Source: Desulfopila aestuarii DSM 18488 (GTDB taxonomy: Bacteria; Desulfobacterota; Desulfobulbia; Desulfobulbales; Desulfocapsaceae). Taken from it: DNA of 64,000 nucleotides. Every line of letters begins with the position of its first letter. Within the stretch, counting starts at the first letter, position 1. Shown piece after piece: positions 1 through 64,000 of the stretch. Under the pieces are notes generated by a model that did no database searches, had not been told where the DNA came from, and saw nothing but the letters and a program-made list of their open reading frames with translations. A program made the position numbers and the translations under genes. Location of the stretch: assembly GCA_945863875.1 (NCBI GenBank), contig CAMBBS010000012.1:1-64000 (forward strand), in the 5' to 3' direction.

Positions 1-251
1 GATCGGTCAATGCTTTTCTTTACTCTTTCTTCCCTTTGGCAAACCCGATCCCCGGACAGTCACTCTTGGTGGCCGCCCCTGTTTCGTGTTCCTCAAAGTC
101 CGCGGCAAACTACTTGATTGACGGTGCGCCGTCAAGAGGTTTTTAACCACCAAGGAAATTATTGTCGATGACGAATAGGCCGTGAGACGCTGCTTAGGTA
201 CGTAGTCTGTTGTTGTTGTGTGTGAATCGAAGGAGAGAGCATTGTAAAAAT

Positions 252-286
252 AAAAAAAAGCCGTGCAGAATTACTTCTGCACGGCT
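252..286 (-). terminator. Rho-independent terminator
   Basis: On the minus strand a perfect 12-bp stem (GCCGTGCAGAA pairing with TTCTGCACGGC plus one A-T pair) with a 4-nt loop is followed by a run of eight T. It lies 29 bases past the stop of the coiled-coil gene, so it should end that transcript. The rest of 1-314 shows no convincing gene; a weak plus-strand hairpin (118-135, 7-bp arms) precedes a T-run at 140-144. Confidence 0.85.
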
Positions 287-314
287 CGAAAGGAAAAGAA
301 CAACTCGACTACAG

Positions 315-686
315 TTATTCTCTTCGAAGATTACGAATGTAGTTTCTGGTCAGTGCGGGATGATCCTTGATGATTTTATCACACTCGAAAGGGAGGCTAT
401 TGGTCAAGTGATCATCAATTTGCGCATAGGTCATATCCTGTACCAGTGCCTGCTGAATTTTCTCCGTGAGTTGGTCAACGAGGTTTTCTATTTCTTTCTC
501 CGAATTTTGCTGATGTGTCAATGACATATTCAGAGCCTCGATTTTCTCGTAAAGTTCTCGTTCTGGGAGCTCTTTATGCAGGGTATCAATACTGCTTCGG
601 GCAAGACTATTGTCGGCAGTCAGCACCTTGATATCTCCCTGCATAATCTTGTGCAAATCCTGAAGCAGGGTAATCTCCTCCTTCAC
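315..686 (-). CDS. Hypothetical coiled-coil protein, 123 aa
   Basis: I do not recognise the family. The protein is charged, rich in Glu, Lys, Gln and Leu, and its middle (about residues 45-85) looks like a coiled coil; there is no signal peptide or membrane span. The start is a GTG directly after an in-frame stop. A second frame just upstream encodes a Pro/Ala-rich stretch beginning MVATTPEAAF (ATG near 759), so the gene could be the 3' part of a frameshifted longer gene. The sequence AAGGAGGAG lies just inside the called start and may be the ribosome site of a later start. A strong terminator follows. Confidence 0.5.
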   Translation of the reverse strand: MKEEITLLQDLHKIMQGDIKVLTADNSLARSSIDTLHKELPERELYEKIEALNMSLTHQQNSEKEIENLVDQLTEKIQQALVQDMTYAQIDDHLTNSLPFECDKIIKDHPALTRNYIRNLRRE

Positions 687-821
687 CTGAAATTACAGCG
701 TGGCTGTCTCTTTCTTCAGGTGGAGGAGGAAACGCTGCCTCTGGAGTAGTTGCAACCATCGACAATGTTCTACTCCATCTGGGCAACGCTGCCTTCCGGC
801 GGACTATACCCGTCGCCTCGA

Positions 822-1130
822 TTACTGCGCCAGAGAACGCTTAGCGGGAAGTGTTTTTTTTAAGTCTGCGTACATCGCGGCTGCTTGTTCGGAGTCAACC
901 ATAGCAACAGCCGCGAGAAATATTGCAATAAGCACAGCGATCGAGAAAGGGACCGCAATCCCCATGCCGATGAAAAAAAGAATGAGATTACCTATACCAA
1001 AAATAATTGCGAGAATGCCGCCTCCGGTGCTGCTGGCTCCTGAAGATGCCACAATTGCGAACAGTATCAGCACGCCTCCAAGTACTGCAGCCGATTGAAT
1101 AAGAGGGGTCCGAAATTCATTTTTTTTCAT
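822..1130 (-). CDS. Small membrane protein, 102 aa
   Basis: Two strongly hydrophobic stretches (about residues 10-30 and 40-75, the latter long enough for two spans) make this an inner-membrane protein of two to three segments, with a short charged C-terminus. The glycine-rich loop SSTGGG lies between them. No family is recognised. It lies upstream of the coiled-coil gene on the same strand, about 135 bases away, and may be co-transcribed with it. Confidence 0.5.
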   Translation of the reverse strand: MKKNEFRTPLIQSAAVLGGVLILFAIVASSGASSTGGGILAIIFGIGNLILFFIGMGIAVPFSIAVLIAIFLAAVAMVDSEQAAAMYADLKKTLPAKRSLAQ

Positions 1131-1300
1131 TTTTTGTCTCCAGTACGTATAAATAAGGAATTATCTTAGACAGATAAGGTCGGTAACACCGCCGGGTTTA
1201 TTATAATGCTTGCGTATCCATATTACGAAATAAAACTGAAGTGATAGTGTGAAATAACCATCTAATTATCAATACTGTCAAGTAATTTGTTGCTTTTACG

Positions 1301-1376
1301 AGTAACCCCCGCAGGGGGTACTGAAAAGAGCACCTACCGAGGCCTGGCCATCTTATATTCCGTTTACCGCGGTTGG
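1301..1376 (-). repeat. Dispersed two-hairpin repeat, copy a
   Basis: On the minus strand the core GCGGTAAACGG (containing the stop codon of the M48 gene) is followed after an A/T stretch and spacer by the hairpin GTACCCCC-TGC-GGGGGTTAC. The same core and hairpin recur near 5103, 26926 and, core only, 21147. All copies lie just past a gene end in the same orientation, which suggests a mobile terminator-like or REP-like repeat. Confidence 0.6.
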
Positions 1377-2608
1377 CAGAATTGGCGCAGTTTCTCTATT
1401 CGAGTCAACACTGGCGGATGACTGTAATGGACTACCACCATTAACGGATGGGGATTGAGATTGCTGAGATTTTCCTTGCTGAGTTTTTTCAGGGCGTTTA
1501 TTAACCATTCCGGGTTCCCTGTCGTTTTGGCAGCATAGCTATCTGCCTCAAATTCATGTCTGCGGGAGAACAAATTAAAGAGCATCGAAACAACGAGGTT
1601 AATTGGTGCATAAAGAAAACCAAAAAAGACCAAGCTGGAATAAATCGAATTTTCCGTCATGAAAAACGCCTCTGCGAGCGAGCTGTTGCTGAGAAAAAAT
1701 GAAAGAAAGTAAAACATAAACCCGGTTTGGATAATTGAGGCAAAGAGAATCTTGACAAGATGATTGAGTTTGCAGTGTCCCATTTCATGGGCGAGTACAG
1801 CGATAATTTCCGGTTCATTGAGCCTGTCGAGCAGAGTGTCATAGAAAACAATTTTTCTGAATTTACCCAAACCGGTGAAGAAAGCATTGAGTTTGGATGA
1901 TCTCTTCGAACCATCCATAGTAAAGATTCCCTGGATTCTGAAATGTTCCTGTGCCGCATAGTCGAGGATTTTCTGCCGCAGGGGACCGTCTTTCAGGGGC
2001 GAGAATTTATTGAAAAGAGGCAGGATGAGTACGGGCGCAAGAAACTGTAATGCTACTGAAAAAGTAACTACGCCAAGCCAGCAATAAATCCAGCCGTTGG
2101 CACCAGCATTAATGAAAAACCATAATATCAGTGCCAAAAGAGGAGCACCGAGCAAAATGGTCAGCAGGCCAGCTTTGAGCAAATCGAAAAGGAATGTTTT
2201 GCTCGAAGTACGGTTGAATCCGAAGCGCTCTTCTATAACGAATGTGGCATAAACTGAAAACGGCAAGTGTACGAAAAACATGAAAAGACCTAAGGCCCCG
2301 GTAAATAATAGCCCCGTCGATATCTCACCGAAACCAAAACCTCTGGCCCAGGCATCGACGCTGTTAAATCCGCCATAGAGAAGAAAAGTGACCGTAATGA
2401 CAGTCGAAAAACTGTTTTCTAAAAGAGAAGAAAAGGCCGTGGCCTTGGTATATTCCTGGGATTTTTTATACTCTGACGCATCATAGGTCGTTGCAAATTC
2501 TTTCGGGAGGTTTGAGTTGAGTGCCCTGATGTTAAGCAGAGAAACAGTAAATTCCAGGAAATATGATGTAAAAATAATGCAAAGTATAACAACTAACCAG
2601 GTATTCAT
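1364..2608 (-). CDS. M48 family metalloprotease, Ste24/CAAX protease type
   Basis: This is a zinc endopeptidase of the inner membrane, 414 aa, the usual length for bacterial Ste24-like proteins. The zinc motif HEMGH sits at residues 274-278, with the downstream glutamate ligand in FEADSYAA (E354). There are about seven membrane spans, with an early span at 1-25 and others around 60-120, 145-200 and 285-345, as in Ste24. Known relatives process prenylated proteins in eukaryotes; bacterial members are thought to act in membrane protein quality control, and the substrate here is unknown. The C-terminus runs into a dispersed repeat, and the stop codon is part of the repeat core. Confidence 0.93.
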   Translation of the reverse strand: MNTWLVVILCIIFTSYFLEFTVSLLNIRALNSNLPKEFATTYDASEYKKSQEYTKATAFSSLLENSFSTVITVTFLLYGGFNSVDAWARGFGFGEISTGLLFTGALGLFMFFVHLPFSVYATFVIEERFGFNRTSSKTFLFDLLKAGLLTILLGAPLLALILWFFINAGANGWIYCWLGVVTFSVALQFLAPVLILPLFNKFSPLKDGPLRQKILDYAAQEHFRIQGIFTMDGSKRSSKLNAFFTGLGKFRKIVFYDTLLDRLNEPEIIAVLAHEMGHCKLNHLVKILFASIIQTGFMFYFLSFFLSNSSLAEAFFMTENSIYSSLVFFGFLYAPINLVVSMLFNLFSRRHEFEADSYAAKTTGNPEWLINALKKLSKENLSNLNPHPLMVVVHYSHPPVLTRIEKLRQFCQPR

Positions 2609-2662
2609 GATGTTGATTGTAACCTTGAGTGTGAGGAATGGAGTTGGCCTTAAGAGGAGGTT

Positions 2663-3214
2663 TTAACACCTGAACCTGCGCAAGGCTAAAGCCAGGGGGG
2701 GGGGCGAACAGCAAGACAGACATCTCTTTGTGGCTCTCGCCCGCCGCAGCCCGCCAAGCTGTTTTTGCTTGGCGGATATCGTCGAGGGTATGGTTTTCGC
2801 CGTGTTTTTCCGGGAGAACGGACGGCAACGCTTCTGCCGAAGCTCCTCTAAAACGATTGAGAGGAAAGCTTCTCGGTCGTAACGATTTTTCCGAGGCTGA
2901 GAGCCTTGTAGCACATCCAGATGGTCGCCAGTCCACCAGGCGTTTTTGGTCTGCACTGCGAAGGTATGGCGGCTGTATTCCTGGAACTGATATTGACCGA
3001 GGGCAGCTTTGAAGGCCGCATTGCCAGGTTTTCCCTTGGCCAGAGCCCCTGCGGATTGATACTGCTTCGATTCCCGCATGAGTTTCAGCCGTCTCAGCGA
3101 CTCCCGCAGACAGGCGTTGCAGAGCTGACGAGCAGCGCCTAAGCGCACATCGAGCCCGGCCAAATCGTCGGGCGCCGCTTTCAGCAGGATTTCGTCGATG
3201 AAGGTGTCGCTCAT
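2663..3214 (-). pseudogene. tnpB: IS200/IS605-type tnpB, N-terminal fragment
   Basis: The first 120 residues resemble the start of TnpB-like RNA-guided nucleases/transposase accessory proteins, including ARQLCNACLRESLRRLKLMR. The sequence then becomes low-complexity and unlike TnpB. The RuvC-like catalytic acidic residues and the zinc ribbon expected near residues 190-370 are absent, so this is a 5' remnant. Its ATG overlaps the stop of the tnpA remnant (ATGA), as is usual in IS605-type pairs. Confidence 0.6.
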
Positions 3215-3419
3215 TGGTTCTTCTGGTTGGCGATGTCCTGTTTAATCAGGGCGAGCGGTGCGCCGCCGAAGGTGGAGACGAAAGAGCTGTTGGTCCAAGG
3301 TGTCGGCAATCGGAGTCGGCCTTCGACCTCCCCGGTGAGTACCTTTCTTCGCTGTTTGGGGCACCAGACAACGTGGTATTTGCATGAAGATACGGGGTAT
3401 TATTACTTTTATATCCCAT
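3211..3419 (-). pseudogene. tnpA: IS200-type tnpA (Y1 transposase), internally deleted
   Basis: The N-terminal part CKYHVVWCPKQRRKVLTGEV is a clear match to IS200/IS605 Y1 transposases. It jumps directly to a C-terminal part (TNSSFVSTFGGAPLALIKQ) with the central region, including the HUH motif and catalytic Tyr, missing. A frameshift also separates the ATG-linked start (MGYKSNNTPYL, from 3419) from the conserved region. The stop overlaps the tnpB start. The element is dead. Confidence 0.75.
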
Positions 3420-3550
3420 GATAAACATTATGCAGCGGCGGCGCATATAATGCAAGATATATCAAAAGCAGACCGCTTGCCCCCAGGGCGGAAGCGAGGG
3501 GCTGGCGAGCTATTTTCGGTCACTGGAGATTCGCCATGCAGGAGTATAAT

Positions 3551-3589
3551 AAAAAAGGCCCTGTGGTTGAAAACCAGGCAGGGCCTTTT
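3551..3589 (-). terminator. Terminator of the nuo operon
   Basis: On the minus strand AAGGCCCTG pairs with CAGGGCCTT across a loop of about 15 bases and is followed by six T. It lies about 20 bases after the nuoN stop, so it should end the whole nuo transcript. Confidence 0.85.
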
Positions 3590-3608
3590 GCAACGTATGA
3601 AGCATTAG

Positions 3609-5024
3609 TCACATGATTGTTTGTATTGCGGAGGTTGTCATGGCTATAAATTGCGATGGCAACACGCCCATGACTATCATTGTCATGATGAGCAGTACGG
3701 CAAGCGTATTGTTGAGACCGGAGCTGACGACTGGACTACGATTTTCTGAATCTGTGCAGAAGGTAACGCGGACTATGGACAAATAGTAATAGATGGCAAT
3801 GGCGGTGTTAAATGCTGCGAGAATGACCAGGATGAGGTGCCCCTGCTTCAATGCACCAAGCAGAAGCAGGAATTTGCCGGTAAATCCAACAAAAGGGGGA
3901 ATACCGGCCAGAGCAAAAAGTCCGACTGTTAACGTTATTGCCAGAAGAGGAGCTCTTTTGTGTAGTCCGGTGAAATCTTCCACAACAACATTTTTGCCTT
4001 TTTCCGAGACCGAACAGATTACCAGGAAACAGGCGAGGTTCATAAAGACATATCCCATGATATAATACATGGCCGTTGCATAGCCGGTAACCTGAAAAGT
4101 GAGTAAACCAACAAGGACAAATCCTGCATGGGATATGCCGGAAAATCCCAGCAGTCGTTTGACGTCTTTCTGGATAAGCGCGGAGAGGTTACCATAGAAC
4201 ATCGACAGGAGAGCACACACCATGAGGACATTGACGATTACCTCGCCTTCCGAGCTGACCAGAGTCGTGAATCGAATGAGGAGTGCAACTGCAGCCAGTT
4301 TGGGAACGGCAGCGATAAAGGCGGTTGTTTCATTGGAAGCACCTTCATAGATATCAGGTACCCAGAAATGAAGAGGAAACAGAGCCAGCTTGTAAAAAAA
4401 TCCAGCCAGAACCAAAACGATGGCCACGACAGCAGCGGGCTGGCGATACATGAGTGAGAGCTTCTCTGCAATAACCGGCAATTGCGTAGATCCTGTCAGA
4501 CCGTACATATAACTCATGCCAAAGAGCATCAACCCTGTTGCCATGACGCCGAACAGAAGATATTTAATGCCTGCTTCACTCTGAGACCCGGAAACCGAAT
4601 CGTTGTTTCTCATTGGTACCATGATATAGACGGCAAAAGAGGAGAGTTCCAGAGCAACGAAAATTGACAGGAGCTCAACACTCGATACGAGCATCATTAA
4701 TCCCAGAACCGACATGAAGAGAAAGAGGTAGTATTCAGCACGGGTCTCTTTCTTGAGGTCGCCTTTGCTGTCCGTGAATATGAGGATGATGAGTGTAGCC
4801 AGGGCGATAAGGACCTTGAAAATCTGTGAGAAAAAGTCGACTTGATATGCTGCATAGAAGAGGTTCCCCTCACTGTTCAGGCATAGGAGTGATGCAATCA
4901 GTGTCAAAGCAGCCAGAATTGTAGCTACATTTTTGATTTTTCCACTACTCGGTTTGCCCAAACTGAAAGTGAAAAGTATCAGTCCTGCCCCTAACAGTGT
5001 TAATTCAGGTAGAAATAGCATCAT
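3609..5024 (-). CDS. nuoN: NADH-quinone oxidoreductase subunit N
   Basis: This is one of the antiporter-like proton-pumping subunits in the membrane arm of complex I. It is 471 aa with about 14 membrane spans, matching the family length. The conserved stretch AGIKYLLFGVMATGLMLFGM and the later PLHFWVPDIYEGASNETTAF loop are typical of NuoN. It is the last gene of the nuo operon and is followed by a strong terminator. A spacer of about 135 bases holding a dispersed repeat separates it from nuoM. Confidence 0.95.
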   Translation of the reverse strand: MMLFLPELTLLGAGLILFTFSLGKPSSGKIKNVATILAALTLIASLLCLNSEGNLFYAAYQVDFFSQIFKVLIALATLIILIFTDSKGDLKKETRAEYYLFLFMSVLGLMMLVSSVELLSIFVALELSSFAVYIMVPMRNNDSVSGSQSEAGIKYLLFGVMATGLMLFGMSYMYGLTGSTQLPVIAEKLSLMYRQPAAVVAIVLVLAGFFYKLALFPLHFWVPDIYEGASNETTAFIAAVPKLAAVALLIRFTTLVSSEGEVIVNVLMVCALLSMFYGNLSALIQKDVKRLLGFSGISHAGFVLVGLLTFQVTGYATAMYYIMGYVFMNLACFLVICSVSEKGKNVVVEDFTGLHKRAPLLAITLTVGLFALAGIPPFVGFTGKFLLLLGALKQGHLILVILAAFNTAIAIYYYLSIVRVTFCTDSENRSPVVSSGLNNTLAVLLIMTMIVMGVLPSQFIAMTTSAIQTIM

Positions 5025-5102
5025 GTTACCTTTACGAGGTCTTAGTTATTGAGTGCCTTGAAGATTGGTCTCTTGTTTTTTTGCAATAAACATTTTCTTC
5101 AA

Positions 5103-5154
5103 GGTACTTATCCCCTTTAAGGGGAGGCTGAAAATAGTCCCGTTTGCCGGGGTT
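5103..5154 (-). repeat. Dispersed two-hairpin repeat, copy b
   Basis: Read on the minus strand, a core CCCCGGCAAACGGG is followed by TATTTTCAG and the hairpin TCCCC-TTAA-AGGGGA. It starts just after the nuoM stop. It is the most diverged member of the family seen at 1301 and 26926, and is inside the nuo operon between nuoM and nuoN. Confidence 0.5.
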
Positions 5155-5160
5155 AGTATC

Positions 5161-6705
5161 TCAATGTACAATCGCTCCGGCTGCAGCCACTGCCTGCTGC
5201 GCCTGGTGAGCATCAAAATGGTGCAGCAGCTGGGTCACACTTGTGTGTATCAGGTCCAGAAATGGTTGAGGGCCAAGGCCAATCCAGAATACAAAAAAGA
5301 GAAAAGGTGCGAGCGTCACTATTTCCCGACTATTCAAATCGGTGATCCAGGACTGATCAGGATTATCGGTGCCCCCCCAGACGATTTTTTGCAGCATGCG
5401 CAGCATATATGCGGCTGCGAGAACTGCTCCGGGAATGGCTGCCAGGGCAAGATAAGGAAAGCCGCCGTTGGCGATTCCAAATTGGAAGGCTCCAGCGAGG
5501 ATCATAAATTCCCCGACAAAGCTGTTTGTTCCGGGAAAGCCAAAAGAAGAGAGGCAGAAAAATGCGAGAAAAGTAATATAAATGGGCATGTATTTGCCGA
5601 CTCCGGTTGCTGAACGTAGCTCCCGGCTATGGGTTCGCTCGTAGATCATCCCGACGCAGAGAAACAGAGCCCCTGTGGTGATACCGTGATTGACCATCTG
5701 GAGGATCGCCCCTTCCAGGCCGTCGACATTGAGGACAAAAATACCCAGTGTTACAAAACCCATATGGCCGACCGAAGAGTAGGCAATAAGTTTTTTCATA
5801 TCGCTCTGCGCAAGGGCAGTAAATCCGCCATAAATAATTCCGGCAATTGACAGCCAGAGGACATACGGCCCGAGGAGCAGGGTCGCTTCCGGTGTTATGG
5901 GCAAGGCAAATCGCAGAAAGCCATAGGTGCCCATTTTTAACAGGATACTGGCAAGGATAACCGATCCGGCGGTAGGGGCTTCAACATGCGCTGCCGGGAG
6001 CCAGGTATGGAATGGAAACATGGGCACCTTGATGGCAAAGGCCAGAAAAAATGCCAAAAACAAATAGACCTGGGCGGTCAGAGGATAATCTTGCCACATC
6101 ATGTCCGGAATGAAAAAACTGTAATTGTTGGTTGTATATAACCAGATTATGCCAACAAGCAGCAGGATGGATCCGGCAAGGGTGTAGAGGAAAAATTTGA
6201 TGGATGCATATATTTTTCTCGGTCCGCCCCATATGCCGATGAGAAGATACATGGGGATAAGCATTGCTTCCCAGAGGACATAAAACAGAACAAAATCCAG
6301 GGCGACAAAGACGCCAATCATGGCGGTTTCCATGATCAGAAGGCACACCATGAAGGCCTGGACGCGCGTTTTAATATAGGACCAGGATGCCAGGACGCAA
6401 AATGGCATGATGATCGTTGTCAGGAGGATAAGGAGGATGGAGATGCCATCGACCCCTATGGTGTAATTGATATTAAAGGTTTCGATCCAGCTGTGATGTT
6501 CGACGAATTGAAATTTGTCGGTTGTCGTGTCGAAGCCGGTCACCAGGCGAAGGGAAAGCAGACCCACCACGCCGGTCGCAGCCAGAGCAAGGTATCGACA
6601 CAGTGACTCATTCTTTACAAACAGGAGAACAAGCGCTCCTGCCAATGGCAGGAAGATGAGTACACTCAAAAGGGGGAAGCCGGAGTTAATCAGTAGTTGA
6701 TCCAT
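5161..6705 (-). CDS. nuoM: NADH-quinone oxidoreductase subunit M
   Basis: This is an antiporter-like proton-pumping membrane subunit of complex I, 514 aa with about 14 spans, as expected. It carries the conserved VLWEAMLIPMYLLIGIWGG region, with the essential span-5 glutamate, and the KVPMFPFHTWLPAAHVEAPT loop with its lysine, both hallmarks of NuoM. The start follows an AAGGATCA ribosome site. It lies between the NuoL-like gene and nuoN. Confidence 0.96.
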   Translation of the reverse strand: MDQLLINSGFPLLSVLIFLPLAGALVLLFVKNESLCRYLALAATGVVGLLSLRLVTGFDTTTDKFQFVEHHSWIETFNINYTIGVDGISILLILLTTIIMPFCVLASWSYIKTRVQAFMVCLLIMETAMIGVFVALDFVLFYVLWEAMLIPMYLLIGIWGGPRKIYASIKFFLYTLAGSILLLVGIIWLYTTNNYSFFIPDMMWQDYPLTAQVYLFLAFFLAFAIKVPMFPFHTWLPAAHVEAPTAGSVILASILLKMGTYGFLRFALPITPEATLLLGPYVLWLSIAGIIYGGFTALAQSDMKKLIAYSSVGHMGFVTLGIFVLNVDGLEGAILQMVNHGITTGALFLCVGMIYERTHSRELRSATGVGKYMPIYITFLAFFCLSSFGFPGTNSFVGEFMILAGAFQFGIANGGFPYLALAAIPGAVLAAAYMLRMLQKIVWGGTDNPDQSWITDLNSREIVTLAPFLFFVFWIGLGPQPFLDLIHTSVTQLLHHFDAHQAQQAVAAAGAIVH

Positions 6706-6731
6706 TACCAGTGATCCTTGATTTCAAAAAA

Positions 6732-8522
6732 TTATAGCCAGACATACGACATGAGAAGAAGAGCGGCAAAGGTGACAGATATATATATCGTCTGTTGTAT
6801 CTGTCCTCTCTGCAAGACGATGGTGACTCTCCGGCCTATTGCTTTAATGCATCGGGCACTTCCATCGACGACGCCATCAATAGCATGCCAGTCAAACCAT
6901 GACCAGAACCTGGCAGTTGTCATCAGTGAATAAAGACCAACAACTCTATAGGCGACACCCCAGACATTATCCAGCCATTGAATAGGGTTTTTCGCCAGCC
7001 AGAGAAAACCTCGGCCCCCCATTCGGTAAAACCAGTCCAGGTCAAGGCTGATCGATGCTCTGGGTCCAAGTTTGTCCTTGAGAAAAATAAAGGCCAACCC
7101 AGTAAAAGCAAGGATCTGCAGAGTTTCACTCAGGTGATACCCCCCATAGGGATGGTAGCTTACATCGGCGTAGGGCAACATATTATAGAGAAACGGTGTG
7201 TAGGAGCCAAGCAGCAGACACAGGAACGACGCTGCGGCCATCGCCGCGTGCATGTTCCATGGTGGATCTTCAGCCTTGGCCCAGGTTTCCTCGCTGCACC
7301 GGTTTTCCCCAAAGAAAATCAGATAGGGTAAACGAAGACCGGCGACAAGAAAAGTTCCCACCGACACGGCGGTGAGGAGAAAGCCGGCAAACAGCAAATG
7401 AGCTTCAAAGCCGGCCGAGATGATCATGGATTTTGATACGAAGCCGGAAAAGAAGGGGAAGGCGGATACGGAGATTCCGCCAATGACCATAAAAAAGAGG
7501 GTGGCCGGCATCTTTTTGTAGAGCCCGCCCAGTTCGGTGAATTTTGATTTTCCGGTGGCATGAATGATGGCTCCCGCAGCCATGAAGAGCAATCCTTTGT
7601 AAAGTATATGGGCAAAGGCGTGCGCACAGGTGCCGTTGATGGCCAGAGCGGTACCGATGCCGACACCGGCGACCATGTAGCCCACCTGGCTGACGATCTC
7701 CCAGCCGAGCAGTTTTCGTATATCATTTTCCATCATGGCATAGACAATGCCGTAGATAGCCATGACCACCCCAAGCACGATGAGTATGTCAAAGCCGGCA
7801 AAGGCCCGGGCCAGAGTGTATATTGCCGTCTTCGTGGTAAAAGCACACATGAAAACCGCTCCGGTCACCGTGGCCTTGCTGTAAGCATCGGGGAGCCATG
7901 AATGCAGGGGCGGAACCGCTGCGTTCAGCATCAGGCCGGCCATAATCAGCCAGGTGTAGAGCTGCGTGTTCTGTTCATCAAGCTGGACGAAGGAGAGATC
8001 CCCGGTGGCCTGATAGCGAAGGACAAAGCCCAGAAGCAGCACCACGCCGCCGAAGGTGTGGACCAGCAAATAGCGATACCCAGCGGCAAGTGCGCCCTCA
8101 TCTTTATTGAACCAGATGAGAAAAGTAGAGGCAAAAGCCATCATTTCCCAGAAGAGAAAGAGGACTAAATAGTCGCCGCAATATATAACCCCGAGACTGC
8201 CGGAGACATAAAACCAGGAAGCGATGTGCTGCAGGTTGTCTTTTACATGCAGGCCGTAAACGGTGCCAATAATCGCCATAAGCGCCATGATGAAACCAAA
8301 TACCATCGACAGACCGTCAACTCTGCCAAAGGTCAGTGTCCAGTCACCCATAAAGGTGACGACGCCATGGATGCCCGGGTGCCAGCTGAGATATATCACG
8401 TCCAGAAAGGTGAGAATTGGCACGCTGCAGAGGTAAAGTTTACGAAACGGCTCTTTGATAAAGGGCAGAATGAGTGCGCCACAGAGCAAGATGAGCGCTG
8501 GATGGATGAAACTAGTTGTCAT
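6732..8522 (-). CDS. NuoL/MrpD-like proton-translocating subunit, 596 aa
   Basis: This is an antiporter-like membrane protein at the place where nuoL usually stands. It shows the span-5 glutamate region LFLFWEMMAFASTFLIWFNK and the quinone/antiporter loop AAVPPLHSWLPDAYSKATV, plus a lysine-containing AHILYKGLLFMAAGA. A long C-terminal extension after residue 480 ends in another membrane span, as NuoL has for its lateral helix. In sequence style it is nearer to Mrp antiporter D/A subunits than to classical NuoL, so I leave the symbol empty. Its start overlaps the small membrane gene upstream by 11 bases. Confidence 0.88.
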   Translation of the reverse strand: MTTSFIHPALILLCGALILPFIKEPFRKLYLCSVPILTFLDVIYLSWHPGIHGVVTFMGDWTLTFGRVDGLSMVFGFIMALMAIIGTVYGLHVKDNLQHIASWFYVSGSLGVIYCGDYLVLFLFWEMMAFASTFLIWFNKDEGALAAGYRYLLVHTFGGVVLLLGFVLRYQATGDLSFVQLDEQNTQLYTWLIMAGLMLNAAVPPLHSWLPDAYSKATVTGAVFMCAFTTKTAIYTLARAFAGFDILIVLGVVMAIYGIVYAMMENDIRKLLGWEIVSQVGYMVAGVGIGTALAINGTCAHAFAHILYKGLLFMAAGAIIHATGKSKFTELGGLYKKMPATLFFMVIGGISVSAFPFFSGFVSKSMIISAGFEAHLLFAGFLLTAVSVGTFLVAGLRLPYLIFFGENRCSEETWAKAEDPPWNMHAAMAAASFLCLLLGSYTPFLYNMLPYADVSYHPYGGYHLSETLQILAFTGLAFIFLKDKLGPRASISLDLDWFYRMGGRGFLWLAKNPIQWLDNVWGVAYRVVGLYSLMTTARFWSWFDWHAIDGVVDGSARCIKAIGRRVTIVLQRGQIQQTIYISVTFAALLLMSYVWL

Positions 8523-8766
8523 AGTAGTCCTCTCGGGTCATGATTCCACTGCTTCCAAACCATCGCGCAAAGTATATGAAAACCGCGCAGGACAAGAGGC
8601 TGAAGATCGACCAGAAGCCGGGAATGTGTGCTTCCATCCATGTATGTGCGTGATGGGTATCAACCCCGACAATCGACCAGACCACCATGACTGCAACGGC
8701 GATATAAAAGCCAATTTTTACGGACTGCAGTCGCTCTTTCAAAAAATCGATGAAATTTATAATCAT
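8512..8766 (-). CDS. Small two-span membrane protein inside nuo operon, 84 aa
   Basis: Two hydrophobic segments (about residues 18-35 and 50-68) make this a small inner-membrane protein; the C-terminus is acidic (REDYYDN). It overlaps the MrpD-like gene upstream (4 bases) and the NuoL-like gene downstream (11 bases), so it is translationally tied to both. I do not recognise a family. The placement suggests an accessory subunit bridging the two antiporter-like proteins. Confidence 0.75.
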   Translation of the reverse strand: MIINFIDFLKERLQSVKIGFYIAVAVMVVWSIVGVDTHHAHTWMEAHIPGFWSIFSLLSCAVFIYFARWFGSSGIMTREDYYDN

Positions 8767-10226
8767 CCCGTCACCGCCTTGACAAATTGCAACATAAAAT
8801 CAGGGAAAATACCGATTAATACGGAAATAGTACATGCTATCAGAATAGGTATGAGCATGGATAAAGGTGCTTCTTTAATCCCGGTAAAAGGTTCACCTAC
8901 CGGTCGTTTACCAAAAAAGGCTCTGTAGGTAATGGGAGCAAAATAGGCGGCGTTTAACAGGGTGCTGGCAATGAGAATGAGAAGAATACCGAGTTGATGT
9001 GCTTCAACCGAGCCGATGAGCAGATTCCATTTGGTTATAAAACCGGCAACCGGCGGGGCACCTATCATACTGAGCGAGGCAATGGCAAAGGCGCCAAAGG
9101 TAAAAGGCATTGTTTTACCGAGGCCGTCCAGCTCCGAGATATATTTTTTATGGCTGGCGACATAGATAGCACCGGCGCAAAAGAATAAGGTGATCTTCGA
9201 GAATGCATGGTTGACGATATGGATAAGCCCACCCTGGATGCCCGGATCGGTCAGTAAGGCCACACCCATTATAATGTACGAAAGCTGGCTGACGGTGGAA
9301 TAGGCCAGTCGAGCTTTCAGGTTATCTTTGGAAAGCGCAATGATCGACGCGACGATTACGGTAAAGCCGACGAAGTAGGCGGTCGGGATACCAAGGTTCA
9401 GGGCATGCATGGTGTCGGTGCCAAAGGTATACAGCATCACCCGGGTGGTGCAGAACACCCCAACTTTGACAACCGCAACTGCATGGAGCAGTGCCGACAC
9501 GGGTGTCGGAGCGACCATGGCACCGGGCAGCCAGTGGTGGAATGGCATGACGCCATTTTTGGCAAAGCCGAAGATACAGAAGATATACAGCATGATAACC
9601 AGCGTACCGCTGACGCCTTCCGGGAAAACTCCGTCGTGGATATTCGAGGCAAAGTCGAGGGTGCCGGTCAGCACATAGATGAGAATCATGGCCGGCAATA
9701 AGAAGGCCTTGGCCGTCGTAGTCAAGTAGATGATGTATTTACGTGCCCCATTGTATCCTTCCGCGTCCTGATGATGGGCAACCAGCGGATAGGTGCATAC
9801 CGAGACGATCTCGTAAAAGAGATACATGGTGAACAGATTGTCCGAAAAGGCAACGCCGATGGCCCCGAATATGGAAAGGGCAAAGCAGGCATTGAAGCGT
9901 GTCTGGGCATGCTCCTTGAGCCCTCGCATGTATCCCATGGAGTAGAATACGGCGATGGTCCACAGCGAGGAGGCCACTATGGCGAAAATCATCGACATGG
10001 AATCGGCACGCAGGGTGACCGATACGCCTGGCAGAATGGTGAACATAGGGAAAACGAGGGTCTTACCCTGCAGAACCGCCGGAATCATCGAGCCTACAAC
10101 CAGCAGGAGGAGGATGGAAGAAACGGAAGATATCCCTTCCCGGATGTTTTCGTTGTCCCCCTTGAACATCACTCCCAGCGTACCGATGAGCGGAATGAGC
10201 AGGGCTATGAGTAATTTATAATCCAT
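8763..10226 (-). CDS. MrpD/NuoL-like proton antiporter subunit, 487 aa
   Basis: This is an antiporter-like membrane protein of about 14 spans. The span-5 glutamate region MYLFYEIVSVCTYPLVAHHQ and the loop NGVMPFHHWLPGAMVAPTPV are the defining motifs of the NuoL/M/N-MrpA/D family; the wording is MrpD-like. It lies directly after nuoK, so the operon encodes four antiporter-like subunits instead of three. This likely changes how many ions are moved per electron pair, or adds Na+ transport, but that is inference. Confidence 0.9.
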   Translation of the reverse strand: MDYKLLIALLIPLIGTLGVMFKGDNENIREGISSVSSILLLLVVGSMIPAVLQGKTLVFPMFTILPGVSVTLRADSMSMIFAIVASSLWTIAVFYSMGYMRGLKEHAQTRFNACFALSIFGAIGVAFSDNLFTMYLFYEIVSVCTYPLVAHHQDAEGYNGARKYIIYLTTTAKAFLLPAMILIYVLTGTLDFASNIHDGVFPEGVSGTLVIMLYIFCIFGFAKNGVMPFHHWLPGAMVAPTPVSALLHAVAVVKVGVFCTTRVMLYTFGTDTMHALNLGIPTAYFVGFTVIVASIIALSKDNLKARLAYSTVSQLSYIIMGVALLTDPGIQGGLIHIVNHAFSKITLFFCAGAIYVASHKKYISELDGLGKTMPFTFGAFAIASLSMIGAPPVAGFITKWNLLIGSVEAHQLGILLILIASTLLNAAYFAPITYRAFFGKRPVGEPFTGIKEAPLSMLIPILIACTISVLIGIFPDFMLQFVKAVTG

Positions 10227-10243
10227 TCCAGGTGGCTCCTTGA

Positions 10244-10570
10244 CTAACCTTTAAGTTGAACAGTGTCTTCGGCGTCTATTGATTTAAACTGGCGATAAAC
10301 AGCGATAATGATACTGAGTCCTATGGCAGCTTCAGCAGCCGCGATCGCCATGATAAAAAGCGTGAATACCTGTCCTGCAACCGGGTCCGGCGAAGTGAAA
10401 CGGTTAAATGCCATAAAATTTACTGAAGCACCGGCGAGAATCAATTCAGCGGCGATGAGCATGCCGATAAGTGTTCTTCGGGTAACCATACCGTATATTC
10501 CAAGACCGAAAAGGATGGCCCCGATGACGAGGAAACTATTGATGTTATTGTACAGTGTCAGCAGTGACAT
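10244..10570 (-). CDS. nuoK: NADH-quinone oxidoreductase subunit K
   Basis: This small three-span subunit of the complex I membrane arm is 108 aa, within the usual 100-110. It contains the conserved LIGMLIAAELILAGASVNFM stretch with its intramembrane glutamate, and a second glutamate in AIAAAEAAIGLSI. Its start shares a base with the nuoJ stop, indicating translational coupling. Confidence 0.96.
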   Translation of the reverse strand: MSLLTLYNNINSFLVIGAILFGLGIYGMVTRRTLIGMLIAAELILAGASVNFMAFNRFTSPDPVAGQVFTLFIMAIAAAEAAIGLSIIIAVYRQFKSIDAEDTVQLKG

Positions 10571-11112
10571 CAGCCTTCCCTCCCACCCCGGGCAATGACC
10601 AGGGCTCCAAGAATTGCAATCAGCAGGACGATGGAAATCAGTTCAAACACCATTGAATACTCGGTTAACAGCTGAATACCGATGGTTTTGACAGAGCCAT
10701 CATTGATTTTTGCCATGACCTTCCAATCCGTCCGAATGGCAAGGATGGAGAAGCCCCCGGCGAGAAGTGCGGCGGTCGCAAAACCGAAGGGTCCGACAAG
10801 AGGCCCGGAAGGGCCGACTCTTTTCTGTTCTTCGGGAGCGGCGAGCATGATTGCAAAGGAGATTGTCACGGCTACCGCCCCGACATAGATGAGAATCTGC
10901 ATCATGGCGACAAAGGGCGAATTCAAAAAGTAGTAGAGCCCGGCTACGCCAACGAAACAGACTATCAACCCGGCCACTGAACGTACCAGTCTTTCCGAGT
11001 TACAGGCTATCAGGCCGCCGATGAGGGTGATCGCCACCATAATTAAGAAGACTGCCCCGACCAGTCCGTCGACACTGAAAAAACTAGGGGATATGACCAT
11101 TGACGGGTTCAT
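10570..11112 (-). CDS. nuoJ: NADH-quinone oxidoreductase subunit J
   Basis: This five-span membrane subunit of complex I is 180 aa. It contains the typical LNSPFVAMMQILIYVGAVAV region, the hinge helix linked to quinone-coupled conformational change. It overlaps nuoI upstream by 4 bases and nuoK downstream by 1 base. Confidence 0.95.
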   Translation of the reverse strand: MNPSMVISPSFFSVDGLVGAVFLIMVAITLIGGLIACNSERLVRSVAGLIVCFVGVAGLYYFLNSPFVAMMQILIYVGAVAVTISFAIMLAAPEEQKRVGPSGPLVGPFGFATAALLAGGFSILAIRTDWKVMAKINDGSVKTIGIQLLTEYSMVFELISIVLLIAILGALVIARGGREG

Positions 11113-11549
11113 TTGTTTCTCTCCTCCAGGCGTTTGAGAAGATCAAAGATAAAATCTTCTTTTCTGGTGCTCGCCAGGTTGTATTCTTTCGAGAAGGTAA
11201 GAGCATTAAAATTGCAGGATTCAACACAGGAGCCGCAGAGGGAGCATCTGGTGAAGTCAAGAATATATGTAGTCAGAACCTTTTTCTTCTCACCTTCCGG
11301 TTTTTCACCGGCAAGGGTGATACAGCCCGAGGGGCAGGCTTTTTCGCAGAGTCCGCAGACCACACAGTTCGGTTTTCCTTCCTCGTTTTCGATGAGTTCG
11401 GTATGACCGCGGTATCTATCGCACATCGTCAAGGTCTCATAGGGGTAGGCGACGGTGACCGTGGGTTTGAAAAATTCTTTGAAAGTTATAGCCATGCCGA
11501 TAAAGAGGCTAATCAGGCCATGATAGATCTCTGAGAAATAGGTGACCAT
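11109..11549 (-). CDS. nuoI: NADH-quinone oxidoreductase subunit I, ferredoxin type
   Basis: This peripheral-arm subunit, 146 aa, carries two [4Fe-4S] clusters (N6a/N6b). Both ligand sets are intact: CVVCGLCEKACP and CSLCGSCVESCN. An amphipathic N-terminus anchors it to the membrane arm. It passes electrons to the NuoB cluster. It overlaps nuoJ and sits next to nuoH. With NuoEFG absent from this operon, NuoI is the likely docking side for whichever electron donor is used. Confidence 0.96.
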   Translation of the reverse strand: MVTYFSEIYHGLISLFIGMAITFKEFFKPTVTVAYPYETLTMCDRYRGHTELIENEEGKPNCVVCGLCEKACPSGCITLAGEKPEGEKKKVLTTYILDFTRCSLCGSCVESCNFNALTFSKEYNLASTRKEDFIFDLLKRLEERNK

Positions 11550-11550
11550 C

Positions 11551-12555
11551 TTAAAACACCTTTATTAATCCCGCGGTAAACAGCAGGTTGAACAGGGACA
11601 GCGGGATGAGAATTTTCCAGCTGAGATTCAACAGCCCGTAAATGGTCGTACGTGGAAAAGTCCAGCGTATCCAGATAAAAGTAGCAATCAACAGATAGAG
11701 TTTGAGTAAAAACCAGAAAACGCCGGGAATGAACCCGAGGAAAGGCAATGGTGCATTCCAGCCGCCTAAGAACAGGATGGTGGTCATGCAGGAGCCGATA
11801 ACGATATTGGCATATTCGCCCATAAAGAACAGTCCAAAGCCCATGGAACCGTATTCGGTATGAAAGCCGGCCACCAGCTCACTCTCCGCCTCACCAAGGT
11901 CGAATGGTGCCCTGTTCGTTTCGGCCAGGGTGCAGGTGAAAAAGATGAGAAAACTCATGGGCATCAAAATGTTATGAGAATTGCCGAGCAGGGGGAAAAT
12001 GTTCCAATGTAAAATGGATCCGCTCTGCTGTCGGACAATCTCCATGAGATCCATTGACCCGGAAATCATGACCACGGTAATGGTCGTGATAAGCATGGGA
12101 ATCTCGTAGGCGACAGCCTGGGAGACGGCCCTCACCGAGGACATCATGGCATATTTGTTACGCGAACTCCAGCCGGCGAAAACGAGGGACATGCCGCCCA
12201 TGGAGGCAAAGGCGAAGATCATCAGTACACCGACATTCATGTTCTTGGCGACAATGGTTTCGCTGAACGGTATGGTGACAAAACTCATGATGGCAGGAAA
12301 CATGGCGAGGACCGGGGCAGCAATAAAAAGTACCTTGTCGGCACCTCCGGGAATCGTTAATTGCTTGGCCATCAGTTTGATGCCGTCAAGAGGAGGCTGC
12401 AGCAGGCCAAAGGGGCCGTTGATGTTTGGACCGGGCCGGCGCTGTATGCGTGCCGCACCCCTTCGTTCTGCCCAAACCAGATAGGCGGCATTGAGGGCTG
12501 CGAAGCCGATGGCAATCACAACAGCGACAATGACATTGAGTAGTGTTAAGCGCAT
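11551..12555 (-). CDS. nuoH: NADH-quinone oxidoreductase subunit H
   Basis: This membrane subunit forms the quinone-binding chamber with NuoB and NuoD. It has about eight spans, and the hallmark TLAETNRAPFDLGEAESELV is present, as is GPNINGPFGLLQPPLDGIKL near the N-terminus. I chose the ATG at 12555 (334 aa, the normal length) because an AGGAGGA site lies just ahead; an in-frame start further up (12648) would add a 31-residue non-conserved leader running into nuoD. Confidence 0.95.
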   Translation of the reverse strand: MRLTLLNVIVAVVIAIGFAALNAAYLVWAERRGAARIQRRPGPNINGPFGLLQPPLDGIKLMAKQLTIPGGADKVLFIAAPVLAMFPAIMSFVTIPFSETIVAKNMNVGVLMIFAFASMGGMSLVFAGWSSRNKYAMMSSVRAVSQAVAYEIPMLITTITVVMISGSMDLMEIVRQQSGSILHWNIFPLLGNSHNILMPMSFLIFFTCTLAETNRAPFDLGEAESELVAGFHTEYGSMGFGLFFMGEYANIVIGSCMTTILFLGGWNAPLPFLGFIPGVFWFLLKLYLLIATFIWIRWTFPRTTIYGLLNLSWKILIPLSLFNLLFTAGLIKVF

Positions 12556-12569
12556 AAAATTATATCCTC

Positions 12570-13688
12570 CTACCTGTCTATCTCGGGAATGACCAGATCG
12601 AGACTTCCCATAAATGCAAGTGCGTCCATGATCATCATGCCTCGGCACGCCTCATCAAATAAATGCATATTCGAGTATGTCGGCGAGCGAAGTTTTAATC
12701 GATAAGGTGTCTTGCCTCCGTCGCTGACCAGCCTGATGCCGAAACTTCCCCGCGCCGTTTCCACCGCCTGGTAATAATCTCCGGGGGGAGGTTTGATGAG
12801 CTTTGGCTTTTTCTCCGGCATGATCGGGCCGTCCGGCAGTTTATCGAGTCCCTGCTCGATTATTCTTAAGGACTGCTCTATTTCTTCCATTCGCACATTG
12901 TATCTGGCGAGGGAATCGCACTCGTGGAAGACGGGGACATCAAAGTCAAATTCCGGGTACACCGAATAGGGCTCATTTTTTCGGACATCGAAATTAATGC
13001 CGGAGCCCCTGGCAACGGCACTGGAGGCGCCGTATTTGCGGCACATTTCCTGACTGAGAGGGGCTATGCCCTCGAGTCTTTTGCGAAAAATGATGTTTCC
13101 GGTGACCAGCGCATGGTATTTTTTTAGCGATTTGCGCATGCGGGGAATGAAGCGGCGGGCAGCGGAAATAAAGTCATCATCGACATCGTTATAAAGTCCA
13201 CCGAAGCGGAAGTAACAATATGTCAGGCGTGAACCGGTCACACCCTCGAGCATATCGAGAATATGCTCCCGATCCTGCAGGGCGTACATAAGGGGACTGA
13301 AGCCACCGAGATCCATGACGAATGCCCCAAACCAGAAAAGATGTGAGGCGACGCGGTTGAGCTCGACCATAATGGCGCGGATATATTCGGCCCGTTCGGG
13401 GACTTCGATGCCCGAGGCTTTTTCGATCAGCAGTACGTGACCGTGGGAATACCCGAGGGCACCCAGGTAATCCATGCGGCTGAGATTCATCAGGAACTGG
13501 GGATAGGTTTTAAGTTCTCCCATCTTCTCATGCATCCGGTGAATATAGCCGATGACGGTTTCGGCCTCGACGATATACTCTCCGCTCATTTCCATTTTGA
13601 CCCGGAGCACGCCATGGGTCGCAGGATGCTGCGGACCTACGTTGAGGATGAAGGTCTCGTCCGGTTGAAGTAGTATTGGAGAGTTCAT
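12570..13688 (-). CDS. nuoD: NADH-quinone oxidoreductase subunit D
   Basis: This is the 49-kDa-type subunit of the peripheral arm, 372 aa, evolutionarily related to [NiFe] hydrogenase large subunits but without the metal-binding cysteines. It begins with the conserved LNVGPQHPATHGVLRVKMEM and includes the quinone-site stretch GYIHRMHEKMGE; the end SLDLVIPEIDR is normal. Its start overlaps the nuoC stop by 4 bases. Confidence 0.96.
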   Translation of the reverse strand: MNSPILLQPDETFILNVGPQHPATHGVLRVKMEMSGEYIVEAETVIGYIHRMHEKMGELKTYPQFLMNLSRMDYLGALGYSHGHVLLIEKASGIEVPERAEYIRAIMVELNRVASHLFWFGAFVMDLGGFSPLMYALQDREHILDMLEGVTGSRLTYCYFRFGGLYNDVDDDFISAARRFIPRMRKSLKKYHALVTGNIIFRKRLEGIAPLSQEMCRKYGASSAVARGSGINFDVRKNEPYSVYPEFDFDVPVFHECDSLARYNVRMEEIEQSLRIIEQGLDKLPDGPIMPEKKPKLIKPPPGDYYQAVETARGSFGIRLVSDGGKTPYRLKLRSPTYSNMHLFDEACRGMMIMDALAFMGSLDLVIPEIDR

Positions 13689-14221
13689 GCCTTGAAATCC
13701 TTTAAGAGTGGATGGAAATCTGCATCTTCAGGAAGAAGGAGGGGAACGAGGTGAGGGTGTCCCTGAAACTTGATGCCGAAGAACTCATGGGTTTCCCGCT
13801 CATGCCAGTTGGCCCCGGCGTAAATTCCGGTGATTGTCGGAACGACCGGTTTAGTGCGATCAACCCGCGTTCTTATGACGACGCGGCAGAGGTCAAAGTC
13901 ATATCTGGAGAAATCGTATATAACTTCCAACTGCTTTTCTTTAATCCAGTCGACACCGGTTATGCTTTCAATAAAAAATTCTGCCTCATCCAAAAGAGTG
14001 ACTGCTTCAAGGAGTTGATCAGGAGCCACCTGGGCGTCAAGGTGGTACCCATGCACGGCATAATCGCGTTCAAGTAATCCGTTTTGGCGGGTTTCTTTGA
14101 CAGCTTTTTTGTCCTGCTCTTCTCCGGCTGCTTCAGTCGTAACTTCTTTTGCTTCCGGCACCGGGAAAAGCTTTTGGAGGGCCAGTTTTGTCTTTTCACG
14201 AATCATTTTGCAATGCTCCAA
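13685..14221 (-). CDS. nuoC: NADH-quinone oxidoreductase subunit C
   Basis: This is the 30-kDa-type peripheral subunit, 178 aa. The family signature HERETHEFFGIKFQGHPHL lies near the C-terminus. The first 45 residues are lysine- and glutamate-rich and not conserved. It is unfused to NuoD, unlike in enterobacteria. It overlaps nuoD by 4 bases. Confidence 0.95.
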   Translation of the reverse strand: MEHCKMIREKTKLALQKLFPVPEAKEVTTEAAGEEQDKKAVKETRQNGLLERDYAVHGYHLDAQVAPDQLLEAVTLLDEAEFFIESITGVDWIKEKQLEVIYDFSRYDFDLCRVVIRTRVDRTKPVVPTITGIYAGANWHERETHEFFGIKFQGHPHLVPLLLPEDADFHPLLKDFKA

Positions 14222-14276
14222 AAAACTTCAAAAAAACCTGAAATGGAAGGTGCTGAACGACGGGGTAATGCGAGGC

Positions 14277-14789
14277 TTAAACTTTGACCACTTTGGCGGC
14301 CTCTGGGTCTTTCCACCTCTTCCAGTCGGAAACTAGGTGTTCAAGTTCGATTATGCCCTGAAGAAGGGCTTCCGGACGCGGGGGACAGCCGGGAACGTAA
14401 ACATCGACAGGAAGGAATTCATCAGCACCTAGAACGATGCTGTACTGTCCTTCGAAGGCGAACGGCCCTCCGGAAATGGCACAGTTGCCAAGAGCCATAA
14501 CCCATTTTGGCTCCGGCATCTGGTCGTAGAGCGTCTTGATGCCGGGCATCATCTTTTTGGTGATGGTACCGGCGACGATCATGACATCACTCTGTCTGGC
14601 GGACGGGCGAAAGACTTCGGCTCCAAAGCGGGACATGTCAAATCTGGCGCAGCCGGTGGCCATCATTTCAATGGCACAACAGGCGATACCGAATGTCAGG
14701 GGCCACAAGGAGTTTGCCCTGCCGATATTGATCAGTTTGTCTACCGCTGCGAATTGAACTATCGACGAAGGTACGTTTTGCGTTCCCAC
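14277..14789 (-). CDS. nuoB: NADH-quinone oxidoreductase subunit B
   Basis: This subunit holds the terminal [4Fe-4S] cluster N2, which reduces the quinone. The ligands are visible: the adjacent cysteines in [19 protein letters not shown], then GNCAISGG and [10 protein letters not shown]. The length, 170 aa, is normal. The gene overlaps the end of nuoA by 31 bases; a later start is possible, but conserved sequence begins soon after this one. Confidence 0.96.
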
Positions 14790-15184
14790 TTAAATACTCC
14801 CTTGATCCATGCATAGACTACTGCGAGTGATAATATTCCGACAAAAATAACCATTTCGATAAAATCACGTATAGAAGATGCAAAAACAGCATCGTTGTAT
14901 GCAAGAGCGACAGGAAAAAGAAAGAGAACGTCTACGTCAAAGGCTAAGAAGATGAGAGCGTAAAGATAGAAGACAACCCCGTAGCGAATCCAGCTGTCAC
15001 CGATGGGGTCCATGCCGCATTCAATGAATTGGAGGGCTTTGTTGCTGATTTGCCTGGTCTTGAGTGGCATCAAAAGATAGACAATGGCGATAGGACCAAG
15101 GGCGAATGATAAGCCCCCAATAGTGAAGGCCGCAATCCAGAGAACTTGTTCCGGGTACAGAAATGCAGTGATTTGTTGTTCCAT
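14759..15184 (-). CDS. nuoA: NADH-quinone oxidoreductase subunit A
   Basis: This three-span membrane subunit is the first gene of the nuo operon. It contains the typical [20 protein letters not shown] loop and the acidic [15 protein letters not shown] helix. I chose the ATG at 15184 (141 aa) because AAGGA precedes it; an upstream in-frame ATG at 15265 would add a non-conserved leader. Confidence 0.94.
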
Positions 15185-15490
15185 ACCGATCCTTGTGTTC
15201 GCTTGTATTTTTATAAAATTAATACAATGCCACCAAGTTACATCAAGTTGGCTAACATTTTCCACTGGTCAAATTTGCCTGATATCATAAATAATTGTGA
15301 TACACGTGTCAATAAGAAACTGAATTGGGCCTCAGTGCTTTGAGGATCTCAGTTATGCGGGTATTCATTGGAAATCCTTGATGTAAAAAGACTTGTGAAA
15401 CTTTTCAGAAATGCTATATTGCAACCAAGAGACCTAAGTAATTAAGATGATAAGTATCAGCGAAAGTGATCTGTGGTTAAGTGAGGTATT
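15185..15490. promoter_or_regulatory. Divergent control region between nuoA and lysR-type gene
   Basis: This 306-base gap separates the divergently read nuo operon and LysR regulator and must hold both promoters. On the plus strand TTGTGA (15393-15398) and TATATT (15415-15420) are 16 bases apart and could be the lysR promoter. LysR proteins often bind such divergent gaps, so control of nuo by this regulator is plausible but unproven. Confidence 0.4.
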
Positions 15491-16465
15491 ATGTCTATTA
15501 CCCTAAGACAATTAGAAATATTTATAGCTGTCGCGGAAACAGCGCAGGTCACCAAGGCCAGCAAAAAGCTGTTTGTGACGCAGTCTGCCGTCAGCATGGC
15601 CCTGGCGGAACTGGAAAATCAATTAGGCGGATCACTGTTCGACCGACACGGCAGAAGCCTTCTTCTCAACGCCCGAGGCAGGTTTCTCCTCCCTCTGTCA
15701 AAAGATATCACATGTCAGGTGAGCAATATTGAAACAATCATGTCGGAGCGAAATGATAAGCTTGACGGTAAGATTGACATTGTTGCAAGTACGACCCTTG
15801 GTAATTATATCCTGCCCTATCTTGTTGGTGCTTTCAAAAAAGTACATCCCAATGTTCATGTCAATTTATTGGTGTACAACACAAGATACGCTGAAAAACT
15901 TGTTTTTGATAAAGAGATGGATGTCGGATTTGTCGAAGGGCCTCTCACCGGAAGAGAAGAAATCCAGTGGCGTCCCTGGTTTGAAGACGAATTGGTCGTT
16001 CTCTGCGGACCGACTGATCCGCTGGCGCATAATGAAATATTTGATATTGACAGTGATCTGAAAGGCAAAAAATGGATCATGCGTGAACATGACTCCGGAA
16101 CCGCTGCAACAATCAGAGAGCGTTTCGGTAAGTATATGGAAGACGTTAATATCGTGATGGAAATGGGCCATCCTGAAGCAGTGAAGCGGGCGGTTGAATC
16201 CGGGGCGGGAATCACCTGTTTGTCCGCTCTCAGCATCTGCCGTGAGGCGGAAAATGGCTGGTTGAAAGGGTTGAAGATTGAAGGTCTGGATATGAAAAGA
16301 CAGCTGAAAATTATTCAGCGAAAAGATACGGAGATCAACGAGGCGCTTGCCGAATTTCTTTCTTTCTGTGATGTCATGACTATCTGCGACGACTCGAGGA
16401 TTTGTCTCTCTTCTCCCTGGAAACTGCAGTCACTTCTCGCCAGGCACTCCGCCATGAAAAAATAG
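15491..16465 (+). CDS. LysR family transcriptional regulator
   Basis: The protein is 324 aa. The N-terminal winged helix-turn-helix (residues 1-60, with LRQLEIFIAVAETAQVTKAS and TQSAVSMALAELE) is followed by a periplasmic-binding-protein-like effector domain (about 90-300). A GAGG ribosome site precedes the ATG by four bases. The effector is not predictable from the sequence. It is read away from nuoA, the usual arrangement for a regulator and its target. Confidence 0.92.
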   Translation: MSITLRQLEIFIAVAETAQVTKASKKLFVTQSAVSMALAELENQLGGSLFDRHGRSLLLNARGRFLLPLSKDITCQVSNIETIMSERNDKLDGKIDIVASTTLGNYILPYLVGAFKKVHPNVHVNLLVYNTRYAEKLVFDKEMDVGFVEGPLTGREEIQWRPWFEDELVVLCGPTDPLAHNEIFDIDSDLKGKKWIMREHDSGTAATIRERFGKYMEDVNIVMEMGHPEAVKRAVESGAGITCLSALSICREAENGWLKGLKIEGLDMKRQLKIIQRKDTEINEALAEFLSFCDVMTICDDSRICLSSPWKLQSLLARHSAMKK

Positions 16466-16510
16466 ATTCGTGGCCATGCGGGTACTTGCATTGCCGCATT
16501 GGAAAGTTTT

Positions 16511-16535
16511 TGTACTTGTCAGTACCTCTTTTTTT
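16511..16535 (+). terminator. Possible terminator of the LysR gene
   Basis: A short stem GTACT-TGTC-AGTAC is followed by CTC and seven T. It lies in the gap between the convergent LysR and truA genes. The 5-bp stem is weak. Confidence 0.4.
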
Positions 16536-16540
16536 AACAA

Positions 16541-17323
16541 TTATTGCTTTTGGTAAAGCACTTCCTTGAGAAATAGGCCATGAGCGGGGGCAGTTGCCGC
16601 CGCCTTGGTCCTATCTTTTGCCTGCAGAATCTCGTTGAATTCGTCAACAGACAGTTGCTTTTGCCCTACTTGCAGAAGAGTGCCGATGAAGTTTCGGATC
16701 ATATTGCGCAAAAATCCATCGCCGACAAACTGAAAAGTAAGCTGGGAAGGTGCTGCTTCAGTGAGGTTGGCACGGTAGAGTGTTCGCACTGCACCACGCC
16801 CGGAAATGATACTTTTATCCCTCGAACCACTATTTTCAAACGAAGAAAAATCATGGGTGCCTTGAAGAACGTGTAAGCATTCTTTGATTGCCGGTATGTG
16901 AAGCGGGCGAGCGACATGCACGCTGTAGAGTCGCAGGTGAGGCGGCTGGATTTTGCCGGTATATATGTTGTAGTGGTAACATTTGCTGGTGGCGGAAAAG
17001 CGGGCATGGAAGGCAAGGTCCACCTCATCGACGGCGAAAATACGGATGGCCCCCGGAAGCATAGAATTCATACCCCTCATAAAATCATGACAGGTAATAG
17101 TTGAGCCGGTGGTGAAGTGGGCAACCATTCCGTCCGCATGGACCCCGGCATCCGTTCGGCCGGCACCATGGAGATCTACTTTTTCCCTGGTCATCAGGCG
17201 AAGGCAATACTCAATTTCCCCCTGAATGGTGCGTTCGTTTCTCTGGCGCTGCCACCCGCTGAATGATGTGCCGTCATAGCTGATACGCAGCTTGATGTTT
17301 CGAAGATCAACAGACATATTCAA
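16541..17323 (-). CDS. truA: tRNA pseudouridine(38-40) synthase
   Basis: TruA makes pseudouridine at positions 38-40 of the tRNA anticodon arm. The protein is 260 aa, and the catalytic aspartate is in GAGRTDAGVHADGMVAHF. The C-terminal GDGFLRNMIRNFIGTLLQVG motif is also typical. The start could be either of two close methionines (residues 1 and 3). argC lies 25 bases upstream on the same strand. Confidence 0.95.
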   Translation of the reverse strand: MNMSVDLRNIKLRISYDGTSFSGWQRQRNERTIQGEIEYCLRLMTREKVDLHGAGRTDAGVHADGMVAHFTTGSTITCHDFMRGMNSMLPGAIRIFAVDEVDLAFHARFSATSKCYHYNIYTGKIQPPHLRLYSVHVARPLHIPAIKECLHVLQGTHDFSSFENSGSRDKSIISGRGAVRTLYRANLTEAAPSQLTFQFVGDGFLRNMIRNFIGTLLQVGQKQLSVDEFNEILQAKDRTKAAATAPAHGLFLKEVLYQKQ

Positions 17324-17348
17324 AAAATGAAGGACGATTCAGTGCTAT

Positions 17349-18389
17349 TTATGGAAAGAGTGGAGCGCTTGTCAGTCCGGTGGTTTCGGTAAATCCATGC
17401 ATGAGGTTCATGTTCTGTACTGCCTGGCCCGAGGCACCTTTGACGATGTTATCGATGGCCGACATGATGATTATTCTATTGGTCGTATGGTCAATTTTGA
17501 AAGAGATATCGCAGAAGTTGGAACCTCGGACATACTGCGTGGCCGGGAATGTATCTTCTTGCAGCAAACGGATAAAGGGCTCGTTTTGGTATTGATTGCG
17601 ATACAGAGCGTCAATTTTTTGCCGATCAAACCCGGGGACGAGTGAGGCGTAGATGGTGCTCAAGATGCCGCGGGACAGAGGGAGTAGGTGCGGTGTGAAA
17701 GAGATATGCACGTTAGCCCCAGCGAGGACACTCAACTCCTGTTCGATCTCCGGGGTGTGTCGATGGGCTCTGCCGACCTTGTAAGGTCTGAATCCGTCAT
17801 GCACCTCACAGAAAAGTGAGCCGACCTGGGCGCCTCGCCCTGCGCCTGATGTGCCTGATTTGGAGTCGGCGATTATCGTTTGCGCTTCTATAGCTCCGGC
17901 CTTCAGCAGCGGCGCCAGTCCAAGGATGATCGATGTCGGATAGCAGCCCGGGTTGGCCACCAGTCGGCAGGAGGAAATATCATGGCGATAGAGTTCGGGG
18001 AGGCCATAAACAGCCTCGGCCAGGAGTTGACTCGAGGAGTGCGGCTGGTACCACTCTTCATATATCGAAACATCTCGAAGGCGAAAATCGGCAGACAAAT
18101 CGACGACCTTTTTGCCGGCAGCAAGCAGCTGCGGAACCAGATCCATCGCCGTCTTATGCGGTACGGCGGTGAAAAAGAAGTCGGCTTTCTCACACAGTTC
18201 GGCAATGGAGAGATTTTCGCAGATAATATCAACCCTTCCCCTCAGGCTGGGGAAGACTTCAGAGAGCGGTTGACCGGCATGCTGTCGTGAGGTTGCCGCA
18301 GTAATCCGAACTTCAGGGTGGTTACAGAGTATTCTGGCCAATTCTGCGCCCGTATATCCCGAAGCACCAATAATTCCAACACTAATCAT
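17349..18389 (-). CDS. argC: N-acetyl-gamma-glutamyl-phosphate reductase
   Basis: ArgC reduces N-acetylglutamyl phosphate to the semialdehyde in arginine synthesis, using NADPH. It is 346 aa, the long (type 1) form. The N-terminal nucleotide-binding motif [17 protein letters not shown] and the catalytic cysteine in NPGCYPTS are present, as is the [10 protein letters not shown] loop. No other arg gene is nearby. A long perfect palindrome lies about 50 bases before the start. Confidence 0.96.
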
Positions 18390-18437
18390 GGTAGGTAAGC
18401 TCCCCGATCAAAGATTTGTTCTTGTCTCTGTGCTGCC

Positions 18438-18461
18438 GTTACCACGCTGGAGCGTGGTAAC
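18438..18461. promoter_or_regulatory. Perfect 24-bp palindrome upstream of argC
   Basis: GTTACCACGCT-GG-AGCGTGGTAAC has 11-bp arms with only two bases between them, which suits a dimer-binding operator better than an RNA hairpin. It lies 49 bases before the argC ATG and just past the rpsI terminator. No ArgR-box similarity is evident. Confidence 0.4.
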
Positions 18462-18463
18462 AA

Positions 18464-18501
18464 TGAAAAAAGGGGAACGACAGCTGAACTGTCATTCCCC
18501 T
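18464..18501 (-). terminator. Terminator after rpsI
   Basis: On the minus strand GGGGAATGACAG pairs with CTGTCGTTCCCC (one mismatch) across a 5-base loop, followed by six T. It ends the rplM-rpsI transcript before argC. Confidence 0.85.
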
Positions 18502-18581
18502 TCAAAAAACTCTCAACACTGAGAGAGCAGTTCCCTGCCGCACAACGATTGTTCCTGATTAAAAACGTTTGCAGAAATATC

Positions 18582-18974
18582 TTAACGTTTAGAGAACTGG
18601 AACTTGGCGCGGGCGCCTTTCTGGCCGTATTTTTTCCGCTCTTTTTCACGCGGATCACGAGTCAGCAGGCCGGACTGTTTTAATTGCAGCCGGATCTCCG
18701 GGTTGGTCTCAAGAAGCGCTTTGGAGATGCCATGGGATAAGGCGTCGACCTGAGCAGATTTGCCGCCGCCACGGAGAGTGGCAATGACATCATACTGGTC
18801 GAGGGTTTCGGTGACTCTGAAAGGTTTGATGATGCGCTGGCTTTTGAAAATCTGGCCAAAATACGCGTCCGCTTCCAGTTTGTTGACTATTATTTTACCT
18901 GTACCAGGAGTAAGCCATACTCTGGCAACAGCAGTCTTTCTTTTTCCTGTGGCATAAAAGCGATCCTGAGCCAT
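18582..18974 (-). CDS. rpsI: 30S ribosomal protein S9
   Basis: S9 is a small-subunit protein of 130 aa whose C-terminal tail reaches the P-site tRNA. The family start FYATGKRKTAVARVWLTPGT and the tail KKYGQKGARAKFQFSKR are both present. It follows rplM by 17 bases, the conserved bacterial pair. Confidence 0.98.
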   Translation of the reverse strand: MAQDRFYATGKRKTAVARVWLTPGTGKIIVNKLEADAYFGQIFKSQRIIKPFRVTETLDQYDVIATLRGGGKSAQVDALSHGISKALLETNPEIRLQLKQSGLLTRDPREKERKKYGQKGARAKFQFSKR

Positions 18975-18991
18975 CTGTGTATTCTCCTAGA

Positions 18992-19420
18992 TTAAATATC
19001 AAATGCAGCAGGTTGCTGAGCTGCATGGGGATGATTTTGTCCTGCGTATACCTTCAGCTTTTTCAGTTGTGCTCTTCCAAGCTTATTTCTTGGCAGCATA
19101 CCTCTGACAGCTTTAATGATAAGGTCAGTCGGATGCTTCTCTAAAAGCTCTTTTGCTGAAGCCTCTTTAATTCCGCCCATGTACCCGGTGTGGCGATAGT
19201 ATTTCTTGTCGTCCATTTTATTGCCGGTGAGGTGAACTTTCTCCGCGTTGGTAACGACGACAAAATCACCATTATCAATAAAAGAGGAAAAAGTAGGTTT
19301 GTGTTTACCTCGCAACCGGGTCGCGATTTCTGACGCCAGGCGGCCCAGAACCTTGTTCTCTGCGTCGACAACGTACCATTTTTTCTCGATCTCGTTGACT
19401 GGGGCAAGATAGGTTTTCAT
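18992..19420 (-). CDS. rplM: 50S ribosomal protein L13
   Basis: L13 is an early-assembly 50S protein. I chose the ATG at 19420 (142 aa, identical in length to the E. coli protein, beginning MKTYLAP) because GAGGGATATA precedes it. An earlier in-frame ATG would add eight unconserved residues. The region [20 protein letters not shown] is typical. It heads the rplM-rpsI operon. Confidence 0.97.
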
Positions 19421-19451
19421 TATATCCCTCAAATGGTCGATCATTTAATAA

Positions 19452-19488
19452 AAAAAGGTCCGAACAGTGTCGAACCTTTTGTACATTA
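19452..19488 (-). terminator. Hairpin between tRNA-Gly and rplM
   Basis: On the minus strand AAAAGGTTCG pairs with CGGACCTTTT (one G-T pair) across an 8-base loop, followed by T-rich sequence. It would end the tRNA transcript, or act as an attenuator ahead of rplM if transcription continues. No second promoter for rplM is obvious in the short gap. Confidence 0.65.
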
Positions 19489-19491
19489 TTG

Positions 19492-19566
<75 letters not shown>

Positions 19567-19598
19567 TCGTTTAGTTATTTCGTGTCAAAACTGCGGTG

Positions 19599-19627
19599 TA
19601 TTTACAAGGTTTGCAACTGAGTGTCAA
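19599..19627 (-). promoter_or_regulatory. Sigma-70-type promoter for tRNA-Gly
   Basis: On the minus strand a perfect TTGACA is followed after 17 bases by TAAATA. The tRNA begins about 33 bases after the -10 box. Confidence 0.6.
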
Positions 19628-19818
19628 TTAAAAAATCAATTGAGCTGAGCTGTGCATTGTAATTATTTTCTTCTCGAAAGTCACGAAAAATAGAGATCGA
19701 ATTGTTGCGATAGAGTATACTCGCTACGTTAATCACATCTTATGTTAATGGATTTATTATAAATAAACTTCTATTTGGGCAGGATGGGAAGAAGTTTTTA
19801 TTTTTCGCACTTTATATT

Positions 19819-20418
19819 ATGACAGAGAGCACTATGGAAAGAAAGAGTTCTGTAGCCAGAAAAACAGCGGAAACGGATATTGAGCTGCAGTTGAATCTAG
19901 ACGGCAGCGGCAAAAATGAAATCAAAACCGGAGTGCCTTTTTTAGATCACATGCTCACGCTCTTTAGTGTGCATGGCTTTTTGGATTTATCCGTCAAGGC
20001 AGAAGGGGATACTGCAGTAGACGATCATCATACGGTGGAAGACATTGGTATCTGTCTTGGTCAGGCGATAGCCTCGGCCCTGGCGGATAAAGGAGGCATC
20101 GCCAGATACGGCAGCAGTTATCTGCCTATGGATGAAAGCCTCGTGCGCGTGGTTGTTGATATTTCCAACCGCCCCTTTCTGCACTACGGTGCTGTGGTCA
20201 CTGAACAAAAACTCGGAACCTTCGACACCGCCCTGGCGAAGGAATTCTTTCGTGCCGTGTGTCAGCATGGAGGCCTCACCCTGCATATCGATGTTCTGCA
20301 TGGTGAAAACGGACATCATATAATTGAGGCCATATTTAAGGCTTTTGGCCGGGCAATGCACCTCGCAACAACAGGTTTAAAAATTCAAGGCGCACTCTCT
20401 TCCAAAGGATGTCTGTAG
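19819..20418 (+). CDS. hisB: Imidazoleglycerol-phosphate dehydratase
   Basis: HisB dehydrates imidazoleglycerol phosphate in histidine synthesis. The protein is the monofunctional form, 199 aa. Metal-binding motifs are intact: VPFLDHMLTLFSVHG, DDHHTVEDIGICLG and GENGHHIIEAIFKAFGRAM. The ATG at 19834 is an alternative start, five codons in. No other his gene is adjacent; a lipoprotein gene follows directly. Confidence 0.96.
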   Translation: MTESTMERKSSVARKTAETDIELQLNLDGSGKNEIKTGVPFLDHMLTLFSVHGFLDLSVKAEGDTAVDDHHTVEDIGICLGQAIASALADKGGIARYGSSYLPMDESLVRVVVDISNRPFLHYGAVVTEQKLGTFDTALAKEFFRAVCQHGGLTLHIDVLHGENGHHIIEAIFKAFGRAMHLATTGLKIQGALSSKGCL

Positions 20419-20491
20419 GATGTCCGTAACACGGGCTGAAATAATACGGGCTAACGCCCACTGTTCTTTTCTTAAAACAATAGGTGATTTC

Positions 20492-21133
20492 GTGGGAAAA
20501 ATATCCAGATTGTGTTTCTTTTATAGTTGTGCCGTTCTCCTGCTCTCATCGTGCTCGCAACATTCCGGCAGTGACGGAAATGATGAGGCTCAGGTGCCAA
20601 TCCAGCCGCTCTCCTGTATCGCCGTACTGCCGGCGGGCACTTCAACCGGCAATGATGCAACCATTGAATATGAGGAGGCACAATCTCTTCAGGAAGGAGC
20701 CGCCTATGCCAACGATGTTATGCGACTGGAGTTGGCAGGGAATCCACGGGTACGTTTGCTGAACTCCAATCAGGTCGCAACCCTCGTACCGGAGATTGCC
20801 GGTGGTATGACAGGTACGGTTGCCGCGATTGGAAAAAAAATGAATTGTGACGGCGTGTTGCTGACCACTGTTCGCCGTTATCAGCAGCGCCAGGGAACGG
20901 AGTACGCTGCCGATGCACCGGCCTTCGTTGATTTTTCCATGGTGTTGCGTCATTCCGGTACCGGTACTGTTTTGTGGTCAACTGATTTTCGGGAAGAGCA
21001 GCAATCCTTTCTGAGTAATGTTCTCACTTTTAGTAAAGCGAAAACCAGAGGTTTTAAATGGGTGAGTGCCGAGCAGCTCATGGAGCAGGGAATGAAACAG
21101 CGGCTGGGCGAATGCCCCTACCTGCACGAGTAG
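20492..21133 (+). CDS. Predicted lipoprotein, 213 aa
   Basis: I chose a GTG start at 20492 because it gives a clean lipoprotein signal peptide (MGKISRLCFFYSCAVLLLSS then Cys) and AGGTGA lies just ahead; the open frame starts earlier at 20420. After the lipobox the protein has an alpha/beta pattern with IAVLPAGTS and later LLTTVRRYQQR, reminiscent of CsgG/TolB-N-like periplasmic lipoproteins, but I cannot assign a family firmly. It follows hisB closely and is followed by a dispersed repeat core. Confidence 0.75.
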   Translation: MGKISRLCFFYSCAVLLLSSCSQHSGSDGNDEAQVPIQPLSCIAVLPAGTSTGNDATIEYEEAQSLQEGAAYANDVMRLELAGNPRVRLLNSNQVATLVPEIAGGMTGTVAAIGKKMNCDGVLLTTVRRYQQRQGTEYAADAPAFVDFSMVLRHSGTGTVLWSTDFREEQQSFLSNVLTFSKAKTRGFKWVSAEQLMEQGMKQRLGECPYLHE

Positions 21134-21146
21134 ATCGGTCATCGTG

Positions 21147-21180
21147 GTACATCCCCCGGTAAACGGGAAAGTTAACCCGT
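21147..21180 (+). repeat. Dispersed repeat, copy d (core only)
   Basis: The core CCCCGGTAAACGGG recurs here 14 bases past the lipoprotein stop, in the same orientation to the upstream gene as the copies at 1301, 5103 and 26926. It forms a hairpin with the downstream GTTAACCCG. The second GTACCCC hairpin of the family is missing. Confidence 0.5.
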
Positions 21181-21268
21181 GGCACCAAGGATCCAAATGC
21201 CACGGGTTCTGTCTTCACCGCTTTTCCGCCCCTTTTATGCGACAGCACTTCAAACCTTGACGTTTCCA

Positions 21269-21997
21269 ATGAAAAATGTGTACAAACTCCCTGCCGCGCT
21301 TAATAGAAAAATCGGCAAGGCGATGCATGATTTTTCCATGTTTTCAGCGGGCGACCGGGTCCTGATTGGTGTTTCCGGTGGGGTCGACAGTTTGACTCTT
21401 GCTTTTGTCCTGGCAATGTGGCAAAGGAAGGCGCCGATACATTTTGATCTTACGGCAATATTTATTGATCATGGTTTTTCTCAAAGACTAACGGGCGCTG
21501 TTGATCCCGGTGCAGCCATCGGCAAGCAGCTGCAGGGGTTTGCACTGGATTTCGAGATCATCGAAGAATGGTCGATCGACGAAGAGGACAGAACATGTTT
21601 TCTCTGCGCACGAAATAGGCGAAGTCAGCTTTTCGATCTTGCCCGGGAGAGAGGCTACAACAAAATCGCCCTTGGTCACCATAAAGACGATCTTATAGAA
21701 ACCTTTGTGCTGAATGCGCTTTACAGCGGTAACATCTCCACCATGGTGCCCAGGCAGAATTTATTTGATGGTACCCTTTCCATTGTACGACCGATGGCAT
21801 ATCTTGCGAAGGATGAGGTCTGCGCAATAGCCGCAGGATTGAAGCTTGAAGCGGTCAAAAATCTCTGCCCTCTTTTAAGTGACACCAGACGAGAAAAGGT
21901 GCGCAGTCTGCTGCATACGCTCTATCAGGAGGAACCGGCTGTGAAAAACTCACTGTTTGCGGCCCTGTCCAATGTCCGGAAAGATTACTTATTATGA
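21269..21997 (+). CDS. TtcA-like tRNA 2-thiocytidine synthase family protein
   Basis: This is a PP-loop ATP pyrophosphatase, which adenylates a tRNA base before sulfur transfer. The P-loop is IGVSGGVDSLTLAF (about residues 32-45 from the chosen start), the CxxC pair is CFLCARNRR, and a third cysteine is in NLCPLL, so three cysteines that could hold an Fe-S cluster are present, as TtcA requires. It is 242 aa from the ATG at 21269; an earlier ATG at 21179 overlaps a dispersed repeat. It overlaps the DUF89 gene by 4 bases. Confidence 0.8.
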   Translation: MKNVYKLPAALNRKIGKAMHDFSMFSAGDRVLIGVSGGVDSLTLAFVLAMWQRKAPIHFDLTAIFIDHGFSQRLTGAVDPGAAIGKQLQGFALDFEIIEEWSIDEEDRTCFLCARNRRSQLFDLARERGYNKIALGHHKDDLIETFVLNALYSGNISTMVPRQNLFDGTLSIVRPMAYLAKDEVCAIAAGLKLEAVKNLCPLLSDTRREKVRSLLHTLYQEEPAVKNSLFAALSNVRKDYLL

Positions 21998-22893
21998 AGA
22001 CCCATGCCGATTGTCTCCCCTGTCTCATGCGGCAGGCGCTCCAGGTTGCCCGCATTACCAACTGCACACAACAGCAGCAGCTTGACATTCTTCAGGCCGT
22101 CTCTGCCGTCATTGCCGAACTGGATGTGACAAAAAGCCCGCCGGCCAATGCCCGTCCGATTTACCGAAAAATCGCCGAAATAAGTGGTTGTGAAGATCCG
22201 TATTACGAGAAAAAGTTGGCCAGCAATGCACAGGCCCTGAAGATTGTCCCCGGTCTGCGGCAGGAGATACGGCACACCGCTGGGGAGCTGTCCTCGGCGG
22301 TACGTTTTGCCATCGCCGGAAACATTATCGACTACGGCGCTCTGGAGACTTTTGATGTTGCCGCGGCTCTGGAACGCAGCCGCACGTCGCGACCGGCGGT
22401 GGATCACCTGCCGCAATTCCACGCTGCCATCAATCAGCTCCCGGAAGGAAGTTCCATCCTCTATCTTACAGACAACTGCGGGGAAATAGTCTATGATTCG
22501 CTGCTCGTTGAGTATTTACACCGGCGCGGTTTTGCTCTGACCATCGCCGTAAAAAGCGGCCCGATAATAAACGATGCCCTGGTCGATGACGCCCTTGCCG
22601 CCGGCCTGGACCAATATGGCCGGATTATCACCAACGGTGGGAGATGTCCGGGGACGGAGCTAGAGGAATGTTCCGAGCAGTTTATCCAGCTCTTTCATGC
22701 GGCAGATCTGGTGATTGCCAAGGGACAGGGTAATTTTGAGAGTTTGTCCGAGGTGGATCGGGATGTTTTTTTCCTTTTGACCATCAAATGTGCAGCGGCG
22801 GCGCAGCATATGGCTGCACTCTGTGGCGTGCCTGCTGATACCTTGCCGGGCAAAGGGGAAATGGCGGTCTATTATTCGGGAAAAAAACTGTAG
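21994..22893 (+). CDS. DUF89 / ARMT1-like family protein
   Basis: The protein is 299 aa. The family start with a CxxC ([17 protein letters not shown]) and the metal-site stretch [18 protein letters not shown], followed by SGPIINDAL and KGQGNFESL, identify DUF89. Characterised members are metal-dependent damage-control phosphatases acting on phosphorylated metabolites; archaeal and bacterial substrates are poorly known. The 4-base overlap with the TtcA-like gene implies co-expression. Confidence 0.88.
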
Positions 22894-22904
22894 AGGTGGA
22901 TTTG

Positions 22905-24263
22905 ATGAAAACACGCATTAAAAATATTTTGCAGGAAAAGCCGGTTGGACAGCTGGTCTCGTTAGGCGGGTGGGTGCGCACCAAAAGGGATACCGGCAGC
23001 TTTTCCTTCGTTGAGATAAATGACGGTTCCTGTCTGGCCAACCTGCAGATAATCGCCGATGAAAAACTGGGAAACTATGTCTCGGATATCAAACAGGTAT
23101 CGACCGGATCAAGTGTCATGGTCGAAGGGACTCTGCAGGTATCACCGGCCAAGGGACAGGATGTGGAAGTACATGCCTCCTGCTTCAGAGTCATCGGCAA
23201 GGCCGATCCCGAGACCTACCCCCTGCAGAAAAAACGCCATTCCTTTGAGTTCCTCCGGGAGCTGTCCCATCTGCGACCAAGAACCAATGCCCTTGGCGCA
23301 GTCAGCCGAGTCCGCTCGCGGCTGTCCTACGCGGTGCATCAGTTTTTTCAGGATCGAGGATTTGCCCAGATTCATACCCCGATCATGACCACCAGCGACT
23401 GCGAAGGCGCCGGCGAAATGTTTCAGGTAACAACAGGCCAGGAGAAAACCAAGGCGGAACATTTCTTTGGTCGACCGGCGGGACTAACCGTCAGCGGTCA
23501 ACTGCAGGCCGAGGTGTATGCGCTTGCCCTTGGTGATGTCTATACCTTTGGCCCGACATTTAGGGCGGAAAATTCCAACACCTCCCGCCATCTGTCTGAA
23601 TTCTGGATGGTCGAGCCGGAGATGGCCTTTTGTGACCTGCAGGGCAATATGGAGCTTGGCACGGAGATAATCAAATATCTGTTACAGGATGCCCTGACCC
23701 ACTGCCCTGAGGATATGCAGCTTTTCGACAAGTTTATCGAAAAGGGGCTATTGCAGAAGCTTGAAAATATCGTGCAGAAAGACTTCGTACACATCGCCTA
23801 CACCGAAGCGGTGGAGCGGCTGCAAAATGCACCAAAAAAATTTGACTATCCGGTCAAATGGGGCCTTGACCTGCAGTCGGAGCATGAGCGGTATCTCTCG
23901 GAAGATGTTTTTCAGTGTCCGATAATCGTCACCGACTACCCTGCATCGATCAAACCCTTTTATATGCGGGTCAACGATGACCGAAAAACGGTGGCGGCGA
24001 TGGATATCCTCGTTCCCGGGATTGGTGAGATTATCGGCGGCAGTCAACGTGAAGAACGGTACGACGTCCTGGAGGCGCGGATGATTGAGGCGGGGATTAA
24101 TCTGGCCGACTACACCTGGTATCTCGATCTCCGCCGTTACGGATCGGTGCCGCATTCGGGATTTGGTCTTGGCTTTGAGCGCCTGGTGCAACTCGTTACC
24201 GGTATGGCCAATATCCGCGAAGTTATAGCCTTTCCGAGGACACCGGGCTCCGCGCCCTGTTAA
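22905..24263 (+). CDS. asnS: Asparaginyl-tRNA synthetase
   Basis: This class IIb synthetase charges tRNA-Asn. An N-terminal OB fold (residues 1-110) is followed by the class II core with motif 2 ([20 protein letters not shown]) and motif 3 ([20 protein letters not shown]). The ATG at 22905 gives 452 aa and is preceded by AGAGGTGG; a GTG nine bases upstream is in frame but lies within that ribosome site. Confidence 0.96.
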
Positions 24264-24303
24264 GACGATTGGCTATGATTGGTTTTTTAGCGGAGGAAGG
24301 CTG

Positions 24304-24987
24304 TTGAGCAAGGGTCCCGGGGTACAAAAAATGTTTGATGCCATCGCCGGTCGGTATGACCTGATGAACCGGGTGATGACCATGGGGCAGGATCAAAAGT
24401 GGCGCAGGTTTGTCGTCAAAACGGCGGGTGATCCAGGTGATGGCTTGACCCTTGATCTGGCCACCGGAACCGGCGATATCGGCGCCCTGATGATTGACAC
24501 CCATCCGCGGGCAAGGGTTGTCGGAGGGGATTTCTCGCTGAATATGCTGAAAGAGGCGAAAAACCGTTTTGCCGATAAGCCGATACACTGGCAGGCCTGC
24601 GACGCCAACATGCTGCCTTTTGCTGATGACATGTTCGAATCGGTGACCTTCGGCTATCTGCTCAGAAATGTCGACGACGCCCTCCGGGTGTTGCGGGAAG
24701 TACGCCGGGTGCTCAGACCCGGCGGCAGGGTGGTCTGTCTTGATACAACCCCCCCGGCCAAAAACATGCTCTATCCCTTTGTGCGACTTTATTTCCGGTA
24801 TGGTATCCCTTTTCTCGGCAGGTTTATTGCCGATGATGAGGCAGCCTATGCGTACCTTACCGGGTCAACGATGGATTTCTATACCGCGCCGCAATTGGCT
24901 GTCCTGTTTGCAGACGCAGGGTTTATCAATGTCGGCTATCAAAAATTTATGCTTGGTACTATTGGTGTGCACTGGGGAGAAAAATGA
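24304..24987 (+). CDS. UbiE/MenG-type C-methyltransferase
   Basis: This SAM-dependent methyltransferase of the demethylmenaquinone methyltransferase family acts late in quinone synthesis. It is 227 aa. The start FDAIAGRYDLMNRVMTMGQD and the SAM loop DLATGTGDIG are family hallmarks, and VTFGYLLRNVDD is the post-motif region. The start is a TTG with GGAGGAAGG ahead. It overlaps the acyl-CoA ligase gene by 4 bases. In an anaerobe the product is likely menaquinone. Confidence 0.9.
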   Translation: MSKGPGVQKMFDAIAGRYDLMNRVMTMGQDQKWRRFVVKTAGDPGDGLTLDLATGTGDIGALMIDTHPRARVVGGDFSLNMLKEAKNRFADKPIHWQACDANMLPFADDMFESVTFGYLLRNVDDALRVLREVRRVLRPGGRVVCLDTTPPAKNMLYPFVRLYFRYGIPFLGRFIADDEAAYAYLTGSTMDFYTAPQLAVLFADAGFINVGYQKFMLGTIGVHWGEK

Positions 24988-26921
24988 TCATGGAAAAAAC
25001 TACCTTTAATCCTGCTGAACTGCCTGTCTATTCCCCCGTGGAAACACTTTTCACTTTTCTGGTCAACAGCGTCCGACGCTACCATGATAATATCGCCTAC
25101 ATCTATAATGCAGGCGATGAGGAGTATCGGATCCCCTACAGTAAATTGTTTGAAGATGTGCTCCTCTTGGCCAAAGCCTTTCAGCGCCGCGGGGTCGGCC
25201 ACGGCGACAAGGTTATGGTTCTTTCGGACAACCGTTACGCTTGGATTGTCACCGATCTGGCCCTGATGTCTTTTGGCGGCGTCAATGTTCCCAGGGGTTC
25301 CGACACGCCCACCCAGGAGCTCGAGTTTATCATCGAGCACTCAGAGAGCTGTTATCTGGTTATCGAGACGGACAAACTTCTCGAGCGGCACTGTGAGTTC
25401 ATTCAAAGTTGCAAGCAGCTGAAGTCCATTTTTGTTATGACCGGACCGGCACAGCACACGCTCTTCAGCAATGTTTTTTCCTATAATGACTTACTCCTTG
25501 ACCGACAGTATAGCAAAAAGGATATTGACACTTTTGTAGAAGCGGGCGAGAAAATCACTCCTGACGATCTGCTCACCATCATTTATACATCAGGGACAAC
25601 CGGCATGCCCAAAGGGGTTCAGCTCTGCCACGCCAATATCATGCACAATGTCCGGGTGGTACCGGAGGTCATCCAACTGAGTGAAAACGATAACTGGCTG
25701 TCCATTCTGCCGAGCTGGCATATTTTTGAGCGAACCGCGGAATATGTTGCTCTCGCCAGAGGGACTACCCTCGTCTATTCATCAATTAAAACCTTCTCGC
25801 AGGATTTGGAAAAATACCGACCGACCCTGGTGGCGACGGTTCCACGGGTATGGGAATCGCTCTACTCAAAGGTGCAGATGGCGGTCAAAAAAAAAGGAGC
25901 AGTCGCACAACACCTTTTTCATGCCATGGTATGGGCCTCTTCCGCCTATCGTCGCAACAAGAGGAAGGTGCTGGGGCGCATGCCGGTCTTCAGAACAGCT
26001 GGACTGCTGGAAGGATATGGCGAAAAAATTATTGCCTCGGCCAAAATGGTGCTGCTCTACCCCCTCTCGGCCCTGGCCGATAAAAAACTGGCCATGGTCC
26101 GGCAGCGATTCGGCGGCCGGTTGCGTCTGGCAATAAGCGGCGGCGGGACTCTGGCGACGTATCTCGAAGAGTGGATCGATGCCGTCGGCATTCGCATCGT
26201 CAACGCCTATGGCATGACCGAATGTTCCCCGGCCATTGCCGGACGGGGCCTTGCCTGCAGAACATATGGCACAGTAGGTCCGCCTGTTCCCTGGACCGAA
26301 CTCCGGGTGGTATCAGGGGAGGGCAAGGCACTGCCGCCGGGGGAGGAGGGGGCCATTGAGGTCCGTGGTGCCCAGGTGACAAAAGGCTATTATCGTGATG
26401 AAGAGGAAAATCGTAAATCCTTCACCCTGGATGGTTTTTTCAAAACAGGCGATCTGGGCAAGATGACCATTAAAGGTGAACTGATGATCACCGGACGCGC
26501 CAAGGAGATCATTGTGCTGTCCAGCGGAGAAAATATCGATCCAACGAAGATTGAAAATGCCCTGACCATGTTCCCCTTTATTCAGGAGGCGATATTGGTC
26601 GGTCATGATAAAAAGGCCCTTGGCGCTTTACTCGTGCCGAATATGGAGGAATTAAAGGAGTATGTCGCCAGAAAGATGAGTGGACTGCGACAGGAAACAT
26701 CCGATCTGCTGACCGATGTCAAGGTGCTGAACCATATTCGCGACGATATGAACCGGATTCTGCGTCCGAAACAGGGCTTCAAGCCCTATGAAAAATTGCA
26801 GGGGATTATCTTTCTCGACAAGGAGTTTAAATTAGGCGAAGAACTGACCAATACCCTGAAAAAGAAACGACACGTCATCGAGAAAAAATATCACCAGATA
26901 ATCAACGATCTGCTGCACTGA
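24984..26921 (+). CDS. Long-chain acyl-CoA synthetase (AMP-forming)
   Basis: This enzyme activates fatty acids to acyl-CoA through an acyl-AMP intermediate. It is 645 aa. The AMP-binding P-loop is IIYTSGTTGMPKGVQL; the later motifs NAYGMTECSPAI, FFKTGDLG and GRAKEIIVLSSGENI are complete. Overlap with the methyltransferase gene suggests one transcript. A second ATG lies two codons in. Confidence 0.93.
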   Translation: MIMEKTTFNPAELPVYSPVETLFTFLVNSVRRYHDNIAYIYNAGDEEYRIPYSKLFEDVLLLAKAFQRRGVGHGDKVMVLSDNRYAWIVTDLALMSFGGVNVPRGSDTPTQELEFIIEHSESCYLVIETDKLLERHCEFIQSCKQLKSIFVMTGPAQHTLFSNVFSYNDLLLDRQYSKKDIDTFVEAGEKITPDDLLTIIYTSGTTGMPKGVQLCHANIMHNVRVVPEVIQLSENDNWLSILPSWHIFERTAEYVALARGTTLVYSSIKTFSQDLEKYRPTLVATVPRVWESLYSKVQMAVKKKGAVAQHLFHAMVWASSAYRRNKRKVLGRMPVFRTAGLLEGYGEKIIASAKMVLLYPLSALADKKLAMVRQRFGGRLRLAISGGGTLATYLEEWIDAVGIRIVNAYGMTECSPAIAGRGLACRTYGTVGPPVPWTELRVVSGEGKALPPGEEGAIEVRGAQVTKGYYRDEEENRKSFTLDGFFKTGDLGKMTIKGELMITGRAKEIIVLSSGENIDPTKIENALTMFPFIQEAILVGHDKKALGALLVPNMEELKEYVARKMSGLRQETSDLLTDVKVLNHIRDDMNRILRPKQGFKPYEKLQGIIFLDKEFKLGEELTNTLKKKRHVIEKKYHQIINDLLH

Positions 26922-26925
26922 AAAG

Positions 26926-26981
26926 AGTACCCCTCAAGGGGGTACTGAACTGAGTCCCGGCTTATTTTCCGTTTACCGGGA
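26926..26981 (-). repeat. Dispersed two-hairpin repeat, copy c
   Basis: This is the best-formed copy. On the minus strand it starts directly at the MOSC stop: CCCGGTAAACGGAAAATAAG closing with CCGGG, then TTCAG, then the hairpin GTACCCC-CTTG-AGGGGTAC. It also sits 4 bases past the plus-strand acyl-CoA ligase, so it may terminate both transcripts. Confidence 0.65.
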
Positions 26982-27749
26982 TCAGCTTATTTTGTCCAGC
27001 TCCTCAAGCGTTCTGCAGTAATCGATTATCGAGCCGTTCTTTTCCATGCGGTTTGGTTGATCCGCTTGGCGGGCATAGCCGGTCAGTCTCAGGCCGAGAT
27101 TTCCGGACGGATCAAAGACAACGATATTTTTTATCCGTTGGGTGGTGGTCAGATCGGCGAGGATATCCGCCAGACTGCCACCTTCCTTGTCGCTGATTGT
27201 ATCGAGGCGGATAAAAGCCGGGTTGAATTTTTCGCTCGTCAGCCGCTTGAGTTCTTCTCCCGAGGTTGCCTCGTTTGCCTTGCTGCAGATGATCGCCGCT
27301 GCCTCGGCAATTGTCCTCTCTACTTCAATATTCTCGCCAACTTCGATTGGGCCACCTTGTATTACCACGCCAAAAATACCTTCTCTTGGCATGACGCAAT
27401 CTCCCGCCTGATGGTAAATGGCGCAACGGCTATGGCAGATTTTGCCAAGCTGAGAGATGATCAGCTTCGTTTTGCCGATAGTTAAGTGGCTGCCGACCCT
27501 GAGGCTGGTCAAATCGTGTCCCTCGGTGGTGATATTTTCGGCAAAATTGCCGGCAACCACGTCAAGCCCCTTGGCGCGCATGGTCTCGATGCTCTCTTGC
27601 GCGAGAAAACTCACCTGGCGGTGCCATCGCCCCCCATGCGCATCGCCTTCAAGGCCGAACTCGGCGATGAGGTTGGTGGATGGGATGTTTTTCTTGCGTA
27701 TACCTTTGCGGTCACTGATGGATATTGCCTTTATTTTGAACATTGTCAT
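26982..27749 (-). CDS. MOSC domain protein with C-terminal extension
   Basis: The protein is 255 aa. Residues 1-145 are a MOSC domain of the molybdenum-cofactor type: GLEGDAHGGRWHRQVSFLAQ, GNFAENITTEG and the cysteine in KICHSRCAIYHQAGDC. The C-terminal 110 residues (with RLDTISDKEGGSLADILADL) are not part of MOSC and look like a small alpha/beta domain I cannot name. MOSC proteins handle sulfurated molybdenum cofactor. Two starts (27749 and 27743) are possible. Confidence 0.85.
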   Translation of the reverse strand: MTMFKIKAISISDRKGIRKKNIPSTNLIAEFGLEGDAHGGRWHRQVSFLAQESIETMRAKGLDVVAGNFAENITTEGHDLTSLRVGSHLTIGKTKLIISQLGKICHSRCAIYHQAGDCVMPREGIFGVVIQGGPIEVGENIEVERTIAEAAAIICSKANEATSGEELKRLTSEKFNPAFIRLDTISDKEGGSLADILADLTTTQRIKNIVVFDPSGNLGLRLTGYARQADQPNRMEKNGSIIDYCRTLEELDKIS

Positions 27750-28124
27750 ACCCCGTAATGATTGTTGGTTGGATTATTGGTGCAACTGAGTGCCACATAG
27801 TATCTTTTTATGCCAACAAGAACTACATAATTCCGCATAAAATTTATATTTCATGACATTTCTGTCATTTTTCTGCAGGATTGTTACATCGGTGGTGATA
27901 ATTTGTTGTGTTCTTGCCGGGATGTTCAGTGTTTTGTTTGGCTAACTATCTTGAATGATATAAATAAATTTACAGGCACATAAATTGCTCTGTTCTCAGG
28001 GATGGCAGCGTTTGTCGAGTAAAGCTTTGATAAACTCGTAAAAGGACCTTTCGCTCGTGCGTCGACAGCCAGTGTTTCGTTTGCACCCTGTGCAGGTCAA
28101 ATATGAAAAGAACTGGAATTACCA
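27750..28124. other. Noncoding gap upstream of MOSC and small membrane gene
   Basis: This 375-base AT-rich gap separates divergent genes and should contain promoters for both. I see no convincing operator, RNA gene or repeat in it. Confidence 0.4.
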
Positions 28125-28292
28125 ATGGATAATGATACACTTATTTTGATTACCCTGCTCGTCGCAGCGCTGTGCTGGTGGATGACAATTCATATCAATG
28201 CAGAAAGACATCGCAACAGGCAATATAACAAAAATGCTCTGGAGAAACTGGAACGGGCGGAAAGAGTCAGACGATTAACCAATAAATTGTGA
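28125..28292 (+). CDS. Small single-span membrane protein, 55 aa
   Basis: An ATG frame encodes a short acidic N-terminus (MDNDT), one hydrophobic span (LILITLLVAALCWWMTIHI) and a highly basic, Arg-rich cytoplasmic tail ending LTNKL. That is a sensible small-protein design, but the ribosome site is weak (GGAA about 10 bases ahead). It lies 55 bases before the transglutaminase cluster and could be its first gene. Confidence 0.45.
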   Translation: MDNDTLILITLLVAALCWWMTIHINAERHRNRQYNKNALEKLERAERVRRLTNKL

Positions 28293-28347
28293 CATCAGCT
28301 GACCCGGCAGGCGTAGACTGCAGGGCTGGTTCACCAAGGGGGGATTG

Positions 28348-29154
28348 ATGTGGCTCCAAACAAAATGTGATTTAACCTTTGATCTGGCCGTACCGACGCC
28401 CTTTGTGTTTATGCTGCGGCCCCGCAGCGGTGCGCAGCAATGGGTCGCCGGCGAAAAATATATGGTACGGCCAAACATTGCTGTTTCGGAATTTACCGAT
28501 AACTACGGTAATCTCTGCCAGAGATTACTTGCTCCACCAGGCACTCTTTCGGTATGCACCCGCGCCGAGGTACTCCTTGCGGACAGGGTCGATCGGGCAC
28601 TTGATGCGCCGTTTGTCGAGATCCAGAATTTGCCTGATGCAGTGCTCTGTTATCTCCTCCCCAGCCGTTATTGCGAGGTGGAACATTTTGGCTGGATGGC
28701 AAGTGATATTGCCGCCGGCCGACTCCTGGGCTATAACCAGGTGGCCGCCATTGAAAATTATGTGCGCACGACGATCCGCTACGAGTCGCATCTGGGCGAC
28801 AGCCCGGTATCCGCCGTCGAAGTCAATGCCAGACAATGGGGTGTCTGCCGAGATCTTGCCCACCTGGCAATAGCCCTGTGCCGCAGTCTGACTATTCCAG
28901 CGCGAATGGTTGTTGGCTATCTCTATGGCCTCGAACCAATGGAACTGCATGCCTGGTTCGAGGCGTATGTGGGCGGCCGCTGGTATACCTTCGATGCAAC
29001 GCAGGCCGAGGTTACCGGGGGATACGTCGCCCTTGGCTATGGCCGCGATGCCGCTGATGTTGCCGTGTACAATCAGTTTGGCCCGCCGGTCTATCCGACG
29101 ACACAGAGTGTCCAGGTCCGGCGATTACCTGATGAACAGCCACCAGGGCAATGA
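28348..29154 (+). CDS. Transglutaminase-like cysteine protease family protein
   Basis: A transglutaminase-like fold with the Cys-His-Asp triad at C167 (GVCRDLAHLAIALCR), H201 (MELHAWFEAYV) and D216 (YTFDATQ). It is 268 aa from the ATG at 28348; a TTG one codon earlier is possible, and AGGGGGG lies ahead. No signal peptide is seen, so it acts in the cytoplasm. Bacterial members next to ATP-grasp/alpha-E genes are proposed to cleave or form amide bonds; the substrate is unknown. First large gene of a six-gene cluster. Confidence 0.85.
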   Translation: MWLQTKCDLTFDLAVPTPFVFMLRPRSGAQQWVAGEKYMVRPNIAVSEFTDNYGNLCQRLLAPPGTLSVCTRAEVLLADRVDRALDAPFVEIQNLPDAVLCYLLPSRYCEVEHFGWMASDIAAGRLLGYNQVAAIENYVRTTIRYESHLGDSPVSAVEVNARQWGVCRDLAHLAIALCRSLTIPARMVVGYLYGLEPMELHAWFEAYVGGRWYTFDATQAEVTGGYVALGYGRDAADVAVYNQFGPPVYPTTQSVQVRRLPDEQPPGQ

Positions 29155-29277
29155 TCGAGAAGAGAGTGTGTGTCTGGATTGAAGAATTTTGGTAGCAAAC
29201 AGCTCGTTTTCTCAGGGTTTGTGTAGAGAACGTATTGAATGAACACGATATATCTAATTTCAGCGAGGAAAGGTTCT

Positions 29278-30708
29278 ATGGCGACATTTAAAACGTATGA
29301 CCCTGAGGATTTTTACGACGAATTGATCGATGAAACCGGCAAACCCCGTCCGGAAGCCCAGCTGCTGATCGATAAAATCGAGTCACTTCCTGAAGGAGAC
29401 CTGGTTTTACGCCAGAAAGAGGCGGAAGCCCTGCTCCTTAAAATGGGTATCACTTTCAATGTCTATGGCCGGGATGAAGGTGCGGAGAAAATCTTCCCCT
29501 TTGATCTGATCCCCCGTATTGTTTCCAGTGGTGACTGGCAGCAGATAGAAGCGGGTTTGAAACAGCGGATCTATGCCCTGAATCTGTTCCTGCAGGATAT
29601 CTACAACGATAAAAAAATCCTGAAAGACAAGGTCGTGCCGGAAGACCTGGTCCTGTCCAGCAAGACTTATCGGAAGGAGTGCGAAGGGTTTACCCCGCCC
29701 CGGGGGATATGGTGTCACGTCACCGGCACCGACCTGATTCGGGATCGCGATGGACGCTTTTATGTCCTTGAAGATAATTTACGCTGCCCCTCGGGGGTCT
29801 CATACGTCCTGGAAAACCGCCAGGTTCTCAAGCGAACCTTCCCCCAGGTCTTTCAGGCTCTAAGGGTGCGACCGGTGGACGAGTATCCTGGAAAACTGCA
29901 CGAGGTGCTCGAATTTCTCGCTCCCGATCACGTGCAGACGCCGATCATCGGGGTGCTCACGCCTGGGATCTACAACAGCGCCTATTTCGAACATTCTTTC
30001 CTGTCGCAGCAGATGGGTGTCGAGCTGGTCGAAGGTCAGGACCTTGTTGTATCAGACGGCTTTGTGCATATGCTGACCACCAAAGGACTGAAGCGGGTTG
30101 ACGTCCTCTACCGGCGCATCGACGATGATTTTATTGACCCGATGGTTTTTCGTCCGGATTCAATGCTCGGTGTCAAAGGACTCATGGAGGTCTATAAAGC
30201 CGGTCGGATTGCCATGGCCAATGCGCCGGGCACCGGCATTGCCGATGATAAGGTTATCTATGCCTATGTTCCTGCAATTATAAAATATTACACCGGGGAA
30301 GAAGCCATTCTGCCGAATGTGCCGACCTATATCTGCCGCAACGATCGCGACCGCGAATATGTGCTCTCCCACCTCGATGAACTGGTGGTGAAAGCGGCCA
30401 ACGAGTCCGGCGGCTACGGCATGCTCATCGGGCCCCATGCCAGCAATGCGGAACGCGCCGTTTTTGCCAAAAAAATCAAGGCGGAACCTCGAAACTATAT
30501 GGCCCAGCCGACAATTGCCCTGTCAAGGGTACCGACCATCGTCGGCGACGGGATTGAAGGACGACATGTGGATCTTCGTCCGTATATACTTTATGGTAAA
30601 GACATCTATGTACAGCCAGGCGGTTTGACCCGGGTTGCACTGACAAAGGGCTCTCTGGTGGTGAACTCATCCCAGGGCGGCGGCAGTAAAGATACCTGGG
30701 TGGTGTAA
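29278..30708 (+). CDS. Circularly permuted type 2 ATP-grasp protein
   Basis: The protein is 476 aa and matches the DUF404/DUF407 pair now called circularly permuted ATP-grasp type 2, predicted to join an amine and a carboxylate with ATP. Likely nucleotide-binding parts are intact: VVKAANESGGYGMLIGPHA, and the end SSQGGGSKDTWVV. I chose the ATG at 29278 because GAGGAAAGG precedes it; an upstream in-frame ATG adds 13 unconserved residues. A stand-alone alpha-E gene follows by 25 bases. Confidence 0.88.
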   Translation: MATFKTYDPEDFYDELIDETGKPRPEAQLLIDKIESLPEGDLVLRQKEAEALLLKMGITFNVYGRDEGAEKIFPFDLIPRIVSSGDWQQIEAGLKQRIYALNLFLQDIYNDKKILKDKVVPEDLVLSSKTYRKECEGFTPPRGIWCHVTGTDLIRDRDGRFYVLEDNLRCPSGVSYVLENRQVLKRTFPQVFQALRVRPVDEYPGKLHEVLEFLAPDHVQTPIIGVLTPGIYNSAYFEHSFLSQQMGVELVEGQDLVVSDGFVHMLTTKGLKRVDVLYRRIDDDFIDPMVFRPDSMLGVKGLMEVYKAGRIAMANAPGTGIADDKVIYAYVPAIIKYYTGEEAILPNVPTYICRNDRDREYVLSHLDELVVKAANESGGYGMLIGPHASNAERAVFAKKIKAEPRNYMAQPTIALSRVPTIVGDGIEGRHVDLRPYILYGKDIYVQPGGLTRVALTKGSLVVNSSQGGGSKDTWVV

Positions 30709-30733
30709 AAAATAACTTACTGGAGGATGTGCA

Positions 30734-31708
30734 ATGCTGAGCCGTGTCGCTAATTCAATCTACTGGATGTGCCGCTATATTGAACGGGCTGAAAACGTCG
30801 CCCGTTTCATCAGTGTCAATCTCAATCTGTTGCTCGATATGCCTTCCGAGGAAGGCAAACACTGGAAACCGATTGTCATGACCACCGGCGACCAGGAGAT
30901 ATTCGAAAAGAAAGATCCGGGCTATAACCAGGAGGCGGTCATCCGCTTTCTCACCTTTGACCGGAACTATCCTAATTCAATTGTCCGCTGTCTGGCCGCC
31001 GCCAGGGAAAACGGACGATCCATCCGGGAAATAATTTCTTCGGAGATGTGGGAACACCTGAATAATTTTCATCTGGAATTGAGTACGGAACGCAGCCTGT
31101 CTATGGCGCTGCAGGACCCGCATACCTTTTTCAAGATAATACAGATGCGCAGTCATCTGTTTACCGGCTTAATGGACTGCACCATGAGTCATGGCGAGGC
31201 GTGGAATTTTGCCCGCATCGGCATGATGATGGAACGGGCTGACAAGACCTCGAGAATTCTCGATGTGAAATATTTCATGCTGCTGCCCCAGGCCAGCCTG
31301 GTCAATGCCCCCATTGATAATATCCAGTGGATGGCCGTACTGAAGTCTGCCAGCGCCTTTGAGATGTTTCGCAAAGAGCATCACAACATCACCCCGAACA
31401 AGGTCGCCGAATTCCTCATTTTCGATAACCAGTTTCCCCGCTCGATCCGGCACTGCATCACCAAGGCGAAGATCTGCCTGCACCGTATTACCGGAACACC
31501 TCAGGGGGCGGCGATCAATCTTGCCGAAAAACGGTTGGGCCGTATTCAGGCGGATATTGAATATACCGACATTGAAGAGGTTATTGAAACAGGGCTGCAC
31601 GAGTATCTCGACAACATGCAGAGCCGGATCAATGAGGTGGGCGGGGCTATCGGTACAACATTTTTTAATATAAAGCCCTGCTCTGAAGCAACGGGCAGTG
31701 AACAATAA
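30734..31708 (+). CDS. Alpha-E domain protein
   Basis: This all-helical protein of 324 aa begins with the family signature MLSRVANSIYWMCRYIERAE and belongs to the DUF403 or alpha-E family. Alpha-E proteins always neighbour, or are fused to, the permuted ATP-grasp enzyme and are thought to partner with it. It follows the ATP-grasp gene by 25 bases, with TGGAGGATG before its start. Confidence 0.9.
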   Translation: MLSRVANSIYWMCRYIERAENVARFISVNLNLLLDMPSEEGKHWKPIVMTTGDQEIFEKKDPGYNQEAVIRFLTFDRNYPNSIVRCLAAARENGRSIREIISSEMWEHLNNFHLELSTERSLSMALQDPHTFFKIIQMRSHLFTGLMDCTMSHGEAWNFARIGMMMERADKTSRILDVKYFMLLPQASLVNAPIDNIQWMAVLKSASAFEMFRKEHHNITPNKVAEFLIFDNQFPRSIRHCITKAKICLHRITGTPQGAAINLAEKRLGRIQADIEYTDIEEVIETGLHEYLDNMQSRINEVGGAIGTTFFNIKPCSEATGSEQ

Positions 31709-31802
31709 AACGTGTCGGTAACGGCCGGGAAAAAAAATTAAAACATGGTCGATGGGTCAGTGTTTCGATAAACATGCCCCGGCATAACAGGACGGTGAAA
31801 TC

Positions 31803-34800
31803 TTGGGAATACATATCTCGCTCCATCACAAAACCTCGTATCAATATGACCGGCGTATCTATCTTGCGCCGCAGATAGTCCGGTTGCGTCCCGCACCCCA
31901 TTGCCGCACGCCGATCCTCAGCTACTCGATGCAGGTGGCGCCCAAGGAGCATTTCATCAACTGGCAGCAGGATCCCTTCAGTAATTATCTGGGACGGCTT
32001 GTATTTCCGGAAAAGACCGACCATTTTCAGGTGGAAGTCGATCTGGTCGCGGATATGATCATCATCAATCCCTTTGATTATTTTCTCGAACCGGATGCGG
32101 AACAATTTCCCTTTACCTACGAGAAGGCGCTCAAGGTCGATCTCGGCCCCTATCTCGCCCGGAAGACACCTGGAAAAGAATTGACAGGCTATCTGAAAGA
32201 AATCGACCTTCGCCCCAGGCGGACCATCGATTTTCTTGTCGAATTGAATATGAAACTGAGCTGGGACATCAGCTACCTGATCCGCATGGAACCGAATGTG
32301 CAAAGCTGTGAGCAGACGCTGCGCCTGAAGAGCGGCTCATGCCGTGATTCCGCGTGGCTGCTGGTTAACATCCTCAGATCTTTTGGACTAGCCGCCCGCT
32401 TTGTCTCCGGCTATCTGGTGCAGCTGAAGCAGGACGTCAAGTCACTGGACGGACCTTCTGGGCCGGAAGCTGATTTTACCGATTTGCATGCCTGGACCGA
32501 GGTCTATATCCCCGGCGCCGGCTGGGTGGGCATGGACCCAACCTCCGGACTTTTTGCCGGTGAAGGGCACATGCCGCTCGCCTGCTCGCCCGAGCCGCAA
32601 AGTGCCGCGCCGATTACCGGTGCTCTCGATGAGTGCGAGGTTGAATTCAACCATGTCATGTCGGTGCGACGTATTCTCGAGGCGCCGCGTTCTACCCGCC
32701 CTTATCCGGAAGATGTCTGGTCGGATATTGTGCGGCTGGGCGATCGTGTGGACGTGGAACTGACGCAGAAGGATGTCCGCCTCAGTATGGGCGGCGAGCC
32801 GACCTTCGTCTCCATCGATGACATGGAAGGCGCCCAGTGGAACACCGAAGCGCTTGGCAAAGAGAAGCAGGCCCTCGCCGAAACCCTCATTAAAAAATTG
32901 CGCCAGGAGTGGGCTCCCGGCGGTTTTCTGCATTATGGCCAGGGTAAGTGGTATCCCGGGGAATCGCTGCCGCGGTGGGCTTTAGGCTGTTACTGGCGGA
33001 AAGACGGGCAGCCGATATGGCGGGAAGGAAAATGGCTGGCCGATGTCGCGAAAGATTATGGTTTCGGCATCGCCGAGGCGAGGACCTTTATCGACACCCT
33101 CGCCGACACCCTGGAGGTGAGCAGGGGCTATATTCGCGAGAGCTATGAGGACATCCTGCATTATCTGCAGAAGGAACAGGAACTGCCGGTAAATGTCGAG
33201 CCGAATGACCCCCGGCTGGCTGATCCGGAGGAACGAAAACAAATGGTGGCGGCTTTCCAGCGCGGCCTTGGCGCCGTCGTCGGCTATGTCCTGCCGCTGC
33301 AGCACGGTTCCTGGAAGAGCGGACCCTGGCCGCTGCGTGGCAGGCATATGTTTCTGCTGCCGGGGGATTCGCCCGCCGGGCTGCGTTTGCCGCTGGATTC
33401 GCTGCCCTGGGTGGCCAAAGAGGATCTGCCCGTCGACCATTCTCTCGATCCGCTGGCCGCACGCAGACCACTGGCCGACGACCATGGGGGGCAGGAATTT
33501 CTCCTGGGCGCCCCTGAACAAATACAGAGCGAGGCGATCCGGTCCCAGCCCGAACCCTTTGCCGATCCGCAGCCGGTGGTGGGCGAATCCGCCGCCTGGC
33601 TGGTGCGCACCGCCCTGTGCGTCCAGCCTCGCGGTGGACGGCTCTACGTCTTCATGCCGCCGATTACCTCCCTTGAAGGGTATCTCGAACTGCTCTATTG
33701 CATCGAGCAGAGCGCGCAAAAGACCGGGCTGCCGGTCGTCATCGAGGGCTATGCGCCACCCGCCGATTATCGCCTGCAAAGTCTGAAAGTCACCCCGGAC
33801 CCCGGGGTCATCGAGGTGAACATCCAGCCGATGATCAGCTGGCGGGAGATGGTCGCCTGCACCACGAGACTCTATGAGCTGGCCCGGGAGAGCCGCCTCG
33901 GCACCGAGAAATTCATGGTCGATGGCCGGCACACCGGTACCGGAGGTGGCAACCATATCGTCATCGGCGGGGAGACGCCGGCGGACAGCCCATTTCTGCG
34001 GCGGCCCGATCTGCTGCGCAGCTTTGTCACCTTCTGGAACAATCATCCGTCATTGTCCTTTCTCTTTTCCGGTCTCTTTATTGGTCCCACCAGCCAGCAG
34101 CCGCGCATTGATGAAGCACGGCACGACAGCCTCTACGAGCTTGAAATAGCCTTTGCCGAACAGGACCGACAAACAGGTCCGAACCAACCCTGTCCCCCGT
34201 GGCTCGTCGATCGCCTTTATCGTCACTTACTGGTCGACGTTTCCGGTAACACCCATCGGGCGGAATTTTGCATCGACAAACTCTATTCCCCGGACAGTTC
34301 GTCGGGACGACTGGGACTGCTCGAGTTCCGGGCCTTTGAAATGCCTCCCCACGCCCGGATGAGTCTTGCCCAGCAGCTTCTGCTGCGTACTTTTGTCAGC
34401 TGGTTCTGGACAACACCGTATCGGCAGGAGCTGGTCAGGTGGGGGACACGACTGCACGACCGCTTTATGCTGCCCCAGTTGATCCATGATGATTTTGCCG
34501 ATGTCCTCGATATCCTGAATCTGGCCGGTTATCCGGTTTCCATGGATTTTTTCCACCCACACTTTGAATTCCGCTTCCCCATCTACGGCAGGATGAACTA
34601 TCAGGGTATGGATATCGAGCTGCGCCAGGCCCTCGAGCCCTGGCATGTCCTCGGCGAGGAGCCGGGCGGCGGCGGCACGGCCCGCTATGTCGATTCGTCG
34701 GTGGAGCGCCTGCAGATAAAGATCTCCGGCATGACCGGCGAACGGTATATTGTCACCTGCAACGGCCGGCGTGTTCCCTTGCAGCCGACCTCCGTGGTCG

Positions 34801-35123
34801 GGGTCTTTGTCGCCGGGGTGCGCTACCGGGCGTGGCAGCCGCCATCGTGTCTGCATCCGACAATCGGCATCCATGCGCCGCTGACCATTGACCTGTTTGA
34901 TACCTGGTCCTGCCGCGCCGTGGCAGGCTGCAGCTACCATGTCGGTCATCCGGGAGGGCGGAGTTATGATGATTTTCCCGTTAACTCCTATGAGGCGGAA
35001 GGGCGGCGTAATTCCAGATTCATTGCCAACGGCCACACCCCGGGGAACCCCGTGTCTGTGCCGGGCATGGAAACTAACCGCTATTTTCCATATACTCTTG
35101 ATTTGCGAACCCCAAGGGGGTAA
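31803..35123 (+). CDS. Transglutaminase-DUF2126 fusion protein, 1106 aa
   Basis: Residues 1-90 are the beta-rich domain that precedes bacterial transglutaminases, and residues 140-260 the catalytic domain with C180 (KSGSCRDSAW), H229 (DLHAWTEVYIP) and D245 (GWVGMDPTSG). The rest, from about 310, is DUF2126, seen only in this gene context and of unknown activity; it includes GGEPTFVSIDDMEGAQWNT and GGGNHIVIGG. The start is a TTG with GGTGAAA ahead; the conserved start GIHISLHHKTSYQYDR supports it. It is the largest gene in the cluster. Confidence 0.9.
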   Translation: MGIHISLHHKTSYQYDRRIYLAPQIVRLRPAPHCRTPILSYSMQVAPKEHFINWQQDPFSNYLGRLVFPEKTDHFQVEVDLVADMIIINPFDYFLEPDAEQFPFTYEKALKVDLGPYLARKTPGKELTGYLKEIDLRPRRTIDFLVELNMKLSWDISYLIRMEPNVQSCEQTLRLKSGSCRDSAWLLVNILRSFGLAARFVSGYLVQLKQDVKSLDGPSGPEADFTDLHAWTEVYIPGAGWVGMDPTSGLFAGEGHMPLACSPEPQSAAPITGALDECEVEFNHVMSVRRILEAPRSTRPYPEDVWSDIVRLGDRVDVELTQKDVRLSMGGEPTFVSIDDMEGAQWNTEALGKEKQALAETLIKKLRQEWAPGGFLHYGQGKWYPGESLPRWALGCYWRKDGQPIWREGKWLADVAKDYGFGIAEARTFIDTLADTLEVSRGYIRESYEDILHYLQKEQELPVNVEPNDPRLADPEERKQMVAAFQRGLGAVVGYVLPLQHGSWKSGPWPLRGRHMFLLPGDSPAGLRLPLDSLPWVAKEDLPVDHSLDPLAARRPLADDHGGQEFLLGAPEQIQSEAIRSQPEPFADPQPVVGESAAWLVRTALCVQPRGGRLYVFMPPITSLEGYLELLYCIEQSAQKTGLPVVIEGYAPPADYRLQSLKVTPDPGVIEVNIQPMISWREMVACTTRLYELARESRLGTEKFMVDGRHTGTGGGNHIVIGGETPADSPFLRRPDLLRSFVTFWNNHPSLSFLFSGLFIGPTSQQPRIDEARHDSLYELEIAFAEQDRQTGPNQPCPPWLVDRLYRHLLVDVSGNTHRAEFCIDKLYSPDSSSGRLGLLEFRAFEMPPHARMSLAQQLLLRTFVSWFWTTPYRQELVRWGTRLHDRFMLPQLIHDDFADVLDILNLAGYPVSMDFFHPHFEFRFPIYGRMNYQGMDIELRQALEPWHVLGEEPGGGGTARYVDSSVERLQIKISGMTGERYIVTCNGRRVPLQPTSVVGVFVAGVRYRAWQPPSCLHPTIGIHAPLTIDLFDTWSCRAVAGCSYHVGHPGGRSYDDFPVNSYEAEGRRNSRFIANGHTPGNPVSVPGMETNRYFPYTLDLRTPRG

Positions 35124-35183
35124 ATAGGCGGCAGTGGCGCCAATTCCGTCGCCCTGTGACCGCATTGAGGCAGTAAGAGTATT

Positions 35184-37682
35184 ATGACGAGTACGGACGT
35201 GACCCCATCCCTCTTTGACTCGGTTGCCTTGTCCAGGGGCAGCTATTGTGAGGCGTTCTCCGCCCAGAGACAGCCGCGCGGCCACTGGCAGCCGATTCTT
35301 GGTGCCCTCGACGCGATAGGCGGCGATGCGTTGCGGCAGCATCACGAAAGGGCCAAACGCATGCGCCATGAAGATGGCGCGACGATTAATCCGTTCGACG
35401 AGACCACGGAGCGATCGACCTCCTGGGCCCTCGATATGATTCCTCTGCCCATTTCAGAAACGGAATGGACGGGAATCGAAGCGGGTTTGACCCAGCGTGC
35501 ACTTCTGCTCGAAAAGATCCTCGCCGACACCTATGGACCGCAGGCGCTGCTGCGAAATGGCAGTATTCCCCCGGAGCTGATCTTTGCCAATGGCAATTTT
35601 CTCCATTCCTGCCATGGCATCCAACCTTCCGGTGGCCGATTTCTGACCGTCTATGCCGCCGATCTTTATCGAGGTGAGGACGGTCGTTTCCGGGTGCTTC
35701 GCGATTATGCCTCAAACCCGGCCGGACTGGGCTATGCCCTGGAAAACCGCATCGTCATGTCCCGGGTCTTTGCCGATTTATACCATAGAACCCAGATACT
35801 TCGTTTAGCACCTTTCTTTCAGACCTTTCACCGCGCCTTGATCAGCCGGGCGTCTCTTCGCATCGAAGATCCGGGGATTGTTCTTTTTTCTCCAGGGCCG
35901 GACAGCCCTCTCTACTTCGAGCACGCCTTGCTGTCCCGCTATCTCGGCTATCCCCTTGTTGAAGGTCAGGATCTGACCGTTCGCAACGGCAAGGTGTTCT
36001 TGAAAAAACTGGCGGGACTTGAGCCGGTTGAAGCCATCTTTCGCCATATCCCTGACCTGAGCAGCGATCCCTTTGCGCTACGGCGGGAAACGGCGAACGG
36101 CGTGGCCGGACTTATCCAGGTGTGCCGGGAACAGAATATCGATATAGTCAATCCTCTCGGCAGCGGCTTTGTCGATACACCGGTGTTAAAAACGTACCTG
36201 CCTATTCTGTGCCGGCAGCTGCTCAGTGAAGAGCTGCTCCTGGCCAACCATCCGGCGTGGTGGTGTGGCAACAGCGAAGGTCTGCAGCATGCCATGGACA
36301 ATCTTGGCCAATTGACCGTTGAGTCGGCCATGGGCCAGGCCATCGATCTCGCTGGGCCGGTGGATATACTGACGGCAATCAAAACCAAGCCCTCACAGTA
36401 TATGGTTTCCGCACCCCTGGCTCCTTCGCTGGCTCCTGCCTGGGAACACAATGGGGTGCGTGAAAGTTATACCCTGTTGCGGGTTTTTGCCTGCGCCACG
36501 GAACATGGTTTTGCCGTCATGCCCGGCGGCTTGGCGATTACCGCCGGGGATGCGGCAACCCTCAGGAAAAATTGCCCGGAAAAGCAGCAGAGTAAGGATA
36601 TCTGGGTATTGTCCGATAAACCGGTTGAACCGTTCACCCTGATGGATGGTTTCCATACCATTTCCGAATTCCGCCGTAGCAACGATCTGCCCAGCCGGGT
36701 GGCCGACAACCTCCTCTGGCTGGGTCGCTATCTCGAGCGCGCCGAAGGCTTGATACGGCTCCTGCGCTCGGTGTATCGGCGATTATCAGGGGAAGATCGC
36801 CCGCAGGACATCCCCGAGCTGCAATTTTTGCTCAATATCCTGCAGACGAAAAATATCATCCCGAAGACCCCTGATGCCGATATCAGCCAGCTCCTCTTCC
36901 GGCAATTGACCGAACATCTGCATACCGCCCTGTATCGCAAGGATCGGCCGGAAAGCGTTATCTCTATTTTAAAGCGTGTGCAACAAACCGCCCGGAATGT
37001 TCGAGATCGTCTTTCCGTCGACTCTTCCCGTGTCATTAACCGCCTGGACGATTTTCCGGATACTCCGCTCGGCGATCCCCTGGAGCTACTGGACAAGACA
37101 TTGTTCACTTTGAGTGCCTTCAGCGGACTGGCCATGGAAAGTATGACCCGAGGCCTGGGCTGGCGCTTCATGGATATGGGGCGCAGGGTCGAAAGGGCCA
37201 TGAACCAGGCGGTGTTGATTCGTATTGGTCTGCCACAGGTGTGCGGTGATTCGAGGAATACCCTGCAAGCGCTGCTGGAAGTTTCTGATAGTCTGATGAC
37301 CTACCGGGCCCGCTACAAATCCGCTTTTCAATTAGCCCCGGTACTCGATCTGCTGCTGGCGGATGAGAGCAATCCGAAATCGCTGGCTTTCCAGTTCAGC
37401 GGGCTCGCCGACCATGTCGAACATCTTCCCCGCCTGAGTGAACGGCGATTTTCCTGTTCGGAGGAACGCATAGCCCTGCAGATGCTTACCACCGTGCGTC
37501 TTCTCGATCTCACCGGCATGAAATGCGGCGAAGAAAAGACTCAGCAGGAATCCCTGGCGACATTTTTAGTTTCCATGGAAACGCTGCTGAAGGAATTCGC
37601 CCAGCAGGTGAGTGGACATTATCTCAGCCGGGTTCCGGCAACCCCCCATTACACTATGATTTCAGGTGATCGTCTGGAATGA
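35184..37682 (+). CDS. Fused permuted ATP-grasp and alpha-E protein, 832 aa
   Basis: Residues 1-480 correspond to the permuted ATP-grasp protein and residues 500-832 to alpha-E (from RVADNLLWLGRYLERAEGLI). Compared with the stand-alone ATP-grasp encoded upstream, the lysine plus GGYG segment is replaced by QLTVESAMGQAID, and the SSQGGGSKDTW end by CPEKQQSKDIW. The ATP-grasp half may therefore be catalytically weak or regulatory. It overlaps the last transglutaminase gene by 4 bases. Confidence 0.88.
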   Translation: MTSTDVTPSLFDSVALSRGSYCEAFSAQRQPRGHWQPILGALDAIGGDALRQHHERAKRMRHEDGATINPFDETTERSTSWALDMIPLPISETEWTGIEAGLTQRALLLEKILADTYGPQALLRNGSIPPELIFANGNFLHSCHGIQPSGGRFLTVYAADLYRGEDGRFRVLRDYASNPAGLGYALENRIVMSRVFADLYHRTQILRLAPFFQTFHRALISRASLRIEDPGIVLFSPGPDSPLYFEHALLSRYLGYPLVEGQDLTVRNGKVFLKKLAGLEPVEAIFRHIPDLSSDPFALRRETANGVAGLIQVCREQNIDIVNPLGSGFVDTPVLKTYLPILCRQLLSEELLLANHPAWWCGNSEGLQHAMDNLGQLTVESAMGQAIDLAGPVDILTAIKTKPSQYMVSAPLAPSLAPAWEHNGVRESYTLLRVFACATEHGFAVMPGGLAITAGDAATLRKNCPEKQQSKDIWVLSDKPVEPFTLMDGFHTISEFRRSNDLPSRVADNLLWLGRYLERAEGLIRLLRSVYRRLSGEDRPQDIPELQFLLNILQTKNIIPKTPDADISQLLFRQLTEHLHTALYRKDRPESVISILKRVQQTARNVRDRLSVDSSRVINRLDDFPDTPLGDPLELLDKTLFTLSAFSGLAMESMTRGLGWRFMDMGRRVERAMNQAVLIRIGLPQVCGDSRNTLQALLEVSDSLMTYRARYKSAFQLAPVLDLLLADESNPKSLAFQFSGLADHVEHLPRLSERRFSCSEERIALQMLTTVRLLDLTGMKCGEEKTQQESLATFLVSMETLLKEFAQQVSGHYLSRVPATPHYTMISGDRLE

Positions 37683-38566
37683 AATACCGTATTCTTCATA
37701 AGACCGGTTATAACTATTCTGCCCCGGCCTCGCTCTCGCAGAATGAACTGTTTCTGTATCCGCGGCAGACGCCGACGCAGGAGGTCCTCGACTGTCAACT
37801 GACAATCGTCCCCGAGCCGCAATACCTGCACCGTCGTATCGATTATTTCGGCAATACGGTGCACGTCTTCATGGTGCAGCATCCGCACAATGAACTGGCC
37901 ATGTCGGCAACGAGCATAGTCAGAACTTCGCGACCGGTCACCCCGGCGCCGGAAAAAACCGTCGCCTGGGAAAGTGTGGTGCAGCGCCTAGCGGGCCATA
38001 AACAGCCGGTTGAGCTTGAGGCATCGCAGTTTGTCTTTGCCAGTCCGCTGGTAACCGTCAACTCCAGCGCCATTGACTATGCACGACCATCCTTTGCTCC
38101 AGGGACCCCTGTTCTGGGCGGGGCCGTTGACCTGGTGCGGCGTATTTTCACCGAATTTTCCTACGATAAGTCGGCGAGTACCGTCGACACCACGGTCGAG
38201 CAGGTGCTGGTCAATAGGAAAGGGGTGTGTCAGGATTTTGCCCATCTGGCTATCAGTTGTCTGCGCGGGCTGGGCCTGGCGGCCCGTTATGTCAGCGGCT
38301 ATCTGGAGACTGTTCCGCCACCTGGAAAACAAAAACTTGTCGGTGCGGATGCCTCCCATGCCTGGATTTCTCTGTTTGTGCCGGATTTTGGCTGGGTGGA
38401 TCTCGATCCCACCAACAATTTGATTACCAATGAAACGTACATCACCGTCGCCTGGGGACGTGACTACGGGGATGTCGCCCCGGTAAAAGGCGTGGTCATG
38501 GGGGGAGGGGTGCACATGCTGTCGGTCATGGTCGACGTCAGGGCACAGTGCGAAGGAGAAAAATAA
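37679..38566 (+). CDS. Transglutaminase family protein, 295 aa
   Basis: A beta-rich N-terminal domain (residues 1-90, start MKYRILHKTGYNYSAPASLS) precedes the transglutaminase core with C184 (GVCQDFAHLAISCLR), H228 (SHAWISLFVP) and D243 (WVDLDPTNN). No export signal is seen. It is coupled by a 4-base overlap to the fused ATP-grasp/alpha-E gene, making the third transglutaminase-like protein of the cluster. Confidence 0.92.
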   Translation: MKYRILHKTGYNYSAPASLSQNELFLYPRQTPTQEVLDCQLTIVPEPQYLHRRIDYFGNTVHVFMVQHPHNELAMSATSIVRTSRPVTPAPEKTVAWESVVQRLAGHKQPVELEASQFVFASPLVTVNSSAIDYARPSFAPGTPVLGGAVDLVRRIFTEFSYDKSASTVDTTVEQVLVNRKGVCQDFAHLAISCLRGLGLAARYVSGYLETVPPPGKQKLVGADASHAWISLFVPDFGWVDLDPTNNLITNETYITVAWGRDYGDVAPVKGVVMGGGVHMLSVMVDVRAQCEGEK

Positions 38567-38569
38567 CGG

Positions 38570-38743
38570 TTACGGTTTTTGAGTCATCTTGTACAAAGAG
38601 GTCGTTCCGGCATCGACAATGGCCTTGATCGAACCGGGCTTGCCCAGCTTCGCCAGCCTTTCTATGCAGGCAACAGCGACGAGATACAGCTGGTCGGTAT
38701 TACTTTCATTTTTTATGTAATAAAGGATTTCTTTTTCGGCCAT
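38570..38743 (-). CDS. Small hypothetical protein, 57 aa
   Basis: This minus-strand frame has a good ribosome site (AGGAGA seven bases before the ATG) and encodes a compact, plausible protein beginning MAEKEILYYIKNESNTDQLY, with KLGKPGSIKAIVDAG near the middle. The stop lies 4 bases past the end of the convergent transglutaminase gene. No family is recognised; the helical pattern would suit a small regulatory or adaptor protein. Confidence 0.6.
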   Translation of the reverse strand: MAEKEILYYIKNESNTDQLYLVAVACIERLAKLGKPGSIKAIVDAGTTSLYKMTQKP

Positions 38744-38945
38744 GGCTTATCTCCTGTTGTCTTCTCGCCAATTTCCAGCAGGTTGACGTGGGGGGTATCG
38801 GGTTTTTGCCTTCGAACCTGTCGATGGTGCAAAGCGTATTGTCAGGGCCGTATTATCGCCTTTTTCAGCCGGCTGTCAAGAGCCAGTTTGCTGCAACGGC
38901 GAAAGGTAAGTCAAACAGCAACATGCAAAGCAGAAGGAGGAAAAA

Positions 38946-39260
38946 ATGAAAAAAGTCGAATACAGAGAACAGGCGTTGAAGATCCTTCCTTGGGTCTGTG
39001 CCAATTGCGGCCGGGATTTCACCGGGAAAAAATTACGCGAGTTGACGGTGCATCACAAAGACCATAATTACAGAAACAATCCGCCCGACGGGAGCAACTG
39101 GGAACTGCTGTGCATCTATTGCCACGATAACGAGCACTCCCGCTTAATTGACGCCGAATGGCTGCCAACAGAAAATTCGGACAACGAGAAGTCGGCCACG
39201 GTGACGCACACCCCTTTTGCTGCTCTGAAAAACCTGCTGCGCAAGCCTGGTCAAGAGTAA
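38946..39260 (+). CDS. YajD-type HNH nuclease
   Basis: This small protein (104 aa) has the HNH zinc-finger nuclease arrangement: CANCGRDF, then LTVHHKDHNYRNNPPDGSNW, then CIYCHDNEHSR, giving two CxxC pairs and the catalytic HH. It matches the YajD group, whose biological role is unclear. A GGAGG site stands before the ATG. It is convergent with the LOG-family gene. Confidence 0.88.
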   Translation: MKKVEYREQALKILPWVCANCGRDFTGKKLRELTVHHKDHNYRNNPPDGSNWELLCIYCHDNEHSRLIDAEWLPTENSDNEKSATVTHTPFAALKNLLRKPGQE

Positions 39261-39287
39261 GGCGAGGCGGCTCCTGCTGCGGAGGAA

Positions 39288-41405
39288 TCATCGGCAAAGG
39301 CGAGCATTGGGCCTGTCGAATACTTCGACATCTTTCAGGTAAAGGGTTTCCTTTCTGATACGGCTTGATTTGTCCCTGGCCGTCTGCACACTGTTTTCGG
39401 GGATGTGGTTTTTCCGGTACCAGGCGTCCGGGTCCCGGGAAAATTCCAATAGCTCATCGAGCGCATCATCGGCATTGCGGCAGGGTTTCACCAGGTTGGG
39501 TATAAACAGGGGTCCGTAGCTGTTTTTGGCAATGGCGGTAATTTGTGCCTCCATGTCTGCCCAGAGGTTATCCGGGTCGAGTAGAATGACCGGCGCCAGG
39601 GGATTCTCATGGAGTTTCATCGAGGTGATGGTGATCGACAGCTCCTCGGCGCTGCCGTAGCCGCCGGTGTTGACGATGGGCAGGTTGCTCAGTTTCTGGA
39701 GATGATCCTGCCGGGCGAGACGCAGGCCCTCCTGGTATTTGATCAAACCGTCGCAGGTGGTTAAAGAGAGCTGGCGTTCCCCCTCCAGGTCAATGGCAAT
39801 GCCGACACTCATTATATTGTGCTGCCTGGCGAGATCGTTGGCTTCCTTCATCAGTCCCGGTCCACCGCCATGGACGATGCCCATTTCAATGCCGAATTTC
39901 AGAGCAAGCTTGTTGATCAGATCAATGGTCAGCTGGTTGTCCGCCTCTTTGGTGTGCGAACCGTAAAAGGCAAACCAGTAGCGCACCACATCGAAACGTT
40001 CCCGGTCATCCGGTTCAATGAAGCAACCGTGATAAAAGGTATAGAGCTTGTCGGTCTCGGCATCGTAGCGCAGGAATTCGCAATCCGAGGCAATCGCGTG
40101 GGTCAGCCTGATCATCTTTTTCACATAATCATCGCCAAAGGACGGGTTGCCGGTGTTGATGAGGAAGGTCCGCACGCCGCTGATGCGTAAGGCATCGATG
40201 ACTTCCGGGGACGGAAAGGTGTCGCTGATAAACACCCGGCTGTTGATTCCCCCGAGAACGGAGAGTTTCTCCAGCGTCTTGGTAAATTCGCCATTACCGG
40301 CTTTTACCAGGCTTTGTCTCGGTTTGCGCACCGTGCTTTCCAGGACGGCGTTTTTGATGATCTCCAGCTGTGCCTGGCCATGGGGGTCGATGGCACGGGC
40401 GATCTGAATAAAGTTATTCTTGTTCAGAATCATGCCCAGCGAGGCATCGTCAACAAATTGAAAGAGGTTGCTCACCTCGGAATTGGTCAAAAGATCAAAG
40501 AGCCGGTAGCCGTCCTTTACCTTGTTTTTAATGAGAGGAACGGTCAGGGGATTTTTCGCCCGGAAAAATCGAATTCTTATTTGAATGCGGCTGAGTGGCA
40601 CCGCCGTCTTGCCAAAATGATAGAGCTCCACCTGGCGGTCCCGGAAGGTTCGGAACGGATCGAGCACCCGGGCGGGCAGATGGACGATGCCCTGGCCTTC
40701 CGGCAGGGTTACTGCATCAATAATGCCGTAAATATCACCAAGAGATATTTTGATGGCCCCGATAAACAGATCACCCGGTTTAAGCATCACCTGGTCGAGC
40801 ACCAGGGAGGTTCTGGAGCGGATTTTCGCCAGGCCGAGACGTCCCTTGTTGATGACGTTGTTGACACTTGAGTCATTAAGTGCACCCGGCTCAAAGCAAT
40901 ATTGATAGGGCTCCAGGTCAACCAGGATATAATCGCTGTCCTTCCCGGTGAGCGGATCGGTTTCTTGCTGTATTTCAAAGCCGTCGTAGTGGCCTTTGTC
41001 GTTTTCTCTGCCGACAAAGAGCCTTTTGTGCAGATAATGACGAACATCGTGGATCCTCAGCTCGGGATCCATGATAACCAGCCGGCCGATCTCATCGCCG
41101 ATTTTAAAAAATTTCAGGGCGTCACCGAGCAGGGGATTGAGATTCTCCAGCTTGCCGTCAAGATGCACATCCAGGCCGTCGATCAACGGCACGGTTTGCG
41201 GTGACAGCAGATCGGTCTTGATACCGATCTGGGCATTACCGCTCCGGCCGGAAAAGATAAAAGGCTTCTCTTCCTGGATGGCTCCACGGATATAATCCGA
41301 GATATCGAGGAAGGAAAACCGTGCCTGCAGGATATCCGTGCCGTCAATCTTGCCGGGAATGTCGCTGATGTACCCGTCCGGGCTGATGATTTGTTCTATT
41401 TTCAT
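39288..41405 (-). CDS. LOG-family protein with large N-terminal region, 705 aa
   Basis: The C-terminal part (about residues 390-640) is a Rossmann-like LOG/TIGR00730 domain: GIEMGIVHGGGPGLMKEAND and NTGGYGSAEELSITITSMKL, the counterpart of PGGxGTxxE. Known LOG proteins release ribose phosphate from nucleoside monophosphates, such as cytokinin precursors. The first 350 residues are a separate region I do not recognise. The start MKIEQIISPDG and its upstream sequence are duplicated about 3.1 kb away (44509). Confidence 0.8.
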   Translation of the reverse strand: MKIEQIISPDGYISDIPGKIDGTDILQARFSFLDISDYIRGAIQEEKPFIFSGRSGNAQIGIKTDLLSPQTVPLIDGLDVHLDGKLENLNPLLGDALKFFKIGDEIGRLVIMDPELRIHDVRHYLHKRLFVGRENDKGHYDGFEIQQETDPLTGKDSDYILVDLEPYQYCFEPGALNDSSVNNVINKGRLGLAKIRSRTSLVLDQVMLKPGDLFIGAIKISLGDIYGIIDAVTLPEGQGIVHLPARVLDPFRTFRDRQVELYHFGKTAVPLSRIQIRIRFFRAKNPLTVPLIKNKVKDGYRLFDLLTNSEVSNLFQFVDDASLGMILNKNNFIQIARAIDPHGQAQLEIIKNAVLESTVRKPRQSLVKAGNGEFTKTLEKLSVLGGINSRVFISDTFPSPEVIDALRISGVRTFLINTGNPSFGDDYVKKMIRLTHAIASDCEFLRYDAETDKLYTFYHGCFIEPDDRERFDVVRYWFAFYGSHTKEADNQLTIDLINKLALKFGIEMGIVHGGGPGLMKEANDLARQHNIMSVGIAIDLEGERQLSLTTCDGLIKYQEGLRLARQDHLQKLSNLPIVNTGGYGSAEELSITITSMKLHENPLAPVILLDPDNLWADMEAQITAIAKNSYGPLFIPNLVKPCRNADDALDELLEFSRDPDAWYRKNHIPENSVQTARDKSSRIRKETLYLKDVEVFDRPNARLCR

Positions 41406-41412
41406 AGAACCA

Positions 41413-41471
41413 GTTTAGCACACTGTCGCAAGGAACACACCAGGAGCTTTTCTACAAATTAATAAAATATC
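41413..41471 (-). repeat. Upstream region of LOG gene, copy 1 of a duplicated segment
   Basis: The 5' flank of the LOG gene, including CACACTGTCGCAAGGAACAC on the plus strand, matches positions 44509-44568 (CACACTGTCGTCAGGAACAC) over about 60 bases. The similarity also runs into the start codon region of both copies. It probably carries the promoter of the LOG gene. Confidence 0.6.
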
Positions 41472-41878
41472 CATGGTGTCTGCTCACCTGTGCAGAATGA
41501 TAATTTACATGAAAATTACTGGGGATAATAACAGTTCCGCTGCGGTCCAAGGGGAGCATAAATTTATCCTGTCTGCTAGGTGGTTTTTCATGAATCATTT
41601 TAAAACGTGCTTTTCAGCGAGGCCGGTGGAATACCTTCTGAGCGATCGGCATGGGCGTGAACTAATGCAGTTACAGTTCCCTGCCTGTGGTTATTTTTTT
41701 TTGCTTAACATGAAATATTAACCCATGGCACGAGTTTCCCGTCGGATAGATGATACGCGAGTGCTGAAACTCATTGTTGTCAATTACTTGAAAGAACGCC
41801 TGAAAGAAGATAGGTTGTTGGGAATTGGTGATGGATTGGAAGAAATTTTCATAGAAGTCAGGGCGGTCGAATGAGGCG
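41472..41878. other. Gap with only doubtful frames
   Basis: No gene is supported between the LOG gene start and the oxidoreductase. A 49-codon frame (41725-41874, beginning MARVSRRIDDTRVLKLI) has a faint likeness to the segment of group II intron reverse transcriptases around ADRRVLRLI, and could be a scar; this is weak. Confidence 0.3.
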
Positions 41879-41971
41879 ATGTCCTATCATTTTAAGAGAG
41901 AGTATATGATTGATGAAAGCACATTGAACAAGAGCAAGGTTCGCTTCAATATTACAGAAGGCGACAAAACG

Positions 41972-43051
41972 ATGAAAGCTGTGGTGACAAACGGCAACGG
42001 TGGATACGAACAACTCGATTATCGGGATGTTCCCATACCACAACCTGCAGAAGGGGAAGTGCTTGTCCAGGTACTGGCTGCAGGAGTTAACAATACGGAA
42101 ATCAATACCCGGCTTGGCTGGTACTCCTCCTTGGTGAAAACCGGAACAAATTCTCTCGGCAGTGATGATGAAGAAAAAACCAGGCAAAAGGCGGACGGAG
42201 GCTGGAACGAAGCAACGCCATTTCCCTTCATCCAGGGCACCGACTGTTGTGGAAAAATCGTCGCCGTCGGCCCCGGTGGAGACGAGAGTGCCATCGGCTC
42301 GAGGATATTGATCCGTTCCTGCATCCGCACAAAAGGGTGGGGTAGTCTGGAAAATATCTGGATGGCTTCGGATTTTGACGGTGCCTTTGCCCAATTCGTC
42401 AAGATTGCCATGGAGGAAGTCTTTCCGGTGAACTGCGATTGGAGCGACGCTGAGCTTGGTACGATTCCCTGTGCCTATGGTACGGCGGAAAACATGATCC
42501 ATCGCGCCAAGGTAAGCGAGGCTGACCATGTGCTGGTCGCCGGAGCATCCGGCGGGGTCGGTTCTGCTGCTGTGCAGCTGGCAAAACGTCGGGGGGCAAC
42601 GGTTATCGCCATCGCCGGGAAGGACAAGATGGAAGCTGTTTTGGCAATAGGGGCTGACAGGGTGATTCCGCGTGGTGGTGATGTGGTTGCAGCTCTCGGG
42701 GAGAAGTCGGTGAATGTGGTCATCGACAACGTCGCCGGCCCGGCATTCGACGAGATGATGCGCGTCTTGAAGAGGGGCGGACGCTACGCTTCTTCCGGCG
42801 CCATTGCCGGACCGCTGGTCTCACTTGACATGCGAACCTTTTATCTCAAGGACTTGACGCTGATCGGCTGTACCGCATGGGATGAGCCGGTGTTTCCCAA
42901 CCTTATTTCCTATATCGAAAAAGGTGAAATCAAACCACTGCTGGCAAAAACCTTTCCTCTTGATCAAATCGCCCTGGCGCAGCAGGAATTCACGACCAAA
43001 AAACACGTTGGCAAATTTGTCCTTATTCCGCCTCCTCTTGATGTAGTTTGA
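41972..43051 (+). CDS. Zinc-independent MDR-type NAD(P)H oxidoreductase
   Basis: This member of the medium-chain dehydrogenase/reductase superfamily resembles quinone oxidoreductase-like proteins. The dinucleotide motif is VLVAGASGGVGSAAVQLAKR, and QGTDCCGKIVAVGPGG lies in the catalytic half. No structural-zinc cysteine cluster is seen. I favour the ATG at 41972 (359 aa), where conserved sequence begins (MKAVVTNGNGG); in-frame ATGs at 41879 and 41906 would add up to 31 residues. The substrate is unknown. Confidence 0.8.
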   Translation: MKAVVTNGNGGYEQLDYRDVPIPQPAEGEVLVQVLAAGVNNTEINTRLGWYSSLVKTGTNSLGSDDEEKTRQKADGGWNEATPFPFIQGTDCCGKIVAVGPGGDESAIGSRILIRSCIRTKGWGSLENIWMASDFDGAFAQFVKIAMEEVFPVNCDWSDAELGTIPCAYGTAENMIHRAKVSEADHVLVAGASGGVGSAAVQLAKRRGATVIAIAGKDKMEAVLAIGADRVIPRGGDVVAALGEKSVNVVIDNVAGPAFDEMMRVLKRGGRYASSGAIAGPLVSLDMRTFYLKDLTLIGCTAWDEPVFPNLISYIEKGEIKPLLAKTFPLDQIALAQQEFTTKKHVGKFVLIPPPLDVV

Positions 43052-43119
43052 ACATCTGCTCAAGCCGGAAACCCTTGCCTATGAAACCCTTTCTTATTTT
43101 TGGGTTCAGGATTTAAATA

Positions 43120-43443
43120 TCATTTCAATATTGGTCTAAGATCGGAGAGTTTGTCAAAAAGCTGCCAAATATAATTGCTGGTTCCGTTGATTCTGTGCGG
43201 GTGAAGATCTTTGAGAGCTGGATCATTACAATATCTCTCGAATGCCTCACGTGATTTCCATTCGACTAATATAAGCACCGATCTGGGGTTGAGATCACCG
43301 GCGATACTTTCTCTGTATTTGCCTAGGGCGACCACATGCCCTCCATAAGTCTGAACTTCCTTTGCCGATCGTCTTGAATACGCTAAGTATTCTTCTTTAC
43401 TGGAAACATCAAACAAGTTAAGTGCATAAACTGGTTCATTCAT
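43120..43443 (-). CDS. DUF1330 domain protein
   Basis: This 107-aa protein has the ferredoxin-like alpha+beta dimeric-barrel pattern of DUF1330: an early YALNLFDVSSKEEYLAYSRR, a central GGHVVALGKY, then SVLILVEWKSREAFERYCND. The family has no established reaction. It is convergent with the oxidoreductase gene. Confidence 0.85.
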   Translation of the reverse strand: MNEPVYALNLFDVSSKEEYLAYSRRSAKEVQTYGGHVVALGKYRESIAGDLNPRSVLILVEWKSREAFERYCNDPALKDLHPHRINGTSNYIWQLFDKLSDLRPILK

Positions 43444-43489
43444 TTTTATATCCTGTCAAGTTTCTAACCATCACAAAGGAGGTGAAAAT

Positions 43490-43556
43490 ATGGACACTAT
43501 TACATACACCTCAGCTTGAAATGGATAAAAGGTTTGAAAAAGAGCTGATGGATTGA
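43490..43556 (+). pseudogene. Remnant of yefM-type antitoxin gene
   Basis: A near-perfect ribosome site (AAAGGAGGTGAAAAT) is followed by MDTITYTSA and a stop; YefM proteins start just like this. A second short frame (MDKRFEKELMD) follows and ends with ATTGA overlapping the toxin start, as the true antitoxin end would. The central 60-odd codons are gone. Confidence 0.65.
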
Positions 43557-43645
43557 AACTCATTTTTGCGGAAAATGCTTGGCAAGACTACTTGCACTGG
43601 CGGCGCACTGACAAAAGAATTTTAAAGCGTATTAATCTCCTTATT
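43553..43645 (+). pseudogene. Truncated yoeB-type toxin gene
   Basis: The first 30 codons (LKLIFAENAWQDYLHWRRTD, then KRILKRINLLIR) are clearly YoeB, a ribosome-dependent mRNA endonuclease. The match stops where the 3' end of the opposing vapC gene begins, so the catalytic residues near the C-terminus are lost. Confidence 0.75.
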
Positions 43646-43647
43646 CG

Positions 43648-44073
43648 TTACCCTAAATTTTCCCAGGGATTTAAGATTGTTGCATTGCTTGCAATAAAAT
43701 CACTTTCATTTCTTGTTACGATTATGAGGTTGTGTGTAAGGGCAACACCTGCAATCAGGCTGTCTACGGAAGCTGGCGGAGTCCCTTTCGTTTCGGCATG
43801 AGCCTGAATGTTCCCCCAGTTTTCTGCAACGGCTAAATTAATAGGGAAAATTCTTGACTCATAATCTTCAAGTAAGGTGTTCAGCCAGTTGGTAAGTTGA
43901 TTTTTCTTTTTGGAGCCTGGGAGTTTTGTAATGCCTTTGCGTATTTCTCCAATAGTTATGACAGATAAGAATAGTCTTTCATCAGGAGTTTGGTTTAACC
44001 ACTTTATGACATGTTCATTTGGTATGGGTCGAACTAGCTCTGATATGACGCAGGTATCTAACAAGTAATTCAA
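43648..44073 (-). CDS. vapC: VapC-type PIN-domain toxin
   Basis: This 141-aa PIN-domain ribonuclease carries the acidic active-site residues: D6 in NYLLDTCVISELVRP, the glutamate in ITIGEIRKGITKL, and the aspartates of VDSLIAGVAL and TRNESDF. It overlaps the antitoxin gene by 4 bases. The sequence appears complete. Its 3' end abuts the broken yoeB gene. Confidence 0.9.
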   Translation of the reverse strand: MNYLLDTCVISELVRPIPNEHVIKWLNQTPDERLFLSVITIGEIRKGITKLPGSKKKNQLTNWLNTLLEDYESRIFPINLAVAENWGNIQAHAETKGTPPASVDSLIAGVALTHNLIIVTRNESDFIASNATILNPWENLG

Positions 44074-44321
44074 AATTCTACTCCCTTTGAGTAGTCTTTT
44101 TTTCTTTCGAATTCAAAATCGTTATCCATTTTAGGACAGTTAAGGAGAAATTGTTTCAAAGACGGTTTTTGGGAAGTGATTTTTTTGTATTCTTTTACAG
44201 ATAGTACGACTACAGCCTCTTGCCCTCTGCGAGTAACATATTGCGGTCCGACTTTTAAGGCATCATCTACTACTTGACTGAATTTAGCCTTTGCATCTTG
44301 CAGTGTCCATGATGTGTTCAT
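44070..44321 (-). CDS. Phd/YefM-family antitoxin, partner of VapC
   Basis: This 83-aa protein starts TSWTLQDAKAKFSQVVDDAL and has TRRGQEAVVVLSVKEYKKIT, the dimerisation and DNA-binding domain of Phd/YefM antitoxins. It precedes the toxin and would neutralise it and repress the operon. AGGAGG lies before the ATG. Confidence 0.9.
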   Translation of the reverse strand: MNTSWTLQDAKAKFSQVVDDALKVGPQYVTRRGQEAVVVLSVKEYKKITSQKPSLKQFLLNCPKMDNDFEFERKKDYSKGVEF

Positions 44322-44508
44322 AGCATCCTCCTTTTTGATTTTCTACTAGTCAGTCTAGTTTCTTTGTCATTGGAAGTCAACGCTTTGCTTTAATGATGCA
44401 TTTAGGAGGGTAACGAGTCTGAGGAAAAAGGTGTTTTTGCAGTCAGGTTCGGCCCAATGCGGTTTTCCTGCTGACGATCTCTTCAATGCGGCTTTTTTCA
44501 TAAGAGCA

Positions 44509-44568
44509 TTTTAGCACACTGTCGTCAGGAACACAGCCGGAGCATTTTTGAAAATAGATAAAATGATA
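44509..44568 (-). repeat. Orphan copy 2 of LOG-gene upstream region
   Basis: About 60 bases match the 5' flank of the LOG gene at 41413, including the start codon area; just inside, a frame shifted by indels reads IEEIVS where the intact gene reads IEQIIS. It looks like the 5' end of a lost LOG paralogue. The rest of 44322-44752 shows no gene. Confidence 0.5.
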
Positions 44569-44752
44569 TGATTCCGGTCTCTTGCCCTTTAGCGGCATTC
44601 GTCAAAAATTACCGTATAATACCAGCAAATTGAAGTTTCAGAGAAAAGAGGCAAGTCGTTCAGATATGAAGACGTTGAGGGAGGCTGATAGTATTACGCC
44701 TGTCAAATAAAGCAGTTCGAACAGTATTTTTTCGAAATTTTGGAGACAGAGA

Positions 44753-46150
44753 TTGAACCCAAAAGACAAACAGGATCTCAGCGAAATAGATATCTGTGAT
44801 CTTGTTTATCACCCCAGCCATTAAAAATGCAGGCTGGGACCAGACGAGACAGATCCGACGCGAAGTTACCCTGACCCCTGGCCCGGTTGTCGTCAGGGGC
44901 AATATGTCTGCCCGTAACAAGGAAAAAAAGAAATTTGCCGCTTATGTGCTTTCGTGGGAACCGGGCGTGCCTGTTGCTATAGTAGAGGCAAAGGACAATA
45001 CACATACAGCAAGCCATGGTATGCAGCAGGCGCTTGGATATGCCGGGATAATAGATGTACCAAGTGCCTTCAGTTTCAATGGTGACGCCTTTGCCTCACA
45101 CAACAAAGTGCCCGGGCCTGGCGAAGATATTGAAACGCTACTCTCCCTCAATGCATTTCCTCCTCCACCGGATCTTTGGCAACGATACAAGACATACCGC
45201 TATATCGAAGATCAAAACGAAAGTTTCGTCGTACAGCCGTATCATAGAGACAGCTCTGGAAAAGAGCCCCGTTACTATCAAACCGAAACGATTAACCGTA
45301 CCATTGAAGCCATTGCTCGTGGAGACAAACGCCTTCTGCTTGTTATGGCGACAGGCACCGGAAAAACCTATACGACTTTTCAGATAATCTGGCGTCTGTG
45401 CAAGGCAAAAGCGGAGAAAAGGGAACTTTTTTCTTGTTGATCGCAATATTCTTGCCGACCAAACCCGAGTAAATGATTTTAAACCATTTGGCTCGGTCAT
45501 GACCAAGATCAAGGGCCGAAATATCGACCCTGCCTACGAAATTCACCTCGGCCTTTATCAGGCACTCACCGTGCCGGATGAGGAAAATAAAATATTCAAG
45601 ACTGTCTCCCGCGATTTTTTTGACCTGATAATCATCGATGAGTGCCATCGTGGCAGTGCTGCAGAGGATTCCGCCTGGCTGGAAATACTTGAGTACTTCG
45701 CAAATGCTATCCAGCTGGGGCTTACGGCTACACCAAAGGAAACAAAATATGTTTCCAACATCACTTTTTTTTGGTGATCCAGTCTATACCTGCAGCCTTA
45801 AACAAGGTATCGAAGACGGCTTCCTCGCACCCTATAAGGTTGTCTGTATTCACTATATCGATAAAGATATAGACGGCTGGACGCCACCTCCGGGCATGAA
45901 AGACGATCTTGGCCAGGACATAGAGAGTCGCACGTATAACCAGCAGGATGTGGATTGTATTCTCATCCTCAATCAGCGTACCAAGCCGGTTGCCAAAAGG
46001 GTCATGGATCTTCTCAAGGCAAATAATCCTTTCGCGAAGACCATCATCTTTTGTGAAAATATCGATCATGCCGAACGTATGCGCGTCGCCATTGGTAACG
46101 TTGCCGGATAACTTGCTGGCTGTTAGGAAACAAAATGTTTACGTGCACAC
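44753..46150 (+). pseudogene. hsdR: Type I restriction enzyme R subunit, broken
   Basis: The reading frame, pieced across frameshifts, gives the N-terminal nuclease region (AIVEAKDN is the E-x-K motif), the Walker A motif MATGTGKTYT, and the DEAD-type box IIDECHRGS with LTATPKET. Frameshifts lie near 44803, in a run of six T (45425-45432) and in a run of eight T (45767-45774); a further one is near 46110. The second helicase domain and C-terminus are missing. No hsdM or hsdS is adjacent. The start is a TTG with GGAG ahead. Confidence 0.85.
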
Positions 46151-46166
46151 CAAGAGTTGCCAGAAT

Positions 46167-47030
46167 TCAGCGTTTGAGCAGGGTCAGTGTACAGTGCTTG
46201 TAATCCCAGACGGAGATAGAGTTTTTCAGAAAATGATAGCCTAATTCTAATCGATCTTGTTTTCCGATTGTGAAGGTGAGGTTTTCGGCATCGTGCAGGT
46301 CATGGGTTCCGCACCTGACCTCCTTCAAGATGCCGCTCACATGGGTTTCGTAGTTTCCGTATGTGTGTTCTCTTGAGGTAAGGGTCAGGATGCCGTAAAC
46401 CTCAAGGGCCTATTTCGTCGCCTCTGTCAATTCCAGGCTACCGAGGTTGCAAGTGTCAAAATATGCGGTGGTGGTTGCATATAACCAATGCGCAGTTCGA
46501 CCTCGGGCATTTTCCCGTCGACGCCCGTTGGGATGAACGTAAGTGTAGCGATTACCAGTGACGGGTCGACGATGCCTGTGACAACTTCCTTGTCCTGATT
46601 GAGGGTGTGGAACGTGATTGTTTGTGTATCGTAATCCATGACAAAGAGATAAGGCCGATCATGCCGAGAGAATTTGGGGTGTATGCCTCCTCCAGGAAAG
46701 TCCAGTCATTATGAGGCAGGTCGGACACGTTCGTAAAACTGATCTGGCCGGCAATATTAATGTTTTCGATAGCGCGGGTTTGCGTGTAAATCACTACTTG
46801 TTGACCGGAACTCGCATTTCCCTGGCCAATGAATGTGTCCTTGGCCAGGGACAAAAAATGATTGTTGAGAATGAATGGGAATTCGGTTCCAGTATCGAAC
46901 ATGAACTTTCCGTGCCTGCCATTGACAGCGCCATCTATCAGAATATGGCCATTGAACAAGTAAAAAGGCAGCGTGAAATGAGGTTTGGCAAATAAATAAT
47001 CGTTGAAGGTGAAGGTCGACTGTGCAGCGC
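46167..47030 (-). pseudogene. Retropepsin-like aspartyl protease, frameshifted
   Basis: Pieced across at least two frame changes, this encodes an aspartyl protease-like protein with an active-site DTGT (GRHGKFMFDTGTEFPFILNN), then FVMDYDTQTITFHTLNQDKE, and finally LELGYHFLKNSISVWDYKHC close to the stop at 46167. The breaks are near 46640 and 46425. The 5' end runs into the dehydrogenase fragment on the other strand, so the original start is lost. Confidence 0.65.
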
Positions 47031-47040
47031 CCTCGACTTT

Positions 47041-47301
47041 GTGGAAGCAGCTTTGCAAGAGTTGGGGTATCCATATTTACGTATCATTCGTCCATCGCTA
47101 CTACAGGGACCACGAGAAGAATTCCGTCTTGGTGAAAAAATTGGCGTTATCCTGACCCCTCTGTTGAAACCGTTTTTGTTGGGTTCGCTGAAAAAATATA
47201 GACCGGTTGAAGCTGAAAAAGTTGCTCAATTCATGGTGAAAGTCGCTCGTGAAAAAACTGTCGTCGGAGTTCATGTTTATGAGTCGGATATGATAGAATA
47301 A
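47041..47301 (+). pseudogene. C-terminal fragment of NAD(P)-binding oxidoreductase
   Basis: The 86 codons begin EAALQELGYPYLRIIRPSLL and match the end of extended-SDR/NAD(P)H-binding proteins of the YwnB/HTATIP2 kind. The N-terminal Rossmann fold with its cofactor motif is missing. The fragment starts where the inverted protease remnant ends, which marks a recombination junction. Confidence 0.6.
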
Positions 47302-47375
47302 AACTCTTTGAAAATTATGAGGATTTAATTTCAGTAATCTGGAAGTTTAAATCACAAATCAAGCTGGTATAAATC

Positions 47376-47630
47376 ATGAATAAATCTGAACTGATAGAAG
47401 CTTTATCACAAGAGCTAAATTTTTCAATTAACACAACCCAGAACATTTTAAATACCATTCTTGACACTATAGCTGAGAAGCTTGTCGCAGGTGAAAATGT
47501 AGAAATCCGTGGATTTGGTTCCTTTTCTGTGAGGCATTATGATTCTTATGTAGGGCGTGATCCAAAGTCAGGAGAGAAAATTGAAGTAAAACCAAAGAAG
47601 CTCCCATATTTTAAAGTTGGAAAAAATTGA
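47376..47630 (+). CDS. HU/IHF-family DNA-binding protein
   Basis: This 84-aa histone-like protein has the full fold: helical dimer part (MNKSELIEALSQELNFS) and the DNA-binding arm EIRGFGSFSVRHYDSYVGRD with PKSGEKIEV. It bends DNA. HU or IHF cannot be told apart from the sequence. It is an intact gene next to decayed ones. Confidence 0.93.
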   Translation: MNKSELIEALSQELNFSINTTQNILNTILDTIAEKLVAGENVEIRGFGSFSVRHYDSYVGRDPKSGEKIEVKPKKLPYFKVGKN

Positions 47631-47701
47631 GGGAAGCTGTGGACGCCGGTAGGAAGTGATTCAACACTCATCATAAAAACGATTTTTCCCTGGATAATAT
47701 A

Positions 47702-48418
47702 ATGCGCAAACTCTCCCTACTCATCCTCCTCCTATCTCTCATCATCTCTGCCAGCTCATTTTCCTCCGCATCACAAAACAGCTTTACCGGTCAGACGATT
47801 GATGTGGCAGACGGCGATACGATCACAGTTCTCAATCAAAACAATGAAAGTGTAAAAATTCGATTAGCTGGCATAGACACTCCCGAAGGTTCTCAAATCT
47901 ATGGCAACCAGGCGACTCAATTTACAGTATCCAAGGTTTCCGGAAAAAGAGTGCGGATATTTCCAGAGACGATAGACAAGTATGGTCGTACTGTTGCCCT
48001 GGTCCTTATCAATGGAGAGAATCTCAACGAGCAGATCGTCGCAAGTGGAAATGGATGGGTATACAGAAAATACTGTACCGCTGACTATTGCAATGATTGG
48101 TTGAAACTCGAAAAAGCTGCAAGAGATGCACAGATTGGACTATGGGAAGACAAAAATCCTCAACCTCCATGGGAGTGGCGAGCAGAACACCGAAATGGGA
48201 ATGGTAGTGGAGACAATGTTTCTGTCGTTACTTCTTCAACTGCTGTCATTGCCGGCGCAGGAGGGGGAGTCATTTATCACGGTAATGTCAGAAGCCATGT
48301 TTTTCACGGTCCTTCCTGCAGAGATTATAACTGTAAGAATTGCACTGTCAGATTGGGATCATATCAGGAAGCGGTAGGTGCAGGGTATAGAGCGCACAGG
48401 GAATGCGTGAGGGAGTAG
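47702..48418 (+). CDS. Secreted SNase-like nuclease with C-terminal Cys domain
   Basis: A signal peptide (residues 1-24) is followed by a staphylococcal-nuclease-type domain: DGDTITVLNQ, then RLAGIDTPE, then DKYGRTVALVL with the catalytic Arg and Glu positions. The last 50 residues (VFHGPSCRDYNCKNCTVRLG, then YRAHREC) are a small Cys/His-rich module like the Ada metal-binding domain, often found on secreted nucleases. It probably degrades extracellular DNA. It is 238 aa. Confidence 0.88.
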   Translation: MRKLSLLILLLSLIISASSFSSASQNSFTGQTIDVADGDTITVLNQNNESVKIRLAGIDTPEGSQIYGNQATQFTVSKVSGKRVRIFPETIDKYGRTVALVLINGENLNEQIVASGNGWVYRKYCTADYCNDWLKLEKAARDAQIGLWEDKNPQPPWEWRAEHRNGNGSGDNVSVVTSSTAVIAGAGGGVIYHGNVRSHVFHGPSCRDYNCKNCTVRLGSYQEAVGAGYRAHRECVRE

Positions 48419-48467
48419 GGGGTTTTTGTCGGGTGTTATTGAACTTGAAGGTTTCAAAGAATAATTT

Positions 48468-49835
48468 TCAACCAAACACTCCAGTGGACACGCAAAAAGT
48501 CCGGCCACTATGTAGAACGCTGGTTCCAATTTGACCCCCCTCTGCTCTATGTTTAAATAGAGAACCTTGCTCCTTATTATAAAGTTCAAAACTTTGCTTT
48601 TCCAATTCATTGCAAGCAAATGCAAATGAACTAAATATAACGCTTACAAGTGTTAAGAGCGTGGCTGTAATTTTTAATGGTTGTTTGTGAGATTTAGCTA
48701 TTCCTAAAAACTTATCTATTGGTATAACTACCAGTTTACCAAACCAAAAGATTAGAATTAGTAAAAGATAGGTCAACGTTGGAATAAAGGCAGTGTGCAT
48801 AGCCCAGAAATATGGACCTATTTGTAATTTGTCTCCCTCTGGTGCATACCCAGCTAAGACATAGAATATTTGCAATATTGAAAGTTGATGATCTGTCATT
48901 AATAATCCGAAATACAGAGACGATAGAGCAAATAATGCCGCCAGGAGAATATCTAAGACGATGACCTTAGGGATTCTGCTTAAACTGTTACATTCAAGAG
49001 ACCAACCAAGTAAAAATATTGTAGCTAACAATGTAAAGCTGTCAAATATCACATTTGACAAAAACATTTGGATCGTTTGTGGTACATAATGATTTGGTTC
49101 TGCAATATGTCCAAGTGCAAGGGCCCAACATGTCACAGTAAAACTAGCTGATATCGAAAAAGCTAAGTCGAACTTATAGTTGCTACCATCTGATAGTAAT
49201 GAAAATACTGGTATAAGAAAAAGGCACATAGCAGGTAGAAGTAGGAACATTAATATCGATGCTATGAATATGTTTTGCATAAGTGTTGCGGAAACTAAGA
49301 GGAAAGGGCCCACTATAATAAAAAAAACAGCATAACAGACAAGTATAAGTCTTATAAAATAAAATCGAAATGTAATATATTCCAAAATTGCAAGAATACG
49401 GACTGCAAATCCAACAGGAATTATTTCTGCATAATATTTGTAATATAGCATTGCTATGTATACCCCTCCAAAAAATGCAGAACTGCATATAACTAATATT
49501 GACTTATTTCCCCACTGAAAAAGAATTGGCACTAAAATTAGTGGCAAATATGCCAATAAGAATAACGGAAAATATTTAGCATTAAATATTTTTATTAAAA
49601 TTATTCTCTCAAATGTTGCTTTTAGAGATAAAATTTCACTTATGATAATCTCTGGGAGATTCCGCCACCTGCTAGTTCTTATCAAATACCATTTATGACC
49701 ACACCATTCTTGAATCTTTAATTGATCTTTATCCTTAACTGAATCGAAAAAGGTGAACAAAGCTGCAAGTAAAGCAAATATACTCGCCATCACACCGAAT
49801 AATAATTTCAAAGTAAACCAGCTAGAAGGATTCAT
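48468..49835 (-). CDS. AT-rich multi-span membrane protein, 455 aa
   Basis: About ten to eleven hydrophobic spans and a short signal-like start are seen; no family is recognised. Codons are much more AT-rich than in the flanking core genes, which suggests horizontal origin. The last 30 residues (from about HRAEGGQIGTSVL) read through sequence like a mobile-element end (GGGGGGTCAAATTGGAACC on the minus strand), so the native C-terminus has probably been replaced by an insertion remnant. Confidence 0.6.
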   Translation of the reverse strand: MNPSSWFTLKLLFGVMASIFALLAALFTFFDSVKDKDQLKIQEWCGHKWYLIRTSRWRNLPEIIISEILSLKATFERIILIKIFNAKYFPLFLLAYLPLILVPILFQWGNKSILVICSSAFFGGVYIAMLYYKYYAEIIPVGFAVRILAILEYITFRFYFIRLILVCYAVFFIIVGPFLLVSATLMQNIFIASILMFLLLPAMCLFLIPVFSLLSDGSNYKFDLAFSISASFTVTCWALALGHIAEPNHYVPQTIQMFLSNVIFDSFTLLATIFLLGWSLECNSLSRIPKVIVLDILLAALFALSSLYFGLLMTDHQLSILQIFYVLAGYAPEGDKLQIGPYFWAMHTAFIPTLTYLLLILIFWFGKLVVIPIDKFLGIAKSHKQPLKITATLLTLVSVIFSSFAFACNELEKQSFELYNKEQGSLFKHRAEGGQIGTSVLHSGRTFCVSTGVFG

Positions 49836-50113
49836 AATTTTAGTGATCTTTTGAGGTACATGACTGTATTAAAATTTCATCTTTTATATTTATACACAGT
49901 TATCTAAAAAATCTATTAGCTCATGTTATTAATATGCTCCACATTCATTTTTTTATCATAATGATTAATCCTTCTATTTTTTATATTACTTAAAAGCGAA
50001 TTAATTTATTGCTTCCGGTGGTTGCCCCTCAATAACACACTTGTAACATTTTTCTGAAGTAAGGCCTTTGAGTATATCATCCGATATCACATACTCTCTA
50101 AACAATGGGTTAA
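49836..50113. other. AT-rich gap before the IS66-like element
   Basis: This 278-base stretch, rich in A and T, has no supported gene or RNA. It separates the membrane-protein gene from the left end of the insertion element. Confidence 0.4.
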
Positions 50114-50131
50114 TGGTAACCGTTCACCGGG
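50114..50131 (+). repeat. Left terminal inverted repeat of IS66-like element
   Basis: TGGTAACCGTTCACCGGG is perfectly inverted at 52558-52575. IS66-family ends typically begin GTAA, which here starts at 50117. Confidence 0.85.
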
Positions 50132-50202
50132 CCTATAATCACCTCTAAAAAAGTAAAAAAAACACGTGCGTTCGTCAAAGAAATCTGGTACAGATTTTCT
50201 TC

Positions 50203-51078
50203 ATGAACGTGATACTCACCTACCGCAAAAGGGTTATAACCCAAGACGACATCTCCTTCATCGGCAAGGTCATCGAAGAGCTGTGGAGCGAAGGTCGTAC
50301 CACCATTTCACGCAGGCTTTGCGAAGTCTGGGACTGGCGCCAGACCAACGGCTACCTCAAGGATGGCGTCTGCCGCGGGCTGTTGCTCCGACTCGAACAA
50401 GACCAGCATATCACCTTGCCGCCACGGCTGAGTACCAACAATAACTCAGGTATCAGGAAAAATAGCCAGGCAATTTTTGATTTCAGCCCAGCGCCGATCA
50501 CTGGTGCCTTGCGCAGCCTTGCTCCCATCTCACTGCGGCAGGTCCGCAGGACGCCCGAGGAAAAACTGTTCAATACCCTCATTCGTCAATACCACTACCT
50601 GGGTTATACCCAGCCGGTCGGCGAACATCTCAAATATCTGATCTATGCCGGTGACAGGTTACTGGCCTGCTTCACCTTTTCCTCGGCACCATACGCCATC
50701 GACTGCCGCGACACCTTTCTCGGCTGGTCGCCGGAAGCCAGAGAGCGTAACCGCCACCTGCTCGCCTACAATTCACGATTCCTAATTTTACCATGGGTTA
50801 CGGTCCCGCACCTGGCTTCCCATCTGCTTGGTCGCATAGCAAAGTCCATCTCCGAAGATTGGCAAAGGCTCTACCACCATCCGATCCTCTGGCTGGAGAC
50901 CTTTGTCGATACTGAAAGATTTGCCGGCACCTGTTATCGGGCCGCTAATTGGACCTTTCTTGGGTTGACCTCGGGTCGCGGCAAATACAACAAGACCAAA
51001 AAACAACTGACCTCCATCAAAGCCATGTACGGCTACCCCTTGTCCCGCGATTACAACCAGAGGCTCTGTCATGGATAG
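50203..51078 (+). CDS. DruA-like DUF4338 protein in IS66-like element
   Basis: This 291-aa protein contains DUF4338, the domain of DruA from the Druantia antiphage system, here with FNTLIRQYHYLGYTQPVGEH, IDCRDTFLGWSPEARERNRH and LETFVDTERFAGTCYRAANW. Genes druB to druE are absent, so this is not a Druantia system. It overlaps the transposase start by 8 bases inside the inverted repeats, so it probably helps transposition. No enzymatic role is proven. Confidence 0.85.
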   Translation: MNVILTYRKRVITQDDISFIGKVIEELWSEGRTTISRRLCEVWDWRQTNGYLKDGVCRGLLLRLEQDQHITLPPRLSTNNNSGIRKNSQAIFDFSPAPITGALRSLAPISLRQVRRTPEEKLFNTLIRQYHYLGYTQPVGEHLKYLIYAGDRLLACFTFSSAPYAIDCRDTFLGWSPEARERNRHLLAYNSRFLILPWVTVPHLASHLLGRIAKSISEDWQRLYHHPILWLETFVDTERFAGTCYRAANWTFLGLTSGRGKYNKTKKQLTSIKAMYGYPLSRDYNQRLCHG

Positions 51079-52504
51079 ACAGGAAGCCGAACGAATCTAC
51101 GAGGCCGGCCGGGAGACAGTGATTGCAGCCCTGCTGACGATGGATGCCCGCATCAAGGAAATGGAGCAGGTCATTGCCCGATTGACCAGAAACTCATCCA
51201 ACTCTTCCCGTCCGCCATCCTCCGACCCACCCGGCCTGAAAAAAAAGCCCAAAACCAGCAAAAAGCCGGGTAAACGCCGTCAGGGCGGCCAACCGGGCCA
51301 TAAAGGCAAGAAACGGCAATTGCTGCCCGCCGAGGAGATGGATGCCATCCACGATATTTTCCCGCTCAACTGCGAGCACTGCCGGCAACCGCTTTCGCAA
51401 GGCTTGCTTGACCCTGCGCGACAACCCTTGCGACATCAGGTCATTGAACTGCCCCCGATCATCCCCGTCAAAACAGAGTATCGCCTGCACTCCCTGCTCT
51501 GTCCCTGCGGCCGCCATACCATTGCCCCTTTGCCCGAAGGGGTGCCCGACTCCAACTTCGGCCCTGGCGTCCACGCCGCCATCGCCTATCTGACGGCGGT
51601 GCATCGAGTCAGCCGCCGGGGCATTGCCGAAATCATGACAACGCTCTTCGGCATCGAGATCTCAACCGGCGCCGTCTGCAAGGCTACCGAGCGTGTTTCC
51701 ACTGCCTGCGGGCCGGTGGTTAGCGCGATCAAGCACTATGTGGCCTCCGCCACGGTACTCAATATCGACGAAACCGGCTGGAAAAACAAGGGCGACAGAT
51801 GCTACCTCTGGTGCTTTGTCGCACCGCTTGCCGTTCTTTTTCATATCTCGGAGAGCCGTGGGGCCAAGGTCCTGCGGAAAATACTGGGCGAGACCTTTGC
51901 CGGGATCATCGGCAGCGACGATCATTCGGCCTACAACTGCTACCACAAAAACAGACGCCGCCAACTCTGCTGGGCTCATCTGATCCGTAAGCTGAAAGCC
52001 CTGCGAGACGATCGATCCAGCCCGCACGCCTACTGTTTTGCCAAAAAAATGCTCCAAGAGGTGGGAGCCATCTTCTCCTGTTGGCATGCCTTTCAAAGAT
52101 CAGGCGGTTCCAGGGAGCAGTTGTGGCTGGATACCGCGCCCATGCGCGAGCGCATGCGGGAGTATTGCGAGATCTTTCTCTACAGCACCGATCCCCTGGT
52201 AATAACCAGGGCCAAGCGCACTCTGGCCAACTGGGAGAACCTCTTTACCTTCCTCATATATGAGGGCGTCGAGCCCACCAATGACATTGCCGAACGTGCC
52301 ATCCGGCCGTCAGTGCAGTGGCGCAAAATTTGCTTTGGCTCTCAGTCCGACACTGGTCTGCGCTTTACCGAGCGGATGTTGTCCATTGTCGGCACCTGCC
52401 GTATGCACGGCGTCAATCCGTACCATTTTCTGACCAAGGTCATCAACGCCTCATTCTCCGGCAAAGACTCCCTGCCGGACCTGTCCCGCCTGCTCCAGAA
52501 ATAA
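51071..52504 (+). CDS. IS66 family transposase
   Basis: The 477-aa transposase has an N-terminal helix (about residues 20-45), a Ser/Pro-Lys linker, a zinc motif (CEHCRQPL and LCPCGRH), and a DDE catalytic domain with aspartates in NIDETGWKNKG and GIIGSDDHSAYN and the glutamate in TNDIAERAIRPSVQW. All parts needed for activity are visible. It is coupled to the DUF4338 gene. Confidence 0.95.
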   Translation: MDRQEAERIYEAGRETVIAALLTMDARIKEMEQVIARLTRNSSNSSRPPSSDPPGLKKKPKTSKKPGKRRQGGQPGHKGKKRQLLPAEEMDAIHDIFPLNCEHCRQPLSQGLLDPARQPLRHQVIELPPIIPVKTEYRLHSLLCPCGRHTIAPLPEGVPDSNFGPGVHAAIAYLTAVHRVSRRGIAEIMTTLFGIEISTGAVCKATERVSTACGPVVSAIKHYVASATVLNIDETGWKNKGDRCYLWCFVAPLAVLFHISESRGAKVLRKILGETFAGIIGSDDHSAYNCYHKNRRRQLCWAHLIRKLKALRDDRSSPHAYCFAKKMLQEVGAIFSCWHAFQRSGGSREQLWLDTAPMRERMREYCEIFLYSTDPLVITRAKRTLANWENLFTFLIYEGVEPTNDIAERAIRPSVQWRKICFGSQSDTGLRFTERMLSIVGTCRMHGVNPYHFLTKVINASFSGKDSLPDLSRLLQK

Positions 52505-52557
52505 AGTAACGTCTCCCGTCTCTCTAGTTTTCCTCGGCTAACGGGAGGTAAGTCTTC

Positions 52558-52575
52558 CCCGGTGAACGGTTACCA
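52558..52575 (-). repeat. Right terminal inverted repeat of IS66-like element
   Basis: CCCGGTGAACGGTTACCA on the plus strand is the exact inverse of the left end. Confidence 0.85.
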
Positions 52576-52634
52576 TTTTCTGCCTCTCTCCAGCTGAAAG
52601 ATCAGAAAGTACTATCTGCCAGGAGATATTGGCG

Positions 52635-52666
52635 AAATGGAGCAATTATCTCGATTGATGTTCTGT
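52635..52666. repeat. 3' flank of PEP-CTERM gene 1, shared with gene 2
   Basis: AAATGGAGCAATTATCTCGA and following bases match 53923-53954 (AAATGGAGCAATTGTCTCGG) with few differences. Each copy lies just past the terminator of its PEP-CTERM gene. Confidence 0.6.
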
Positions 52667-52690
52667 GAAGTATCTGCCATTTAGGGTAAC

Positions 52691-52720
52691 AAAAAAGGCA
52701 GAGCCATTTCTGACCCTGCC
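52691..52720 (-). terminator. Terminator of PEP-CTERM gene 1
   Basis: On the minus strand GGCAGGGTCAG... folds back to GGCTCTGCC and ends in six T. It starts about 25 bases past the stop codon. Confidence 0.75.
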
Positions 52721-52744
52721 TGTGTATTCCGGAAATAAGGAATT

Positions 52745-53431
52745 TTATTTTTTCTTTCTTCTAGTTAATCCTGCGAGGCCAATTAAACCCGTACCAAAAA
52801 GGAGCATGGTGGCAGGTTCTGGCACAGGATTTAATACTACGTTGTCAATGAAACCACCAACGGTGTCAGCATCAGCGGCAAAATCAGACAGAGATCCGAA
52901 AGATTGAAACCAGATATTGTGATCACCTGCTGTTGCGACACTAAAAATCGAGGAATATTGAACCCATGAGTTACTAAATAAAGTATAGCCTAGTGTTGTG
53001 TCGTCATACCCATACCTGATACCGTTGGTTCCATTAGCGTCATTGGTCCGTGGGATGTAATAAAAACTTAATTCATAGGAACCAACGCTAAGATTTACAA
53101 GCTGCCCCATCTTAGTATCACCAGGAGTTGGGTGTGAGTCAAGTTCAACATACTGGTCACCAAAAGTTGTGGAAATCCCACTCACAGTACCATTCTCCTG
53201 AATTTCAATACCTTGCCCACTGTTTGTTGTCCATCCTCCGTCAATTTGGGTAAAAACTGTCCAACTGCTTCCACCGTCACCGCCAGGGCTAATAGTGTTG
53301 TTGGCAGCTGTCTCATCTCCACCAATATCGGGAGTTTCAAAGCTACCGTTATGAATAAGATTTGCTTCAGCAGTGTTAATTACAGCAATAACTAAAAAGA
53401 AAACGAATAGGCTGGTGAGAATATTTTTCAA
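52745..53431 (-). CDS. PEP-CTERM sorting domain protein 1
   Basis: This 228-aa exported protein has a signal peptide (residues 1-23) and the C-terminal sorting signal PEPATMLLFGTGLIGLAGL followed by TRRKKK. Exosortase (EpsH) cuts such signals and delivers proteins to the surface or biofilm matrix; none is encoded in this window. The middle is a beta-rich, carbohydrate-binding-like domain (ANLIHNGSFETPDIGGDETA). A sigma-54 promoter lies about 100 bases upstream. Confidence 0.9.
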   Translation of the reverse strand: MKNILTSLFVFFLVIAVINTAEANLIHNGSFETPDIGGDETAANNTISPGGDGGSSWTVFTQIDGGWTTNSGQGIEIQENGTVSGISTTFGDQYVELDSHPTPGDTKMGQLVNLSVGSYELSFYYIPRTNDANGTNGIRYGYDDTTLGYTLFSNSWVQYSSIFSVATAGDHNIWFQSFGSLSDFAADADTVGGFIDNVVLNPVPEPATMLLFGTGLIGLAGLTRRKKK

Positions 53432-53533
53432 AGCGATCTCCCTAAAATTTAAATGATTATTCCAATCTTATTATTTCACAATATGCTTCGGTTCTATCAA
53501 TCAGCGTATATTTTAATACTGACATGCTTACTA

Positions 53534-53551
53534 TAAGCAAAGCGCATGCCA
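53534..53551 (-). promoter_or_regulatory. Sigma-54 promoter of PEP-CTERM gene 1
   Basis: On the minus strand TGGCATGCGCTTTGCTTA matches TGGCAC-N5-TTGCW, with exactly ten bases between GG and GC. The expected start site is about 90 bases before the ATG. PEP-CTERM genes elsewhere are known to be controlled by sigma-54 with the PrsK/PrsR pair. Confidence 0.7.
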
Positions 53552-53842
53552 GTTGATAAAAAATAAAAATATCATATGATTCCAGAATAATAGTACAGTA
53601 TTGTTTATTCAGCGCAATTGTTGATGTAATTAAATTCCGCAATTATGAAAATTATATGAGAAAAATTTCCTGATTGGCGGAATACGTGGTGGCAAACATA
53701 AACTAATGCAGTCTGCCTACGGTGTAGGCAACCCTGAAACGTAAGCTGTTTTTTGCTATTGATATACTGTAAACTCCAGATGTTTCAAGGATTATTTCTT
53801 TCAGGTTGCTCTAGATCGAATGTCAGCTGCTCTGCAAGATAG

Positions 53843-53899
53843 TAACTGAAACACGACATGATCTGTCGAATCGCGCTGCCCGCACTGCTACGAAAGTAG
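53843..53899. repeat. Shared far-upstream segment A
   Basis: TAACTGAAACACGACATGAT... to GAAAGTAG matches segment B (55051-55105), with TAACTG, CGACA(T/C)GA, TGTCGAAT, ACTGCTA and GAAAGTAG in the same order. It lies about 290 bases before the sigma-54 promoter of gene 1. It may be an enhancer or a leftover of duplication. Confidence 0.5.
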
Positions 53900-53922
53900 T
53901 ATCAGTCGTAAGGCTGGTACAG

Positions 53923-53954
53923 AAATGGAGCAATTGTCTCGGTTGATTTCTTCT
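53923..53954. repeat. 3' flank of PEP-CTERM gene 2, shared with gene 1
   Basis: This is the second copy of the segment at 52635-52666. It follows the terminator of gene 2. Confidence 0.6.
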
Positions 53955-53965
53955 AGAATAATCTT

Positions 53966-54658
53966 TTAGCTGAAAATAAAAAAGGCAGAGCCATTTCTGC
54001 CCCTGCCTTTATCTTTCAGATATAAGGAATTATATTTTTTCTTTCTTCTAGCAAACCCAACGAGACCAACTAAACCAGTACCGAAAAGAAGCATAGTCGC
54101 TGGCTCGGGAACAGGATTTACTTGTTCAAGATTAATATTATCGAGTAGCATGCCGATATTGTCACCACCTATACCTTCAAAGCTCAGAGATATACTTGTT
54201 GCATTAGCAAGGGAGAATGATGCTGTGTAAGTCATAAAATTATCATGCCGTCCGAGTGAATAATCATTTGAAAATAAACTTCCCCCGCTTACTTGAACAC
54301 TCACAGTCTCGGTCGCGTTATTTCTGTGATTACCGGCTAGGTCAAAGCTGAGAAGATAATCTCCAGCTGCTAAATTCAATGATTGGGTGTTAAACATTTT
54401 TCCTGCATTGCTTGTGGAGCCATCCATATCAACAAATAGTCCATAGCTTGCATCTTGGTCAAGTTGAAAATATCCATTCCCAATGAGATCAACTGTACCA
54501 TCAACCACACTCCAATTTGAAAAATTATTATAATTTAGTACGCCAATGCCACCATTTTCAGTATTAAAATTATCACTAAAAATCGTTATAGCGCTTGCTG
54601 TTCCGACCAGCCCAAACATAACTGCCCATATTGCCAAACCTGCTAAATATTTTTTCAT
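53966..54658 (-). CDS. PEP-CTERM sorting domain protein 2, stop codon lost
   Basis: This 230-aa exported protein has a signal peptide (residues 1-23), a beta-rich middle, and the sorting signal PEPATMLLFGTGLVGLVGF followed by ARRKKK. At the place where gene 1 has its TAA stop, this gene has TAT (forward 54032-54034). It therefore runs 22 codons further, through its own terminator hairpin, adding YNSLYLKDKGRGRNGSAFFI and two more residues after the basic end. Gene 1 and this gene share their sorting signal almost exactly, while the middles differ. Confidence 0.85.
   Translation of the reverse strand: MKKYLAGLAIWAVMFGLVGTASAITIFSDNFNTENGGIGVLNYNNFSNWSVVDGTVDLIGNGYFQLDQDASYGLFVDMDGSTSNAGKMFNTQSLNLAAGDYLLSFDLAGNHRNNATETVSVQVSGGSLFSNDYSLGRHDNFMTYTASFSLANATSISLSFEGIGGDNIGMLLDNINLEQVNPVPEPATMLLFGTGLVGLVGFARRKKKYNSLYLKDKGRGRNGSAFFIFS
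53977..54008 (-). terminator. Terminator of PEP-CTERM gene 2, inside the reading frame
   Basis: On the minus strand AAGGCAGGGGCAG folds back to CTCTGCCTTTTTT. It overlaps the last codons of the extended gene, because the normal stop codon is lost. Confidence 0.75.
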
Positions 54659-54730
54659 GTTACCTCTCTTAGAATATAATTAATCTGTCTGAACTGAATA
54701 AGCCTAAATGTCAATCACAGTATTTCGCAA

Positions 54731-54745
54731 GCAATATATGTTCCA
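54731..54745 (-). promoter_or_regulatory. Sigma-54 promoter of PEP-CTERM gene 2
   Basis: On the minus strand TGGAACATATATTGC (then TT) matches the sigma-54 consensus with ten bases between GG and GC. The expected start site is about 60 bases before the ATG. Confidence 0.65.
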
Positions 54746-54872
54746 TTGCACGACCCAAGAAAAAAGATACGAGAAATACCTCTTTTTTTCGGCCGTTGGG
54801 CTAGTACAAGAAGTAATCTTTATATTATGTTTATACTGATTGATGCTCCTTTTTCCACATTTCCGGATTTTT

Positions 54873-54912
54873 ATTTCTTAAATCAGGAATAAATTTCTGA
54901 AATCAGGAATAC
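54873..54912. repeat. Two 20-bp tandem repeats upstream of PEP-CTERM gene 2
   Basis: ATTTCTTAAATCAGGAATAA and ATTTCTGAAATCAGGAATAC differ at two of twenty positions. They lie about 130-165 bases upstream of the sigma-54 promoter, the usual distance for enhancer-binding sites. Confidence 0.55.
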
Positions 54913-55050
54913 ATTTTGAGAGTAATTCACTATCCAATACTGCATGTCACCTAGGTACAATTCCAAGATTGTTCAGAACCTCTTCGGGGTAGAGTGGAAT
55001 TATTTGACCCGGAAGATGCTGCCGACTCAGACTTCAAAAGTCAACATAGC

Positions 55051-55105
55051 TAACTGATTACGACACGATATGTCGAATTGCTGCTTGTACTGCTAAGGAA
55101 AGTAG
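55051..55105. repeat. Shared far-upstream segment B
   Basis: This is the counterpart of segment A (53843-53899). It lies about 305 bases before the sigma-54 promoter of gene 2, the same distance and relative position as A to gene 1. Confidence 0.5.
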
Positions 55106-55133
55106 AATTGATCATCAAACTGTGAGGACCAAG

Positions 55134-55481
55134 ATGAAAGATCTCTGTGTAGAGCAACCGGTAGGTTTTGAATTGCTGGTAATGATTGGTGAGATTTTGG
55201 GAACAGCAGGCGTGAACATTGCGGGCCTCTGCTTGGCGAATGTCAAAGATCAGGGCGTTATTCATTTTGTAGTCGAAGACGATGTTACTGCTAAGCATGT
55301 TCTAGAAATTTCAGGAGTAAAAATCAATTCGATTACAGATGCTTACGTTTTAGAAAAAGATCAAAAAAGAATAACAGGTAAACCCGGTTCTTTCGGAGAA
55401 ATTTGCAAAACATTGTCGGATCGAGGGACTAAAATCAATTTCGGCTATCCAGCGAAAAAAACCGATTCATTTTTGGTGTAA
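55134..55481 (+). CDS. Tandem ACT-like domain protein, 115 aa
   Basis: Residues from FELLVMIGEILGTAGVNIAG and again from KPGSFGEICKTLSDRGTKIN fit two small beta-alpha-beta ACT domains, which bind amino acids or other small ligands. No catalytic domain is attached, so it may be a stand-alone regulatory protein. I chose the ATG at 55134 because GAGGA precedes it. Confidence 0.65.
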   Translation: MKDLCVEQPVGFELLVMIGEILGTAGVNIAGLCLANVKDQGVIHFVVEDDVTAKHVLEISGVKINSITDAYVLEKDQKRITGKPGSFGEICKTLSDRGTKINFGYPAKKTDSFLV

Positions 55482-55831
55482 CCGACGTTAAACGAGCTTA
55501 TGAGCTGTTGGGGTGAGCGTTTCCCCTGAAACATCCAGCGATACGGTTAGGCAACGTGGTTGGTGCTAACTGAATATCGAGCACGAATTGGTCTATCGCT
55601 CAACCTTTTTCCGACCTTGCTCACATCCAGGATAATTCCGGAAAAACTGGGAGATAGACCAAGTCCCCGCGAGGCTAAGTAGTCACCAGAAAAAGCAACT
55701 ATACCGGCGATTCCGCTAATCGCAAGGCAATATCGGCTGTACCGGAATGCCGGACTTGCCAACAGGGCGAAGGGGCGCTATGTTGCTGATTATTTTTCGC
55801 TACAGATATTGGACACGATCAAAGGAAATAT
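55482..55831. other. Gap without a supported gene
   Basis: This 350-base gap holds short frames on both strands but none with a recognisable protein or ribosome site. I see no repeat or RNA gene in it. Confidence 0.35.
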
Positions 55832-56953
55832 ATGACCGGCAAGGTAAACATGGAAAAACTGCAGCTCCTCTGGCTGCAGCAGTTACAGCTTGAGTTTGAA
55901 GAAATCTGCATGAGTTACGGCCTGCAGTTGCGCATGCCGGTCTTTGAGATCTCCGAGACGAAAAATGAACTGGGCGCCTGGTGTCCTGACCTGCGCACCC
56001 TGCGTCTCAGTCGTCATTTGATCCTTAATTATTCCTGGTCGGTGACCATGCAGGTGTTAAAGCATGAAATGGCCCACCAGCTCTGCAGCGAACAGTTCGG
56101 CATTGCCGGCGCTCCCCATGGGGAGGTTTTCCAGCAGGCCTGTGAGCTCCTCGGCGTGCTGCCGGAATATCGCCGTGCAGGCGTCGTCGTGGTCGAGACG
56201 GTGGAGCAGGCAGGCGGAGGAGGTAAAATCTCTGCTCAAGGGCGGGAATGTCTGGCCCGGGTGGAAAAACTCCTGGCCCTGTCCCAGTCCTCCAATGAGC
56301 ATGAGGCGGCGCTGGCCATGCAGAAGGCCAATGAGCTGCTTGAGAAACACCATATCCGGGAGCTCGGCTGCGAGCCGCAGCACCGCTATGGTTTTGGCAT
56401 AATTGATCGGAAAAGAAAACGAATAGAGGGCTATCAGCGGCGTATCTGCACGATTCTGCACGAATTCTTCTTCGTCAGAGTGGTACTGGCCAGTCTGTAT
56501 GATCCGCTCGTCAACGATACCTATAAGACCATTGAGCTTTTAGGTACGAGAGAAAATGTGACCATTGCCGAATATTGCTACCATTTCCTGGAAAATCGAC
56601 TCGCCTCCCTCTGGTCCTTGAATAGAAAACGGTTCAAAGGGTCGGTCAGAACCGAGAAAAACAGCTACTATCTCGGCCTGCTGCGCGGCTTTCACCAGAA
56701 ACTGCAGGAGCAGAAAATGGGCAAAGATGATCCGCGCATTCAGCCCAGGGTGGGCGATCTCATTGTCGCTGAGGAAAAGCGGCTGGAAATTTTCGTCGGC
56801 ATGCGCTTTCCAAGACTGAGAAAGATATCAAGACCTGGGTCGAAGGTCTACGGCGGCACGTACAATGAAGGCGTGGCAACGGGAAAAACCATTACCTTTG
56901 CCGAGGGACTGACCGGTGAGAGGCCCAGGTTCGGCGGCTTGCTGCCGGGATAA
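55832..56953 (+). CDS. SprT-like zinc protease with DUF2786 domain, 373 aa
   Basis: The N-terminal half (residues 1-130) is SprT-like, with the zinc motif HEMAH at residues 78-82 and an early LQQLQLEFEEICMSYGLQLR. The next part (about 140-180: CLARVEKLLALSQSSNEHEA, then MQKANELLEKH) is DUF2786. The C-terminal part is unassigned. SprT-like proteins cut proteins, including DNA-protein crosslinks in eukaryotes; the bacterial role is unknown. An alternative start is the ATG at 55850. Confidence 0.85.
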   Translation: MTGKVNMEKLQLLWLQQLQLEFEEICMSYGLQLRMPVFEISETKNELGAWCPDLRTLRLSRHLILNYSWSVTMQVLKHEMAHQLCSEQFGIAGAPHGEVFQQACELLGVLPEYRRAGVVVVETVEQAGGGGKISAQGRECLARVEKLLALSQSSNEHEAALAMQKANELLEKHHIRELGCEPQHRYGFGIIDRKRKRIEGYQRRICTILHEFFFVRVVLASLYDPLVNDTYKTIELLGTRENVTIAEYCYHFLENRLASLWSLNRKRFKGSVRTEKNSYYLGLLRGFHQKLQEQKMGKDDPRIQPRVGDLIVAEEKRLEIFVGMRFPRLRKISRPGSKVYGGTYNEGVATGKTITFAEGLTGERPRFGGLLPG

Positions 56954-56974
56954 ATCTTTGCGGTGATGGAAACA

Positions 56975-57901
56975 TTACCGACCCAGCACACTGCAGATCA
57001 CTCGGTTACGGCCACTCTGCTTGGCCTGGTACAGGTTCTGATCAGTCGTCTCCAGAAAGGTCTGCGGCGATATCTTGCCATCCATGTCGATGGTTGCAAG
57101 GCCGATACTGATGGAAATCCGGTTGGCGGCCTGAGAGAATTCGTGGGGAATATTCAGATCGATAACTGCCTGACGGGTTCGGTTGGCAATGATCCCGCCC
57201 GCGGCGGCATCCGTTTCCGGCAGCACCATGACAAATTCCTCCCCGCCGTACCGGGCGATAAGATCTCCCGGTCGCCTGAGGATACTGTTCAGGGCCTTGG
57301 CGATTTTCTGCAGGGTCAAATCGCCTTTGGCGTGGCCGTAATGATCGTTGTATTGCTTGAAAAAATCGACGTCGATCATGGCCAGGGAAAAAGGCGTCCT
57401 GTTTCGAGCCGACCGCGCCCATTCCTTTTGAAAGACCTCCTCAAAGCGGCGTCGATTGGAGATTTCCGTCAGCCCATCCAGATAGGCCAGTTGATCGAGC
57501 AGTTTGTACTGATGGACAATGCGCAGGTGATTTCGGACCCGCATCTTGACGATCGGGGGAGAGAAGGGCTTGATAATATAATCGACTGCGCCAAGCATGA
57601 AGCCGTGCTCTTCATCCTCAATCGAGTTCAGGGCAGTAACAAAAATAACCGGAATGTTGTTGGTCTTGTCATTATGTTTGAGAATTCTAATAACCTCATA
57701 GCCGCCCATGTGCGGCATCATCACATCAAGTAAGATAAGATCCGGTGGAAAGTCACTAAAAGCGTGCTTGAGCGCCTGCTCGCCACTGCCGGCAAGTACT
57801 GGCGTATACTCCTCTTTGAGCAGATCAGCCAGCACCTTCAAATTCATTATTTCATCATCAACGATCAGAATACGTGGGTTTTTATTCTCGTGCATAATCA
57901 C
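56975..57901 (-). CDS. Response regulator with diguanylate cyclase domain
   Basis: The protein is 308 aa, cytoplasmic. The receiver domain (1-120) has the acidic cluster at about D15-D16 (ILIVDDE) and phospho-acceptor D59 ([13 protein letters not shown]); the GGDEF domain (about 140-305) has an intact active site GGEEF (219-223) and inhibitory RPGD (210-213) five residues before it. It should make c-di-GMP when phosphorylated, with feedback inhibition. It overlaps the hybrid kinase by 4 bases and is likely its output. Confidence 0.95.
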
Positions 57902-60744
57902 ATCTCACGCTGCTGCAGGAACTTGTCCAGCAGGGTCTCGGTCATCTCTGCTGCACGGTCATATTCTATGTCATTTATCAAGTTCGCCAAAGTCTGCAGA
58001 GCGTCTTGTAAATCGGCCCCGGCAAGCTGCCGTTTCACTTTGACGAACTGTTCTTCGGCGGCGATCTCGCCTTTTTTCAGGTGGCCGATGAGCTGTCGCA
58101 TATCCTCCTCAAGGGCAATTGCCCCGGCGGCTTTCCCCTGCATGAGCTGGGTGTGCGCCGGTCTTTTTTCCGTTACGGCCGGAAGTGTCGCCAGGGCGGC
58201 GAGGATATTGTTGAGCGTAGCGATAAAGAAATCGAGATGGCGCTGCGCCTCTTCCCGCCGGTCATTTTTCAGGGTAGCTTCCAGTTTTTGAGCCGCCTGC
58301 ATGAGTGCCGTCGAACCGATATAGCCTGAAACGCCTTTTATGGCATGGGCTTTATCCTGGATCTCCTGCCACTGACCGGCGACAGCCAGGCCGCGCAGGA
58401 TGTCCGGCAGGTTGGTGTACTGTTTTTTGAAATCATGGAACATTTTCACCAAAAGATTTTTATTATTATTCAACGCCTTAAGCGCTTCCACCTGATTTAT
58501 TCCAGGTAGAAAAGGAAGTGAAAGAGCATCTGGCGACGGGACTTCGGCGGCCTTGCCGGCAAGATACGGTGGTGTTGCCGACTGCTTTTCCGGTATCCAG
58601 GCTTTTAAGGTTTGATACAGTTCAGCCTGATCGATAGGTTTGGTGATATGTTCATTCATCCCCGCGGCAAGACTCTTCTCCCGGTCTCCGGCCATGGCGT
58701 GGGCGGTCATGGCGATTATCGGCAGGTCCTGCAATTGGCCGTTCCGCCGAATACGTCTGGTTGCCTCCAGGCCATCCATCTCCGGCATCTGGATATCCAT
58801 CAGCACCAGGTCATAGCTTGCCTGCTGCAGAGCCGCCAGACATTCCCGGCCGTTTGAGACCACCGTTACCAGCATACCCGCTTCCTCCAGGAAGGCGGTC
58901 GCTACTTCCTGATTGATGCTGTTGTCCTCGACGAGGAGGATCCGAGCACCCTGGAATTTCCGTAGATCTGCCGTCCGTCGCTTCTTGGTAACCGCCAGGG
59001 GGTGCGCAATAGATTTAATACCGAGAATATCCAAGAGGGTCTCATACATGACTGAAGCATAGACCGGTTTGACCAGGAAGGCGTTCAACCCTGCCTTGTC
59101 GGCTTCGAGATACGCTTCCTCGCGTCCATTGGCGGTGACCATTAACATTGCCGGCACCTTGGCAAAAGCAGCGTTGGCCTTAATCCTCCTCGCCGTCTCA
59201 ATGCCATCGATGCCGGGCATGATCCAGTCAAGCAAAACAACATCGTACGGTTTTTGCCGCGCTGCTGCCTGCGCCAGCAGAGTCAGTGCCGCTTGCCCAT
59301 CGACAGCCGTGTCCACCTTGATTTTCAACGAGGCCAGCATTGAGGAGAGCACCTCCCGGGCCGCCTCGTTATCGTCGACGACGAGGGCGCGCAGTCCCTG
59401 GGGCAGTTCCGTGGGCTGCCTCGCCTTCCGGTCTATATTGCCGGAAATTTGCAACCGGGCGGTGAAAATGAACTCCGTGCCTTCTCCCGGGAAACTGTCC
59501 GCCCGGATCTCTCCGCCCATCAACTCCGTCAGCTGTTGGCAAATGGCCAGTCCGAGACCTGTGCCGCCGTATTTTCGGGTAATGGAATCGTCGGCCTGAC
59601 TGAAGGCGGAAAAGAGGTTGCCGAGCTGTTCCTGCTGCAGGCCAATACCGCTGTCGCGTACGGAGAAGCGCAGGGAAAGTTCGTCGTCAAAAAGCTCGTC
59701 CAGGCTTACTGAAATAACAATTTCACCCTTCTCGGTAAATTTAACCGCATTGCCGGCCAGGTTCATCAGTACCTGGCCGAGCCGCAGGGGATCCCCCCTG
59801 AGGGTATTGGGCACCTGGGGATCTATTTGAAAGATGAATTCCAGGCCCTTTTTTTCCGCCTGCATGCCGACAACATTGGCTATATTGCCGAGGATATCTT
59901 CAAGATTAAAAGGAACTTTTTCCAATTGCAGCTTGCCGGCGTCGATCTTCGAAAAATCGAGAATATCGTTGATCAGGGCCAGCAGCGTGTTGGCGGAAGA
60001 GAGCAGTTTTGCCGTATAATTATGCTGCCTTGGCTCAAGGGCTGTCTTTTGCAGCAGGGAGGCCATGCCGATAATGCCGTTCATCGGCGTGCGGATTTCA
60101 TGACTCATGCGCGCGAGAAAATCACCTTTCGAGGCATTGGCCGATTCGGCAAGGTCCTTGGCCTGGATGAGCTCAAGTTTCATCTGCTTCTGCAGGGTCA
60201 TGTCCATCGCCGTGAAAAGGTAGCCGGCAATGCGGCCGTCGGGGTTGTACAGGCTGGTGATCGACAAACTTACCGGCAGGTGCGTGCCATCTTTACAGAC
60301 GTAAAACCATTCCTGGGCGCGGCTGTGTTTCTGTTTGACAAATTGATCAAAAACCTTCATGTGATGCAGCTCCGAGCCAGCAGCTCCGCTCACCTCTCCG
60401 ACCTTTTTACCGTAATGCACCAGTTCGTCGGCCAGATGCAGGGAAAGAATACTGCACTTGCTGATCATTTCCGCCGGCTTGTAGCCAAGAAGAGTCGCTG
60501 CCCCCTTGCTGAAAAGCTGGATGGTGCCGGACAGATCGGTGGCGATGATCGACAGCTGGGTCGCGGCATCTAAAACAGCCTGCCGTTCCGCATCGGCAGT
60601 CTGGAACCGGTGCAGCATGCTTTCCGTTTGTTCAAACTGTTTGACGACGAAATCGGCGGTAATCTCTGCAGCCTCCCGGGCGACTTTCAGTTCGCCGCGC
60701 AGCATGTCGATTTCCAGCTGCATGTCATCTCTGCTTTTATGCAT
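57898..60744 (-). CDS. Soluble PAS hybrid histidine kinase with REC-REC-Hpt, 948 aa
   Basis: Domain order: N-terminal coiled coil (1-55), PAS (about 55-190), HisKA with phospho-acceptor H215 ([19 protein letters not shown]), HATPase ([16 protein letters not shown] and [10 protein letters not shown]), two receivers ([12 protein letters not shown] and [12 protein letters not shown]) and a C-terminal Hpt domain ([13 protein letters not shown]). No membrane span is seen, so it senses an internal signal or protein. It is in one operon with hydrogenase genes and a diguanylate cyclase, with 1-base and 4-base overlaps at its ends, suggesting H2 or hydrogenase state as the signal. Confidence 0.95.
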
Positions 60745-61190
60745 TATCCGGTGTCCTTCAAACCGTGCGTTGCAATGTCAAGGCTCAACCGGGCAGCCCG
60801 TTTGATCGATTTTTCGGTACATAGACCCTCAAGGCCGACAAGGACAATCTCCTCCGGCAGTTCTCCGTCACAGACCCTGGGCAGCACGGCCAGGAGATAG
60901 GCCAGGCCTGCGCCATGATCAAAATGGCCGGCATCGTCGGTGGGCACGCCATCCCGGCAATCGAGCAGGATGATTTCGCCCGGTTGGCCAAAGCCCTTGA
61001 CCGAATCGACGAAAACCACTCTGCCGCCCTGTTCCAAGAGCGGCAGCAGGTTCAGGCCGGCCACCCCCCCCTCGATGAGTTCTATTTGTGGAGGCAGCGG
61101 CTGTATTTTCTCTAATTCGGCAAACACCGCAAGTCCGGCAATATCTTCCTGGACAAAGCGATTGCCGATGCAGATGATACACCCTTTCAC
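60744..61190 (-). CDS. [NiFe] hydrogenase maturation endopeptidase
   Basis: This HybD/HoxM-type protease, 148 aa, cuts the C-terminal tail of the hydrogenase large subunit after nickel insertion. The family start IGNRFVQEDIAG, the central VFVDSVKGFG and HFDHGAGLAYLLAVL fit. It overlaps the large-subunit gene by 4 bases, so it most likely serves that enzyme. Confidence 0.88.
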   Translation of the reverse strand: MKGCIICIGNRFVQEDIAGLAVFAELEKIQPLPPQIELIEGGVAGLNLLPLLEQGGRVVFVDSVKGFGQPGEIILLDCRDGVPTDDAGHFDHGAGLAYLLAVLPRVCDGELPEEIVLVGLEGLCTEKSIKRAARLSLDIATHGLKDTG

Positions 61191-62737
61191 GGTGCGCAGC
61201 CCAGGGAGAGCAAGCCCTTTTTCTCACCTTTCTGCAGGGTGTGGACTGCACAGACCAGGCAGGGATCAAAGGACCGGACAACGTGTCCCGCTTCCACCGG
61301 ATTTGACACATCTTTAATCGGGGTGCCGATCAGCGCCTCCTCCCATGGACCACGACCCCCCTGTGCATCGCGCGGACTGCCGTTCCATGCCGTCGGGGTA
61401 ATCACCTGATAATGGGCAATCTTTCCATCCTCAACCTTCACCCAATGGCCTAAAGCGCCGCGGGCTGCCCCGATCATGCCTGCACTTTCCCCGTCCGGGA
61501 TGGTTGTTGCCGTGCGATAAAAACTGTCTGTGTGTCTCGCCAGAAGCTCTGCCAGCAATGTTGCCATCGGCTTGAGGAGATGGGCCGGACGTGCCAGGCG
61601 GGCCAGTTCCCGGGCCAGGACATTGGCGCCGTCTCCTGCTATCATGCCCTGAAAAAGCGGGTTGCCGGCAATAATCATTTCCGCCAGAGGTCCGGTTTCC
61701 GCGGCTTCCCCCGCGTAACGGGGCGCCTTGACCCAGGAATAGGACCGGCCGCTCTGGCCTGCGGCATGGGGCCTCGTCACCCCGACGGATGGATGGAGCG
61801 GGCCGGCCGCCTGCTCGTACCAGGCATGCGAGATATCTTCAGATATTTTTGTCGGCAGAAAGGGAAAAACCGCTGTGCCGACGGCAAAGCCCGCACCCAG
61901 GAGTCTGCCGTCGATATCCGTCAGGCTGGTTTCTGCGGGAAGGGTAAAGTTGCCGTAGGAGAGGAAACGGCCGGAACCCCTGCCGAGCCGGTCAAGCCCG
62001 GCCAGACGGGCAAAACGGAGAAAAAAACCGATCTCGCTTTGGCGATGCGTGGGGCTTTCGTCAAGCCAGTTGTTCAGATCATCCATACAGCGTATTTCCA
62101 GCCACCTGTCAATGGAACAGCCGAGAACGATACGTTCATACCAGGAACAGAATCGTTCATAGATAATTCTGCACTGGAGAATTTTGGAAATTTCCGGAAT
62201 GGAGGTCACTCCTCCGGGGACCATGAACGAGGTATGGGGCCATTGCCCACCAATGATGGCGACTATCTGTAACAGCCGTTTGGTTTCGCGAATGGCTTCG
62301 ATTGCCGCGCTGCCCTGCAGGGGATTATATCGCTGCCGCGCCTCGGTACCGAGTTGATGGTCCTGATAGGCCTCCTTGTTGGCGAAGTCGACCATAAACA
62401 TCAACAGTGCCTGGCGCACATCGCTCTGGATAATTTCGACCATCAGTGCCAGATTGCGCAGACGGTAGGCGTTATCGGGCGGCGTCACCCCGGCGATTGC
62501 GTCGAGTGCCTCAACCGCCGCGGTGAGATGGGTCAGGCTGCAGATGCCGCAGATGCGCGGGGTGATGACCAGGCCATCGAGCGCTCCACGCCCGCGCATC
62601 ATGTTTTCGAAACCACGGAACAGGGTACCGGAACTCCAGGCCTCGATGATGATACCGTCTTCAACCTCAACCCGGATTTCAAGATCTCCTTCGGCTCTGT
62701 TCAGTGGAATATTGATTCCTTTTAATATGTTAACCAT
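61187..62737 (-). CDS. [NiFe] hydrogenase large subunit
   Basis: This 516-aa catalytic subunit binds the NiFe(CN)2CO centre. Both cysteine pairs are intact: RICGICSLTH near residue 62 and DPCLVCAVH near residue 492. The tail after that histidine (TLQKGEKKGLLSLGCAP) would be removed by the protease encoded next, which regulatory sensor hydrogenases of the HupV/HoxC kind lack. The N-terminus (AEGDLEIRVEVEDGIIIEA) is normal. It lies 25 bases past the small-subunit gene. Confidence 0.95.
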   Translation of the reverse strand: MVNILKGINIPLNRAEGDLEIRVEVEDGIIIEAWSSGTLFRGFENMMRGRGALDGLVITPRICGICSLTHLTAAVEALDAIAGVTPPDNAYRLRNLALMVEIIQSDVRQALLMFMVDFANKEAYQDHQLGTEARQRYNPLQGSAAIEAIRETKRLLQIVAIIGGQWPHTSFMVPGGVTSIPEISKILQCRIIYERFCSWYERIVLGCSIDRWLEIRCMDDLNNWLDESPTHRQSEIGFFLRFARLAGLDRLGRGSGRFLSYGNFTLPAETSLTDIDGRLLGAGFAVGTAVFPFLPTKISEDISHAWYEQAAGPLHPSVGVTRPHAAGQSGRSYSWVKAPRYAGEAAETGPLAEMIIAGNPLFQGMIAGDGANVLARELARLARPAHLLKPMATLLAELLARHTDSFYRTATTIPDGESAGMIGAARGALGHWVKVEDGKIAHYQVITPTAWNGSPRDAQGGRGPWEEALIGTPIKDVSNPVEAGHVVRSFDPCLVCAVHTLQKGEKKGLLSLGCAP

Positions 62738-62761
62738 TCAGGTTCTGTCCTTTTGTCGGGG

Positions 62762-63697
62762 TTAAACCTTTGATTTGCGGTTCTTCAGATGTTCCGGCGC
62801 TGCGGCGGCAGCCATTCCCTTATAGACCATATAATGCGCGCGATTGACTCCCATGGGTAGGGAAAGGGGGATGCCTTCGATATTCGGGGTTTTGAAAAAC
62901 GGCGTGGCCCGGGGAAAATCCGGATCGGTGCAGCCAAAACATGGCACTCCCGCCCTGGGTTTTGAGGAATGCTGGTTCCACAGCAACTTATTGCAGGGGC
63001 CCGGCACCAGGGGGCCGGCACAGCCCATGTGAAAAAAGAGGCAGCCCATCTCGCCAAAGTCGGATTCCTCGACCCGATATTCGTGGTATTCGTTGCGCGT
63101 GCACCCTTGATGCACCGTCGTGCCATACCATTCAAGAGGACGCTGGTATTTATCCAGCTCAAGAATCACCCCGTTGGCGACGGAGATGATTGCCCCGGCA
63201 ATGACATCATGATGGCAGGGGCAGCCGGCGAGATTAATGACCGGCCGACCGGATCGGGAGGTGAAATCTTCTCCGAGAAAACCGCCCCGTTCTTTTTTGA
63301 TAAACTGCAGTCCCGTGGCCTCGATGGCGTCATTGGAGCCAAAGCCGCCGAACGAGGCACAGGTGCCTACCGCTATGACCACCTCGGCCTTTGCCGCCAG
63401 GCTGAAAATGAGCTCTTTTTGCGGCCGGCCGCCTTTTGTATGGAACATCCCGGTACCGGCCGGTCCACAGATTACCGCTCCCTCGACCAGGAGGATATCC
63501 AGAGCTTGTTCCCCGGTAAGGATTGTTCCGAGAAGTCGACTGTGGTTGTCGGGAGAAAGGTTGGACAGCGAGGGGTGCCAGAGCAGCTGGATGTCCAGGG
63601 TACGAAACAGCTCGACGACATTTGGATATTCACTGCTTAAAAAAGAAAATGTATCTCCGCCGCATCCGCCGCCTTGATGCCAATAGGCTGTCTTCAA
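62762..63697 (-). CDS. [NiFe] hydrogenase small subunit with unusual proximal site
   Basis: This electron-transfer subunit should carry three Fe-S clusters. The proximal motif reads YWHQGGGCGGDTFSFL: the second cysteine of the normal CxxC is Asp. The other proximal cysteines are in GTCASFGG and AGCPCHHD, and the medial/distal set (VHQGCTRNEY, MGCLFFHMGCAG, GPCNK, PCFGCTDPDFP) is present. Cys3Asp proximal clusters are known from the actinobacterial-type hydrogenase of Ralstonia eutropha. There is no Tat signal. I chose a TTG start at 63697 (311 aa), with GGAGGG ahead; the ATG at 63739 would add 14 unlikely residues. Confidence 0.88.
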   Translation of the reverse strand: MKTAYWHQGGGCGGDTFSFLSSEYPNVVELFRTLDIQLLWHPSLSNLSPDNHSRLLGTILTGEQALDILLVEGAVICGPAGTGMFHTKGGRPQKELIFSLAAKAEVVIAVGTCASFGGFGSNDAIEATGLQFIKKERGGFLGEDFTSRSGRPVINLAGCPCHHDVIAGAIISVANGVILELDKYQRPLEWYGTTVHQGCTRNEYHEYRVEESDFGEMGCLFFHMGCAGPLVPGPCNKLLWNQHSSKPRAGVPCFGCTDPDFPRATPFFKTPNIEGIPLSLPMGVNRAHYMVYKGMAAAAAPEHLKNRKSKV

Positions 63698-63827
63698 AAT
63701 ATATCCCTCCGTATGAACGTGCATCCAGCAATGCATCAACCCTGTGTTCCTCTTGCTGTAGGCAAGAGACCGCGCACGGGCGCATGCCCCTTGGTGGGGC
63801 TTAAGGTAGTATCACGGATACAACTTC

Positions 63828-64000
63828 TTATGTCAACTTCCGGGGAGCCTTTTTTATCTTCAAAACGAAGGGAATACCGAGAAAACCGACAACGGCACAG
63901 AGGGTGTAGGTTTTTTCAAGGCCGATCTGGTCGGCGACAAAGCCGACCAGGACGACGACTGCCGATCGGGCGAGAAAGCTTATCATCATGAAGACGCCGT
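63828..64000 (-). CDS. C-terminal end of a transporter, probably MFS (partial)
   Basis: The last 57 codons, read from the window edge, give a hydrophobic span with a charged loop (ARSAVVVLVGFVADQIGLEK) and a second span before a basic end (KIKKAPRKLT). This fits the last two spans of a major-facilitator transporter. The rest lies outside the window. It is upstream of the hydrogenase operon on the same strand. Confidence 0.6.
   Translation of the reverse strand, partial: GVFMMISFLARSAVVVLVGFVADQIGLEKTYTLCAVVGFLGIPFVLKIKKAPRKLT

Follow-up and report, generated by a model that had tools for sequence, protein, structure and literature searches.

The operon and its products

Within the window (the whole stretch of DNA analysed here, 64,000 nucleotides long) five minus-strand genes follow one another almost without spacing. 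The small and large subunit genes of a [NiFe] hydrogenase are separated by 24 nt, the large subunit and protease genes overlap by 4 nt, protease and kinase by 1 nt, and kinase and cyclase by 4 nt. The Pfam domains are, in order of transcription, NiFe_hyd_SSU_C with Oxidored_q6, NiFeSe_Hases, HycI, PAS-HisKA-HATPase_c-REC-REC-Hpt and REC-GGDEF. Coordinates, strand, domains and junctions bear out the run of overlapping or nearly touching genes that had been proposed from the letters alone (henceforth the sequence-only reading). The features are as follows.

63808..63836, minus strand: TTGACA-17-GATACT, resembling a sigma-70 promoter, in the gap that separates the small subunit gene from the MFS gene upstream
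62762..63697, minus strand: hydrogenase small subunit, 311 aa, TTG start at 63697 (Pfam; orthologue starts)
63653..63655, minus strand: Asp codon of CGGD, where HoxB/HupU have their fourth proximal-cluster Cys (alignment)
61187..62737, minus strand: hydrogenase large subunit, 516 aa (Pfam; L1 RICGICSLTH, L2 SFDPCLVCAVH)
61190..61240, minus strand: the 17 residues with which the large subunit ends beyond its L2 His (sequence; cleavage expected)
60744..61190, minus strand: maturation protease of the HycI/HyaD type, 148 aa (Pfam)
57898..60744, minus strand: hybrid kinase, 948 aa (Pfam, alignment, AlphaFold)
60601..60729, minus strand: kinase aa 6-48, the N-terminal adapter helix, a module proposed to dock on the hydrogenase (profile, AlphaFold)
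56975..57901, minus strand: REC-GGDEF diguanylate cyclase, 308 aa, GTG start (Pfam)
57263..57274, minus strand: inhibitory I-site RxxD (R210, D213) before GGEEF, with R and D in 18/18 clade cyclases

The mechanical open reading frame of the small subunit begins at 63739; the sequence-only reading placed the end of its feature at 63697, and the TTG at this position is most likely the start, because a start codon falls at the same residue in most orthologues. The first 60 residues hold no RRxFL (Tat) motif, and none of the five proteins contains an obvious membrane span, the best 19-residue Kyte-Doolittle mean being 1.80, in the small subunit. As judged from its sequence the small subunit is of the three-cluster type with an Asp at one proximal ligand position. 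In the superclade of 69 loci, 60 rows of which were used for small-subunit counts, this fourth proximal-cluster position is Asp in 59/60 with a single Glu; it is Asn in 11/11 sequences of the group 2a/2d type and Cys in 2/2 of group 2b.

In the large subunit both nickel motifs, L1 and L2, are complete. The cleavable tail ascribed to this subunit is present, 17 residues beyond the L2 His, but is a trait of some lineages only: four Desulfamplus loci in the window's own clade have neither the tail nor a neighbouring protease gene. Protease genes are present at L048 and L055. A simple rule under which every tail would require an adjacent protease gene does not hold in the superclade (69 loci). Of its large subunits with a tail of at least 10 aa, 30 have a protease gene beside them and 18 do not; for tails of 1-9 aa the figures are 7 with and 9 without, and all five tail-less large subunits (5/5) are without a neighbouring protease gene. 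The protease may be encoded elsewhere.

The kinase comprises PAS (aa 54-183), HisKA (205-270), HATPase (317-432), two REC domains (449-574 and 602-713) and Hpt (783-851), and its phosphorelay residues His215, Asp506, Asp650 and His800 are intact. Its best Kyte-Doolittle mean of 1.74 agrees with the earlier view that it lacks a membrane span. The acceptor Asp, the GGEEF active site and the I-site of the cyclase are likewise all in place, so that an intact, inhibitable diguanylate cyclase is indeed the predicted visible output. GG(D/E)EF, the metal-binding Asp and the I-site recur in 18/18 clade cyclases, and the key residues are invariant in every row that has a letter there (21 kinases, 18 cyclases).

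The five genes include no DNA-binding regulator. Beside them no sigma-54 regulator of the HoxA type was found: the gene downstream of the kinase encodes REC-GGDEF, and upstream of the small subunit gene, beyond the window, lies the MFS gene. The sigma-70-like match agrees at 10/12 positions (one found against 0.3 expected by shuffling) and marks a candidate promoter, no more than a lead. A sigma-54 promoter 5' of the small subunit gene was considered and set aside, two TGG/TGC-type patterns giving one match, at L055, within at most 300 bases at 20 loci. A single tRNA is the only RNA family member in the 64-kb window. The genome has matches to HypD (2), GGDEF (19 over the cut-off), EAL (5) and PilZ (19 over the cut-off), and hence the maturation and c-di-GMP machinery.

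Conservation of the gene order and a shared N-terminal helix

The loci compared consist of mechanical open reading frames searched with profiles that were made from the domains of the window itself; the 80 named are the best among the matches listed, and the duplicate contigs L075, L100 and L107 were removed before counting. Three large-subunit candidates were scored per genome. The tree comes from a quick search, with a warning of a long-branch join of HoxC/HupV with HoxG.

A lack of conservation of the gene order in relatives had been named beforehand as refuting the sequence-only reading; the order is conserved. In the window's 22-locus clade the order hydrogenase, hybrid kinase, REC-GGDEF is shared by 18/22 loci, so the arrangement is not a matter of chance. 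Of the 19 loci with a kinase readable to its end, 18 have REC-GGDEF after the hybrid kinase; at L046, L054 and L079 the contig ends within the kinase, and the one exception, L059, has a complete 466-aa kinase without REC on a contig that ends 240 nt beyond it. Two further loci, L184 (without PAS) and L191, have the same order. Among 41 control loci of the group 2a/2d type (30 of whose rows lie outside the tree and are classed by identity and neighbourhood) no kinase or GGDEF gene scored directly downstream; one locus, L126, has a REC gene and a kinase gene upstream.

As judged from profile and alignment, the constant element of the signalling partners is neither the cyclase nor the PAS domain but an N-terminal helix of about 44 residues, described here as new. 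This adapter, with a consensus of approximately ENxLLxxEIxVAREAAxITAxLVVxQFxxTExxL, forms the N-terminus of the first signalling protein encoded after the large subunit at 64/64 loci of the adapter clade (the superclade minus clade D), and is found in 0/48 other loci compared; for the group 2a/2d type the count is 0/41. Its carriers are kinases with PAS, with GAF or with neither, as well as bare GGDEF proteins. AlphaFold predicts a single helix at aa 5-62 of the window kinase, running into the PAS domain, and a helix at 16-73 ahead of GGDEF in the bare cyclase of L072. The profile was trained beside hydrogenases, and its training set includes 15 of the 31 places in the family and, with the window and G170, 2 of the 12 in the phylum; read with this in mind, in 93 family genomes 31 adapters pair one to one with 31 large-subunit genes, 33-607 nt apart, in 27 genomes, and in 395 phylum genomes the adapter comes downstream of the gene for a hydrogenase large subunit at 12/12 places, one of them decayed. 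Pfam has no match for the window's adapter and the PDB none for the adapter profile; in the literature searched, which mostly left out subscription papers, no description of a hydrogenase adapter helix was found.

Mean adapter identity is 39.1% between clades A and B, 39.0% between A and C and 40.3% between B and C, despite their different catalytic ends; between A and B it is lower than that of the kinase core (49.4%). The C-terminus of the small subunit is modestly more conserved than its core between adapter groups A and C (64.3% vs 53.4%), with the same rise within two 2b sequences (core 75.6, C-terminus 85.7), and few independent events lie behind the small-subunit contrast because the groups contrasted amount to few clades. 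Clade D and two other loci have similar hydrogenases, with CGGD in L194, and kinases or PAS-GGDEF-EAL proteins without the adapter. A Rieske domain was considered as the common input of clade D and rejected, as it occurs in L108 and not in L109, L110, L114 or L169.

A proposed modular hydrogen sensor and its alternatives

Sensing of H2 has been studied mainly in one type of hydrogenase, HoxBC/HupUV. The operon described here likely encodes a cytoplasmic H2-sensing unit, in which the hydrogenase would signal through the kinase helix and a phosphorelay to c-di-GMP. Hydrogenase and kinase would bind each other, the contact on the kinase side being the amphipathic N-terminal helix and on the hydrogenase side possibly the last ~50 residues of the small subunit. 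H2 oxidation would shift the redox state of a cluster or of the active site and hence the packing of the helix, and the change would pass along the helix into PAS and HisKA. Phosphate would then travel from His to Asp to His to Asp, ending at the cyclase REC and changing c-di-GMP, the level of which would be capped by the I-site. On how a sensing hydrogenase contacts its kinase, a published passage says that the two 'interact presumably' (PMC6978683).

The first alternative places the contact elsewhere: the hydrogenase would dock on PAS in the manner of HoxJ, and the helix would be only a coiled coil for dimerisation that came along with the kinase. PAS precedes HisKA in HoxJ and HupT, and the window PAS is common to other hydrogenase-linked kinases and to the PAS-GGDEF protein of L102 (about 82-119 bits); in Foldseek its model falls next to PAS folds that sense redox state or gases, FixL and NifL among them. 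The helix is amphipathic, and its one conserved face is the hydrophobic face, as in an ordinary dimer coiled coil. Yet the profile detects no PAS in clade B kinases, in clade C bare cyclases or, within the window's own clade, in L076, a result that Pfam bears out for L069 and L072; the helix is retained in all of them, and at the same point of the operon. The PAS domain, which the sequence-only reading had suggested as the dock, is therefore unlikely to be an essential one, since PAS-less kinases and bare GGDEF proteins occupy the same place and the helix is present at 64/64 loci, and this alternative as a whole strikes us as unlikely.

Less probable still is an uptake or energy hydrogenase whose neighbours only regulate hydrogenase synthesis, signalling not being driven by the enzyme. 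Respiratory Huc is the closest solved relative (7utd; E 1.3e-113 for the large and 6.7e-82 for the small subunit), and the large subunit retains its tail and protease, as this would have it. However, the conserved five-gene run contains no cytochrome, quinone or NAD partner gene (the relatives' other neighbours are mostly unannotated) and no DNA-binding regulator, and the adapter is missing from the group 2a/2d-type loci. A general redox sensor, reading the cytoplasmic redox state backwards through the clusters rather than H2, would suit both the proximal position, where the signalling superclade has Asp against Asn in 2a/2d and Cys in 2b, and the resemblance of the PAS to redox folds among others, but is an equally improbable account, as the L1 and L2 motifs and the dedicated protease of the window would be needless for it.

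Returning to the H2-sensing unit, on balance we favour a wider form of it. A CxGD-marked clade of sensory [NiFe] hydrogenases would signal through a shared adapter moved among hybrid, simple and GAF kinases and bare cyclases, the hydrogenase being a plug-in H2 input with exchangeable outputs. The same helix would be plugged onto other kinases or straight onto GGDEF, and bare adapter-GGDEF proteins would be controlled directly, without a phosphorelay. That the shared helix plugs different outputs into the sensor hydrogenase is, from the sequences compared, probable. The H2-responsive c-di-GMP signalling put forward by the sequence-only reading thus stands in part: a cytoplasmic hydrogenase of sensor type, a soluble kinase and an intact cyclase are predicted and conserved, but the idea was already in print (HydDB group 2c) and c-di-GMP is one output among several. 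A GGDEF gene lies downstream in 28/64 adapter loci and not in 36/64 among the genes examined, some through contig ends; it is present in 2 of 11 further phylum loci. A short helix kept across outputs offers a precise, testable handle on the hydrogenase-kinase contact, and the bare adapter-GGDEF proteins a switch from H2 to c-di-GMP with two parts, which could be reconstructed in E. coli. If the wider reading is true, the helix is also a simple sequence test for sensory hydrogenases otherwise annotated as plain uptake enzymes.

Comparison with known systems

The HoxBC, HoxJ and HoxA system of group 2b (pHG1, L167) resembles the window in having a cytoplasmic hydrogenase and, beside it, a soluble kinase whose PAS domain follows a conserved segment. 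This segment is unrelated in sequence to the adapter; homology was considered and rejected, as none of nine N-termini of HoxJ type or clade D matches the adapter profile at better than E 0.02. Iterated alone, the HoxJ segment reaches HupT, L110, L194 and L195 and not L108, L109, L114 or L169. HoxJ lacks REC and Hpt according to Pfam, unlike the window kinase with its REC-REC-Hpt, and a sigma-54 regulator gene adjoins in group 2b where the window has REC-GGDEF. HoxC has no tail, as stated in print (PMC10073562) and seen in L167 and L168, in contrast to the 17 residues of the window. The L1 motif of HoxC/HupV reads CGICSVSQ, with Gln for His, against CGICSLTH in the window; a passage on group 2b has Gln replacing a conserved active-site His (PMC5665086), which on our reading is the L1 residue. 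HoxB has four proximal residues of Cys type, the window small subunit an Asp at the fourth.

Huc, of group 2a, is the nearest solved structure for both subunits; the group 2a/2d type differs from the window in having CxGN and no signalling gene directly downstream, as opposed to CGGD and a kinase. The cyclase shares domain order and intact A- and I-sites with REC-GGDEF proteins of the PleD/DgcR type. PleD has two REC domains; the window cyclase has one and, unlike that type, is encoded in a hydrogenase operon.

HydDB group 2c likewise pairs a group 2 hydrogenase with a diguanylate cyclase gene, and its entry reads 'Diguanylate cyclase-linked (putative)' and 'May sense H2 and regulate processes through cyclic di-GMP production' (PMC5037454). 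The window L2, SFDPCLVCAVH, is one residue off the SFDxCLVCTVH consensus quoted for this group (PMC4853749), which superclade relatives such as L084, L091, L097 and L102 match exactly. The link in the window is a multistep phosphorelay of hybrid kinase and REC-GGDEF, whereas the Methylococcaceae locus L108 and the Ideonella plasmid locus L169 have PAS-GGDEF-EAL proteins, in which the adapter helix was not found. From its sequence the window looks like a phosphorelay variant of group 2c, and if the exchange of outputs proposed here is true the label 'diguanylate cyclase-linked' is too narrow for the group.

Operon and conserved gene order

The genome of Desulfopila aestuarii DSM 18488 amounts to 4.69 Mb on 93 contigs, and the window, bases 1-64000 of contig 12, contains a compact run of five genes:

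56975-63697, minus strand: hydrogenase small subunit, large subunit, HycI-type protease, hybrid kinase and REC-GGDEF protein

The sequence-only reading had described five minus-strand genes that overlap or nearly touch, in agreement with intergenic distances of 24, -4, -1 and -4 nt, and a kinase without a membrane span; no clear span was found in any of the five proteins. The small subunit starts near its proximal-cluster motif, with no Tat motif at the N-terminus. An MFS transporter gene lies upstream on the same strand, outside the window, and the stretch from there to the operon contains a candidate sigma-70-like match; relatives have an upstream gene of varying strand and size. The same genome carries maturation genes, including two HypD, and c-di-GMP network genes.

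The comparison of gene order drew on 31 large-subunit matches (27 genomes out of the 93 of the family), on 80 named loci, the best of a longer list, and on four plasmid loci; a rapidly computed maximum-likelihood tree was built with 83 rows. In it the window falls within a 22-row clade (clade A, SH-aLRT 100), and the order hydrogenase, hybrid kinase, REC-GGDEF is conserved in 18 of these rows, the kinase of L078 being split over two ORFs. In three others (L046, L054, L079) the contig ends inside the kinase, while L059 encodes a complete 466-aa kinase without REC, its contig ending 240 nt further on. The HisKA histidine, N-box asparagine and G1/G2 residues are invariant in 21/21 clade kinases, both REC acceptors and the Hpt histidine are kept wherever the alignment has a letter (20/20 and 18/18), and the REC aspartate, GGEEF and RxxD of the cyclase are retained in 18/18, in agreement with the sequence-only reading of an intact diguanylate cyclase with its inhibitory site. 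The operon is real, conserved and functionally coherent.

The wider signalling superclade comprises 69 rows (SH-aLRT 98) and is diverse in output. A kinase without visible GGDEF occurs in 34 rows, in some of which the contig stops short, and a bare GGDEF in five, which form a single clade (clade C, support 100). The partner is PAS-GGDEF in L102 (Magnetococcales) and PAS-GGDEF-EAL in L108 (Methylococcaceae), L109 (Burkholderiaceae) and L169 (Ideonella dechloratans plasmid); four rows were scored 'none' by domain scan. None of 41 group 2a/2d-type loci scored a kinase or GGDEF directly downstream; a sigma-54 regulator precedes several of them, and REC and kinase genes precede one.

Several neighbouring features deserve mention. 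The L108 partner (3771-6032) carries a Rieske [2Fe-2S] domain near its N-terminus (aa 41-86, E 4.8e-7), possibly an electron wire from the hydrogenase; four relatives did not show this domain. At L069:2620-5457, in the second sensor clade of the family (HK-REC, GGDEF absent), two unrelated fructose-1,6-bisphosphatases, FBPase_2 and GlpX by Pfam, precede the hydrogenase genes; similar-looking sequences occupy the corresponding position in L061 and L068, which suggests a link to metabolism. A kinase-like gene of ~990 aa lies ahead of several sensor operons (L103:5913-8906, an MMPL-histidine kinase fusion; L187, L190, L098, L089); upstream of it, the last four also have another [NiFe] large subunit and protease, a possible control target. 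An EAL-domain gene ~2 kb upstream on the opposite strand of a group 2a-type Bradyrhizobium plasmid locus (L170:1-1746) is probably unrelated. Near the operon itself lie two PEP-CTERM surface protein genes (window 52745-53431 and 53966-54658, minus strand), PEP-CTERM sorting being often linked to extracellular matrix. Also in the window, a DruA-family gene overlaps an IS66 transposase gene (50203-52504, plus strand), and the pair looks like a single mobile element.

A proposed adapter helix common to different outputs

The linked signalling proteins have one N-terminal module in common, regardless of the domains that follow. This adapter helix, represented by a profile of 44 positions, precedes PAS-HisKA in the window, HisKA directly in the clade B kinases and in L076 of clade A, GAF-HisKA in L095, PAS-PAS-GGDEF in L102 and GGDEF directly in clade C. 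L059 (10309-11709) carries it on a short non-hybrid kinase in place of the hybrid kinase, an output swap inside clade A. Among 61 aligned adapters Glu15 and Gln33 are invariant, Arg20, Thr26 and Val30 occur in 60 and Ala22 in 59, and the conserved face is the hydrophobic face. Between clades the adapters are ~39-40% identical, and this holds both for similar catalytic ends (A-B, kinase core 49.4%) and for dissimilar ones (A-C). Pfam gave no match to the window's module, nor did the PDB to the profile; AlphaFold predicts one helix leading into the PAS fold in the window kinase (aa 5-62, mean pLDDT 85.9) and a helix ahead of GGDEF in a clade C cyclase (aa 16-73, mean pLDDT 79.8).

The module tracks the hydrogenase closely. 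In each of the 64 superclade loci outside clade D (L108, L109, L110, L114, L169), the large subunit is followed on its own strand by one adapter ORF, and these loci include three with a domain scan of 'none' (L086, L088, L150); at most a protease gene usually lies between the two, and the ORF starts no more than 1.33 kb away (L078). The profile found it in 0/41 group 2a/2d-type, 0/2 group 2b and 0/5 clade D loci. Across the 93 family genomes there are 31 adapter places, 15 of them from the profile training set; each has its large-subunit partner (31 places, the same 27 genomes) at a distance of 33-607 nt, and none lies away from a hydrogenase at E 0.001. Among 395 phylum genomes there are 12 places in 11 genomes (window included), 10 of them outside the training set, all downstream of a large-subunit gene, in one case decayed (G443:C24). 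This decayed sensor operon (L192:4709-5468) retains a truncated large subunit, an adapter ORF and a PAS-PAS-HisKA frame. Large subunits at E 1e-60 occur in 13 of the 395; the helix is missing in two, G096 and G272 (43% and 41% identity), whose kinases have a HoxJ-like segment in its place. REC-GGDEF lies downstream in two of the 11 phylum loci besides the window (L184, L191), with none seen in the others, partly owing to contig ends.

Metal sites and the subunit termini

The fourth proximal-cluster position is Asp in 59 and Glu in one of the 60 superclade small subunits examined, versus Asn in 11/11 group 2a/2d-type and Cys in 2/2 group 2b proteins; nine other Cys/His columns show one departure across the 60, and CGGD recurs in phylum loci with a readable motif. 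The actinobacterial-type hydrogenase HofK is known to have a proximal cluster with an Asp ligand, and [3Fe-4S] clusters are present in Huc. Between adapter-bearing groups the C-terminal ~50 residues are more alike than the core (A-B 65.1 vs 54.7%; A-C 64.3 vs 53.4%), whereas the reverse holds against clade D (43.3 vs 48.4%), 2a/2d (33.8 vs 45.0%) and 2b (30.4 vs 40.9%), a sequence pattern which suggests that the helix may meet this region.

In the window the large subunit has the tail that the sequence-only reading called cleavable; its 17 aa, together with an operon protease, are usual for the clade. Four Desulfamplus loci of that clade (L077, L079, L081, L082) terminate right at the L2 His without an adjoining protease gene, as does L101 outside it. 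Elsewhere in the superclade tails are frequent without a neighbouring protease gene. On this evidence the tail looks like a matter of assembly rather than of signalling. Another [NiFe] large subunit of the window's genome (L011:10063-11439, G000:C13) has an in-frame TGA at the expected L2 Cys (DP-TGA-MSCATH) followed by an open frame, and is likely a selenocysteine hydrogenase.

Proposed mechanism and known systems

Beyond intact parts in a conserved operon, the mechanism we infer is as follows. H2 would react at the Ni-Fe site, and cluster redox state or conformation would be relayed to the docked helix, shifting the PAS-HisKA dimer; phosphate might then pass from His215 via Asp and His800 to Asp59 of the cyclase, altering c-di-GMP within limits set by the I-site.

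In lacking a tail and an adjoining protease gene, the Desulfamplus loci are like HoxC and HupV; features of group 2b are described in PMC5665086 and PMC10073562. H2-responsive c-di-GMP signalling is consistent with the intact parts and conserved operon but is not new: the HydDB table names group 2c 'Diguanylate cyclase-linked (putative)' (PMC5037454), and with this putative class the headline idea had been put forward before. The literature searched, with most subscription journals outside its scope, yielded neither an experimental test of group 2c nor a mention of the adapter helix. What goes beyond this class is a phosphorelay variant, a CxGD motif as marker and an adapter helix that unites different outputs.
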